From: a virus
Reading direction: 5' to 3' (one strand)
DNA: 38,588 nucleotides
IMG/VR virus record: IMGVR_UViG_3300009093_000023
Location: 1-38,588 of that record
A model generated the notes under the pieces. It did not search any database. It was not told where the DNA came from and saw only the letters and a list, made by a program, of their open reading frames with translations. The translations under genes and the position numbers were made by a program. Shown piece by piece: positions 1 through 38,588 of this stretch. Position 1 is the first letter of the stretch; each line of letters opens with the position of its first letter.

Positions 1-123
1 GAGCGACGGTGCATCACCACCGCCGAACCTCCCGATAATCTTAGACCACATAATCGCTCCTGTCTAGGGTGTTTACCCGGCCAATTTAAATAGTCTGCAA
101 TCTCTCAGAAACTGGCCCAGCTA
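1..123. repeat. Left copy of 123-bp terminal direct repeat
   Basis: These 123 bases are identical to 38466-38588. A gene on the minus strand (38082-38516) and its upstream region run through the repeat. The simplest reading is that the linear record is a circular or circularly permuted genome with assembly overlap. That fits headful packaging expected from the Sf6/P22-type terminase. A true short terminal repeat is possible but less likely. Confidence 0.95.
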
Positions 124-137
124 GTTAGCACCGCTCT
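117..137 (-). promoter_or_regulatory. Dispersed start-associated dyad motif, copy 1
   Basis: Read on the minus strand this is AGAGCGGTG followed by the dyad GCTAACTAGC and TGG. It lies about 65 bases upstream of the start of the gene at 38082-38516 (same as position 51 here). It matches the copy at 33905 at 16 of 21 positions, including eleven consecutive bases. Function is unknown; see the finding on this motif family. Confidence 0.6.
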
Positions 138-219
138 TACTTCCCATAATCCAAATCTCCCTCACCCGCATACCTCTTTTCATTCCCCTCTTGGGTACTA
201 CGCGCCATTTATGAATCTC

Positions 220-366
220 CTACTTCCGCTTGGGTTTACGCTTTGGCTCAGTCCAGCCACTCCAAAACTTAACCGCACCACACTTACAAACTGTAATAAG
301 CTCGTTCAGAGTTCCCGGCATCCATTCTCTGGTAACCTTCTCTGGCGGGTGCTTACATCTAGTCAC
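220..366 (-). CDS. Small zinc-binding-type protein, 48 aa
   Basis: The GTG start at 366 is preceded by an AGAGGT ribosome-binding sequence. The protein has an N-terminal CKHP segment and a central VCKCGA pair, which together offer three cysteines and a histidine for one metal ion, then a basic tail rich in Lys and Arg (PKRKPKRK). Such one-zinc miniproteins are common in phage early operons and are often nucleic-acid binding, but no specific role can be given. It belongs to the leftward early operon between the 74-residue gene and the gene crossing the map junction. Confidence 0.6.
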   Translation of the reverse strand: MTRCKHPPEKVTREWMPGTLNELITVCKCGAVKFWSGWTEPKRKPKRK

Positions 367-382
367 TTGAATACCTCTTAGG

Positions 383-607
383 CTATTTGCTCACAATTAT
401 TTTTATATTGTGAATCTGAAATAGCTTGCGGGTTTCCTTCCAAGGCTTACCATGATTAAGCCAACAAGCATGTTCTTTTGCTTGCTTAATCGTAAAGGAA
501 ACGCTAAAGGGATTATCGAAATTGAATAGGCCATACATATAAAACGGCTTCTTAACCATCTTTGCATGGGCTTTCTTTTGCTCTTCGGTCAATTTCATAT
601 TAGCCAT
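383..607 (-). CDS. Hypothetical protein, 74 aa
   Basis: The chosen ATG at 607 overlaps the stop codon of the gene upstream (ATGGCTAA), which suggests coupled translation. The frame stays open further upstream, but that would overlap the neighbour needlessly. The protein begins MANMKLTEEQ, is basic, and has an aromatic stretch (PFYMYGLFNF) followed by a helix ending in CWLNHGKPWKE. I do not recognise the family. Confidence 0.6.
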   Translation of the reverse strand: MANMKLTEEQKKAHAKMVKKPFYMYGLFNFDNPFSVSFTIKQAKEHACWLNHGKPWKETRKLFQIHNIKIIVSK

Positions 608-800
608 TGGATTGTTCCTCGGTGAATTTCGCGCTCTTAACCGCTGCCATGAAAACAGAATAAGCCGCATCGGTCATCTGACCTATCAGTTCGTCATGGA
701 AATAAACATCGGGAAGTTCGGATTTATCCGAATATTCATCATGCCATTTTGCTAGAGCCAAATAGATTGTTGCGCTTAATGCCTTTTCGTTCATTTCCAT
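600..800 (-). CDS. Hypothetical protein, 66 aa
   Basis: The ATG at 800 overlaps the upstream stop as TAATG and has GGAG nine bases before it. A TTG further upstream is less likely. The protein is acidic and mostly helical, with a stretch HDEYSDKSELPDVYFHDELI in the middle. Family not recognised. It sits in a tightly coupled run of small leftward early genes. Confidence 0.6.
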   Translation of the reverse strand: MEMNEKALSATIYLALAKWHDEYSDKSELPDVYFHDELIGQMTDAAYSVFMAAVKSAKFTEEQSNG

Positions 801-1048
801 TACTGCGTTCTCCAAACTCGGATGCCTTCCGGCAGATTGCGATATTCAAACTTCTTGGGCGCATATTTCTTTTGCGCTCGGTGAATGCGGCTGGAAATAG
901 CCTTCTTATGGATTCCCTTAGCCTTAAAAGAATCCCCCACCTCCATTTCCGCCCAAGGATATTCCTCAGGGAGATTATCGAGGCGTCCTGGAATCGGAAT
1001 GCCTTTCTCTATATCTACTTTTGCGGGGCCGCGCCCAATTTTGCTCAT
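800..1048 (-). CDS. Small basic YPWA-motif protein, 82 aa
   Basis: The ATG at 1048 has AGGAG eight bases upstream, so it is preferred over an in-frame GTG at 1057. The protein contains EEYPWAEMEVGDSF, then a helix with AISSRIHRAQKKYAPKKFEYR and ends NLPEGIRVWRTQ (pieces shown with overlap removed). The layout (YPWA, then a basic helix, then a GxRVxR C-terminus) is shared with the 64-residue product of 32998-33192, so the genome carries two paralogues. The basic helix suggests nucleic-acid binding; this is inference. Confidence 0.65.
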   Translation of the reverse strand: MSKIGRGPAKVDIEKGIPIPGRLDNLPEEYPWAEMEVGDSFKAKGIHKKAISSRIHRAQKKYAPKKFEYRNLPEGIRVWRTQ

Positions 1049-1073
1049 GCAATACACTCCTGAATTTACTACA

Positions 1074-1094
1074 TGGAAACTTTAGTAATACTCT
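1074..1094 (-). promoter_or_regulatory. Dispersed start-associated dyad motif, copy 2
   Basis: On the minus strand the site reads AGAGTATTACTAAAGTTTCC. It shares AAGAGTATTACTAA with the copy at 33905 and contains the short dyad ACTaaAGT. It lies about 25 bases upstream of the ATG at 1048. Confidence 0.5.
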
Positions 1095-1116
1095 TTAACT
1101 CTTGTTAGCCTATCTC

Positions 1117-1347
1117 TCAAGTTGTTCTATCAAATTGTCCCAAAGAATTCGTCAGTATTGAGCTTTGTTGGGTTCGCTCTATCTTCTCTCTCACTAACAA
1201 GTTCTCTATCTCAAAACACAGCATCACTCTTTCACTATCTCTTGCTGCCTGGATTATCTCTGCAAAACTCATCCCTGCTCTTATTTGAGTCATGGGCCTG
1301 GAACGGAGTTCTTCTACTAACCTTTCGAGTTCTGTTTGGAGGTTCAT
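1117..1347 (-). CDS. Hypothetical helical protein, 76 aa
   Basis: The ATG at 1347 overlaps the stop of the upstream membrane-protein gene as ATGA, which decides the start; an in-frame ATG at 1374 would need a longer overlap. The product begins MNLQTELERLVEELRSRPMT and is predicted helical and charged, with a segment ARDSERVMLCFEIENLLVRE. I do not recognise it. It is third in the leftward early operon after the HTH and membrane proteins. Confidence 0.6.
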   Translation of the reverse strand: MNLQTELERLVEELRSRPMTQIRAGMSFAEIIQAARDSERVMLCFEIENLLVREKIERTQQSSILTNSLGQFDRTT

Positions 1348-1502
1348 TGTATGAACCACACGCCAATAAGGCATGCGACTCCTACCATGAATGGACCAAT
1401 AGCCCGAGCATCTTTACCTTCCTGTATGAACATGCCATTAACCGAGAAGCAAATTGCCGCAATGATTAATACTGCTATTCTCGCAACTATTAAAGCATTC
1501 AT
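1344..1502 (-). CDS. Small two-segment membrane protein, 52 aa
   Basis: The ATG overlaps the stop of the HTH gene (AAATGA) and the gene's own stop overlaps the next start (CAATGA), so three genes are translationally coupled. The product has two hydrophobic segments, roughly residues 4-20 (LIVARIAVLIIAAICF) and 37-51 (GPFMVGVACLIGVWF), joined by a short charged loop with QEGKDARA. It probably sits in the inner membrane. Tiny early membrane proteins in phages often act in superinfection exclusion or host takeover, but nothing here proves that. Confidence 0.7.
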   Translation of the reverse strand: MNALIVARIAVLIIAAICFSVNGMFIQEGKDARAIGPFMVGVACLIGVWFIQ

Positions 1503-1660
1503 TTAGAGGTCTCCGGGTTAAGGATTTGTCTCACGCGTTCGCGGCTCAGGTTGTGCATATCCCCAATAGCTTGGAGGGTATAGCCGTTATCTTTTAGAGC
1601 CCTAAACTTCGCCCGGCGTTTCGCGGCCCGGGCTTTAAGCCGCTTTTGGTAATGGTTCAT
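1499..1660 (-). CDS. Sigma-70 region-4-like helix-turn-helix protein, 53 aa
   Basis: The start at 1660 opens a 53-residue basic protein whose C-terminal half reads GYTLQAIGDMHNLSRERVRQ followed by IL. This matches the -35-recognition helix-turn-helix of sigma-70 region 4, including the SRERVRQI recognition helix. The N-terminus (residues 1-20) is rich in Lys and Arg. No Shine-Dalgarno sequence precedes the ATG, and a minus-strand promoter places the predicted transcription start on the ATG itself, so the message is probably leaderless. It is the first gene of the leftward early operon and faces the rightward operon, the position expected of a switch regulator. Whether it represses, activates or redirects RNA polymerase cannot be told from the sequence. 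Confidence 0.8.
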   Translation of the reverse strand: MNHYQKRLKARAAKRRAKFRALKDNGYTLQAIGDMHNLSRERVRQILNPETSK

Positions 1661-1666
1661 AAGGGT

Positions 1667-1694
1667 AGTGTATAGGAGAAATAAATTCTGTCAA
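1667..1694 (-). promoter_or_regulatory. Leftward early promoter
   Basis: On the minus strand TTGACA (1694-1689) and TACACT (1672-1667) are separated by 16 bases. Transcription would start about seven bases further, at 1660, which is the A of the ATG of the HTH gene. Confidence 0.65.
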
Positions 1695-1704
1695 GCTATT
1701 GACA
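1689..1704. promoter_or_regulatory. Dyad operator candidate joining the two -35 boxes
   Basis: The sequence TGTCAAGCTATTGACA is an inverted repeat with 6-bp arms and a 4-bp centre. One arm is the -35 box of the leftward promoter and the other is the -35 box of the rightward promoter. A dimer bound here would control both operons. Confidence 0.6.
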
Positions 1705-1727
1705 CTGGAATATTGCGGGTCTATAGT
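1699..1727 (+). promoter_or_regulatory. Rightward early promoter
   Basis: TTGACA (1699-1704) and TATAGT (1722-1727) are separated by 17 bases, a near-consensus sigma-70 promoter. Predicted start is near 1734. It drives the 1919-8529 operon. Confidence 0.8.
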
Positions 1728-1733
1728 CTCAAT

Positions 1734-1918
1734 CGCATAGGGCTAGGGCGGTTCTTTCCGCAAAGACCTAGTGACCAGGGCACCGGCCCGCAGCAAATTC
1801 GTGATGATGCGCCCGCGAGGGGACCAGCACATAACGCCCGGTAGCCGATACGCGCATGGGGACAGCTCGGAGAGACGGCAAGATTTCAGATTCCCCCGAT
1901 TCACTAAGGGAGCAGACA
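1734..1918 (+). other. Long structured 5' leader of the rightward early operon
   Basis: About 185 bases separate the predicted start of transcription from the first gene. A hairpin forms at 1743-1771 (CTAGG-GCGG, six-base loop, CCGC, five-base bulge, CCTAG). The rest is GC-rich with several short self-complementary stretches. No good open reading frame with a ribosome-binding site lies in it; an in-frame ATG at 1856 has no Shine-Dalgarno sequence. A regulatory leader or a small RNA is possible. Confidence 0.4.
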
Positions 1919-2563
1919 ATGGGTAAGCTGATAGCGTTTCATGGCAAGACCAGCATCCGGGCTGAATATATCGCCCGTGTGAAAGCTCATGCCGCAGCGG
2001 ACGAAATCATCCAAGGTAAGTATTGGGAGAACGGGAAGGGTTGCGCGGTGGGCTGCACCATCCACGGTTCCAACCATGCCGATTATGAGAAGGTGTTGGG
2101 TATCCCGCAGGTGTTGGCTCATCTTGAAGACAGAATCTTCGAGGGCTTGCAGAATGGGGAATCCAAGAAGTTCCCGTTGCAGTTCCTTTCAGCTATCAAG
2201 CCGGGCGCTGACCTTTCGATGGTGGGGCCTAAGCTCCTGTTGGCGATACAGAAACGTAATCTTAAGCGCCTTGACGCAAAGGCTTGGTCCGACCAGGTTA
2301 ACGCCATTAAGCTGGTGATTTCGCTCTATTCTGATTTTATCGTGACCGGCAAGATGGATAAATCCGCCGCCAGGTTCGCCAGGTCCGCCGCCAGGTCCGC
2401 CGCCTGGTCCGCCGAGTCCGCCGCCAGGTCCGCCGCCAGGTCCGCCGCCTGGTCCGCCGCCAGGTCCGCCGAGTCCGCCAGGTCCGCCGAGTATTCCTGG
2501 ATGGCCCGAGAGCTTCTTAAGCTACTCAAGAAGGCTCCGGTTGTTTCTAAGCGTGCAGCGTAG
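1919..2563 (+). CDS. Phage protein with Ala-Ser-Arg tetrapeptide repeats, 214 aa
   Basis: The ATG at 1919 follows AGGGAG at the right distance and is preferred over an in-frame ATG at 1856. Residues 1-150 form a conserved-looking globular part with IAFHGKTS, GKGCAVGCTIHGSNHADYEK and LGIPQVLAHLEDRIFEG. This matches a family of uncharacterised phage proteins I recognise by pattern only. Residues about 149-191 are a run of RSAA, WSAA and SAES units encoded by near-perfect 12-bp DNA repeats. It is the first gene after the rightward early promoter, so it is expected to be made early and in quantity. Function unknown. Confidence 0.75.
   Translation: MGKLIAFHGKTSIRAEYIARVKAHAAADEIIQGKYWENGKGCAVGCTIHGSNHADYEKVLGIPQVLAHLEDRIFEGLQNGESKKFPLQFLSAIKPGADLSMVGPKLLLAIQKRNLKRLDAKAWSDQVNAIKLVISLYSDFIVTGKMDKSAARFARSAARSAAWSAESAARSAARSAAWSAARSAESARSAEYSWMARELLKLLKKAPVVSKRAA
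2363..2490 (+). repeat. 12-bp tandem repeats encoding RSAA units
   Basis: The unit tccgccgccagg and close variants (gcctgg, gagtcc endings) recur about ten times in frame inside the 1919-2563 gene. Such arrays change copy number easily by slippage or recombination. Confidence 0.9.
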
Positions 2564-2589
2564 CCCCTTCAAAGGCCAGGAGAGAGCGA

Positions 2590-2868
2590 ATGAGCGTCGG
2601 TCCAGATTTGGTGAAAATAGAAATTATCAAGCCTAGTCTGGAGCTTGAATCGGCTCGCATATTCGTGGACAAAGAAGTAAATATAGAAATGACAGAAAAA
2701 TTACGCGTGGCTGGCGTTTATCCATTTTGGTATTCCTCGCACCCAGAGACAAAGGCAGGGATTTCTTATATCAGGTTCGTTGCTTATGGCGTGCCAGATG
2801 AAAAAGAGGCTATTTCACTTCAATGGGATAACAGAGCGGCACGTATCCGCATAGGATTTAAACCATGA
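2590..2868 (+). CDS. Hypothetical protein, 92 aa
   Basis: The ATG has AGGAGAGAG upstream. The protein contains IFVDKEVNIEM, VYPFWYSSHPETKAGISYIR and ends RIRIGFKP, suggesting a small mixed alpha/beta fold. Family not recognised. The next gene starts within its last codons (ATGA overlap), so the two are coupled. Confidence 0.65.
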   Translation: MSVGPDLVKIEIIKPSLELESARIFVDKEVNIEMTEKLRVAGVYPFWYSSHPETKAGISYIRFVAYGVPDEKEAISLQWDNRAARIRIGFKP

Positions 2869-3101
2869 GCGAATGGATTGCATGTGATGACCGTATGCCT
2901 GAACAGGGCGTAAGGGTCTTGGTATGGGCTCCTGAGCACCATGCGGATGAAAGCATCCTGACAGGAACATTTTGGAATGGACGCACAACGTTTAATTGGG
3001 ATGACAGAAGCTGGAGACTTAGTAATGGAGACCTAATCAATCTCTGTGAAAACTCCAATGCAGTAACTCACTGGATGCCGTTACCGGAAGCTCCCATATG
3101 A
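2865..3101 (+). CDS. DUF551-type protein, 78 aa
   Basis: The N-terminus EWIACDDRMPEQGVRVLVW and the C-terminal THWMPLPEAP are the two hallmarks of DUF551, a small domain of unknown function found almost only in phages and prophages. The intervening part has TFWNGRTTFNWDDRSWR. Two more DUF551-like proteins occur here, at 4583-4987 and 31589-31801. It overlaps both neighbours by four bases. Confidence 0.8.
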   Translation: MSEWIACDDRMPEQGVRVLVWAPEHHADESILTGTFWNGRTTFNWDDRSWRLSNGDLINLCENSNAVTHWMPLPEAPI

Positions 3102-3304
3102 GAACCCCCTCAACCGCAGCGCGTGAGGCCGCTAATGGCACAGACGATGCTTTGCTAAAAGCTGTGTGGGAACGGCTGTCCGCCAATGAGCGCATATGGT
3201 GGACGCTGGGAGGGCGCAGTGCATCCGAAGCTGTTACCCACGCTGGATTGATGCGCATGTCCCCCGAGGAACGCCGACTCTACGATATTCAGGAGGAGAA
3301 ATGA
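3098..3304 (+). CDS. Hypothetical helical protein, 68 aa
   Basis: The ATG overlaps the stop of the DUF551 gene. The protein is basic at the N-terminus and contains ERLSANERIWWTLGGRSASE and LMRMSPEERRLYDIQEEK. It looks helical; no family is recognised. Confidence 0.6.
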   Translation: MRTPSTAAREAANGTDDALLKAVWERLSANERIWWTLGGRSASEAVTHAGLMRMSPEERRLYDIQEEK

Positions 3305-3387
3305 GCGACCTGCAATTAATCGTGGTTTGCATCGTGCTGTTGCTATTCACTATCGCGCTGTTTATTTGGGCGTGGTGGAATCATTGA
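3301..3387 (+). CDS. Single-pass membrane peptide, 28 aa
   Basis: The ATG at 3301 overlaps the previous stop and is preceded by AGGAGG. After MSDLQ the peptide is one hydrophobic segment (IVVCIVLLLFTIALFIWAW) and ends WNH. A membrane peptide; role unknown. Confidence 0.6.
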   Translation: MSDLQLIVVCIVLLLFTIALFIWAWWNH

Positions 3388-3390
3388 GAT

Positions 3391-3413
3391 AAGAGTGATT
3401 CTTTATAAGTTGT
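3391..3413 (+). promoter_or_regulatory. Dispersed start-associated dyad motif, copy 3
   Basis: This 23-base segment (AAGAGTGATT, then CTTTATAAG and TTGT) is repeated exactly at 8087-8109. It contains the dyad CTTtatAAG and lies 17 bases before the ATG at 3431. Confidence 0.7.
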
Positions 3414-3430
3414 GACCAGTGAGGGAAACG

Positions 3431-3574
3431 ATGAGCGCCAATGAGACAAAGACTTTATTCAAGGCACTTCTGGCTCTGTGCTGGCTGCCCTTGGCTGGAA
3501 TCGTCTATGCGCTGGCTTTCGGGGCTGGATTGATGAAGGTCGCCATGCGTGACGGCTGGAACGAGTTTAAGTGA
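3431..3574 (+). CDS. Small membrane protein, 47 aa
   Basis: The ATG follows GAGGGAAACG. One long hydrophobic stretch, roughly residues 10-35 (LALCWLPLAGIVYALAFGAG), is flanked by a short polar N-terminus and a C-terminal RDGWNEFK. The gene follows the dispersed motif rather than overlapping its neighbour, so it may begin a separately controlled segment. Confidence 0.65.
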   Translation: MSANETKTLFKALLALCWLPLAGIVYALAFGAGLMKVAMRDGWNEFK

Positions 3575-3583
3575 GGGTGAAAC

Positions 3584-3919
3584 ATGACCGAGATTAAACC
3601 TGTGGCGCTCCAGATAGAGCGAATCATCGCCAAGCATCGCCGCCATGTGCAGATGAACCCGGGAGTTGGCAAGGAAAAACAGGATTATGCGATAGCCTGC
3701 CTTGACGATGTGGCAGATGACCTTGCGCGGTCTGTTGTCCACTCCGCCTCCGCCCCTGAGCTAGTGGCGGTGCTGACCAAACTCGCAGACTGGAACAAGC
3801 GTTACCCGAAGGGCCGCGAATGGCAATACGGCACGGCGGCCAGGATTGAGCGCGAACTAGACGCAATATGCGATGAGGTTGCGGCGCTTCTCGACCGTAT
3901 TGAGGGGGAACAAAAGTGA
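3584..3919 (+). CDS. Ea22-like hypothetical protein, 111 aa
   Basis: The ATG follows GAGGGTGAAAC. The middle reads ELVAVLTKLADWNKRYPKGR, and the C-terminal half has AARIERELDAICDEVAALLD. These resemble patterns in phage proteins annotated as Ead/Ea22-like, a loosely defined set of early accessory proteins. It is helical and has no enzyme motif. Overlaps the next gene by four bases. Confidence 0.6.
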   Translation: MTEIKPVALQIERIIAKHRRHVQMNPGVGKEKQDYAIACLDDVADDLARSVVHSASAPELVAVLTKLADWNKRYPKGREWQYGTAARIERELDAICDEVAALLDRIEGEQK

Positions 3920-4188
3920 GCGCCTTAGTCTGCCCGTATTGCGACAAGGAATGTGAAGCCGATTGCGAAAGCAACGAACCTGACCGCGTTTACGAGCATG
4001 AGTGTGAGAACTGCGAAAAGAATTTTGTCTACACGCTCGACTATACAGTGCATTATTCAGAGCAACAGGCTCCGTGTCTCAACGGCGCAGAACATGAATG
4101 GGTTCCTGTCAGAGGCTGGCCTGAGCGGGCTTTTGCAGGGAAACAGCGTTGCCAGCATTGCGATAAGCGCAGAGAGGTTAAGCCATGA
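3916..4188 (+). CDS. Zinc-ribbon-type protein, 90 aa
   Basis: The start is a GTG overlapping the previous stop. The protein has VCPYCDKEC near the N-terminus, HECENCEKNF around residues 29-38 and QRCQHCDKRR near the C-terminus, so it can bind one or two zinc ions. Between these lie an acidic segment and HEWVPVRGWPE. Probably a nucleic-acid or protein-binding accessory factor; no specific function can be assigned. Confidence 0.65.
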   Translation: MSALVCPYCDKECEADCESNEPDRVYEHECENCEKNFVYTLDYTVHYSEQQAPCLNGAEHEWVPVRGWPERAFAGKQRCQHCDKRREVKP

Positions 4189-4586
4189 CTGACCATGCCC
4201 TTAAAGCGGCGCGGGAGATAGTAGGCAGATTCAGGACTGGCCTAATGTTCCGCAAGTTCTATCAAGTTGGCATGAACGATGCGTTAGAGCGCAGCGTAGA
4301 TGGAATTGCCGAAATCGTCTCCCAAGCCATCCAGGAAGCCACCGGGCCTTATAGGGAATTGGCCGAAGACCATGCCGCGCAGGTTCGCAAGGTTGAAGAT
4401 GATAAACACGCCCTTGAACTCGCTCTCGCCACCGAGCGCACACGAAGGGAAGAGGCGATAGCCGCGCTTAGTGAACTGCACGCCCAAGTCTTGGGTGAGT
4501 GCCCTTCCCTTCTGAATGAAGATAGCGGCGGGGATGCAAGGCTTGCGCTACGGATTGAAAAGATACTCAGTGAGGACCCCAAGTGA
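4185..4586 (+). CDS. Coiled-coil hypothetical protein, 133 aa
   Basis: The N-terminal 45 residues are basic, then a long helix follows from about residue 60 to 105 (ELAEDHAAQVRKVEDDKHAL and more) with regular charge patterning typical of a coiled coil. It ends in an acidic tail. No family is recognised. It overlaps both neighbours by four bases. Confidence 0.6.
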   Translation: MTDHALKAAREIVGRFRTGLMFRKFYQVGMNDALERSVDGIAEIVSQAIQEATGPYRELAEDHAAQVRKVEDDKHALELALATERTRREEAIAALSELHAQVLGECPSLLNEDSGGDARLALRIEKILSEDPK

Positions 4587-4987
4587 ACATACAGGAAGCT
4601 GCGGAACAGGTGCGCGAGATTCTGGATGCTATCGCGCTTAACTCGAAGCGCTGTCAGGCTGGCGACCCATCATGCCTGCGAGAGGCAGCCTGGAATGACC
4701 TGGCTCGGTCTGCCATTCACGCTGAAGAAGCCCTCCGCGTATTGCTGGCGGCGGTGGAGGGGCAATCTCTGGCATGGATAAAAATTAGTGAGCGCGCGCC
4801 TGAAAATAAGCAAGATGTAATTTTCTTTACCGAATGGGGTGCGCGCGGCAAACAGTATTACAAGGGATTGGCTTTGCAGGGTCGTTTTGTTGACGGAGTT
4901 GCGTATCCCATCATGCCGGATGGTCTAGTGAATTGGGGATGGAGAACAAACCTGTGGATGCCAATACCGGAGAGGCCCAATGAGTAA
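4583..4987 (+). CDS. Helical N-domain fused to DUF551, 134 aa
   Basis: The GTG start overlaps the previous stop as GTGA. Residues 1-65 are a helical segment (EQVREILDAIALNSKRC, HAEEALRVLLAAVEG). Residues 68-134 carry the DUF551 pattern AWIKISERAPENKQDVIFF and LWMPIPERP. This is the second of three DUF551 copies in the genome. Confidence 0.7.
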   Translation: MNIQEAAEQVREILDAIALNSKRCQAGDPSCLREAAWNDLARSAIHAEEALRVLLAAVEGQSLAWIKISERAPENKQDVIFFTEWGARGKQYYKGLALQGRFVDGVAYPIMPDGLVNWGWRTNLWMPIPERPNE

Positions 4988-5264
4988 TCCTGACGCATGG
5001 ATGAACCCTGAAACCCATAAGGTTGTAGGTCCAAAATTCCGTGACGAACTTGGAGAGGAAGAAGCTAAGAAATTTAGCGTTCCTCTTTATGCACATGCGG
5101 CCCCGTCTGCTGCTGCTCCATACAGGGAGCGGGAAGTCATGAGCAACGAAATAGCAAAGTGCCCGAAATGCGGCACCCATCCATTTCAGCATTGGCTTTA
5201 TGGCTATACGCACAAGTGTCATGTCTGCGGCACTACTTGGAAAACTGAGGAGCCAGCCTTATGA
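4980..5264 (+). CDS. Two-part protein with C-terminal zinc ribbon, 94 aa
   Basis: The N-terminal half (NPDAWMNPETHKVVGPKF, then VPLYAHAA) matches a common small phage protein. The C-terminal half, from about residue 54, is a zinc ribbon with KCPKCGTHP and HKCHVCGTTW. An internal ATG at 5140 with GGGAG upstream lies exactly at the junction. The gene therefore looks like a fusion of two small genes, or else encodes a second internal product. Confidence 0.65.
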   Translation: MSNPDAWMNPETHKVVGPKFRDELGEEEAKKFSVPLYAHAAPSAAAPYREREVMSNEIAKCPKCGTHPFQHWLYGYTHKCHVCGTTWKTEEPAL

Positions 5265-5389
5265 ACATCGAGAAACAGCATCTATATCAGGATGCTTCTG
5301 GAATTATCCATGCCTGTGAAGGCAGCGAAGTCCATCCCGGCATCTATCTGGTTTGGACAAAATGCGAACGTGACGTGCCGCGCAGTTAG
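5261..5389 (+). CDS. Hypothetical protein, 42 aa, possibly truncated
   Basis: The ATG at 5261 overlaps the end of the preceding gene. The product reads MNIEKQHLYQDASGIIHACE and later VHPGIYLVWTKCERDVP, then stops at RS. The next gene begins 33 bases later with no overlap, unlike its neighbours. The other frame is open across the gap and encodes AAQLAAIIASHAP, so a frameshift joining the two is possible. Confidence 0.55.
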   Translation: MNIEKQHLYQDASGIIHACEGSEVHPGIYLVWTKCERDVPRS

Positions 5390-5421
5390 CTGCCATCATC
5401 GCGAGCCATGCCCCCAAGGCT

Positions 5422-5661
5422 GTGCAGGAAAATCTAATCATTGAAGAGCTTTCTCAACAAGTCTTGAGCTATGCAAAAGAGAAAAGAAATCTAATTAATA
5501 AATTACGTGGCCGTGCAGAAGATTGGCGATGGAAAGCGAATTGTTCTGATATCGCAGATGCCCCAGCTAATCTAACAACGTGTGCTTCGGAAATAGAGTT
5601 CATTGCGAATGAAATAGATTGTTTCGCCCCACCCGAAGGCATGGGGGATGAGCATGAGTAG
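5422..5661 (+). CDS. Hypothetical protein, 79 aa
   Basis: The start is a GTG with AAGG upstream. The protein is helical, with IEELSQQVLSYAKEKRNLIN followed by LRGRAEDWRWKANC and an acidic C-terminus ending GMGDEHE. Family not recognised. The frame is open back to 5374 without another usable start codon, which raises the possibility that it was once joined to the upstream gene. Confidence 0.6.
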   Translation: MQENLIIEELSQQVLSYAKEKRNLINKLRGRAEDWRWKANCSDIADAPANLTTCASEIEFIANEIDCFAPPEGMGDEHE

Positions 5662-5839
5662 AGGAAAACAGATTAGCGCTGAATTTTATCAGGAAACTAG
5701 GATTAAGCTGGCCCAGGAAAAGGCGCGCAGGCTAGCGGCAGAAAAGGTTATCCAGGTCTTCGCTAATCAGAATAGTTGCCATGCAGATGTGTATAAAGAA
5801 ATGCTCAATTACCGTAAGAAATATCCGGAGGGAACATGA
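5648..5839 (+). CDS. Hypothetical helical protein, 63 aa
   Basis: Two starts are possible, ATG at 5648 and 5654; both lie inside the previous gene's last codons. The protein is one basic helix (RIKLAQEKARRLAAEKVIQV) followed by ANQNSCHADVYKEMLNYRKK. Not recognised. Confidence 0.6.
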   Translation: MSMSRGKQISAEFYQETRIKLAQEKARRLAAEKVIQVFANQNSCHADVYKEMLNYRKKYPEGT

Positions 5840-6129
5840 AAAATAAACTCGCTACTCGGGAACTCCTTTTGTTCATGCCGGAAGATGCGTTAGCAATTCC
5901 GGGCTCAACTAATATCTGTTTCCGTAGGAATGCTAAACATTCAATAGAAGTGGATATTACAGGTAGGGTAGGTCATTCGGATTTGACGGGATATCCAATT
6001 ATCGAAGAAATGACTATCTATCTAGGGAGAGAGGATATTACTAACTCTGTACCAGAGAGAATCCTACAAGACCTTGAGGCTAATATCCTTGAGGAATATG
6101 GGATTAAAGATGTTCCGGTGAAGGTATGA
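5836..6129 (+). CDS. Hypothetical protein, 97 aa
   Basis: The ATG overlaps the previous stop and follows GGAGG. The sequence alternates short beta-like stretches (TNICFRRNAKHSIEVDITG, EEMTIYLGREDITN) with a C-terminal helix (RILQDLEANILEEYGIKD). No known motif. Overlaps the next short gene by four bases. Confidence 0.65.
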   Translation: MKNKLATRELLLFMPEDALAIPGSTNICFRRNAKHSIEVDITGRVGHSDLTGYPIIEEMTIYLGREDITNSVPERILQDLEANILEEYGIKDVPVKV

Positions 6130-6218
6130 AATACATTATGGTGGACCAGAAGGAGAGAGGGAGTGAAAGGCGGAGGAAGATGAGATTGTGGGTTATGAGA
6201 GTGTTAGAGCGGTTCTAG
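6126..6218 (+). CDS. Small basic peptide, 30 aa
   Basis: The ATG overlaps the previous stop (ATGA). The product is strongly basic (KERGSERRRKMRLWVMRVLE). It ends inside the dispersed motif at 6206. Coding status is supported only by the overlap and start position. Confidence 0.4.
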   Translation: MKYIMVDQKERGSERRRKMRLWVMRVLERF

Positions 6219-6226
6219 TTAGCTGT
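6206..6226 (+). promoter_or_regulatory. Dispersed start-associated dyad motif, copy 4
   Basis: The site reads AGAGCGGTT followed by CTAGTTAG and CTGT, with the dyad CTAgtTAG. It lies 14 bases before the ATG at 6241, and the intervening sequence holds AGGAGGGG. Confidence 0.6.
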
Positions 6227-6240
6227 CATTAGGAGGGGTT

Positions 6241-6438
6241 ATGAGTGAACTTTGTCAGACTGCATCTGATATTTTAGAGATAGCGGATTGCCATGAAATC
6301 TGTGACCGTATCCTGACTATGTGCCCGCAAGTTAGTTTAGATGAAGTAAGGTTGCTCAGATGGAGAGCAACCGGGGCATATGATTCACCAAAAAATGAGA
6401 AGCAGCTAGAAATGGCTTGCTTTGGAGATAACGCATGA
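6241..6438 (+). CDS. Hypothetical protein, 65 aa
   Basis: The ATG has a strong AGGAGGGG ribosome-binding site. Five cysteines are spread over the chain (ELCQTA, DCHEICDR, TMCPQV, MACFGD), but not in a recognisable zinc pattern. The gene overlaps the start of the Erf gene by four bases and is likely coupled to it. Confidence 0.6.
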   Translation: MSELCQTASDILEIADCHEICDRILTMCPQVSLDEVRLLRWRATGAYDSPKNEKQLEMACFGDNA

Positions 6439-7199
6439 ACTCAATTGTTAAGGCAGAAGCCCCAGAAGCTATTACGGCCTATCTCAAGGTCATTCAGGAT
6501 GCTTCGGCTAATCCGAATATTGATGTTGCCAAGCTGGAAAAGCTCTTGGATATGCAGGAGCGCGTGATTAAGCATCATGCCGAGGTCGCCTTTAGCCGGG
6601 ACTTTGCCAGGATGCAGGGTCAGATGCCTGTCATTACCGAACAGGGCGAAATCAAGGTAAACGGGCAGGTACGCAGTAAATATGCCCTGTTTGAAGATAT
6701 TAACGAGGAAATCCGCCCCGTACTCCGTGAGCATGGGTTTTCAGTGTTTTTCAAGATAACCAGCGAACCGAAATCCGTTAAGGTTCAGGGTATTCTCATG
6801 CATGAAGATGGTCACCGCGAAATGACCGAAATGATGCTGGAAGCAGATGAATCGGGCTCTAAAAATACCGTCCAGTCCATCGGTTCTAGTGTGAGTTATG
6901 CGAAACGATATGTGCTTTGCGCTTTGCTCAATATCACTAGTCGAGGTGAAGATGATGATGGCAATGCGGGAGGGTCCACTATCCCCTCATGCTGGAGTGG
7001 CCCCAATAAGCGCAAGCATTATCTGAATGAGATTCTGCGATGCTGGGGTAAGAATGATGAACACTATCTAAGGCAGCTTTGGGATGAGCTTGATAATGAA
7101 CAGCGAGAAGATTTATGGAAGGAAATGCGTAACCTTTCTACTCCTAGGAATGAGATTAAAGATATGCTTGCAAAATCTAAAGAGGAGCGTCAAGCATGA
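6435..7199 (+). CDS. erf: ERF-family single-strand annealing recombinase, 254 aa
   Basis: The N-terminal 175 residues match the ERF superfamily of single-strand DNA annealing proteins, of which P22 Erf is the type member. Diagnostic segments are [26 protein letters not shown] and [20 protein letters not shown]. The C-terminal 75 residues are variable and charged. The protein would anneal complementary strands during replication-linked recombination and genome circularisation. It is immediately followed by SSB with a four-base overlap, an arrangement seen in many phages. No paired exonuclease gene is adjacent. Confidence 0.9.
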
Positions 7200-7615
7200 G
7201 CCGGGGAGTAAATAAAGTAATCTTGGTCTGTACAGTCGGTAGAGACCCGGAAGTAAAATATATGCCTTCCGGTGGCGCTGTGGTCAATCTATCGGCGGCA
7301 ACTAATGAATCTTGGAAAGACAAGCAGACAGGAGAAAAGAAAGAACGCACGGAATGGCATAAGCTAACTTTCTATAATCGGCTGGCTGAGATAGTCGGAG
7401 AATATATCCGTAAGGGCTCACAGATTTACATTGAGGGCAGCTTGCGAACTAGAGATTATGAAAAGGATGGACAAAAGCATTACACCACTGAAATTCAGGT
7501 CCGGGAAATGCAGATGCTAGGCGGTAAAGTAGAGCGTCAGGAGAAGCCCGCTCAGACCGGGAACCAGTCCGGGCCAGATGAGGAACCATTCCAAGATGAT
7601 GATATTCCGTTTTGA
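7196..7615 (+). CDS. ssb: Single-stranded DNA-binding protein, 139 aa
   Basis: Residues 1-105 are a complete OB-fold of the bacterial SSB family, beginning [18 protein letters not shown] and including [15 protein letters not shown] and [17 protein letters not shown] short disordered linker leads to the acidic tail DDDIPF, the tip that docks host repair and replication proteins. Length is slightly shorter than E. coli SSB (178 aa) because the linker is short. It probably coats ssDNA and hands it to the Erf protein encoded just upstream. Confidence 0.95.
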
Positions 7616-7617
7616 AT

Positions 7618-8016
7618 ATGGAAGACCTCCAATTCTCCCATCACTTCTCTATGGACCCTGTTTTCGATTCCGTATCGGCTTTGTATGCTTATGAAAAGCT
7701 AGATGATGCGGATTCAGGGGTTACTAGAGAACTATCTGACTCTGTAGTCTTGATGGACTTTGAGGAGATAGCCTGGAGCAGGTCTAAGGTTAAATCTGAT
7801 GGGATGAAGGATTGGCACAAGGAAGCTAATAAGTTCAAGGTCAGGAAAGTACGCAAGCGGATTAACGTATCAGTCTGCCGTAAAGGACACCCTTTAGAGG
7901 GAAATGTCCTCGTACATAATGGAGCGAATACATGCAAGACATGCAATGCAGAGTATTGGAAAGAGTGGAAAAGAAAGAGAGAAAAGAAAGGCTTGAACGC
8001 CTTAGAGAGATTATAG
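7618..8016 (+). CDS. Protein with C-terminal zinc finger, 132 aa
   Basis: The ATG at 7618 is preferred; a TTG at 7612 overlapping the SSB stop is also possible. The acidic N-terminal half is followed by a basic segment and, from about residue 95, a zinc motif VCRKGHPLEGN...CKTCNAE with two cysteine pairs and a His, then a very basic tail. The C-GH-N-C-C pattern is common in phage proteins related to HNH-associated zinc fingers. No nuclease core is visible. Probably DNA binding. Confidence 0.65.
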   Translation: MEDLQFSHHFSMDPVFDSVSALYAYEKLDDADSGVTRELSDSVVLMDFEEIAWSRSKVKSDGMKDWHKEANKFKVRKVRKRINVSVCRKGHPLEGNVLVHNGANTCKTCNAEYWKEWKRKREKKGLNALERL

Positions 8017-8087
8017 GGTTAGAGTGTTTAGAGAATGCAGAAAAGCTAGGAAGGTGGAAAGAGAGGATTCCGGTTGATAAGAGGTGA
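7932..8087 (+). CDS. Small charged helical protein, 51 aa
   Basis: This frame overlaps the last 85 bases of the zinc-finger gene and continues 71 bases past it. The product is highly charged and helical (RVEKKERKERLERLREIIGL, then LENAEKLGRWKERIP). It may be a real overlapping gene or a by-product of the Lys/Arg-rich upstream frame. Confidence 0.35.
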   Translation: MQDMQCRVLERVEKKERKERLERLREIIGLECLENAEKLGRWKERIPVDKR

Positions 8088-8109
8088 AGAGTGATTCTTT
8101 ATAAGTTGT
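8087..8109 (+). promoter_or_regulatory. Dispersed start-associated dyad motif, copy 5
   Basis: This copy is identical over 23 bases to 3391-3413, with the dyad CTTtatAAG. It lies 15 bases before the GTG at 8125, with TTAGGAG in between. Confidence 0.7.
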
Positions 8110-8124
8110 CTTAGGAGATTCAAG

Positions 8125-8529
8125 GTGAGTCAAGCTATCTGTAGCGTGTGCGGTGTTCGTGGAACCGTTAACAATCAGCTTCCAAGCTGTGGGCGAGAAG
8201 ATTGTCCTGATACAGCATTTGCGCGGGCCATGAAACCGTTTCTAGTTCCATCCCCGCTAGTTCCAACAGAAAAGCCTAATGAACTAATTAAAGAAGACCC
8301 TATGCCAACTCGCAAGCCTAAGCATTGGTCTCTATGGGCGCGCATAGTTCGCCGCGTGAAATTCTGGCTCTGCCCGCATTGGTCAATCCGCCATAACGGC
8401 AGACAACGGTATGAATGCAAATGGTGCACAGCGCAGAAAGAGCATTTCTACACAGACGGACCTTGGAAGCTCTATTGGCATCCTACTGATACATGGAGAA
8501 AGGGGTCTCGAGAAATAAAAAGGCGCTAA
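8125..8529 (+). CDS. Zinc-finger protein, 134 aa
   Basis: The GTG start has TTAGGAG upstream. An N-terminal finger (ICSVCGVRG, SCGREDC) and a C-terminal one (LCPHW, YECKWCTAQ) bracket a Pro-rich linker with several basic residues. It is the last gene of the rightward early operon. Its final codons overlap the late-transcript terminator on the other strand, so the two operons converge here. Role unknown. Confidence 0.6.
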   Translation: MSQAICSVCGVRGTVNNQLPSCGREDCPDTAFARAMKPFLVPSPLVPTEKPNELIKEDPMPTRKPKHWSLWARIVRRVKFWLCPHWSIRHNGRQRYECKWCTAQKEHFYTDGPWKLYWHPTDTWRKGSREIKRR

Positions 8530-8546
8530 CCCTTTAGCTAGCGCCT
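8511..8546 (-). terminator. Intrinsic terminator of the late operon
   Basis: Read on the minus strand, AGGCGCTA and TAGCGCCT form an 8-bp GC-rich stem with a 10-base loop, followed by TTTTATTTCT. It lies about 145 bases after the holin stop codon and overlaps the end of the rightward operon's last gene. Confidence 0.8.
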
Positions 8547-8691
8547 CCCACTTCCCCTGTAAGCGCTTAGGGGCCCTTCCGGCGGTTCGCCAAAAGGAGG
8601 GTCTAGAGTGAGTCTAGACGTAATTAGTATATCGAAAATTACCGATATATCTATAGGGTGAACCATTTAAATGACTTATAGGGTGACTTCC
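8547..8691 (+). repeat. Non-coding array of four hairpins plus a direct repeat between convergent operons
   Basis: No gene fits here. Successive inverted repeats are CCCCT/AGGGG (8554-8573), CCCTTCC/GGAGGG enclosing GGCG/CGCC (8574-8601), GTCTAGA/TCTAGAC (8601-8619) and TATATCG/CGATATA (8628-8649). TATAGGGTGA occurs twice, at 8652 and 8677. No U-tract follows any stem on the plus strand. The area could stop or protect the early transcript, or act as a DNA site such as an origin. Confidence 0.6.
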
Positions 8692-9096
8692 CTAACCCTT
8701 TGTAGCCCACGCCTTAACCATCTTCTCGGCGCTACGGCCCACTACATAACCCCCAAGGCCAATCTTAATTAGCTCCCATAGGTCTGGCGGGGTTGGCAGT
8801 GACACGGATTCATGCACGATACCCTGCGCATAAGGGGCAATTATGAAGTTATTGGCGACGATTGCGACAAATACCATCATAGTTATAGGTCGCCAGTTCC
8901 TTTGGAGCCAGGATTCCCCCTGAGCTTCTGCCTTGATAACCCCCGCTTGCTCAGTAACCACGGATGTATCCGCATTGATTATGAGGGCTTCTATCTGTGT
9001 GGAGAGTTGAGCGGCTAAATCCTTGTCCGGGATAGCTTTGCCTACAAGGTCGGTTATCGGTGAAACGAGACCTTTTAAGAAATCAGTTATGCCCAT
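8692..9096 (-). CDS. Holin of the three-transmembrane-segment type, 134 aa
   Basis: The ATG has GGAGATTGCAAC upstream. The N-terminal 60 residues are amphipathic (FLKGLVSPITDLVGKAIPDK), then QGESWLQRNWRPITMMVFVA opens the hydrophobic part, as in the phage 3TM holin family. Two hydrophobic stretches are clear (about residues 70-90 and 105-122). The family forms the inner-membrane hole that releases the endolysin at the set time. It is the last gene of the late unit. The order endolysin then holin is the reverse of the commonest arrangement. Confidence 0.8.
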   Translation of the reverse strand: MGITDFLKGLVSPITDLVGKAIPDKDLAAQLSTQIEALIINADTSVVTEQAGVIKAEAQGESWLQRNWRPITMMVFVAIVANNFIIAPYAQGIVHESVSLPTPPDLWELIKIGLGGYVVGRSAEKMVKAWATKG

Positions 9097-9097
9097 G

Positions 9098-9125
9098 TTG
9101 CAATCTCCGGCAGGTTAGCTATAGT
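9098..9125 (+). promoter_or_regulatory. Rightward promoter of the lysis-region RNA
   Basis: TTGCAA (9098-9103), 16 bases, then TATAGT (9120-9125). The -35 sequence and the spacer length are the same as in both promoters of the 33.2-kb control region. Expected start is near 9132. It reads away from the holin gene and against the late transcript. Confidence 0.65.
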
Positions 9126-9131
9126 TAAAAG

Positions 9132-9296
9132 GCATATGGTGAGTCTTCGGGCTCATGACTAGTGCCGCCGAGCCAGTAGACGGATGCGAAAAATCTGGAC
9201 CGCGTACCCCTCGCGGAAACCTTCCCCTCCCTGGGAAGGGCGATGCAACGTCGCATGAGGAACCCAGCAACTTCTGTGACTTTGCTGGGTTTTTCA
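9132..9296 (+). ncRNA. Candidate structured small RNA of about 165 nt, opposite to the lysis genes
   Basis: The segment lies between a promoter (9098-9125) and an intrinsic terminator (9261-9295), fills the only long gap in the lysis cassette and has no credible reading frame. Successive hairpins are GAGTC-TTCG-GGCTC (9141-9154, a UUCG tetraloop), a possible CCAG/CTGG stem (9173-9198), CCGCG/CGCGG with loop TACCCCT (9200-9216), CCTTCCC/GGGAAGG with loop CTCCCT (9220-9239), and GCGA/TCGC (9240-9254). The two C-rich loops could pair with Shine-Dalgarno sequences; this is inference. I do not recognise the RNA as a known family. Confidence 0.6.
9261..9295 (+). terminator. Intrinsic terminator of the lysis-region RNA
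   Basis: AACCCAGCAA and TTGCTGGGTT form a perfect 10-bp stem with an 11-base loop, running into TTTTT on the plus strand only. The minus strand has no U-tract after the stem, so it stops rightward transcription just before the antisense end of the endolysin gene. Confidence 0.8.
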
Positions 9297-9297
9297 T

Positions 9298-9813
9298 TTA
9301 TAGGGTTTCTATGTAAGCATCTAAGCGGTCTACACGGGCAAGCCATCCTTTTAGAAAGACCTCTTGGTCCGGTCTCTGCTGTATGCGATTTCTATACCAT
9401 TCGCGTCTTAGCGTGTTGTATGCCTGTGCCGTTTCAACCGGGTCTGCAATAGCAAGCGCAGAAGATGATTTAGAACCCCATATACCGTCAGGTGTGATGC
9501 CCAATGCCGCCTGTAGGGTCTTGAGGGCTCCCGATATTCCATGATTCACCGACCAATCAAAATGGCAAACGTCTAATGGGGTGTGCATTAATTGACACTT
9601 AGACGGCTCCCAGTACATGTTTTCATAAAGTTCCCGAGTCTCTGCATCTGTAATCAATGCTACGGACTGTCTTGGAAGCTTTCGGGTGTCGCGGTAATCA
9701 TCATAACGGGACTGTGTGACGCCATGATTAGTGGCACCCCCAGAGTCGTGGGGATTATCAACAAAGCCGCCCTCTTCCCCGAGTGTAAACGTAATAGCGT
9801 GGTCAAAACTCAA
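9298..9813 (-). CDS. Endolysin, GH108 N-acetylmuramidase, 171 aa
   Basis: The TTG start overlaps the previous stop (CATTGA) and has AAGGAG nine bases upstream. Residues 10-35 (LGEEGGFVDNPHDSGGATNH, then GVTQ) are the signature of glycoside hydrolase family 108, and the Glu of EGG is the expected catalytic acid. The second half (VNHGISGALKTLQAALGITP and DGIWG) is the peptidoglycan-binding domain usual for this family. No signal or anchor sequence is present, so release depends on a holin. Length is typical of the family. It cleaves the glycan strand of the cell wall. Confidence 0.92.
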   Translation of the reverse strand: MSFDHAITFTLGEEGGFVDNPHDSGGATNHGVTQSRYDDYRDTRKLPRQSVALITDAETRELYENMYWEPSKCQLMHTPLDVCHFDWSVNHGISGALKTLQAALGITPDGIWGSKSSSALAIADPVETAQAYNTLRREWYRNRIQQRPDQEVFLKGWLARVDRLDAYIETL

Positions 9814-10082
9814 TGTATATGCTCCTTAATCCAATAACCGATTAGGCTCATCAAAGTAAAAGCGCCTAGCACGACACGAAACCATCCGGCATGTAAAAGG
9901 TATTCGAATAGGTCTCGCCAAAGTTCCCAATAGATTTCCTTGATAGCTTTCTTAAGCTCAGGCTTGAGAGTGGTCCTAAGTTCGTGCATGACCCTCGCGG
10001 CCATTTCCAGTGAGGCTTGTTCGGCTGCAAGGTCAATGTCGCTTTGTCGTCTACGCACATTAATGCGGAACCACTGGCGCAC
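9810..10082 (-). CDS. Membrane-anchored lysis-region protein, 90 aa
   Basis: The start is a GTG at 10082 inside the previous gene. The N-terminal 65 residues are a charged helix (EQASLEMAARVMHELRTTLK and beyond) and residues 68-84 a hydrophobic segment (FRVVLGAFTLMSLIGYW) close to the C-terminus. The position next to the endolysin suggests a lysis accessory role such as an antiholin or second holin. It does not look like a known spanin. Confidence 0.6.
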   Translation of the reverse strand: MRQWFRINVRRRQSDIDLAAEQASLEMAARVMHELRTTLKPELKKAIKEIYWELWRDLFEYLLHAGWFRVVLGAFTLMSLIGYWIKEHIH

Positions 10083-10314
10083 CAGCTTTTACATACTGCA
10101 CAACAGCCCATAGAGAAGCTAGGGCAATGAATCCTAGAATCATGGCTGCACTTCCCTTCGCTAACGAATAAAGGAAATCTGCCCATGAGATATTCTGATT
10201 AGAGTCCCCCAATGAAGGGAAGCGGACAGCCATCTTATCTACCACCTTGTTAGCTATCGTCTCCATCATTTCTCGCTCGCGGAATGACCATGTGTAATCA
10301 TCCGGCTTGCTCAT
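10060..10314 (-). CDS. Lysis-region membrane protein, 84 aa
   Basis: After a charged N-terminus (MSKPDDYTWSFREREMMETI) with helix ANKVVDKM, one hydrophobic segment spans about residues 53-75 (GSAAMILGFIALASLWAVVQ). The C-terminus is short. It overlaps the genes on both sides. The context fits a holin or antiholin accessory protein, but the family is not recognised. Confidence 0.6.
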   Translation of the reverse strand: MSKPDDYTWSFREREMMETIANKVVDKMAVRFPSLGDSNQNISWADFLYSLAKGSAAMILGFIALASLWAVVQYVKAGAPVVPH

Positions 10315-10771
10315 AGCTCATTCCTTTGGTGTTTTTAATCTTCCGTGTTATCTCTATTAGTTGTGTTGCGATTCCATGCCATATTGAACTAGCGAATAGA
10401 AGCGAAGCAATCTGGGCACATTGGATGAAGTTCATCGAGTAGAAATAGAAGACGCTGGGATAAAAACCCATAGCCCATGTAAGACAGTTAATCAGTATCG
10501 CGGCCCATGCGAAGGGTTGTATAATCTTCGCAGCCCTACAGCCTGTCTCGTAAGCAACAAAAGCGATAACACCCTGGGCCCCGGCTACGAATAAAGGAAA
10601 CTCTGGCGTCTTTTGTAAATGAAGCCAAGACATACCTACCCAGTGGAACCCGGCGACGATACCGAGATAGCTGAAAGCCAATCCGGAAAGGCGTATATCC
10701 CCTTTGCGGAGATTGAATAGGGACAATGCGAAAGCAAGTCCCATCAATCCTAGGTAGGCGTAGAAAATCAC
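10298..10771 (-). CDS. Multi-pass membrane protein, 157 aa
   Basis: The GTG start overlaps the previous stop as GTGA. Hydrophobic stretches occur around residues 2-18, 28-48, 60-76, 85-108 and 112-130, giving four or five membrane passes, with a basic C-terminal tail (EITRKIKNTKG). Nothing in the sequence identifies an activity. It lies between the Lys/Pro-tailed small protein and the lysis genes and may be part of the same exit programme. Confidence 0.65.
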   Translation of the reverse strand: MIFYAYLGLMGLAFALSLFNLRKGDIRLSGLAFSYLGIVAGFHWVGMSWLHLQKTPEFPLFVAGAQGVIAFVAYETGCRAAKIIQPFAWAAILINCLTWAMGFYPSVFYFYSMNFIQCAQIASLLFASSIWHGIATQLIEITRKIKNTKGMSYEQAG

Positions 10772-10926
10772 TTCTTGGGCTTCTTGCCGGGTTTCTTCAC
10801 GGGAGCTTTAGGTTTCTTAGGGGGAGTACCACCGGAACCGGAGAAGCTATAAACGCCTTCCGTCCTAGTGCAAAGCCCAGGACCGTTAAAGGTCGGGCCG
10901 ACGTGGATATGGTTCAAGACGTACAT
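10768..10926 (-). CDS. Small protein with Lys/Pro-rich tail, 52 aa
   Basis: The ATG has a perfect AGGAGG upstream. The N-terminal half reads MYVLNHIHVGPTFNGPGLCT and continues VYSFSGSGG; the C-terminal 20 residues are almost only Lys, Pro, Gly and Ala (KKPKAPVKKPGKKPKK). The tail could bind nucleic acid or acidic surfaces. It is the first gene of the lysis group after a probable local promoter. Confidence 0.7.
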   Translation of the reverse strand: MYVLNHIHVGPTFNGPGLCTRTEGVYSFSGSGGTPPKKPKAPVKKPGKKPKK

Positions 10927-10962
10927 AAAGCCTCCTAAGTTATTGATTCGTAACCTGTAAAC

Positions 10963-10991
10963 ATTAACAGTTGCCTAATTCACCCTCTCAA
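10963..10991 (-). promoter_or_regulatory. Possible leftward promoter of the lysis group
   Basis: On the minus strand TTGAGA and GTTAAT are 17 bases apart, 37 bases upstream of the ATG at 10926. The gap lies between divergent genes, so some promoter is expected. The -10 box is poor, and an imperfect palindrome CTGTAAACATTAACAG overlaps it. Confidence 0.35.
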
Positions 10992-11026
10992 GTACCATAT
11001 ACAAAGGCCAATAAGGGAGTTGACCT

Positions 11027-11677
11027 GTGAAATATCTACCGCTGCTATTAGCTTTCGTTTGTAAATCCGTCTTCGCCATGTGTTTTGTAGGCGGAGATAG
11101 TTTGTCCCTCGGACAAAAGCCGTTCATTTTCGATGCATTCCCGAATGAAGTTGTCCGGAATCCAGGGAATGGCAGGGATACTTGGCATTGGCTCGATAAA
11201 TCCCCTGAGTGGTTTTCTACTACTCAGTACAAGATTATCTATTTCGATGTGGGCATGTGGGATATCGCGCATCGGTGCCCGACAGCGGATAACCCTTGGA
11301 CTCTCTGCCCGGCTCCTGCGCCATTTGCAGCGCCTATTACGACTACTCCTAGTCAGTTCCATACCAATATTATTCAGATTGTTGGAATTATTAGGAACCT
11401 CCAGCCTAATGCTCTCATTATTCTTGCGAGTATCACGCCTGTTCCCGATGGTGCGGATGGAAGGACTACCGCAGATGGTGTTTCCTATAATTCTGTCCTG
11501 ACTCATACCGTAGAAGGCGTGAATGACCCTCATGTCATGGTTGACCATCTTTCTAGCGTGATTGGTCCTTACGACAATCTCCACAAAACTCCCACTAATG
11601 TCCATTACACTTCTGCGGGATATCAGATTCTCGCAAACCATGTGATTGATGTTATTAATTCTCATGGAGGGTGTTAA
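11027..11677 (+). CDS. Secreted SGNH-type hydrolase, 216 aa, inverted within the late operon
   Basis: The GTG start follows AGGGAG. Residues 1-17 form a signal peptide (KYLPLLLAFVCKSVFA). GGDSLSLG around residue 25 is block I with the nucleophilic Ser; NPGNGRDTWHWL fits block II, DVGMWD block III and TNVHYTSAGY near residue 194 block V with the catalytic His. The Asn of block III and the Asp before the His are replaced (W and T), so activity needs proof. Members hydrolyse esters such as O-acetyl groups on polysaccharides. It is the only rightward gene between 8.7 and 33 kb and overlaps the end of the fibre gene by four bases, suggesting later acquisition and separate expression. Confidence 0.75.
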   Translation: MKYLPLLLAFVCKSVFAMCFVGGDSLSLGQKPFIFDAFPNEVVRNPGNGRDTWHWLDKSPEWFSTTQYKIIYFDVGMWDIAHRCPTADNPWTLCPAPAPFAAPITTTPSQFHTNIIQIVGIIRNLQPNALIILASITPVPDGADGRTTADGVSYNSVLTHTVEGVNDPHVMVDHLSSVIGPYDNLHKTPTNVHYTSAGYQILANHVIDVINSHGGC

Positions 11678-12828
11678 GCTCTACGGATTATAAGTATTCC
11701 CTTACCACCCGCAGCACCCGCGCCGCCGACCTGAGCAGTACCTGCTGTACCACCACCGCCGCCGCCGCCACCACCACCGCCTGTATTTGCTGCGGCAGCC
11801 GTACCGGCATTACCGGGGGTGTTTGTACCAGCAACAGGATTACCTCCCGCTCCACCTCCATTACCACCACCGTTGGTTCCGCCAGAACCAGAGGCCCCAC
11901 CTAGTTGCGAAGCGCGGCCTAGATTTCCACCGGACCCGCCAGCGGCAACGGTAGAACCATTGAAAGTCGTATCATTTCCATTACCACCTGCACCGCCATT
12001 ACCAGAGGTCGCACCGGCTGAGCCTGCACTACCTCCAGTACCGATGACTACTGCATAAGATGTCCCGGCTGTCAGGGAAACAGTTGTGAAACCTAGTACA
12101 CCACCTGAACCACCCTGACCGCCCTGACCGCCTAGGGTAGTAGTGCTCCCCGAACCACCACCACCGCCGCCTCCACCACCGATAGCTTGAATATAATAGT
12201 TTCCAGTCGAGCGGGGAGTGAAGTTTCCATTAGCGGTGAAGATGGTGAGTTCCGTCACATAAGACGGATTGATACAAGACCATCCACCTGAACTAGAGTT
12301 CAGGCTTGAGTTATAGATGAAACCATAGATATTGTTAGCTATCAGTTCTCCGGAGCCTAATTGAGTGCTACCGTCAGATTCATAGATATTCAATGCGCCT
12401 GTGCTATTTACATTCAGAGTAGGCGCGGCGGTTATGGTATTTGCAATCTTTACGAATACCAAAAGACCATCTGTAAGAGTGCTGAATGCGGGGGTAGTAT
12501 TTACCGCAATCGTATTCGTGCCAGAGGCATTCCCATAGGGAATCTGCACTAGAGAAGACTGTATGTTATCTACAGTCCAAATCAGGTTTCCATTGGAATC
12601 CTCAAGAATGAGTTTGTAAGCAAGATTTGGGTCAAGCCAAAGATTACATTCTCCACGTGAATTTAATATCACGGGGTTGGTATTAGGAGTTGCACCTGTT
12701 GAATCGGTATAGGTAGATTGGGGAGTAGTCGTTCCTGCGACATAGGAAAATAGCTGTCCATTGAACAATGGATTTCCATTGTTATCAAATGCCTTGAATA
12801 CAGGACTTGGTGCTAGTTGAGTAGTCAT
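11674..12828 (-). CDS. Tail fibre / receptor-binding protein with glycine-rich tip, 384 aa
   Basis: Residues 1-75 (SPVFKAFDNNGNPLFNGQLF, VAGTTTPQSTYTDSTGATPN) match the N-terminal domain of many podovirus tail fibres and spikes that attach to the tail. The middle is Thr/Asn-rich beta. The last 175 residues are a glycine-rich domain with tracts such as GGGGGGGGG and repeated GGxGG units, like the polyglycine-helix tips of T4-family gp38 adhesins and the Gly-rich fibre domain. It is expected to touch the host receptor. The tip ends KGILIIRRA. The gene abuts the inverted hydrolase gene, which may modify the same surface. Confidence 0.8.
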   Translation of the reverse strand: MTTQLAPSPVFKAFDNNGNPLFNGQLFSYVAGTTTPQSTYTDSTGATPNTNPVILNSRGECNLWLDPNLAYKLILEDSNGNLIWTVDNIQSSLVQIPYGNASGTNTIAVNTTPAFSTLTDGLLVFVKIANTITAAPTLNVNSTGALNIYESDGSTQLGSGELIANNIYGFIYNSSLNSSSGGWSCINPSYVTELTIFTANGNFTPRSTGNYYIQAIGGGGGGGGGSGSTTTLGGQGGQGGSGGVLGFTTVSLTAGTSYAVVIGTGGSAGSAGATSGNGGAGGNGNDTTFNGSTVAAGGSGGNLGRASQLGGASGSGGTNGGGNGGGAGGNPVAGTNTPGNAGTAAAANTGGGGGGGGGGGTAGTAQVGGAGAAGGKGILIIRRA

Positions 12829-14933
12829 GGACCTATTTCCTTAACTCGTTTTTTCCAGGCATTAAGAGTCTGTTTGGCGGCAAGTTTTGCAGCAGCGCTC
12901 TCTCCGAGGAATTCTCCCGCCATCGCGCCAGCCCCCGCCCCACCAAGCCCGAATGAGCTTCCGATAGCGGCTCCTGTCGCTTGCGCGCCTCTCTTGGTGA
13001 GATAAGAACCGATACCACGCTTTGTAAGCTGTAGGGATTGAGCGGCAGCACCAGGATAACGGGCATCTACCTTTAGAATATTTCCGGCATCACGGATATC
13101 CTTAATCTTTTCCATCACTTTAGGGTCGTCTTTAAATATGGCATCCAAAGTGGCGGCATTGTTATCCAGGAAGGTATTTACCCCATCCGCATCCCATAGC
13201 TCACGGGGATTGCCTGAACGGGTCTCACTCCCTGTTTCCAGTAATTGATTTATGAAATGCCCCTTTATATTTCCAATAGCTGCATTCGCCTGTCCCTTCA
13301 ACGGTTCTGGCATCTTGTTTCTAAGGGTATCCATCAAATCGGTTATCTGGTCAACCGATAGGGACGAAAGTTTGTCAGGTATCTTCTCGAAAGGTACCGG
13401 CCTGTTCTGGGGGGTGAAGGGGTCTTTGTCGAAAAGGTTAGACCATTTCGGGTTATCAAGAGTTTGATTCTTAAGAGTATGCATCTGACGTGCAGCGCCA
13501 TACAAATCTTCACCAGCCGTCTGCATAACGTCATTATCAATCGCGCTCTTGAGTTGCTTAATCGCCCCCTTCGTATCCGGAGACCATATCTGATTAAGCC
13601 ACTGTCTAACTTGTTCTGCGGCAGCAGGGGTAAACCCGTTTGGGTTATTCTGACGAAATACCTTTAATTGAGAATTGATACTGTGCAAAAGACCCTGTTG
13701 ATTCTTAGCCAAGAGGGTATTTTGGAAAGTAGGGTCATTAATCAGGTTTTCCACGCTCGGAAGTTGAGTGTATGCCTGTGGATTTCCATGCGCGGCTAAC
13801 TCATCTGAGCGTTTCTGAGCCTCGGAATAAAGCTGCTTCTCTCTTTCAGAGAACCATCTATTGAGGCTATCGAAAGGCGCGTCAATGACTTTACCGCGCT
13901 GCAAGATTGAACGCTGGTCCATACCAAGGGTTCCACCAACATCTTTTACTAGATTGCCTGCCGTATTAACTAGAGCGTTCTTTTCATGCTGGAATTGTTC
14001 GTCTGCGGCTTGTGAGGCTTCCTCATTCTTTGCCTTGGTAGTCTGATAATCCACCGCCGCATCAAAACGATTATTCTCCAATGCGCTCTGTCTAGCATTG
14101 GTGATTCCAACACGACGAAGGATTGACTGCCTTTCCTCTACCGCTTGTTTCTGTTGAGAAGGAGTTTGTTCCTCGGGCTCCATTTCAATAATGGGCTTCT
14201 TAATAGGTGTAGGCTCAAGATTAATAGGCTCAGAAGGCGTTTCCGCTTTAGGTGCCTCAGAAACATTCGGCGCTTCTGATTTAGGAATTTCCGCGTTAAT
14301 GCGTCCTTTTGGCGCAAGGAAAGGCATGACCGCATAGTTAAGGACATTCGCAGTTTCTGCCTGCTCCTCTGGATTGACCTTGACTATCCCCTCTGGATTC
14401 TTTTCATTCACGCCAGGAACAGGGATGCCGAATCGGGATTGGAAACCAGCGCCCATCGTCGTATCAGCACCGGCTGGAGTCTTAGCAGCTATATTTTCAG
14501 CTATGTCCTTATATTTACCGGGAATCAGATAAGAGGCGGCATTTCCTACCGCTTCGGCAGCGGCCTTTTCCTTTTCAGTCTTTGGTTCAAATGCAAAGAA
14601 GTCTTCCCACGATTTTTGAACGTCCTTTGGTTCTTGGGAAATTACTCCCATAGCATGAAGGGGGATAGCAGCAAGCCCAGCCGCCGACCCTAACGGAGCG
14701 CGGGCTATTCCGGTAAGAATATTTGCTACACCTTCCGAGCCACCCTTGAGATATTCATAACCAGTCTTTAACCCTTTGGCTAAATCAGCCTCAGTAACGC
14801 CTTTAGGGGTTGTTTTAGTATCAGGTTGTTTCTCCCCTGCCACATAAGCATAGGGGTCGAAAGGCTGCGCAGGAGCGGAAGTGCTCTCAGAGGGAGCGGT
14901 GGATTCTGCATAGGCGTAAGGGTCAAATGCCAT
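12825..14933 (-). CDS. Ejection (internal virion) protein, 702 aa
   Basis: The protein starts with repeated FDPYAYAE and FDPYAYVAGE motifs, has a Pro/Glu-rich segment around residues 215-260, then long charged helices (RQSILRRVGITNARQSALEN and following). The last 60 residues are Gly/Ala-rich and membrane-like (AAIGSSFGLGGAGAGAMAGE). The overlap with the other two large genes and their position after the gp10-like gene match the P22 gp7/gp20/gp16 ejection set. Such proteins leave the capsid with the DNA and build a channel through the envelope. The assignment rests on position and composition, not on a clear motif. Confidence 0.65.
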   Translation of the reverse strand: MAFDPYAYAESTAPSESTSAPAQPFDPYAYVAGEKQPDTKTTPKGVTEADLAKGLKTGYEYLKGGSEGVANILTGIARAPLGSAAGLAAIPLHAMGVISQEPKDVQKSWEDFFAFEPKTEKEKAAAEAVGNAASYLIPGKYKDIAENIAAKTPAGADTTMGAGFQSRFGIPVPGVNEKNPEGIVKVNPEEQAETANVLNYAVMPFLAPKGRINAEIPKSEAPNVSEAPKAETPSEPINLEPTPIKKPIIEMEPEEQTPSQQKQAVEERQSILRRVGITNARQSALENNRFDAAVDYQTTKAKNEEASQAADEQFQHEKNALVNTAGNLVKDVGGTLGMDQRSILQRGKVIDAPFDSLNRWFSEREKQLYSEAQKRSDELAAHGNPQAYTQLPSVENLINDPTFQNTLLAKNQQGLLHSINSQLKVFRQNNPNGFTPAAAEQVRQWLNQIWSPDTKGAIKQLKSAIDNDVMQTAGEDLYGAARQMHTLKNQTLDNPKWSNLFDKDPFTPQNRPVPFEKIPDKLSSLSVDQITDLMDTLRNKMPEPLKGQANAAIGNIKGHFINQLLETGSETRSGNPRELWDADGVNTFLDNNAATLDAIFKDDPKVMEKIKDIRDAGNILKVDARYPGAAAQSLQLTKRGIGSYLTKRGAQATGAAIGSSFGLGGAGAGAMAGEFLGESAAAKLAAKQTLNAWKKRVKEIGP

Positions 14934-16360
14934 TACTGGATTCCGAGTTCCTGCAATTTCTGACGGCTCTTGGCAAGTTCAGCGCCTGAGATATCGTATC
15001 TCTTCAAGAATGCGTCAACCTCATCCTTTGATTTCATCTGCCCAAGCTCGAAAGTCTGCAACAAATGTGGGATGGAACGGAACGCGATTTCCCTCTGTTG
15101 TGCAGTCTGCGGGTCGGGAGCGGTCTGCATGATGTTTGCATAAGCCTGGATAATCTTCTCATTGGCTAGAGATTGCTGAATGACAGATTTCACAGCAGCG
15201 GCATCATATTTTGTATCAGGCGACCCGGCGGCAAATAGGGCTCTCGAAGCGTCGGTATCTCCAACCGCCTGTGCCCTAGCAGCTTCGTAACGGGCGATAT
15301 TCTTTGCCAATTCAGAAGCATTCGCGGCATTCTTGGTATCAATACCCATGCTGGCAGCAAGGTTCTTAAGGTCCTTGAATCCAGAGAATGCTGTACCCGT
15401 CCAAGTACCTTGGTCAATGATTGCCCCGGCTCTATCAAGGGCATCAATAGCCTGGGGACTTGTCCCGGCAGCATTAGCAGCGGCCTGAGTCCTCTGTACG
15501 ATTCCTTGGACGTTTCCTTGCAGCATGGTAAGCTGTCCTGGGGCGGGCTGCCACCAATTCGTCTGTCCCTGGGGTTGTCCGCCAGCGGCAGTAATCGGGC
15601 TTGCTTGTCCTCCAGGGCCCACGACGGCAGGGGCCCCTGTACCGGGCTGGGTGACAATCTGAGGCGAAATACCTTGTGGGATAGGATTTCCCACAGGTCC
15701 AATCCCCATGGGAGATTGGGGACTTCCCTGTACTGCCTGTTGACCTTTCGGACCCTGCATGAAGGACATGGCAGGGGCGCTTTCAGCCGATTCAGGGGAA
15801 TTGAATTGGATAGAGACGCCTCTAGCAAACTGCCTTAACGCCTGAGACTCTTGTGCGGCATTAAGGTTATGCGTCGGCGGGGCATGTAGTAGGGCGCTAT
15901 CCAGCGACCTCTGATACATGGGGTCGTCGCTCTGTTCTCTCGCCTGTTCTATGGCATCCAGAAAATCCGCTTTCGAGGCATTGGGGTTTGCGGCGACGGA
16001 AGCAAAGAAACTTCCGATAGTGGCTCTCTGTTTGTTTGAGAGGTCAAGGATAGCCTGTTTATTGGCTACACCTTCATTTGCATTAGCAGTTGCCTGACCG
16101 ATATAAGCCTGCCCATAGACAGGAGCCACACTAGAAGCGTCTTTCTGGAACTTCTGAACGTTAAGACTCCCATCCTGATTACGATAGGAAGGGTCCTGCA
16201 TGGCTTTAGATGTAAATTCATGCAAAGCCTTAAGCTCATTATTCTGCTGCTGCGCTTGGTCGGCAGTCGCCATGCTCTGTTTCAGATTAACGACGTTCGC
16301 AAATGCGTTTACAGCATTTGGGACCTGTATCTGATTAGCGACGGGTGTCATGTCAGGCAT
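14933..16360 (-). CDS. Ejection (internal virion) protein, 475 aa
   Basis: A Gln/Asn/Ala-rich protein. Its N-terminal 160 residues are helical (ANVVNLKQSMATADQAQQQN), residues 195-290 are a Gly/Pro/Gln-rich linker (GPGGQASPITAAGGQPQGQT) and the C-terminal 180 residues are helical and charged. Starts and stops overlap its neighbours (TAATG). It sits where P22 has its second ejection protein gene. The low-complexity middle suggests an unfolded state during passage through the tail. Confidence 0.65.
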   Translation of the reverse strand: MPDMTPVANQIQVPNAVNAFANVVNLKQSMATADQAQQQNNELKALHEFTSKAMQDPSYRNQDGSLNVQKFQKDASSVAPVYGQAYIGQATANANEGVANKQAILDLSNKQRATIGSFFASVAANPNASKADFLDAIEQAREQSDDPMYQRSLDSALLHAPPTHNLNAAQESQALRQFARGVSIQFNSPESAESAPAMSFMQGPKGQQAVQGSPQSPMGIGPVGNPIPQGISPQIVTQPGTGAPAVVGPGGQASPITAAGGQPQGQTNWWQPAPGQLTMLQGNVQGIVQRTQAAANAAGTSPQAIDALDRAGAIIDQGTWTGTAFSGFKDLKNLAASMGIDTKNAANASELAKNIARYEAARAQAVGDTDASRALFAAGSPDTKYDAAAVKSVIQQSLANEKIIQAYANIMQTAPDPQTAQQREIAFRSIPHLLQTFELGQMKSKDEVDAFLKRYDISGAELAKSRQKLQELGIQ

Positions 16361-17427
16361 TAGTTTATCTTCCCGTAGTTGACACGGAAGTAACCATCTT
16401 CACCTTCAAAGACTGCATCCGGGAACTTCTCTTTTGCTTCGTCAGCCATGATTCCCATATGGAATGTCTCAGACCCGGCAAATCTATAGGTATATACAGT
16501 AAGTCCCGAATCTGTTTTACCAACAGGGGTTATATCAGTCTTTAGGCGTCTATCGCTAAATGCACTTCCCATGGAAGACCCGGACGCACCAGCATTAGAA
16601 CTTCCATTACCCTGCGTCAGATAAGGCAGATAGCCTAGATTACTGATAGCTCCAGCCCATGCGTTAGCTGAACCAACCTGACCGGCTGCTTGCGCGCTAC
16701 CGACATTCGTCGCGGATTGTGCGGCTTGTCCTGCCAAAGCCGTTCCCTGCTGACCTGTATTAGAAGCAGCGGCCTGACCAAGCTGCGTCATACCGGCAAG
16801 ACGGCTATAGATGTTCCCTTGCTGGGCCTGATACATGTTGAAGGCATTGTTAAACGAAGTATTGGCAAGGTTCTGATTGAAGCTCATCAAATCTTTCTGT
16901 GCCGCACCAGAAAGTGAACCCATGCTAGCTTCGTCGCCATTCAATACACCCTGCATCCCCTGCTGTCTCTGGAAATTATAGGCAGGTGAAAGCTTCTTCC
17001 AATCGGATATATCGAAAGGTTTTAAGAGACTTCCGAAACCTCCCGCGCTTGTACTATAAGGGGTGAATGTAGTCTTTCCCTGGGTATTCTGATAACGTGA
17101 GGGAATCTGTCCATTCTGGAAATCTCCTATATTCCCAAAGAACTTCCCTCCCGCATACTGACTACCGGGTAGTTGCTGAGTGGTATAAGTCCCATACTGA
17201 CTCGGGTCTCCTATGCCTAATAGATAGTCAAGCTGATTCAACGCCCCATAACCACCCTGCATGAAGGGTGCTTCCTGGGCGGTAATCGTATTGAACTCAT
17301 TTTGGCTTATCTGTTGTCCAGCATAAGCCGCGTTTGCCTGAGTATCGGCGGCGCTCTTGGCTCCTTGTGAGCCGATGTAACCGCCTACGACAGCGGCACC
17401 TGCTACAGCGACAGCACCCCAAGTCAT
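16360..17427 (-). CDS. DNA-transfer / ejection protein with S74-like C-terminus, 355 aa
   Basis: The N-terminus (AVAVAGAAVVGGYIGSQGAK) and the Gln/Ala-rich body with GQAAASNTGQQG fit the P22 gp7-like DNA-transfer protein family. The last 65 residues, beginning SDRRLKTDITPVGKTDSGLT and containing GIMADEAKEKFPDAV and FRVNYGKIN, resemble the intramolecular chaperone (peptidase S74) domain of tail spikes, which usually cleaves itself off after trimer folding. The short version here may be only a relic or an adhesion patch. Confidence 0.75.
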   Translation of the reverse strand: MTWGAVAVAGAAVVGGYIGSQGAKSAADTQANAAYAGQQISQNEFNTITAQEAPFMQGGYGALNQLDYLLGIGDPSQYGTYTTQQLPGSQYAGGKFFGNIGDFQNGQIPSRYQNTQGKTTFTPYSTSAGGFGSLLKPFDISDWKKLSPAYNFQRQQGMQGVLNGDEASMGSLSGAAQKDLMSFNQNLANTSFNNAFNMYQAQQGNIYSRLAGMTQLGQAAASNTGQQGTALAGQAAQSATNVGSAQAAGQVGSANAWAGAISNLGYLPYLTQGNGSSNAGASGSSMGSAFSDRRLKTDITPVGKTDSGLTVYTYRFAGSETFHMGIMADEAKEKFPDAVFEGEDGYFRVNYGKIN

Positions 17428-17885
17428 GTTTTCTCCTCTGCGGCTTTAACTATCTGTAGCCGCTCAAGAGTACGGTTTACTCTTGGATAGTCGTCAGGTT
17501 CAATCAATTCAGCCTCAAGGTTCTCTAAATCACGGTTTTGCGTGATATGAACGGTTGACCATACTGTATCTTCATGTATATAGAGGACTTTCTGTACCCC
17601 AGCATACGAGACGAAAGTAAGGGGTCCCTTCAAAGTCTCATGGGTTCCGTCTTCTCTAACGATTGTCACACACCCTTTCTGTATGATGTTGAAATGCTCG
17701 GTCTTGTGGATTTTACCGATTACGATAGAACCGGCGGGCATGAAGATTTCACGGATATAGACTCCTGGAGCAAAGTAATGCTTTAGGGGGCAATCTACCT
17801 GCGGCAGGGCCCCCATTTCCTTTACAAGATAATGGACTTTATCTTTCCATGAGATTTCCTCTTTTACTGCTTCAATTGCATTCAT
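17424..17885 (-). CDS. Cupin-fold protein of the tail gene cluster, 153 aa
   Basis: The ATG at 17885 overlaps the previous stop (CAATGA); an in-frame ATG at 17897 is possible. The core GVYIREIFMPAGSIVIGKIH, EHFNIIQKGCVTIVREDG and VWSTVHITQNRDLENLEAEL has the double-stranded beta-helix pattern of small cupins, with His residues in the metal-site positions. Cupin proteins of this type recur in podovirus structural clusters, but I know of no proven role. It might bind a sugar or stabilise a virion part. Confidence 0.65.
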   Translation of the reverse strand: MNAIEAVKEEISWKDKVHYLVKEMGALPQVDCPLKHYFAPGVYIREIFMPAGSIVIGKIHKTEHFNIIQKGCVTIVREDGTHETLKGPLTFVSYAGVQKVLYIHEDTVWSTVHITQNRDLENLEAELIEPDDYPRVNRTLERLQIVKAAEEKT

Positions 17886-18217
17886 TGAGGTATCCATGTC
17901 ATCGTGGGAGTGACGGAATAGGTCACTATGATTGAGTCACCCTGAGAGAGAGGGATACAGCCTGCTGTAATCCCTGTATTTACATTGGTGATACCGTCCC
18001 GGGTGAATTGAATCAGGGAGACAGTGCCTCCTTTTACCACCATGAAACCCTTACTTGTGACCTGATAGGTGAAGGGAGAAGTCCCGACGGTGATAGGCTG
18101 AATATCCCCCTGGGGACGGCCTTTCCAAACATCATTGAAAAACTGATACCACGTCCTCTCAGTAACTCCCTTTTGGGAGATTGCTTGCCGATAATTAGGG
18201 ATGGCGGAAAAGCTCAT
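17882..18217 (-). CDS. Conserved podovirus structural-cluster protein, 111 aa
   Basis: The ATG overlaps the end of the gp10-like C-terminal frame (ATGA). The C-terminal two thirds read VGTSPFTYQVTSKGFMVVKG, then GTVSLIQFTRDGIT and LSQGDSIIVTYSVTPTMTW, a beta-rich domain I recognise from the tail clusters of many P22-like phages. It probably decorates or joins the tail fibre apparatus. No enzyme motif. Confidence 0.65.
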   Translation of the reverse strand: MSFSAIPNYRQAISQKGVTERTWYQFFNDVWKGRPQGDIQPITVGTSPFTYQVTSKGFMVVKGGTVSLIQFTRDGITNVNTGITAGCIPLSQGDSIIVTYSVTPTMTWIPQ

Positions 18218-18447
18218 GCTGTCCTCGATAATTGGGCTTCGGCTTCTTCTTCCGGCTCAACGAACAATGTAACACCGATTATGTCACGCGGTACAGGGTC
18301 TGAGAAGTTCAATTCATAGATACGGTCTCTGGATGACCCCAGTCTCCTCCATACCGCTCTATTGGTGACTTCGCCCTTTTTACCGATAGGAACCCAATGC
18401 TCATTGGACCAATTCTTGTTCTTATTGTAATCATACCATCTGAGCAT
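18214..18447 (-). CDS. C-terminal part of the gp10-like protein in the -1 frame
   Basis: The frame encodes NPQAMLRWYDYNKNKNW, SNEHWVPIGKKG and RAVWRRLGSSRDRIYELNFS, the standard end of the P22 gp10-like tail protein. It lies in the frame one base earlier than the 18309-20732 frame. Its stop overlaps the next start (ATGA), as all true gene ends here do, so this is the functional reading. A single extra base near 18455 would give TAGSNPQAMLRW in one frame. An independent start at the ATG at 18447 lacks a good ribosome-binding site. Confidence 0.75.
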   Translation of the reverse strand: MLRWYDYNKNKNWSNEHWVPIGKKGEVTNRAVWRRLGSSRDRIYELNFSDPVPRDIIGVTLFVEPEEEAEAQLSRTA

Positions 18448-20732
18448 GGCTTGAGGATTGAGCCTGCCGTATAGTTGGTTGCTCCAGAAGGAGTAGAGGG
18501 GGAAGTGCTGGCGGAGGTTAAAGTCCCCGTAGTTGTGAAATTTCCTCCCGTTCCGAGATTAGTTCCGAAAGTAGCTGCCGGATTCTTTAGATAGACTAAT
18601 GGGGTTGTTCCAGTCGGAATTTGTCCTGTACTTCCCAAATTAACAGGGAAGCCATTTCCATTTATGAATTTAGCTCTATTTGCAGAATTGCTGAAATCTA
18701 TGAAACTAGGATTGAACCATAGTTCAGATATAGCACCATTGAATAACAGTGAACCCACTGTATTAGCAAAGATGCTTGCATTGTTTTTTGTATAGTCAAT
18801 AGTATCGTTGATTACGACAGGAGCATCATTATCTGATACATTGTTTATATAAAGATTCGTAACGCCTGTCGCTTGATTCCAAGAGGCAAGCACGTTATAC
18901 CAAGTCAATCCAGGCGTATAAGCTCCTGCGGTGTTCAATGCCAAAATCTGAGCGCCTGCGGAATTCCTAGTACTTATGACTATATTATCTATAAAATCAA
19001 TCCCGCAATTCAGCCCCTGAAATCCGCCTCCTGAATCTTGGATATTGAAGATATATCTAAAGGTTCCGGCTCCCCCATCAATACGAATCCACATCGAGAG
19101 AGAACCCGTCTTGCCATCCGCGACACCAGATAATTGAGCCCCCCTTGTCAGATATGCAGTACCGCCATTATCTACGGTATTGACGCTATACCCGCCTGAA
19201 TTCGTATTGCTAGTTATGTTGTTTCCAACACCGGGGGTAAATTCAACCTGTAACCACGAATGGAATAGACGTTTACGGTTCTGTTTGCTCCATGCATGTG
19301 GAGCGCGTCTCTGGCATCTTAGAGGCAGGCCATCATCTGAATAGAATTGACGGGACATTTGGTAGATTTTTCCATTTTGGTAATCCCCTACCAGACGCAA
19401 ATCTGCCAGATTGCAGTATGCATTAGCTCTCATCCTATGATACTGACCTGAATTAACATCGAATGCGGCTCTCTGATGCCACATCGCGGTCTTTCCGTCA
19501 TAGACCCATGTCACGTCTGCGGTAGGGAAAGTGAGGACATAGAACCAATGTCCTTCCTCTTCATATGAGAAACCGATAGCATCATCCACGACAGGATAAG
19601 AGGAAATTGCTTTATCAATGGCATGGGTAGAAACCCGTTCCCATTGATAGTTTGATTGCTTGACTACGAAATTCTGGCCCTGCTCGTTTCGTCCGAGCCA
19701 AATCAAATCCGGTCCAAGACGGGTTATTGAATGAGTTGCGCCACAACCGATTTGGGGACCGATAGCGGGGATTCGGGAAAAGGCGAAATTTGGATTACCG
19801 GCGTCATACCATACCTCAGAGGTACGTTCACCGATAAGCCAAAGTTCCCTATTGTTCTCATATAGAGTTACAAGGTTATCAGTTGAAGAATCTTTCAATG
19901 CATAAAATGACCCTGCGAATAGCAAGGTATAGGGCGTAGTAGCATTAGTGAAGAACGTCCTGGTATTTGGTTCTGAGAAAATCAACCAGCCTTCTATGAA
20001 GGCTACCATAGAGGCCGGAAGGAAAGCAGTATCGGTAATCTGACCGAATACTGGAATAGTAATCGTTATGGTATCGCTACCATGAGAACCCGTGGCATTC
20101 TTTGAGATAGATAGCGTAAGTGAATTGAAATTCACCCCTGTAAAGGTTGTGTTAGCAGGAATATCTCCCGCCGTATCCGTGACAGTCGCACTAGGTGTTA
20201 CCACAAGTCCATTAGGGATAGTGGATACTGTTATAGTAGATGTTCCGGAAGAAGTCGCGCCAGTAAAAGTCACGACATTGGGAACGCCTGAAATCAGATA
20301 ATAATATCCATATGTACCATCTACGATTACGGCAAATCCGCCTTTCCCACCGAATACCACTCCATTATCCCGTATCGAAACAGGACCGGTATAAGTCAGG
20401 AGTGTCCCTACCTGGGAAAGATTGAATGTAGGAGGAGTAACGCTAGTGGCGGGGATAGCGACTGAAATCAGATATACGATATTCCCCACAACAATAAGGG
20501 CGCTGGTATTCCCAGGAAGAGTCCACATTCCCCTTACTTCTGCGGCTGTAGTTGCAGCAGCTATTGATTCAAGTCCAGGACAACCCAAGAGGGCTATCGG
20601 CATCTTGGAGCCATTAGTCTTGTTCTCGCTTACTTCGCAATACCAGTTAATGCAACGTTGAGCATCCTGTAGAAGCATGGGAGCTTCATAGGCTTCTCCG
20701 ACGAATCCGAAATCTGAGCCTTCCTGAATCAT
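18309..20732 (-). CDS. P22 gp10-like tail (packaged-DNA-stabilisation) protein with LamG-like insertion, frame broken near its end
   Basis: The first 500 residues follow the gp10/tail-hub family: GSDFGFVGEAYEAPMLLQDA, RCINWYCEVSE, LWLIGERTSEVWYDAG and SYPVVDDAIGFSYEEEGHWF. Residues about 175-250 carry a beta insert also present in the gp4-like protein. At RKRLFHSWLQVEFTPGVGN the normal C-terminus should begin, but some 220 residues of LamG/concanavalin-like sequence intervene (GSLSMWIRIDGGAGTFRYIF, WYNVLASWNQATGVTNLYIN). After about residue 755 this frame gives nonsense, while the family's C-terminus continues in the -1 frame (18214-18447). In P22 gp10 closes the portal channel and carries the needle and spikes. 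The LamG-like domain may bind sugars. Confidence 0.8.
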   Translation of the reverse strand: MIQEGSDFGFVGEAYEAPMLLQDAQRCINWYCEVSENKTNGSKMPIALLGCPGLESIAAATTAAEVRGMWTLPGNTSALIVVGNIVYLISVAIPATSVTPPTFNLSQVGTLLTYTGPVSIRDNGVVFGGKGGFAVIVDGTYGYYYLISGVPNVVTFTGATSSGTSTITVSTIPNGLVVTPSATVTDTAGDIPANTTFTGVNFNSLTLSISKNATGSHGSDTITITIPVFGQITDTAFLPASMVAFIEGWLIFSEPNTRTFFTNATTPYTLLFAGSFYALKDSSTDNLVTLYENNRELWLIGERTSEVWYDAGNPNFAFSRIPAIGPQIGCGATHSITRLGPDLIWLGRNEQGQNFVVKQSNYQWERVSTHAIDKAISSYPVVDDAIGFSYEEEGHWFYVLTFPTADVTWVYDGKTAMWHQRAAFDVNSGQYHRMRANAYCNLADLRLVGDYQNGKIYQMSRQFYSDDGLPLRCQRRAPHAWSKQNRKRLFHSWLQVEFTPGVGNNITSNTNSGGYSVNTVDNGGTAYLTRGAQLSGVADGKTGSLSMWIRIDGGAGTFRYIFNIQDSGGGFQGLNCGIDFIDNIVISTRNSAGAQILALNTAGAYTPGLTWYNVLASWNQATGVTNLYINNVSDNDAPVVINDTIDYTKNNASIFANTVGSLLFNGAISELWFNPSFIDFSNSANRAKFINGNGFPVNLGSTGQIPTGTTPLVYLKNPAATFGTNLGTGGNFTTTGTLTSASTSPSTPSGATNYTAGSILKPCSDGMITIRTRIGPMSIGFLSVKRAKSPIERYGGDWGHPETVSMN

Positions 20733-20986
20733 GGAATCACTATTGCTGAAATAAGGTTTGCAGGATAAGAAAACACACTTACTCCGACTTTAGGAAACGT
20801 AATAGGCCCTGGAAGGGTCAATGTCACGTCTCCTGAAATCGTTTGCCCAGACGCAGGTGACTGAGCTAATACCATTCCAGCCGTAGCAGGGTCTGTTACT
20901 TTTCTATAAACAATAATAGGCGTAACACTTAATGCGGATAACTGGATATTGGCATAATCCAATGAAAATCCGATTAGGTTAGGCAT
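20729..20986 (-). CDS. Single-PASTA-domain protein, 85 aa
   Basis: The ATG at 20986 follows the gp4-like stop directly; an upstream in-frame ATG would overlap that gene. Residues 1-62 match a PASTA domain: MPNLIGFSLDYANIQLSALS, then IIVYRKVTDPATAGMVLAQS and PASGQTISGDVTLTL. PASTA domains of penicillin-binding proteins and Ser/Thr kinases bind peptidoglycan fragments. The remaining residues are a hydrophobic beta stretch. Placed between the two tail-completion genes, it is likely a virion part and could touch the cell wall during entry. Confidence 0.75.
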   Translation of the reverse strand: MPNLIGFSLDYANIQLSALSVTPIIVYRKVTDPATAGMVLAQSPASGQTISGDVTLTLPGPITFPKVGVSVFSYPANLISAIVIP

Positions 20987-20991
20987 CGTAC

Positions 20992-21996
20992 TCACGTATA
21001 GAAACCACCGTGCATAATCCATCCCGCGTCTGCTCTACGGGATTTCAAGATATGCTGGTCGAAGAAAGCCTCAACAGCAGGACTTGCATTGAGGGACTTG
21101 ATAGCAGCTTTTGCATCCCTGGCTCTCATGGCAAGAGAAGGGGATACAGCTTTTCCATTCTCTGCCGCAAGTTCAATAGCTAGATTCGTCTTAATCGCCC
21201 TCGCATAACCCTGGGGAAGGTTTATAGGAGAATTGATGTTCTGCAAATCCATCAAGATAGTGTCTGTCCAGTAATGGAGTTCCCCTCCCATCGAGGGATT
21301 TGGATAGACGTAGATGTTACCGAGAGGATAAGTTCTATCGTAGTAAAGGTCCGTAGGCCACGGACCCGCGATTCCCTTTAGACCAAGGGCGGTATATTTG
21401 TCTCTTGGGATAATCCGAATCTGATAATCCAATCCCTGTACCATCGGATTCCCCCCACCCACGGTTATGCGGGTGAAGGCGTTTGTAATCCTTACCGGAA
21501 GGGGAATGGAGGCTCCCGTGGAGGAATCGTAAGCAATGTCTCCCGGAGTCGTATAAGTGAATACGTCTCCTGTAGCCTGAGTCGAAATCGCATTAGCCGA
21601 TAGGGTAAGAGTATTCGTGCCTATCGCGGTAACAAGCGTGGGAGTAGTGGTAGGGATTGAAGCCCCCACGTCAGTAATCATAGAACCTACTGAAAGGTCT
21701 GCCGGGATAGTGACGTTTGAGATAGTCGGAGAACCGCTTACAAGCGTACCTGTAAACGTTCCACCTACTGGATTTCCGATGGTGTACTGATACTGTCCCG
21801 GAACGAAGATGAATCGGTTTTCAGTGGACGAAAATACAAACAGTTTTTCGATGGTCCAGCTTTCCAGCATATCGTTGAGAATCTGGAGAGCATCGGAAGC
21901 ATCATCCGCGTTAGGGACTTCACCGGCTTCTAGGGAATTTATGTTCCTTAAAGCGCCGGTTATCAGGTCTAAAGCTGTAGTACTGGTATTAGCCAT
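20992..21996 (-). CDS. P22 gp4-like head-to-tail adaptor, 334 aa
   Basis: The N-terminus ALDLITGALRNINSLEAGEV, PNADDASDALQILNDMLESW and the C-terminal LPQGYARAIKTNLAIELAAE fit the P22 gp4 tail-accessory family, which binds under the portal. P22 gp4 is 166 residues, so this copy is about twice as long. Residues about 80-152 are a beta insert (GTLVSGSPTISNVTIPADLS, GTNTLTLSANAISTQATGDV) that also occurs in the gp10-like protein, and the following GIAGPWPTDLYYDRTYPLGN segment is usual for larger family members. Confidence 0.8.
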   Translation of the reverse strand: MANTSTTALDLITGALRNINSLEAGEVPNADDASDALQILNDMLESWTIEKLFVFSSTENRFIFVPGQYQYTIGNPVGGTFTGTLVSGSPTISNVTIPADLSVGSMITDVGASIPTTTPTLVTAIGTNTLTLSANAISTQATGDVFTYTTPGDIAYDSSTGASIPLPVRITNAFTRITVGGGNPMVQGLDYQIRIIPRDKYTALGLKGIAGPWPTDLYYDRTYPLGNIYVYPNPSMGGELHYWTDTILMDLQNINSPINLPQGYARAIKTNLAIELAAENGKAVSPSLAMRARDAKAAIKSLNASPAVEAFFDQHILKSRRADAGWIMHGGFYT

Positions 21997-22348
21997 AGAA
22001 AATCGAGATTATGAGGTCTCCCGCTCCGACAGCAGTTGAACTATTGTCTGCGGCTGTGGTGGTCGTAGCCATCCACATATAGCCCTGATTTCCTACTCCA
22101 CGCTCCCAGAATACCGATACGGTACTGGTAGCGGGAACCTGGATAGTTACACTCGGTACATCAGTACCGACTGTAGGGGTTTCACCACTATTAGACCATT
22201 TACCAGGGGAGCCCCAATAGAGTTTCACGCACCGTACAGCGGCATTGGTATTGACGATGTTATATCCATAACAATCAATGCCAGTATTATTCCCAATCTG
22301 CGTAAGATTGGTGGATGCAGCAGAATTTAATTTAAAGACTGAGGGCAT
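21989..22348 (-). CDS. Beta-rich putative virion protein, 119 aa
   Basis: The ATG follows TAGGAG. The sequence is Thr/Ser/Asn-rich with alternating hydrophobic strands (FKLNSAASTNLTQIGNN, AVRCVKLYWGSP, VTIQVPATSTVSVFWERGVG) and no charge clusters, typical of a small jelly-roll or Ig-like decoration protein. It sits between the glycosyltransferase and the gp4-like gene. Family not recognised; a capsid or tail surface role is inference. Confidence 0.6.
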   Translation of the reverse strand: MPSVFKLNSAASTNLTQIGNNTGIDCYGYNIVNTNAAVRCVKLYWGSPGKWSNSGETPTVGTDVPSVTIQVPATSTVSVFWERGVGNQGYMWMATTTTAADNSSTAVGAGDLIISIFYG

Positions 22349-22356
22349 AAATACTC

Positions 22357-23049
22357 CTAAGCGGCTTTGGCGGGGTCTAAATCGCCGCCCGGTTGTTTAC
22401 GCATGAAAGTATGGAAATTACCAGGATAGGGTATCTTTCCATCGTTATGGGTCAAGTTCAAGTCAGGATAAATCAATACTTCGCCACCGGCTTCTCTATA
22501 GCGGCGGCAGAACGAATAATCTTCACCCCACCAACAGTTCTGATAAGCACCGTGGTTAAACAGGTCAATCATTGGAGCGTATCTAGGCCCATAACAGAGT
22601 TCAGGAAACTTCTCTATGAACCTATCTACTGCCTTGGGAGTGATTCTCAAGAAACCTGCGGGAGTACATTGAGCGACGATACACCCATCTTTCTTTCTGA
22701 TTGCGCTATGTCCTGGGCCGTCTTCAAGGACGCCCATATACCTCTCAGATTCCTCTTTAAAGCGATATGTACCTGCTACAACATCATGGTCAAGAGACAG
22801 GAGCTTAATCAAGTCCTTGGGTTCCCATGAAATATCATAGTCAATGAAGGCTATATCATCCGCTTTCCAGTCGAGTGCCTTCCGTAGAAGTTTAGCCCTC
22901 GCCTCTGAGATATACGGACAACCTATCTCTTGTTCTGCCCTGACTTCATAACCAGCAGCCCGCAAGGGCTCTACCGAAGCTTTCAGAGAAAGCATATAAG
23001 CCTCGGTAGGCCCTGCGAGTGAAGGGGTAGCTAGGACTACCTTTCTCAT
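22357..23049 (-). CDS. GT-A-type glycosyltransferase, 230 aa
   Basis: The ATG at 23049 overlaps the previous stop; a TTG just upstream is less likely. RKVVLATPSLAGPTEAYMLS begins a Rossmann-like sugar-nucleotide domain. IAFIDYDISWEP around residue 72 supplies the metal-binding DxD, and WWGEDYSFCRRYREAGG near residue 177 the acidic base and R of GT-A enzymes. HND near residue 202 could be the third metal ligand. It would move a sugar from a nucleotide donor to an acceptor. Its place among virion genes suggests that a coat or decoration protein is the acceptor, but host surface or DNA cannot be excluded. Confidence 0.75.
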   Translation of the reverse strand: MRKVVLATPSLAGPTEAYMLSLKASVEPLRAAGYEVRAEQEIGCPYISEARAKLLRKALDWKADDIAFIDYDISWEPKDLIKLLSLDHDVVAGTYRFKEESERYMGVLEDGPGHSAIRKKDGCIVAQCTPAGFLRITPKAVDRFIEKFPELCYGPRYAPMIDLFNHGAYQNCWWGEDYSFCRRYREAGGEVLIYPDLNLTHNDGKIPYPGNFHTFMRKQPGGDLDPAKAA

Positions 23050-23303
23050 CAAGAAGCCCAGATACCTAGGGCAATCAAGGTGTTCATGATTTCCACCAAG
23101 ATTGCGGACTGAGCCGCGCCGAAGGCGCTAGACGATGCCGCATTGGAAGTCGAATGGGTAGACGCGGTGGCCCTCTGGACCACCGGAGTCACACCATAGA
23201 ACCCAACGAGGTCGCTAGCCTGAGTGCCTATCCATTGCGGCGTACCACCGCCTAGATAGTCATTTCCCGTAGTTACTGCGGGACCCGGATTGCTGCTACT
23301 CAT
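23049..23303 (-). CDS. Conserved small virion-cluster protein, 84 aa
   Basis: The ATG is eleven bases after the coat gene. The middle SDLVGFYGVTPVVQRATAS is a pattern I know from small proteins located just after coat genes in several phage groups. The flanks are Ser/Thr/Gly-rich, and the C-terminus is a hydrophobic helix (ILVEIMNTLIALGIW). A trimeric head fibre or decoration protein is the likeliest role. Confidence 0.6.
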   Translation of the reverse strand: MSSSNPGPAVTTGNDYLGGGTPQWIGTQASDLVGFYGVTPVVQRATASTHSTSNAASSSAFGAAQSAILVEIMNTLIALGIWAS

Positions 23304-23314
23304 TTACATTCTCC

Positions 23315-24625
23315 TTAAGAGACCACACGCACGGCGGCATTGCGATAAAGGGAGCCGTACCCATAGAGTACGTCGCAACGGGCCGGGAGCGCATCATTGT
23401 TGATGGTGTACTGACGGACGATTCGGAAGCTCATACCATCCTCTTCATCCACAGCGCGAGCCGCCATATCAACACCGCCCGGAAGGTCCAGGTCGGCGAA
23501 GGCAAGGGCGAAGGCGTCACGATGCATGGCGATACCCTGCGGGGTCACAGTACCGGCATAGGTCGTGGATGTGGCGCTGCCCCAAAGCTGGATATTCGCA
23601 TTGGAGGCAGGCTGGGCACTGATATTCTGGAACTGACCGGAATAGATACCGGCTTCCTGAATATAGAAGTCCAGCGTACCGTCCGACTTCGAGCTATAGA
23701 CACCCGTAGTCGTGTTATAGGTACCATTAGTCAAAGCAGCCTGAGCGGGAATGACCACGAACTGACGCAGACGGTTGGAGCCCACCGCACCACGGCTCTG
23801 CGGGTTTACCGCATAAGCACCTGCAACGGTGATTACATCGCCGATGGTCAGACGGGCAGCAGCGGAAGCGGTCCAGCCAGTAGACTGGACCAGACCGTTA
23901 GCAGCCCAGCCCGAGCTAAGCCACGCGCTAGACGTGTTATTAGCAAGGGTAGGAGTACCACCACCAGCACCGACAGTATAAGAAACGATATTCTGGTCCA
24001 TGTACCAATCAAACCCAAGGGTATTCTTGGCAATCTGGCCCTTCTTGTACTGTTCACCGATGGTCGCCTGGGGATTGAACAGAGCCTGTAGTCCACTGAC
24101 CATGTTCGCATGGGCGAACGGGTCAAGGATGAGGACTCGGGTTCCATCACGGGGCATGGATTCCGCATCCAACGTCGCACCAGCCGTCAACGCGGTAAGG
24201 GAGGTATTCAGGGCAGCACCCGGAGTACCCACCGCACTAGGCGTATTCAGATAGGCGAAATTGGTTCCATCACGGTCAATCTTATTAGCTACCGTGGCGA
24301 TGACAGGATTAAGGATGCGCTCCTTGAACAGGTCAATGCTGGTAGCCATGTCGGCAGTCGTAAACTGCACATCAACATGGAACTGAGTGGAAAGGGTGAC
24401 CGGCATGTACGTCTCATTAGTGTCTTCGATACTCAGGGCGGGTCCCGTAGTACCGACATAACGAGGCGGACGGCGCACGTTCACGGTATAGCCGATTTTC
24501 GCACCCGTCAGGGCAAACTGGTCTGCATACTGACGGTTAACGTGGTCGGCGAAGCACAAATCATTCTCAAGGACCATAAGGCCCTCATTAGTGATTTGGC
24601 TGATAGTAAGTAGCGTATTACTCAA
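23315..24625 (-). CDS. Major capsid (coat) protein, P22 type, 436 aa
   Basis: The protein matches the P22 coat family in length (P22 gp5 is 430) and in the segments ENDLCFADHVNRQYADQFAL, GYTVNVRRPPRYVG, VTLSTQFHVDVQFTTADMAT and LPGGVDMAARAVDEEDGMSF. The fold is HK97-like with an extra insertion domain. The start codon is TTG, preceded by AGGAG, which is unusual for the most abundant virion protein. It follows the scaffold gene directly and would assemble with it and the portal into procapsids, perhaps helped by the two phage co-chaperonins. Confidence 0.92.
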   Translation of the reverse strand: MSNTLLTISQITNEGLMVLENDLCFADHVNRQYADQFALTGAKIGYTVNVRRPPRYVGTTGPALSIEDTNETYMPVTLSTQFHVDVQFTTADMATSIDLFKERILNPVIATVANKIDRDGTNFAYLNTPSAVGTPGAALNTSLTALTAGATLDAESMPRDGTRVLILDPFAHANMVSGLQALFNPQATIGEQYKKGQIAKNTLGFDWYMDQNIVSYTVGAGGGTPTLANNTSSAWLSSGWAANGLVQSTGWTASAAARLTIGDVITVAGAYAVNPQSRGAVGSNRLRQFVVIPAQAALTNGTYNTTTGVYSSKSDGTLDFYIQEAGIYSGQFQNISAQPASNANIQLWGSATSTTYAGTVTPQGIAMHRDAFALAFADLDLPGGVDMAARAVDEEDGMSFRIVRQYTINNDALPARCDVLYGYGSLYRNAAVRVVS

Positions 24626-24641
24626 GGGAGTCTCCTATCCC

Positions 24642-25571
24642 TCACCTGCGCTTCTTTCGGATTTCGTCCAGGCGTCGCTGCTTGTAGGCTTTGAAGTCCA
24701 TTGGACCCGAGGTGTCCATGATTATCTGTCCACCGCCGGAACCGAGAGAAGGGGTAGGTTCGGGAAGATTGGGTTTAAGGGTCTTGGAGGGTTCAGCCTC
24801 CACGGGTTTAGCGAATTGGGTCTCCAATCTCCCGATGGCAATGGCGACCTGGGAGGGACGCATCTTGTTCCACTTTTCAACATCTTCTGGATGCTGGGTT
24901 AAGTGGTAAAGGATATGCGCTCCATAGTCGGATTCCGCAAGCAAAGCCTGTATAGCCTCATTAGGAGAGGCTCTACGCTTCATTTCGACAGACTTTGAGG
25001 CTTCTTCAATCTTCTCATCGAAGTCCTTGAATTCAGCCCTAGCGGCTTCCAAGGAACGCTGGCGGCGAGCTTCGGCTTCGGCGATAAGCGCTTGTCTGGA
25101 CGCTTCCTCCCTCTGCTTGTTCTCTTCCGCCTTGAATTCCTCGATAGCCTTATTGCGGTTCCATTTGCCCCATTCGGCCAAAAACTTGTCCTGGTCCACT
25201 GACCCATCATCTTTCAGATAGTCAGCAGGCTTAGGCTCCAGTACTTCAACCTTGGGGGGAGCTTGAACGACCTGTATCTGTTTCTCCAATTCAGAAATGC
25301 GGCGCTGGGCTTGAAGGCGTGCCTCATATTCCGTCTCGGCAAACTCGTTTAGTTCGTGTTTCTCACGGGTGAGTTCGTCAATACGGTCCTGGACACTGTT
25401 CTTCTTGCTGTCAGGCTTTACAGTGGGCGGCATTGGCTCTGGCTTTACGCCAGCCGCAACGGCATCCTCTTGTTTTACCTGTTCCGGAGTCTTCACTTCG
25501 GAACCCAAAGCCTTACGTTCATTGACATAATCCGCCACATTCTCATTGGTCACAGACTGAATCTTACCCAT
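24642..25571 (-). CDS. Scaffolding protein, 309 aa
   Basis: The ATG at 25571 has GGAG seven bases upstream and is preferred over a GTG at 25583. The protein is acidic and mostly coiled coil in the middle (DRIDELTREKHELNEFAETE, YEARLQAQRRISELEKQIQV), with a Pro-rich part, and ends in a basic helix (DFKAYKQRRLDEIRKKRR). The basic C-terminus corresponds to the coat-binding helix-loop-helix of P22 gp8 (303 aa). Its place between portal and coat is the P22 one. Confidence 0.88.
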   Translation of the reverse strand: MGKIQSVTNENVADYVNERKALGSEVKTPEQVKQEDAVAAGVKPEPMPPTVKPDSKKNSVQDRIDELTREKHELNEFAETEYEARLQAQRRISELEKQIQVVQAPPKVEVLEPKPADYLKDDGSVDQDKFLAEWGKWNRNKAIEEFKAEENKQREEASRQALIAEAEARRQRSLEAARAEFKDFDEKIEEASKSVEMKRRASPNEAIQALLAESDYGAHILYHLTQHPEDVEKWNKMRPSQVAIAIGRLETQFAKPVEAEPSKTLKPNLPEPTPSLGSGGGQIIMDTSGPMDFKAYKQRRLDEIRKKRR

Positions 25572-25671
25572 GGGTTTCTCCACGAATTGACCCTGAAACC
25601 GTCAGGTACGGAGTGCTTTCGCCAGTGACCGGCGCACAAATCCCGGTCAGAGTCGCGTCAAACTGGTTCAT
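25564..25671 (-). CDS. Possible small protein between portal and scaffold, 35 aa
   Basis: An ATG inside the last codons of the portal gene opens 35 codons that end inside the scaffold start. The product begins MNQFDATLTGICAPVTGEST and continues PYLTVSGSIRG. The reading fills a 74-base gap that is otherwise unexplained in a packed operon. Ribosome-binding site is weak. Confidence 0.35.
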   Translation of the reverse strand: MNQFDATLTGICAPVTGESTPYLTVSGSIRGETHG

Positions 25672-27883
25672 TCTTGGCTTCTTCAAGGAGGGCTTTAGCC
25701 TCCTCTCTCTGATTCGCGTTATCCAAGTGTGAGTTCATAAGCTGTCCGGCTACATGGATTTCAGCCACGTCATGGGCGGTTACAGCCTTCACATGAGTAT
25801 CATGCATGGCGACATGAGCCTTGGTCAGGGTGTCCTTTTCCTGGGTCTGAGACTTGAGCCCAGCCCGCTGGTTTTCACCCTGTTCCTTGATGACTAGACG
25901 GTTAGTCTCGGAATCCTGCTTCATCTTCTCGATACTGGATTTGGTCTCAATCTCCATGTGGAGGGCCATGTTTTCCTGTGTGAGTTTGTTAAGTCTCTGC
26001 TGTAGACCCGAGACGATGCCTCTGGCTTCCTCAGGCAGGTTCTCAAGTTCCTTATCGTTCTGAGCCGCCGGGATCATAGCAGTAAGTCGGTCTGCGACCA
26101 TATCAGCGGATGGGAAGTCCATGTTACGAATCATCACATCACCGGCATTCTGAGCAATCATTTCTCCCAAACCCGGAGTCTTCAAGAGCATCAACATGGA
26201 TTCGGCGGACTGCTCCCGTTTTGTCTGGTAGTCAGGGCCGGTATCTACCACGACTTCATAATCCCCCACGGTCATATCATTCTTTATGTGTTTGATGGCT
26301 TTCTTTATGGGAGAGACGGGCATAGGCTGACCACCCATATTCAACTGCGGCATGGGCTGTTGAGGGGTATCCGTATTTACCTGATTGATAGTCACTTGGT
26401 CAGGAGTACCGTCTTCCCGGATTATCCGAATCATCCTCTCCTCCCCATAGAAATGGGGGAGAAGGTCTACGATGATTTTTCCTATCTGATTCAGGGACCG
26501 GCAGAAGTTGTCATAGAAATCAAAATTGGAAATATCCGACATGGCCTGACGGGCCTTGAGGGCCTTTCCAGAAATGACTTCCCCCTGCATGTCTTGTCCA
26601 GGGTCGTGAGGCATACCCGCGACTGCAAGGAAGTCTGACTTAGTGCTTTCCCCCCATTCCGCAAACCCCGCATTAGGCTGGGTAGGGGGCTGTCTTTGGG
26701 GAGGGGGCTCATACGTCCCATCATCACGTTTAACAGGGGCGTATTCGAGAGCTACGATGGGTTTACGGTTTGAATCTCTCCAAGCTGGTTCAGACCCTTC
26801 CATGAAGCCTTTGGGCCCAACCCAAGGAGCTTTCGGGGAAAGAGCATAAGCCTCAGTCTTTGCGGTCTGAGCATAGTTATAAATACGGGCAGGGTCTCTA
26901 AGGTCCCTCACCATGCCTTTAACTGTAATCTTACCGTTCAGGTCCATGCGACGGCCATATACAGGAACCCGGGGAATCCACTTACCAGGCCAGTCAGTAA
27001 CCTTGAGTATCTTGGTAGAGGTCAGCAGGTAGCATTTGACTTGTCTCCGGAGGACTTGTCTTTCACGCGCCTTGACTAGCCCCCCCATGAGCTTTTGGAT
27101 ATTGCGTCTAAGCCCCATTTCGGACTTAAGGTGTTTCTGTCCGTCGGTAAATTCTATGAGGGTGTCCTTGATATGCTCGATTCGCCAATATTTGGCGACC
27201 CGGATTTCTTCCTTATTGGACCAATCTGGAACATCGTCCCCTCGTCCGACATATCTCCATCCATTAGGGTCTATCTGCCCGAAACGCTGCTTATAGACAG
27301 TCCGTTTCATGTATTCGGTTTCGATGAAGAAATCCATATCAGACCCGTCAGGCATACGGCTGTTAGGGTCTCCATAACACATAAGGGGGTTTGAATAACC
27401 CTTAATCCTCAGTTCCTGGTCAAAACTGGTTTCTGAAAAGTATTCATTATCAACCGCTAACCATCCCCACCCACCGTGGACTGAATTCTCTATGGCATTG
27501 TCATACCAATAGTTTGCAGTCGAAGCATATTCGATATGACGGAACAATCCGTCTATGACCTTGGCGGTATCCTTATCCGCTCCATTCCCTACGGGATGGC
27601 ATACAAGCCTAGGTCTGTTCTCCCGGCATGAGTTAATGACCCTGCGGGTAATGGAATCGGTCAGGTTTACGGTCAAAGCAGGACGTCGGTCTGAAAAACG
27701 TTCATCCCTAATAGTGGGGTCCCACTGTTCACCTTCGACAAATCGCTTATCAAACTCAAATTCATTGCGATTCTTGGATTCAGCCTCCGATGCCATGGCA
27801 AAGCGTTCCTGGCACTCAAGGATAATTTCATCCTCGCTTGTGCCTAAAACGCCTTCTTCCAGATTGGTATCGCCAGCTATCAT
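25658..27883 (-). CDS. Portal protein, P22 type, 741 aa
   Basis: The length agrees with P22 gp1 (725). Family segments include FVEGEQWDPTIRDERFSDRR, PALTVNLTDSITRRVINSCR and NPLMCYGDPNSRMPDGSDMD. The C-terminal 160 residues are Gln/Glu-rich coiled coil (LQQRLNKLTQENMALHMEIE), corresponding to the barrel that projects into the capsid. Twelve copies form the vertex through which DNA is packaged and ejected. The ATG overlaps the stop of the small zinc-ribbon gene. Confidence 0.92.
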   Translation of the reverse strand: MIAGDTNLEEGVLGTSEDEIILECQERFAMASEAESKNRNEFEFDKRFVEGEQWDPTIRDERFSDRRPALTVNLTDSITRRVINSCRENRPRLVCHPVGNGADKDTAKVIDGLFRHIEYASTANYWYDNAIENSVHGGWGWLAVDNEYFSETSFDQELRIKGYSNPLMCYGDPNSRMPDGSDMDFFIETEYMKRTVYKQRFGQIDPNGWRYVGRGDDVPDWSNKEEIRVAKYWRIEHIKDTLIEFTDGQKHLKSEMGLRRNIQKLMGGLVKARERQVLRRQVKCYLLTSTKILKVTDWPGKWIPRVPVYGRRMDLNGKITVKGMVRDLRDPARIYNYAQTAKTEAYALSPKAPWVGPKGFMEGSEPAWRDSNRKPIVALEYAPVKRDDGTYEPPPQRQPPTQPNAGFAEWGESTKSDFLAVAGMPHDPGQDMQGEVISGKALKARQAMSDISNFDFYDNFCRSLNQIGKIIVDLLPHFYGEERMIRIIREDGTPDQVTINQVNTDTPQQPMPQLNMGGQPMPVSPIKKAIKHIKNDMTVGDYEVVVDTGPDYQTKREQSAESMLMLLKTPGLGEMIAQNAGDVMIRNMDFPSADMVADRLTAMIPAAQNDKELENLPEEARGIVSGLQQRLNKLTQENMALHMEIETKSSIEKMKQDSETNRLVIKEQGENQRAGLKSQTQEKDTLTKAHVAMHDTHVKAVTAHDVAEIHVAGQLMNSHLDNANQREEAKALLEEAKNEPV

Positions 27884-28023
27884 TTCTTTTCCTGTTCCTT
27901 TACTTCTTTCTCAGAATGCCTAGCCAAGCAGTGTTGGCAGAAGAAATTATAGGCATCACGGATAGTCCTATTTTCCTTCTTACATTCGGTACAAACCCAT
28001 TCTATGAAATCAGGGTCTATCAC
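27880..28023 (-). CDS. Zinc-ribbon miniprotein between terminase and portal, 47 aa
   Basis: The GTG start overlaps the TerL stop (GTGA), and the stop overlaps the portal ATG (ATGA), so it is coupled on both sides. EWVCTECKKEN and FFCQHCLARH give two cysteine pairs for one zinc ion, followed by a charged tail. Position hints at a role in packaging; the family is not recognised. Confidence 0.7.
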   Translation of the reverse strand: MIDPDFIEWVCTECKKENRTIRDAYNFFCQHCLARHSEKEVKEQEKK

Positions 28024-29330
28024 ATGACCATCCAGCTATCGCCCGAGGAAGGCCTAGGAGCAACATAGGGAGCCGTGACTTTAGGGGGTACGGCATTCTT
28101 GATGCTCACCACGCCAGTTCTAAACGCATCCGCTCCATGAGAGGACCAATCATGTACAGGATGGGGCAAGAATGTCTGTCGCCGGTCATTAAACTCACGG
28201 TGATAGGACTTTAGGGCCTTAATCCCATGCCTGCACTTGTCTGCATCGAACCAAGTCCGGGGTAGGACGTTCCTTACAGCTTCAATCCCATCGGCTACTT
28301 CTAATCTTGGGGCTACCTGGAAGTTCAGCCCAAGGCTTCTTGAGACTTCAAGGCGGGATTTACCAGTCCCTAGCTCTCGGGCCGTAATGTCATGGGGAGC
28401 CCAATGTGTTCCATAGAGGTATCTCTTTTCCTGTAGGACCTTTGCGTAGTGAGCTAGTCCCTCACCGTTACATTCATAGTAATCAATGGCGTGTATCTCA
28501 TGGCCTATTTTCTGGACGAACCAGATAGCCATTTCATCCCCTATTCCAAGGTCCCACCATGTATCTACAGTGGCTTCCGGCTGATAAGGGACCCTAGTAA
28601 TCCTGTGTTCCAGTTCGGCCTGTTCAATCTGTTTCCCGTAATAAGAGCCCTCATTAGCGGCCTCGAATGAACAGTAATATTCCTGCTGGATTAGACTTTC
28701 AGACATTCCCGAGCGTCTTTCATCCTCAATTACATGGTCTCCGATGAGCTTTGTATCCTCTACGGTGAGGATTTCATGGAACCAATCTGGACTATGCCGG
28801 GCAATGTCCAGGGTGTCAGAGCCGTGGTTTTTGCCCCGGGGGGTATAGATAAATAACGCCCATCCTCCGTTCTCAGCAAGGATGGGGCGAACATAGTCCC
28901 ATGCTTTAGGGTCTGTAAGGGACCACTCAGAAAACACGACCCCGATGGGATTGGCTCCAACCAGTCTGTCGTAGTTATCTGACCCCACCACCTGCCATGC
29001 TGACCCGCATTTAAGCTCGATACGCATTTGGTCATTTCGGATACCTGACCGTATTTCTTCGGGGAAGGCTTGATCTATAACGGAACGCCCCTGACTGTCC
29101 TTACCCTCCCAAACGACTAATCTACCTTGAGTAGCAGTAGGGAGCATGTGCCAGTAAGTACCGATACGAAGATGCGCGGCAAAGGCTGTCCAGTTAAGGG
29201 CGGTACTGTCCTTTCCTGCCCGGCGGTGCCATACAGCTACCGCTCTCTTACCCCCCGATTCCATGTAATTCCATAGACGCTTCTGGTGCGCACGTGGTCT
29301 CCATTCGTTAGGAAGGGTTATCTCAGTCAC
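28020..29330 (-). CDS. Terminase large subunit, 436 aa
   Basis: The GTG start overlaps the TerS stop (TAAGTG). VWHRRAGKDS with Lys40 is the Walker A of the packaging ATPase, and GVVFSEWS with Glu135 the Walker B plus catalytic Glu. The nuclease half shows TWWDLGIGDEMAIWF, then APHDITARE and SHGADAFRTG, supplying the acidic residues for metal binding. The enzyme cuts concatemers and pumps DNA through the portal. Confidence 0.92.
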   Translation of the reverse strand: MTEITLPNEWRPRAHQKRLWNYMESGGKRAVAVWHRRAGKDSTALNWTAFAAHLRIGTYWHMLPTATQGRLVVWEGKDSQGRSVIDQAFPEEIRSGIRNDQMRIELKCGSAWQVVGSDNYDRLVGANPIGVVFSEWSLTDPKAWDYVRPILAENGGWALFIYTPRGKNHGSDTLDIARHSPDWFHEILTVEDTKLIGDHVIEDERRSGMSESLIQQEYYCSFEAANEGSYYGKQIEQAELEHRITRVPYQPEATVDTWWDLGIGDEMAIWFVQKIGHEIHAIDYYECNGEGLAHYAKVLQEKRYLYGTHWAPHDITARELGTGKSRLEVSRSLGLNFQVAPRLEVADGIEAVRNVLPRTWFDADKCRHGIKALKSYHREFNDRRQTFLPHPVHDWSSHGADAFRTGVVSIKNAVPPKVTAPYVAPRPSSGDSWMVM

Positions 29331-29767
29331 TTACCCAAGTCCTTGACCATGTTAATGGTCACTTGGCCTGTATGGGCTACTTCGGACTTATCGCCATAAC
29401 GCTTTGAGAGAAGTTTAGCCGCAATCCATTTGCGTGCATCTAGGCGAAGGCGGGAGCGCCCCATAGCCTCTCCATTCTCTACCCACGCGGTAGTTTCTCC
29501 ATAATGACGCTCCATCCAGTCATTACGGCCATCATCGGCAATCTCTTTAAGCTCATCGGCATACATTTCTGCCTGAGCCTGACGGGCCAATTCGTATTGT
29601 TCCGAAAATTCCTTGTGCTTTCCATCAACAACCCATAATAGGACTGTTGATATTGCTGGCATTTCTTCGGATTCGCAGATAGAACGGAGAGATTCACCGG
29701 AAGCCAATCTAAGACAGATAGCTGTGGTCAATTCTGGTGTGTAACTAGTCGGTCGCCCAAGGGCCAT
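29327..29767 (-). CDS. Terminase small subunit, Sf6 type, 146 aa
   Basis: The N-terminus GRPTSYTPELTTAICLRLAS, GESLRSICESEEMPAISTVL is the DNA-binding helix-turn-helix of the Sf6-like small terminase. The C-terminal LDARKWIAAKLLSKRYGDKS is also conserved. It forms a ring that recognises the packaging start site and recruits the large subunit. In headful phages of this type that site often lies in or near this gene; it cannot be located from sequence alone. Confidence 0.85.
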   Translation of the reverse strand: MALGRPTSYTPELTTAICLRLASGESLRSICESEEMPAISTVLLWVVDGKHKEFSEQYELARQAQAEMYADELKEIADDGRNDWMERHYGETTAWVENGEAMGRSRLRLDARKWIAAKLLSKRYGDKSEVAHTGQVTINMVKDLGK

Positions 29768-29777
29768 ATATGTTCCC

Positions 29778-29798
29778 TGTGAAACTATTAGTTACTCT
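29778..29798 (-). promoter_or_regulatory. Dispersed start-associated dyad motif, copy 6
   Basis: On the minus strand the site reads AGAGTAACTAATAGTTTCAC with the dyad ACTAaTAGT. It lies directly before the terminase small-subunit gene (ATG at 29767), so the packaging genes could be controlled separately. Confidence 0.5.
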
Positions 29799-30175
29799 AC
29801 AATACCGCAAATATCTTCGTCTCTGCAAATGATGTGAGGCTCGTTATTGAATATGACTCTAGGCCATTCGTAACCGTCAATATGAAGCCCGCCTAGTTCT
29901 ACCGTATCTCCTACTTTGGCTTCCGTGGGGCGAAATGCTTCGGAATCCCAGGTTTTGGACCTGTCGCGGTTATAACGCTTTGGATAGATTCCTGGACCTG
30001 CTGCAATAATGACCCCTCGTAGCGTTCTACGGGTGTCCCCGGCAATCTGAATTGTCCGGGAAGGTTTCCATGGTAGGGGTTTGAGGAGGAGGTAGTCACG
30101 AAGCGGCCTGAATCCCGGGGCTTCGATAAACGCGTATCCTTTGCTTTCAAGACGCACCCCGCTTTGTTCAAGCAC
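29792..30175 (-). CDS. Divergent GroES-like co-chaperonin, 127 aa
   Basis: The GTG start lies within the end of the preceding gene. Residues 24-127 follow the Cpn10 pattern: PLRDYLLLKPLPWKPSRTIQ, GVIIAAGPG, VGDTVELGG and a C-terminal HIICRDEDICGIVE. The mobile-loop region is altered (IAGDTRRTLR), and a longer insertion follows AAGPG. A more typical Cpn10 is encoded at 30598-30873. It probably caps host GroEL with altered specificity, as T4 gp31 does for its coat protein, but could have another function. Confidence 0.72.
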   Translation of the reverse strand: MLEQSGVRLESKGYAFIEAPGFRPLRDYLLLKPLPWKPSRTIQIAGDTRRTLRGVIIAAGPGIYPKRYNRDRSKTWDSEAFRPTEAKVGDTVELGGLHIDGYEWPRVIFNNEPHIICRDEDICGIVE

Positions 30176-30290
30176 GTTTCTTCTTCCGTTTCTTGAATAG
30201 ACTATAAGCTACCGCAAGGCGCTGTTTCTTCTTGGGAAAATCGCCTTTCGCCTCTTTAGAACCCATGAACCTGCTGATATAGCTGCTCAT
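30168..30290 (-). CDS. Small basic protein, 40 aa
   Basis: The ATG follows AAAAGGGTG and the gene overlaps the next start. The product reads MSSYISRFMGSKEAKGDFPK and ends in SLFKKRKKKRA. The KKKQRLAVAYSL segment resembles small basic proteins of unknown function often found near phage packaging genes. Nucleic-acid binding is likely. Confidence 0.6.
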   Translation of the reverse strand: MSSYISRFMGSKEAKGDFPKKKQRLAVAYSLFKKRKKKRA

Positions 30291-30316
30291 GGATTCACCC
30301 TTTTCAGGGTGGGGCA

Positions 30317-30532
30317 TTACTTATCGTCCTTATCACCGGCCTTCGGGAAACCACCCTCTGCGCCAGGAAACTCAGACTTGTGATTACCCATACCATGGGT
30401 CTTGATGGTATGGCTGGAACCATATTTGACACCTGCCTGACCGGAGCCATGTTCATGCTCGGCTTCATGCATCACAGTAGGCGGCTTATGGGGTTTGGAA
30501 GGCTTGACGGAAGGATGGGGAGAAACGGCCAT
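30317..30532 (-). CDS. His/Gly/Lys-rich small protein, 71 aa
   Basis: The ATG at 30532 has GGAG upstream. The chain is low-complexity, with PHPSVKPSKPHKPPTV, MHEAEHEHGSGQAG and THGMGNHKSEFPGAEGG. The 12 or so His residues could bind metal. Probably disordered. It is the first gene after a strong promoter. Confidence 0.6.
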   Translation of the reverse strand: MAVSPHPSVKPSKPHKPPTVMHEAEHEHGSGQAGVKYGSSHTIKTHGMGNHKSEFPGAEGGFPKAGDKDDK

Positions 30533-30564
30533 AATTGTCTCCAAGGCGCGACATGCGCACCCCG

Positions 30565-30592
30565 AGTATAGCCATATTTATGGAAGTGTCAA
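30565..30592 (-). promoter_or_regulatory. Strong leftward promoter before the packaging and head genes
   Basis: On the minus strand TTGACA (30592-30587), 16 bases, then TATACT (30570-30565). It lies in one of the few gaps of the late unit and would start near 30558, giving a 26-base leader before the ATG at 30532. Confidence 0.75.
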
Positions 30593-30597
30593 ATAGC

Positions 30598-30873
30598 CTA
30601 ATCCTCGATAATCCCTAGGATTTCCTTTTCTGTGCAAGTCCAGAAAATACCGTCTTCATTCTGGAGTTCGGAAAATTGATTTACCAGGACTCTATCCCCG
30701 GGTTTCACTTGGAGTGGTCTGTATGTACCATCGTCTAGGAGTTTTCCTTTCCCGACTGATACAACTCGACCCATCTTAGAAGGGCCAGCAAGAGGAATGA
30801 GGATGCCGCCAGCAGTTTCAGTGGCTTCGGGAATCGGCTCCAAAATGACTCTATCGTGGATAGCATTCAGCAC
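30598..30873 (-). CDS. GroES-type co-chaperonin, 91 aa
   Basis: The start is GTG, overlapping the previous stop. The protein covers the whole Cpn10 fold: LNAIHDRVILEPIPEATETA, GGILIPLAG for the mobile loop (GGIL/IP), GRVVSVGKGK, VKPGDRVLVNQF and the C-terminal TEKEILGIIED. It should cap a seven-fold GroEL ring, most likely host GroEL, to fold a phage protein. T4 gp31 and RB49 CocO are known phage precedents. Confidence 0.88.
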   Translation of the reverse strand: MLNAIHDRVILEPIPEATETAGGILIPLAGPSKMGRVVSVGKGKLLDDGTYRPLQVKPGDRVLVNQFSELQNEDGIFWTCTEKEILGIIED

Positions 30874-30989
30874 AAATCCTCCAAGATGTTACGCACTAAT
30901 TTGTAAATATGCCGGTAACGAGAACGCTCTTTTAATCTGAATAGATGCCTTACCCTCGCTTCGCGGCATTCTAAGTCAAGGTCTCTCAT
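30867..30989 (-). CDS. Small basic protein, 40 aa
   Basis: The ATG overlaps the stop of the AT-hook gene and its stop overlaps the co-chaperonin start. The product (MRDLDLECREARVRHLFRLK and on) has many Arg residues and is helical. Not recognised. Confidence 0.5.
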   Translation of the reverse strand: MRDLDLECREARVRHLFRLKERSRYRHIYKLVRNILEDLC

Positions 30990-31156
30990 GCTTTAGGTTT
31001 ATTCTTGCTTCCAACCGGGCGACCTCTCTTACGCTTGGGCTCGCCTGTCTTGAATTCAATTCCTTGGCTTGCCGAAAAAACTTGGACCTTCCTCTCTCCC
31101 CGCAGTTCTGCCTGCTTTTGGGCTACCATTGCATCGTATTTTGAATCAGTAGCCAT
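30986..31156 (-). CDS. AT-hook protein, 56 aa
   Basis: Residues 41-55 (KRKRGRPVGSKNKPK) contain an AT-hook, the RGRP core that inserts into the minor groove of AT-rich DNA. The N-terminal part is helical (YDAMVAQKQAELRGERKVQV). Overlaps the next gene by four bases. It may shape or regulate phage DNA. Confidence 0.7.
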   Translation of the reverse strand: MATDSKYDAMVAQKQAELRGERKVQVFSASQGIEFKTGEPKRKRGRPVGSKNKPKA

Positions 31157-31159
31157 AGC

Positions 31160-31375
31160 TTAATATCCTGCGTCACTCATGCGGAGAATCCAATCCCCTG
31201 ATTCTTTAGTAGGGCCTTTCTCTCTGTGAAAATAACCCATAAGCTCTACAGCTTCTGAGAGTAATTGATCTATTTCGATAAGACTCGCGGCATCCTTATC
31301 CCCGATGGTTTCGCCATTCATTCCATCGCTGCGCAAATCGTCAGCTACCAACAATAATGTTGAACGTATGCTCAT
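31160..31375 (-). CDS. Hypothetical protein, paralogue of its upstream neighbour, 71 aa
   Basis: The ATG at 31375 sits next to the upstream stop (TAATATG) and is preferred over a GTG at 31393. The C-terminal half, ASLIEIDQLLSEAVELMGYF and WILRMSDAGY, aligns with that of 31377-31586 (AALRELDRLLSEYCGMIDEY, LLRNQCREAGY). Both end in AGY, pointing to a tandem duplication. Function unknown. Confidence 0.6.
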   Translation of the reverse strand: MSIRSTLLLVADDLRSDGMNGETIGDKDAASLIEIDQLLSEAVELMGYFHREKGPTKESGDWILRMSDAGY

Positions 31376-31376
31376 A

Positions 31377-31586
31377 TTAGTATCCCGCTTCACGACATTG
31401 ATTGCGGAGCAAAATCATAGAAGGCGTTACGACTTGCGGTTTATCCTTTTCATATTCGTCTATCATTCCGCAATATTCTGAAAGTAGGCGGTCCAGTTCG
31501 CGGAGAGCGGCGGCAGATTCATTGAGCATGAGTTTTTCAAGCCCTGGAATCATATCTTTATTCACTCTTTCTCTTGCTGTCTTCAT
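31377..31586 (-). CDS. Hypothetical protein, paralogue of its downstream neighbour, 69 aa
   Basis: Helical and charged, MKTARERVNKDMIPGLEKLM then AAALRELDRLLSEYCGMIDE. It shares the AAxLxExDxLLSE core and the AGY end with the next gene. The start follows directly on the DUF551-type gene. No function can be given. Confidence 0.6.
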   Translation of the reverse strand: MKTARERVNKDMIPGLEKLMLNESAAALRELDRLLSEYCGMIDEYEKDKPQVVTPSMILLRNQCREAGY

Positions 31587-31588
31587 GT

Positions 31589-31801
31589 TTATTCCTTGGG
31601 CTCAGGGGGAGAGGGGAGAGGCATCCAATGAGTCGGATGGACATATATCAAATCATTCCCGAAAACAGATGCGCATTTCCAATTTTCTCCATCCCAATAA
31701 CATGGCATTGATTCCTTTTGTCCAGCGCGAGATAGAAGAATAACTCTGAATTGATTAATCCCTTTCTTAGGCGCTGTGCTTATATCCTGCCATTCGCTCA
31801 T
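31589..31801 (-). CDS. DUF551-type protein, 70 aa
   Basis: EWQDISTAPKKGINQFRVIL at the start and THWMPLPSPPEP at the end give the DUF551 pattern in its W-DI-TAPK variety. The middle contains CYWDGENWKCA. This third copy lies in the late unit, while the other two are early. Role unknown. Confidence 0.75.
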   Translation of the reverse strand: MSEWQDISTAPKKGINQFRVILLSRAGQKESMPCYWDGENWKCASVFGNDLIYVHPTHWMPLPSPPEPKE

Positions 31802-31822
31802 AATTCACCTCGCGGAATCCCT

Positions 31823-32023
31823 CTAGAGAGGATTGAAAGGCGGAAGCTCTGCATTAGCCGCATGTTTAGGATGCCTTGGGTCGCTGCGGCGAAAGTTAAT
31901 CTTGCCTGGATTGGGATGCCTGACCTTACGCCATTCATATTTGTCCACAGCAATTTCGACGCGCTCAATACCTCCCATTCGATGTTTCTTGCCTAAAGTA
32001 TTCGGTCCACATGGATAACTCAT
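31823..32023 (-). CDS. Hypothetical protein, 66 aa
   Basis: The ATG at 32023 follows AGAGGGAGAGATAAG, a good ribosome-binding site. The frame stays open to 32119, but the upstream starts have none. The product (MSYPCGPNTLGKKHRMGGIE, then RKVRHPNPGKINFRRSDPRH) is basic with many Pro and His residues. Not recognised. Confidence 0.5.
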   Translation of the reverse strand: MSYPCGPNTLGKKHRMGGIERVEIAVDKYEWRKVRHPNPGKINFRRSDPRHPKHAANAELPPFNPL

Positions 32024-32527
32024 CTTATCTCTCCCTCTATTGGGAATGGGCTTGGAAAGAGGCTGGCAGGGCTTGATTCCTGCTCTAGTAAGTTTCATCT
32101 GACAATAGACCGCGACCATTTAAGGAAGCCGCCATATGCCTAGGGGCAAGGTCACACCTAGCTTACTACTACACCCGCTCCGCGTTTCCATCAACGCCGC
32201 AACCTCTATCTAAACTCACTCCTAAAAAGATGCGCCGGGAGAGTCGGTTCTAGCTGCTTAAGCGTAATTGCTAATCCCCTGGGGGATTTGTCAGTCAGCA
32301 TCCGTTCTACTCTCCACCTGCGCAAAACCTTAATCTCTCTCCTGAAAGTCCTTAAGCGATTGGCTTGCGGCTGACCCAGAGTACGTTACTCTCCGCGCCT
32401 GAAAAGCTGCCGCCAGTCTGCTCACGATTCTGAGCTTGTATCAACAGCGCCTTAATGAAATCAAACTATCGTCGCCACGAATAGTCCAAAAGCCTATCTC
32501 ACCTTTCGCAAACCAATCCTTAAAAAC
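32024..32527. other. 504-base region without a clear gene
   Basis: No frame of normal length is supported. On the minus strand there are tiny frames, for example one ending TGGSFSGAESNVLWVSRKPI near 32350-32440 (no ATG, possible TTG), one of 31 codons beginning MLTDKSPRGLAITLKQLEPT near 32210-32300, and one of 23 codons near 32120-32195. A diverged copy of the dispersed motif lies at 32150-32180. The area could hold decayed genes or an untranslated RNA. Confidence 0.4.
32150..32180 (-). promoter_or_regulatory. Dispersed start-associated motif, diverged copy 7
   Basis: On the minus strand GTAGTAAGCTAGGTGTGACC resembles the copy at 32798 (CTAGTAAGCT, GTGACC) with a four-base insertion. No good start follows closely, so this may be a relic. 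Confidence 0.3.
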
Positions 32528-32767
32528 TCACACTCTAGTAGTCAGCATTTCCTCGTCTTCATACCAATCAGGATGCGCCAATTTCAAGGCGGCATCATAA
32601 ACCTCTTGGTCTTTTTCTCCAGCATCCATCTGAGTATCCCAGTCCTCATTCTCAAGCATCTTAATAATTTCCACATAGAACTCTTTGCGCTTATCAGCAT
32701 CTGGAATATGCTTCTTCGCGGCGTCAATAACTCCATCCATCACGTAACAGCCAGAACCCCAACCCAT
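32528..32767 (-). CDS. Conserved small phage protein (MGWGSG family), 79 aa
   Basis: The start MGWGSGCYVMDGVIDAAKKH and the later EIIKMLENEDWDTQMDAGEK are hallmarks of a common, uncharacterised phage protein. It is acidic and mostly helical. The ATG follows AGAGGAGATAAATT. Function unknown. Confidence 0.7.
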   Translation of the reverse strand: MGWGSGCYVMDGVIDAAKKHIPDADKRKEFYVEIIKMLENEDWDTQMDAGEKDQEVYDAALKLAHPDWYEDEEMLTTRV

Positions 32768-32797
32768 ATAATTTATCTCCTCTCTCCGTTACTGGTC

Positions 32798-32819
32798 ACA
32801 GCTTACTAGCACCGCTTCT
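32798..32819 (-). promoter_or_regulatory. Dispersed start-associated dyad motif, copy 8
   Basis: On the minus strand GAAGCGGTGCTAGTAAGCTG followed by TGACCAGT, with the dyad GCTagtaAGC. The TGTGACCAGT tail is shared with the copy at 3391. It lies about 31 bases before the ATG at 32767. Confidence 0.6.
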
Positions 32820-32832
32820 TTCTATGCAGATT

Positions 32833-32949
32833 CTATACCCGAGTATGCAAAACTCTGAATGCCATACCAGACGGTATGTTTTCAGGATACTTACACAGCA
32901 TTACCTTATCCGTATCCACCAGTAGAATGATTATCGGAAAATAGCTCAT
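32833..32949 (-). CDS. Small hypothetical protein, 38 aa
   Basis: The ATG has TAGGAGGG at a suitable distance. The product (MSYFPIIILLVDTDKVMLCK, then YPENIPSGMAFRVLH) begins with a short hydrophobic strand and could be a small beta fold. Not recognised. Confidence 0.5.
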   Translation of the reverse strand: MSYFPIIILLVDTDKVMLCKYPENIPSGMAFRVLHTRV

Positions 32950-32997
32950 CCCCATCCCTCCTACCTAGCCTCTAAAGTGATTTAAGTGGCTTTATAC

Positions 32998-33192
32998 TCA
33001 TTCAACCCTGGCTACCCGTACGCCCTCCTTGACTGTAGACAGCTTAAAACGCCTATTATAGCGCGCTGCCCACTGGCGGGCTGCCGGGCCTAGGGTCCGC
33101 AAAATCGCCCCAGGAACGATTATAGAGCGTCCTAGGCGTATCTTCGCCCAGGGGTACTTAGGGGGTCTGCCGGGGCCTGTTTTCTTGGTCAT
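32998..33192 (-). CDS. Small basic YPWA-motif protein, 64 aa, probable leaderless message
   Basis: The protein begins MTKKTGPGRPPKYPWAKIRL with an AT-hook-like GPGRPP segment, then has a basic helix (AARQWAARYNRRFKLSTVKE) and ends GVRVARVE. It is a paralogue of the 82-residue product of 800-1048 (shared YPWA, basic helix, GxRVxR end). No Shine-Dalgarno sequence precedes the ATG. The promoter TATAAT ends seven bases before it, so the mRNA is probably leaderless. First gene of the late unit, facing the short rightward operon, hence a candidate DNA-binding regulator of the 33.2-kb control region. Confidence 0.7.
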   Translation of the reverse strand: MTKKTGPGRPPKYPWAKIRLGRSIIVPGAILRTLGPAARQWAARYNRRFKLSTVKEGVRVARVE

Positions 33193-33199
33193 GGGTAGG

Positions 33200-33227
33200 A
33201 TTATAGGCCATAAAAAATATTTTGCAA
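33200..33227 (-). promoter_or_regulatory. Leftward promoter of the late unit
   Basis: On the minus strand TTGCAA (33227-33222), 16 bases, then a perfect TATAAT (33205-33200). Predicted start at 33192-33193, at the ATG of the YPWA-motif gene. Confidence 0.75.
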
Positions 33228-33249
33228 GTGGGCTGTTCGGGGCTTGCAA
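33222..33249. promoter_or_regulatory. Dyad operator candidate joining two -35 boxes
   Basis: TTGCAAG (33222-33228) and CTTGCAA (33243-33249) form an inverted repeat with 14 bases between. Each arm holds the -35 box of one of the two divergent promoters. Confidence 0.55.
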
Positions 33250-33271
33250 TTTGTTTGCTTTGGGTTATACT
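33244..33271 (+). promoter_or_regulatory. Rightward promoter of the 33.3-34.1 kb operon
   Basis: TTGCAA (33244-33249), 16 bases, then TATACT (33266-33271). Predicted start near 33278, about 50 bases before the first ATG. Confidence 0.75.
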
Positions 33272-33328
33272 GAATCCCAGATAGAGATTCATAGCGCGCC
33301 TCGGCTGGTCAGGGGCAGGAGAAAGAAA

Positions 33329-33628
33329 ATGGCTAATCATCCGAACCGTATTAAGGTTGCAGCCCTTAAAGCTCTCGCTAAAGAGGCTGGTATGACCTTC
33401 GGGCGTAATAAGGACTACGACAATGAATGGACCCTTAATTCTGGTCGTGGCCTTAAGAAGTACCTGATGGGCAATAGCATTGCCAAGATTGATGAAGAGG
33501 CTTTCAAGCTCGATATCCGCCGTCTCATCCGGGCCAACCAGATGGCTGCGGATGCTCAAGTCAGCCGTGATGCCCAGGACCGCTTAGACCGGACTATAGC
33601 CCGCGTACAGGGCCGTAAGGTCCGTTAA
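33329..33628 (+). CDS. Hypothetical basic helical protein, 99 aa
   Basis: The ATG at 33329 follows GGCAGGAGAAAG. A longer frame from 33185 would begin upstream of the promoter and is rejected. The protein has HPNRIKVAALKALAKEAGMT, DYDNEWTLNSGRGLKKYLMG and a C-terminal helix (RDAQDRLDRTIARVQGRKVR). It is basic throughout and may bind nucleic acid. Not recognised. Alone with two short genes in its own operon, it looks like an early host-interaction or regulatory protein. Confidence 0.7.
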   Translation: MANHPNRIKVAALKALAKEAGMTFGRNKDYDNEWTLNSGRGLKKYLMGNSIAKIDEEAFKLDIRRLIRANQMAADAQVSRDAQDRLDRTIARVQGRKVR

Positions 33629-33661
33629 TCCCTAAAGCCCCTCTATCTAAGGAGATATGGA

Positions 33662-33841
33662 ATGAACAAGCAGCAGCCTAAGCGCAATTGGCGCAAGAAG
33701 TTCGATACCCGGACTGCGGCGCTCGCGGAATGCTTGGAAGACCTGGTCGCCCATTGTGGGGATAAGGATTTCAGTCACGCCATGCTGAGAGCTAGAGGAA
33801 TGCTGGATACCGCCTACGATAAGCGGAACAAATGGTTGTGA
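33662..33841 (+). CDS. Hypothetical basic protein, 59 aa
   Basis: The ATG follows AAGGAGATATGG. The product (MNKQQPKRNWRKKFDTRTAA, then LAECLEDLVAHCGDKDFSHA) is helical and basic. No family is recognised. Confidence 0.65.
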   Translation: MNKQQPKRNWRKKFDTRTAALAECLEDLVAHCGDKDFSHAMLRARGMLDTAYDKRNKWL

Positions 33842-33904
33842 TCCCAAGGGAATACCCGAGGGGGAGAGAGAAGAGAATCAAGAGAGTCAGGTTCACAAGA
33901 ATCA

Positions 33905-33925
33905 AGAGTATTACTAACTAGCTGT
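33905..33925 (+). promoter_or_regulatory. Dispersed start-associated dyad motif, copy 9
   Basis: AGAGTATTA followed by CTAACTAG and CTGT, with the dyad CTAacTAG. It lies 11 bases before the ATG at 33937 and shares eleven consecutive bases (CTAACTAGCTG) with the copy at 117. Confidence 0.6.
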
Positions 33926-33936
33926 CGAGGTACACC

Positions 33937-34137
33937 ATGAAACGGAAAATTTCCAAACCATCCGATTATCCGGCGCTTGAATGCCCTGATTGCGGCAAGC
34001 TGACCAAATGCAATGGTATCGCCAAGGATGGAGGGGCTATGTATCGCTGCCGAGTATGGCACGGCGGTAATGGTCAGAGCTTCTCTTGGTGGATTGATAG
34101 GGATGGTAACTTGAGATTCGGAAAGTCTTACGCCTAG
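33937..34137 (+). CDS. Zinc-ribbon protein, 66 aa
   Basis: ALECPDCGKLTKCNG and MYRCRVWHGGNG give a zinc site (CxxC plus C and possibly a fourth ligand). The C-terminal SFSWWIDRDGNLRFGKSYA is aromatic and beta-like. Last gene of the short rightward operon; it converges with the nuclease gene, with two bases between the stop codons. Role unknown. Confidence 0.65.
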   Translation: MKRKISKPSDYPALECPDCGKLTKCNGIAKDGGAMYRCRVWHGGNGQSFSWWIDRDGNLRFGKSYA

Positions 34138-34152
34138 CCCTATCCTTTAGGG
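34133..34152. terminator. Short hairpin between convergent genes
   Basis: AGCCCTA and TAGGGCT pair over 7 bp with a five-base loop across the two stop codons. No U-tract follows on either strand, so termination would be weak or factor-dependent. Confidence 0.35.
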
Positions 34153-34475
34153 CTCCCCAAAGCCTCGCGAATCCATTTTATCGCAAGCCCGCTCTTAATC
34201 TGCGCGGGCGTTACGACAATCGTTCTATAACCATTTACAGCGGCCAGGGAGAGCTTTTCACAGTCTCGGGTGATTCCTGTTCCGCTTGAGTGTCCGGATT
34301 TCCCCTTGAGCCAAACTCCGCCTTGTACCTCGACTAACACGGCTTCCTCGTTGTCCAGATTGCGGCAGCGAAAATCAAACCTAAAATCCCTGTCTGGAAT
34401 ACACTTAACTTCCCGCACGAAATGAATCTTTTCGGCCTTCAAGTGCAATTCTAGCAGGTCTTCGGCGGCGCTCAT
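34140..34475 (-). CDS. PD-(D/E)XK-like nuclease, 111 aa
   Basis: RDFRFDFRC followed by AVLVEVQGGVW gives the D...ExQ pattern of restriction-type nucleases, then HSSGTGITRDCEKLSLAAVN and GYRTIVVTPAQIKSG, which fit a family of small phage nucleases related to VRR-NUC and resolvase-like enzymes. Placed after NinB and the Ref-type gene, it is likely a recombination or junction-processing nuclease. It is the last gene of the leftward early operon. Confidence 0.7.
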   Translation of the reverse strand: MSAAEDLLELHLKAEKIHFVREVKCIPDRDFRFDFRCRNLDNEEAVLVEVQGGVWLKGKSGHSSGTGITRDCEKLSLAAVNGYRTIVVTPAQIKSGLAIKWIREALGSPKG

Positions 34476-34828
34476 TCTCTCACCACATTAGGCCCTAGAA
34501 GCCTATTCGTTTGCGCTAGCAATTCTTCCTCAGTTCCGAATCGCGCTTCAAATTCTCGCTTGCTTTTTGCGAAGCTAGGCCCGAATTTCTCGGTTGCCTC
34601 AGTGGAGTTTTTCAGACCGTAACCGGGCGGGATATATCCCTGATGATGCCATTTACATAGCGGATAGGTATGTTCATTGGAGATTCTACGACCGCCGGAA
34701 GTCATATGCTGTACATCAGACCAAGGATTATAAACACCTATCTGCCTACAAGCAGCGCATGGCATGGACTTGATAGCGGCATAGCGCATTAGCTCACCAG
34801 TGGTAGCCTTTTCGCTTCGTGGCTTCAA
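34472..34828 (-). CDS. ref: Ref-like HNH nuclease, 118 aa
   Basis: The TTG start adjoins the NinB stop (GGATGATTG) and has AGGAGGGG upstream. MPCAACRQIG, VQHMTSGGRRISNEHTYPLC and KWHHQG match the P1 Ref family, an HNH-type nuclease that needs RecA filaments to cut at a displacement loop. The Cys pairs and the His residues of the core are present. P1 Ref has 186 residues; this copy lacks its disordered N-terminus, as most phage homologues do. It probably acts with NinB in recombination. Confidence 0.85.
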   Translation of the reverse strand: MKPRSEKATTGELMRYAAIKSMPCAACRQIGVYNPWSDVQHMTSGGRRISNEHTYPLCKWHHQGYIPPGYGLKNSTEATEKFGPSFAKSKREFEARFGTEEELLAQTNRLLGPNVVRE

Positions 34829-35260
34829 TCATCCCCTCCTACTGTTCGCTTCCGGCACGTAATCATGATTCGGCGGTGGAATAACGATACCGAGTGAAGC
34901 CGCCTTAGATATCACGAATTCCAGATACTCGGAAAATCGCGCCTTAATCTGTTTGCTTGACGTCTCGCGCGGTCTCTTGCGCGTCATGCCCATTACCTCA
35001 TAATCCTCCCAGCCGAAAAACTCTCCGAGGAAGTAGAGGTGCAAGTCATTCACGTCATTACCCGTCTCTTGGGAGATTATTCCATATACCACACCCCAGA
35101 GATACCTGTTTTGCTGGTCGGTACGACGAGGCTTCCATTTCCTGATTATAACCTCAACCGGGAAGTTATTTTCTTTGCTTAGTATTTCGCAAGCTAATCC
35201 AGCCTTCAATAAATCCGCAGGAGACTTACAAATCCTAGAATATATAGGCCGGTCAATCAT
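34829..35260 (-). CDS. ninB: NinB (lambda Orf-like) recombination protein, 143 aa
   Basis: The length is that of lambda NinB (146). PRRTDQQNRYLWGVVYGIIS, LHLYFLGEFF and KARFSEYLEFVISKAASLGI, then VIPPPNHDY, are the NinB pattern. The family binds single-stranded DNA and SSB and takes the place of host RecFOR in phage recombination. It may connect to the Erf and SSB proteins made from the rightward operon. Confidence 0.88.
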   Translation of the reverse strand: MIDRPIYSRICKSPADLLKAGLACEILSKENNFPVEVIIRKWKPRRTDQQNRYLWGVVYGIISQETGNDVNDLHLYFLGEFFGWEDYEVMGMTRKRPRETSSKQIKARFSEYLEFVISKAASLGIVIPPPNHDYVPEANSRRG

Positions 35261-35687
35261 GCGAAACTTTCACCTCTTGCATTCGCTTTCGAATGGCGTT
35301 CACGTAAACATCTGCTTCAATCTCTGTATCTGACATTTTGCTTTCGTGAGGGAGCCCCCAATGGTAGCAAGCAACCATGTGAGACCAGTTTTTCGTGTGG
35401 GCTTTGCAGTAGAGTAGATACATGAGCCCATCATGTAGATTTCTGTAATTATCGTTTGTGAGGGCATCTCTAGTAACATCTGGGTCGAATAATCTTGCCG
35501 TACTTCTTTTGATTCCAAGGCAGCCTCGAGACCAGGAAGTACCCTTGAATCTACAGTAGCTGCTTTCCTGGCCTTCCAGTGCGACAAGTGTGTGACCGAC
35601 ATTGTGCGGTTCTCCTATTAAAAATGCCTGCTGGGCCCAATACACCTGGGATGCTGAGAGATAGAGACCCAGGGCGGCGAAAATCAC
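35253..35687 (-). CDS. Exported lytic transglycosylase-like protein, 144 aa
   Basis: The GTG start overlaps the previous stop (GTGA). Residues 1-20 are hydrophobic and signal-like (IFAALGLYLSASQVYWAQQA). LVALEGQESSYC puts a Glu at residue 41 where the SLT fold has its catalytic Glu, and SRGCLGIKRSTARLF corresponds to the GxxGLxQ segment. NLHDGLMYLLYC and YHWG match later conserved parts. It would open glycan strands in the periplasm. It lies among recombination genes, far from the lysis cassette. Confidence 0.7.
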   Translation of the reverse strand: MIFAALGLYLSASQVYWAQQAFLIGEPHNVGHTLVALEGQESSYCRFKGTSWSRGCLGIKRSTARLFDPDVTRDALTNDNYRNLHDGLMYLLYCKAHTKNWSHMVACYHWGLPHESKMSDTEIEADVYVNAIRKRMQEVKVSHD

Positions 35688-35851
35688 CCGAACTCCCTAA
35701 CCCATTTACGTTGATGCATTCCGCATTTCTCACATACACGGTGTTGCATACCTTTGCGGCAATTTACATACTCACCAGTTAGGCCGTCGCGATGCAAACA
35801 CTTTATATCTTGTGGCTCGGACCATTTAGACCATTTGTGCCAGCAAATCAT
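35684..35851 (-). CDS. Zinc-ribbon miniprotein, 55 aa
   Basis: MICWHKWSKWSEPQDIKCLH is a common N-terminus of small phage zinc proteins, and HRVCEKCGMHQRKWV supplies a second Cys pair. The stop overlaps the GTG of the next gene, and the start overlaps the previous gene. Likely nucleic-acid binding. Confidence 0.7.
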   Translation of the reverse strand: MICWHKWSKWSEPQDIKCLHRDGLTGEYVNCRKGMQHRVCEKCGMHQRKWVREFG

Positions 35852-36198
35852 TTCGGCCACCAGATGCTTTCTTTATTCTTGAGCAACCCAATACGCGCCT
35901 CATGCTTATCCCCACGCCTTACATGGATACCGTTCATGTCGCTAAGGCGGCGGCGGACTTCGAAAATAACACTGTGAATATTGTCTCCAAGCTCATCGCC
36001 AAATCGTCTAAAAGCTTCCTCTGCAAGCTCACTCGCCGTCTTCCCAGGATACCGCGCTACTAACCATGCTACGCGCTGATTGTTGCTCTTGCGCTTCCCT
36101 GAATCGGTTATGTAGCGTTCTACGATCTTACTTGTATCAGGGTCGTGAGAATGGCTCACGGTATGGGTTAGGTTGAAGGATTCCTGAATCATGTGCAT
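35848..36198 (-). CDS. Winged-helix-like DNA-binding protein, 116 aa
   Basis: After a His/Ser-rich start (THTVSHSHDPDTSKIVERYI), the sequence QRVAWLVARYPGKTASELAE, then EAFRRFGDELGDNIHSVIFE and VRRRLSDMNGI, has the spacing of a winged helix with a basic third helix. A second possible ATG is two codons in. Probably a DNA-binding regulator of early phage genes. Confidence 0.65.
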   Translation of the reverse strand: MHMIQESFNLTHTVSHSHDPDTSKIVERYITDSGKRKSNNQRVAWLVARYPGKTASELAEEAFRRFGDELGDNIHSVIFEVRRRLSDMNGIHVRRGDKHEARIGLLKNKESIWWPK

Positions 36199-36329
36199 GT
36201 CATTCCAAGTCTAGAAACCAGTCCTGAAACAACACCGAAGATAATAGCTAGGCTTACCAATAGTCCAAGATATCTAATCCAGTCCCAAGCAGTCCTTAAG
36301 CCATTATCGTAAAAATCGGTGAGTTTCAT
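36189..36329 (-). CDS. Small membrane protein, 46 aa
   Basis: The ATG follows AGGAATCCTTAAT. After a polar start (MKLTDFYDNGLRTAWDWIRY), one membrane segment follows (LGLLVSLAIIFGVVSGLV). It overlaps the DNA-binding gene. Role unknown. Confidence 0.6.
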   Translation of the reverse strand: MKLTDFYDNGLRTAWDWIRYLGLLVSLAIIFGVVSGLVSRLGMTCT

Positions 36330-36351
36330 ATTAAGGATTCCTGGTGCATGG

Positions 36352-36747
36352 CTACTCCTGAATTAGATTTTGGATTTCCAAGAGCCCGCAAGTACAATAA
36401 TCGGGATTAATTGGTGATTCCATTCCTACTGCCAAACAATCCTTATGATGCTGTGCATGTTGCGCCCATTTAACTAGTTTGGATATATCCTTTACAGCAT
36501 TCATTGAAGCTGCGCAAAATTCCATGTTTGCGTCTGCCTGCGAAATAACATCTTCCTCGCTTTCACCTTCCTCAAGTTCGTCTTTCAGGAAGGCATCCAC
36601 CACCGGCTTGCCGATATGCGGGTCTGAGAAGCCAGCTACTACATAGGTCGACACATCGGGCCCCGGTAGCCAAACCGAATCCACGGTAAACCACGGACCG
36701 TCTATAGCATAGTTAGCTGCATTGAGCATTTTTAGAATATTACTCAT
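36352..36747 (-). CDS. Hypothetical protein with C-terminal CxCGLxEIQ motif, 131 aa
   Basis: The ATG follows AAGGAGATAAGGGA. The N-terminal part (NYAIDGPWFTVDSVWLPGPD, VSTYVVAGFSDPH) is beta-rich, and the middle is acidic (ELEEGESEEDVISQ). The C-terminus HHKDCLAVG...YCTCGLLEIQNLIQE shares a cysteine-containing end with the neighbour at 36752, perhaps a metal site. Family not recognised. Confidence 0.65.
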   Translation of the reverse strand: MSNILKMLNAANYAIDGPWFTVDSVWLPGPDVSTYVVAGFSDPHIGKPVVDAFLKDELEEGESEEDVISQADANMEFCAASMNAVKDISKLVKWAQHAQHHKDCLAVGMESPINPDYCTCGLLEIQNLIQE

Positions 36748-36751
36748 TCCC

Positions 36752-37000
36752 TTATCTCCTTATGAGAGATTGGATTTCGGATAAGCCGCAATCACACTCT
36801 TCTATTGCATCTTCACCGTTTTCCCTAAAGTCATGCACCCATGCACAATCAAATTCATGTGGACTATCCTTTAAAATCCACTCCACAATACGCTTGATAT
36901 CGGGGAGCGCAGAAAGTGCCGCACGCGCCGTAGAATCCGCGAATGAATCTGACCTTTCATATTTAGTCGTTTCTTTCATTAATTCATATATCGCGCTCAT
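36752..37000 (-). CDS. Hypothetical protein with C-terminal CxCGLxEIQ motif, 82 aa
   Basis: The ATG follows GGAGGCTATGC. ALPDIKRIVEWILKDSPHEF leads to DCAWVHDF and ECDCGLSEIQSLIRR. The last 35 residues align with the end of the next gene's product (DC, spacing, CxCGLxEIQxLI). The two look like domain-sharing paralogues. Confidence 0.65.
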   Translation of the reverse strand: MSAIYELMKETTKYERSDSFADSTARAALSALPDIKRIVEWILKDSPHEFDCAWVHDFRENGEDAIEECDCGLSEIQSLIRR

Positions 37001-37358
37001 GCATAGCCTCCTGTAGCTCTTGTTCGGGGATGCCGAAAACTCTCAACGCGCAGAGAGTCATGGCGAGAGCTAAAGTCTTCTCATCCGCTTGAGCATCAAC
37101 CGCATCTATTCTGCAAAAATATAGCCCATCCCTTGTTGGCACACTTTCGACAACCCAAGCATTCATATCTGCGGCATATTCCAGCAACTCGGCTGCATCG
37201 TTGAGGTCTGTGGAGGGGTTCCATTCATGATATTGCCGTTGAGTATCAGGGCTTTCGTGGGAGCCGGTAAACCACTGGCCGTCAGAATACATATCAATGC
37301 CTGAGCTTAGTTCCCAGCCCATAGCGCGCCCGGCTAATTCGTTTAGTTTGGTGTTCAC
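36984..37358 (-). CDS. Phage ABA-sandwich-type protein, 124 aa
   Basis: The GTG start follows GGGAG. LNELAGRAMGWELSSG, YHEWNPSTDLNDAAELLEYA and NAWVVESV follow the pattern of the small phage ABA-sandwich domain family (GW...WxPSTDxxDA). LALAMTLCALRVFGIPEQEL is a typical C-terminal helix. Unknown role; common in early operons of many phages. Confidence 0.7.
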   Translation of the reverse strand: MNTKLNELAGRAMGWELSSGIDMYSDGQWFTGSHESPDTQRQYHEWNPSTDLNDAAELLEYAADMNAWVVESVPTRDGLYFCRIDAVDAQADEKTLALAMTLCALRVFGIPEQELQEAMHERDI

Positions 37359-37370
37359 TTCAATTGCTCC

Positions 37371-37766
37371 CTATGAGTGCTTGAGTTCTAGTTTGCGACG
37401 AAGGCCAGCGGGTAAACAATCTAGTGCCTGTTTGTATCCTTCCGCCGTGGGCTTAACTATCTCGGGTGCCTTGTAGGTCTCAAGAGGTCTCCGGGAGGAA
37501 GACGTGTTCAGGATATTCCAGTTCCCCGTTAATGCCGTAATACTCGGGTTACCTAGCTTGGGCCACTTCGCTTTGTAGGCGCTCCACTTGGCCTTTAGCT
37601 CTTGCGGGGTGGCCCCTATCTCCCGAAGCTCCTTGAGCCCTTTGTTAATTTTCCCGCGCTCACTAGAGGTGAGATTTGGCCTAGGGTTGTTATAGGCAAG
37701 CATTACCCAGGCTTCATATAACAAATCTTGTTTCACTTCTTTTGTCTCTCTATTGCCCATCGCCAT
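37371..37766 (-). CDS. Replication-protein-like fragment, 131 aa
   Basis: SERGKINKGLKELREIGATP, then QELKAKWSAYKAKWP, and SITALTGNWNIL match the C-terminal domain found in many phage replication initiators of the O-protein kind (NxAxKELREIGA, YxxxWP, LxxHW). The usual N-terminal winged helix and any helicase loader are missing. It is the only replication-related gene I see. Confidence 0.55.
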   Translation of the reverse strand: MAMGNRETKEVKQDLLYEAWVMLAYNNPRPNLTSSERGKINKGLKELREIGATPQELKAKWSAYKAKWPKLGNPSITALTGNWNILNTSSSRRPLETYKAPEIVKPTAEGYKQALDCLPAGLRRKLELKHS

Positions 37767-37861
37767 TTCCAGCCTTTAGGAATGCGCTGTAGAAACTCAA
37801 TCACATAGCCAAACGCGATTAGCGCGTAGGTATTTCCATAGCACCACCTACCTAAATACAC
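37733..37861 (-). CDS. Small protein, 42 aa
   Basis: The GTG has AAGGA seven bases upstream and the gene overlaps the next start. The product reads MYLGRWCYGNTYALIAFGYV, then IEFLQRIPKGWKWRW and a basic end. An amphipathic or membrane-surface peptide. Fills an otherwise empty 105-base gap. Confidence 0.5.
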   Translation of the reverse strand: MYLGRWCYGNTYALIAFGYVIEFLQRIPKGWKWRWAIERQKK

Positions 37862-37871
37862 GCTAAATTCC

Positions 37872-38069
37872 TTATTCTGATTTCTTTAACGGTATGACTG
37901 TGACTTGAATAGGGTCTCCGGGCCGGTAATGCTTAGCTATTTCAATCGGCACATTGAGCATAATGTCGCCTGAATCAACCCATGACATTTCGCAATGGAT
38001 TGTCATGCGCTCATCTTTCACGCTGCCGGTTTCGCATTTAACAACATGTCCTTGGAATTGAATGGTCAT
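37872..38069 (-). CDS. Hypothetical beta-rich protein, 65 aa
   Basis: The ATG follows TAGGAGATTTT. Strand-like segments FQGHVVKCETGSV, MTIHCEMSWVDSGDIMLNVP and DPIQVTVIPLKKSE suggest a small beta barrel. Not recognised. Confidence 0.65.
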   Translation of the reverse strand: MTIQFQGHVVKCETGSVKDERMTIHCEMSWVDSGDIMLNVPIEIAKHYRPGDPIQVTVIPLKKSE

Positions 38070-38081
38070 AAAATCTCCTAT

Positions 38082-38516
38082 TTAGGTTAAACCAAGACCC
38101 TTTTCCTCCCTGTCCGGCTTAGGGACAGGTCTACTAATGTAGAGGCCGAAATGGCCTGAGTACTCAGCGTTCCTCCCATTCAAATAAACCCAGGGGCGGC
38201 TTACAAGGTCCGGACTGGGAACATACCAGCCTGACAGGGCGCGGGGCGTAAAGGGGAACCGGGGCCCGCTAGCGACAGACTTATATTCCGGGTGCCGCCG
38301 GTAGTTTTTGACTAAATCGGGGATATTTTCGGGCATTAACCCTATAGACGGGTGGCTGGCGGATGCTATAATTCCTTTCGGAGCATAGCCTCTGCCGCTT
38401 CGGATGCCACGAACATCCTCGGCGCCCTGGGAAGAACCTAACATCTTGCCAGGGCTCAAATTTAGGAGCGACGGTGCATCACCACCGCCGAACCTCCCGA
38501 TAATCTTAGACCACAT
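38082..38516 (-). CDS. Hypothetical Pro/Gly/Ser-rich protein, 144 aa
   Basis: The ATG at 38516 follows CAGGAGCGATT. The chain has RFGGGDAPSLLNLSPGKMLG, YRRHPEYKSVASGPRFPFTP and ends in a polar tail with KPDREEKGLGLT. No motif is recognised. The first 17 codons lie in the terminal repeat, so the gene also appears at positions 1-51 and shows that the map is circular. Confidence 0.6.
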   Translation of the reverse strand: MWSKIIGRFGGGDAPSLLNLSPGKMLGSSQGAEDVRGIRSGRGYAPKGIIASASHPSIGLMPENIPDLVKNYRRHPEYKSVASGPRFPFTPRALSGWYVPSPDLVSRPWVYLNGRNAEYSGHFGLYISRPVPKPDREEKGLGLT

Positions 38517-38588
38517 AATCGCTCCTGTCTAGGGTGTTTACCCGGCCAATTTAAATAGTCTGCAATCTCTCAGAAACTGGCCCAGCTA
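38466..38588. repeat. Right copy of 123-bp terminal direct repeat
   Basis: Identical to positions 1-123. See the left copy. Confidence 0.95.

Follow-up and report, generated by a model that had tools for sequence, protein, structure and literature searches.

A candidate structured antisense RNA in the endolysin-holin spacer of a phage with P22-type portal and coat proteins

The 201-nt spacer between the endolysin and holin genes of the virus record IMGVR_UViG_3300009093_000023 (IMG/VR; 38,588 bases, the whole of which is the window analysed here) is tentatively read as the seat of a discrete non-coding RNA of about 165 nt, transcribed from the plus strand, antisense to the lysis mRNA across that spacer, and damping or timing lysis. 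The plus-strand unit as such, with a promoter-like site, a chain of hairpins and an intrinsic terminator, is probably real, though not proven. RNAs of this kind are known, as phage antisense RNAs; the orphan sequence and the position between lysis genes are unusual, and the function is inferred. The antisense reading draws on predicted folding that ranks first in the record, on the asymmetry of that folding in favour of the plus strand over the minus strand, and on a promoter-terminator pair that few shuffles reproduce. Counting against it are the lack of a homologue in the collections searched, a promoter score at chance level when taken alone, a predicted start that leaves the holin ribosome-binding site uncovered and a terminator that could also be used by the early operon.

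The lysis-gene spacer and its plus-strand signals

The record encodes portal and coat proteins of the P22 type, along with terminase and GroES-like genes, and the relatives of its portal include phages of Xanthomonas, Rhodoferax, Pseudomonas and Vibrio. The early genes run rightward (about 1919-8529), while the late genes run leftward and end with the endolysin and holin genes, which were named through PF11351, PF05838, PF09374, phrog_3427 and phrog_315 (Table 1). Relatives of the endolysin in genomes are mostly alphaproteobacterial. The genome is compact and the spacer is otherwise empty. The sequence-only reading had placed both lysis genes on the opposite strand with nothing else in the gap, and this agrees with the Pfam and PHROG identities and with the open reading frame (ORF) in the gap, which has no PHROG match. 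A coding role for that ORF (60 aa, minus strand, 9115-9297), which starts right after the endolysin stop and has no Shine-Dalgarno sequence, was rejected, as was one for a plus-strand ORF (9243-9452) that reads through the terminator.

Table 1. Coordinates of the proposed RNA, its parts and neighbouring features
Feature	Position	Strand	Remarks
Promoter TTGACA-17-TATAGT	1699-1727	+	Top-scoring promoter of the record; rightward early transcription likely begins here
Terminator of the leftward late/lysis transcript	8518-8549	-	
Holin gene	8692-9096	-	GTA_holin_3TM, PF11351
Sigma-70-like promoter TTGCAA-16-TATAGT	9098-9125	+	-35 at 9098-9103, -10 at 9120-9125
Holin ribosome-binding GGAG	9105-9108	-	
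Proposed non-coding RNA, about 165 nt	9131-9297	+	Predicted start ~9132
Hairpin 1, C(UUCG)G tetraloop	9131-9166	+	
Linker, weakly structured	9167-9199	+	From pairing probabilities
Hairpin 2, 5-bp stem, loop UACCCCU (9205-9211)	9200-9216	+	Paired at a probability of 0.9 or more
Hairpin 3, 7-bp stem, loop CUCCCU (9227-9232)	9220-9239	+	
Hairpin 4	9240-9254	+	From pairing probabilities
Intrinsic terminator	9255-9297	+	10-bp perfect core, 11-nt loop, U-tract 9290-9294
Endolysin gene	9298-9813	-	Glyco_hydro_108 + PG_binding_3

Several features outside the spacer were observed in passing. The GroES-like co-chaperonin gene (30598-30873, minus strand; phrog_3188) lies near the terminase genes, and a GroES-like gene is also annotated beside the portal or terminase in Xanthomonas phage PBR31 and Phage DSL-LC05. 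A lone GDSL-hydrolase-like gene (11027-11677, plus strand; Pfam match weak and below the cut-off) sits within the leftward late block and is covered almost entirely by a 205-aa minus-strand ORF (11048-11665) with no PHROG match. Strong promoters stand back to back at 1667-1727, likely a divergent control region, with TTGACA-16-TACACT (1694-1667) as the minus partner. A second promoter-like pair is arranged back to back at 33200-33271 (33227 minus, 33244 plus), where both -35 boxes read TTGCAA. Downstream of the holin gene, 8518-8617 holds a strong minus-strand terminator and a further inverted repeat, and belongs to the group of top-folding stretches (z -3.75).

The sequence-only reading described the unit as a plus-strand promoter (TTGCAA, 16 nt, TATAGT), a hairpin chain with a UUCG tetraloop and the loops TACCCCT and CTCCCT (9131-9254), and a perfect 10-bp terminator stem with a U-tract on the plus strand only; all of these parts are present. 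The -35 box falls between the ribosome-binding site and the start codon of the holin gene on the opposite strand, the -10 hexamer is identical to that of the best early promoter, and the predicted start falls where hairpin 1 begins. Pairing probabilities are about 0.9 or higher for hairpins 2-4 and the terminator stem, with the exception of a small inner helix of the terminator loop. The arms of the terminator stem, AACCCAGCAA (9261-9270) and TTGCTGGGTT (9282-9291), can be lengthened to 16 bp if two G-U pairs are allowed, and the stem is followed by a T-run on the plus strand and by none on the minus strand. Hairpin 1 contains three G-U pairs, which become A-C mismatches on the minus strand; these pairs and those of the lower terminator stem suit the plus strand only.

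Folding and signals compared with chance

The predicted fold of 9131-9296 reaches -71 kcal/mol on the plus strand, with a z of -3.9 as against -1.7 on the minus strand. Since the plus-strand fold without the terminator has a z of only -1.5, the C-loop hairpins together with the terminator account for the excess. By shuffling, 9199-9297 has a z of -6.6 on the plus strand and of -3.2 on the minus strand. When 99-nt windows from both strands were ranked for folding beyond composition by dinucleotide regression, 9199-9297 on the plus strand came first of 7698, in a scan whose offset was chosen so as to include 9199; offsets 10 and 20 nt further gave ranks of 6 and 3.

Taken by itself, the promoter stands at chance level. 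By matrix score the 9098 promoter ranks ninth on the two strands, and shuffles hold 7.5 +/- 2.7 sites that score as well or better, and the scan of the record gave no excess of such promoter-like sites. The terminator at 9255-9297 is the best in the record by hairpin energy, an energy that is not extreme when taken alone (-21.3 kcal/mol or lower in 2 of 12 shuffles). Under a strict definition, namely a perfect stem of at least 8 bp with at least four G-C pairs and a T-run, the record holds three terminators: 9289 on the plus strand, and 8519 and 28856 on the minus strand, the last of these inside a coding region. A promoter scoring at least 11 and followed 50-300 nt later by a strict terminator turns up a single time in the window; of 200 shuffled sequences, 3 contain such a pair.

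Relatives, RNA families and competing readings

The closest lysis pair is that of L002 (endolysin 58%, holin 65%), in which the holin start overlaps the endolysin stop, by homology, and leaves no spacer. Phage DSL-LC05, related through its portal (30% identity), has the same layout with a convergent junction at its holin and peptidase genes; by annotation, these overlap by a few bases, again with no spacer. Given these overlaps, the spacer represents additional DNA that a compact genome has retained. Homologous phages without the stems had been put forward as grounds for refuting the proposed RNA. L002 does lack the spacer, yet its absence there does not settle the question, as a lineage-specific insertion would look the same and fits equally well. 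None of the other lysis-gene relatives has the same endolysin-holin pair. Contigs L024 and L025, neither of which includes the spacer, are identical to the record in the compared stretches and on account of this identity probably derive from the same phage. L002 has a large inverted repeat (CCTCTAAAAAA ... TTTTTTAGAG; 6216-6350) downstream of its lysis genes that resembles a small mobile repeat.

In the viral collection, the exact 16-mer of hairpin 3 gave six matches, none with the neighbouring hairpins and terminator, and the terminator pattern gave none. A gapped pattern of the two loops and a T-run produced 17 matches and nothing convincing, many of them coming from a single phage region that recurs, contains C-runs and lacks matching stems. 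A single-sequence covariance model (R1) found no homologue in sets of 398 and 369 genomes (some shared) or in 35 phage records, a weak negative because the recovery of distant members is not demonstrable when none is known. DNA searches of phages and plasmids gave no convincing homologue of the spacer RNA. A 29-nt DNA match in the 398 genomes lies within an open reading frame and was taken as chance.

Apart from the terminator at 9289-9296, the record has no strict plus-strand terminator, and none was found between 8529 and 9260; early transcripts that are not stopped elsewhere would thus end at 9289-9296. The main rival reading, itself rather unlikely, is that this terminator belongs to the rightward early operon, whose promoter at 1699-1727 scores best in the record and whose genes extend to 8529, the transcript crossing the holin gene. 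The hairpins would then form a stabilising structured 3′ end, antisense to the holin gene early on, and the promoter match at 9098 would be a product of chance. Such an end would lie about 770 nt past the last early gene and within the lysis cassette, with a promoter-like site right at the base of hairpin 1 and a chain of C-loop hairpins that a mere end signal does not need. The convergent junction of Phage DSL-LC05 is also without a detected plus-strand terminator, and early transcripts of the group may therefore end without one. The cis-antisense RNA and the early-operon end are compatible, and both may hold.

The sequence-only reading had proposed a trans-acting or antisense RNA. The antisense part stands by geometry, since any plus-strand transcript of the spacer must be complementary to the same stretch in the lysis mRNA; the trans-acting part, through AGGGAG, is not supported, with duplexes that hardly beat those of permuted loops. 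A trans-acting RNA would apply its C-rich loops to the ribosome-binding sites of phage or host mRNAs, in the manner of RF02278/bdhR1 and S17, and is decidedly unlikely here. The loops CUCCCU and UACCCCU do match purine-rich Shine-Dalgarno sequences, and RNAs of the RF02278 type have been reported to act through CU-rich regions (PMC5688073, PMC11722255). The claimed complementarity of CTCCCT to AGGGAG is true as letters, the motif lying at 11014 before GTG 11027 and at 1907 before ATG 1919, and its count over both strands is 25, against about 19 expected in random sequence. Across 56 phage start regions, the CCUCCC segment pairs at -5.3 kcal/mol (permuted loops -4.6 +/- 0.5) and UACCCCU at -4.1 kcal/mol (permuted loops -4.5 +/- 0.6), which is hardly better than the permuted loops. 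The best-pairing start sites are 6241, 3916, 34828 and 5836, with 11027 and 1919 not at the top, and both loops are short, each closed by a strong stem.

The comparison with known families bears on the same trans-acting role. The Rfam search returned no family at gathering scores, in keeping with the earlier description of a candidate new structured RNA. A relaxed search aligned 9218-9298 to anti-hemB (RF02837, Burkholderia RNA 7) at 24.1 bits (E 0.0019 for 501 bases), with a C-rich loop bearing CCUCCCUG, a second hairpin and a terminator in common. Membership of RF02837 was rejected, as the score falls below the gathering score of 49.5 and unrelated genomes score as much or more. The best scores of the model in five such genomes are 22-29 bits, so the likeness reflects a background of terminators with a C-rich hairpin; at E 0.1, matches occur in 8 of 14 control genomes. 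RF02278 (Betaproteobacteria toxic sRNA; gathering cut-off 50) was also rejected, with no match even at E 10, in a search whose positive control gave matches in 29 of 398 genomes at E 1e-4. The retrieved members of that family have a GUCUCCUCCA-hairpin-GAUUC core, whereas the phage RNA lacks it; what the phage RNA has in common with RF02278/bdhR1/S17 is a succession of hairpins and CU-rich single-stranded stretches ahead of a terminator. The likeness to RNAs with CU-rich loops is one of kind rather than of demonstrated descent.

A role on the minus strand, where the spacer would be a 200-nt holin leader that slows translation or marks a processing site, is very unlikely. In its favour, the folding of 9199-9297 exceeds background on the minus strand too (z about -3), and the spacer parts two genes that overlap in relatives. 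Against it, the fold is weaker than that of the plus strand, and the U-tract and the G-U pairs in both hairpin 1 and the terminator fit the plus strand only. Non-functional, recently acquired spacer DNA with chance signals is most improbable: the sequence is an orphan and its promoter and terminator are each near chance alone, but the two occur jointly and the fold ranks first.

Possible antisense control of lysis

In the cis-antisense reading, which is preferred here, the RNA would start from the 9098-9125 promoter and end at 9297, as its signals and predicted fold suggest. A plus-strand transcript of 9132-9297 would be the perfect complement of 166 of the 201 nt of the endolysin-holin spacer in the leftward late mRNA. 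The C-rich loops of 6-7 nt, held on tight stems, would face the G-rich loops of mirror-image hairpins in the lysis mRNA, an arrangement that would suit fast loop-loop pairing. Pairing followed by RNase III cleavage, or else polymerase collision, would leave the lysis message cut or thinned ahead of the holin gene. By analogy with the action of lambda OOP on cII, the thinned message would yield holin at a lower level or at a later time, and so set the time of lysis. Simple occlusion of holin translation is not expected, as the predicted start stops short of the ribosome-binding site and start codon of the holin gene. Early transcripts ending at the same terminator may add to the RNA pool. A more far-reaching version, a new class of lysis-timing RNA in which a kissing-hairpin antisense RNA inserted between the two genes uncouples endolysin from holin, sets the lysis time and possibly also acts in trans on ribosome-binding sites, is unlikely.

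Lambda OOP provides a precedent for an antisense RNA working with RNase III, its target being cII (PMC5869508). Both RNAs are short and antisense to another phage message, with their own promoter and intrinsic terminator opposite the target, present here in the form of sequence signals. The resemblance is one of layout: OOP is 77 nt long and extends across the end of the cII coding region, whereas the target of the phage RNA is the lysis-mRNA spacer. A second parallel is PAK_P4as15, an antisense RNA at the endolysin gene of Pseudomonas phage PAK_P4 that is absent in the related PAK_P3, and for which a role has been proposed from transcriptomics (PMC12197685). It resembles the phage RNA in being a lineage-specific antisense RNA of the lysis region. 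It differs in its length of about 550 nt, in its tie to the endolysin gene itself and in having been seen by transcriptomics, whereas the phage RNA is predicted from sequence.

Few cases of antisense control over phage lysis genes have been documented so far. If the proposed role is true, the spacer would offer a clean RNA handle on lysis timing, one that a small change to the promoter would alter while sparing both proteins.
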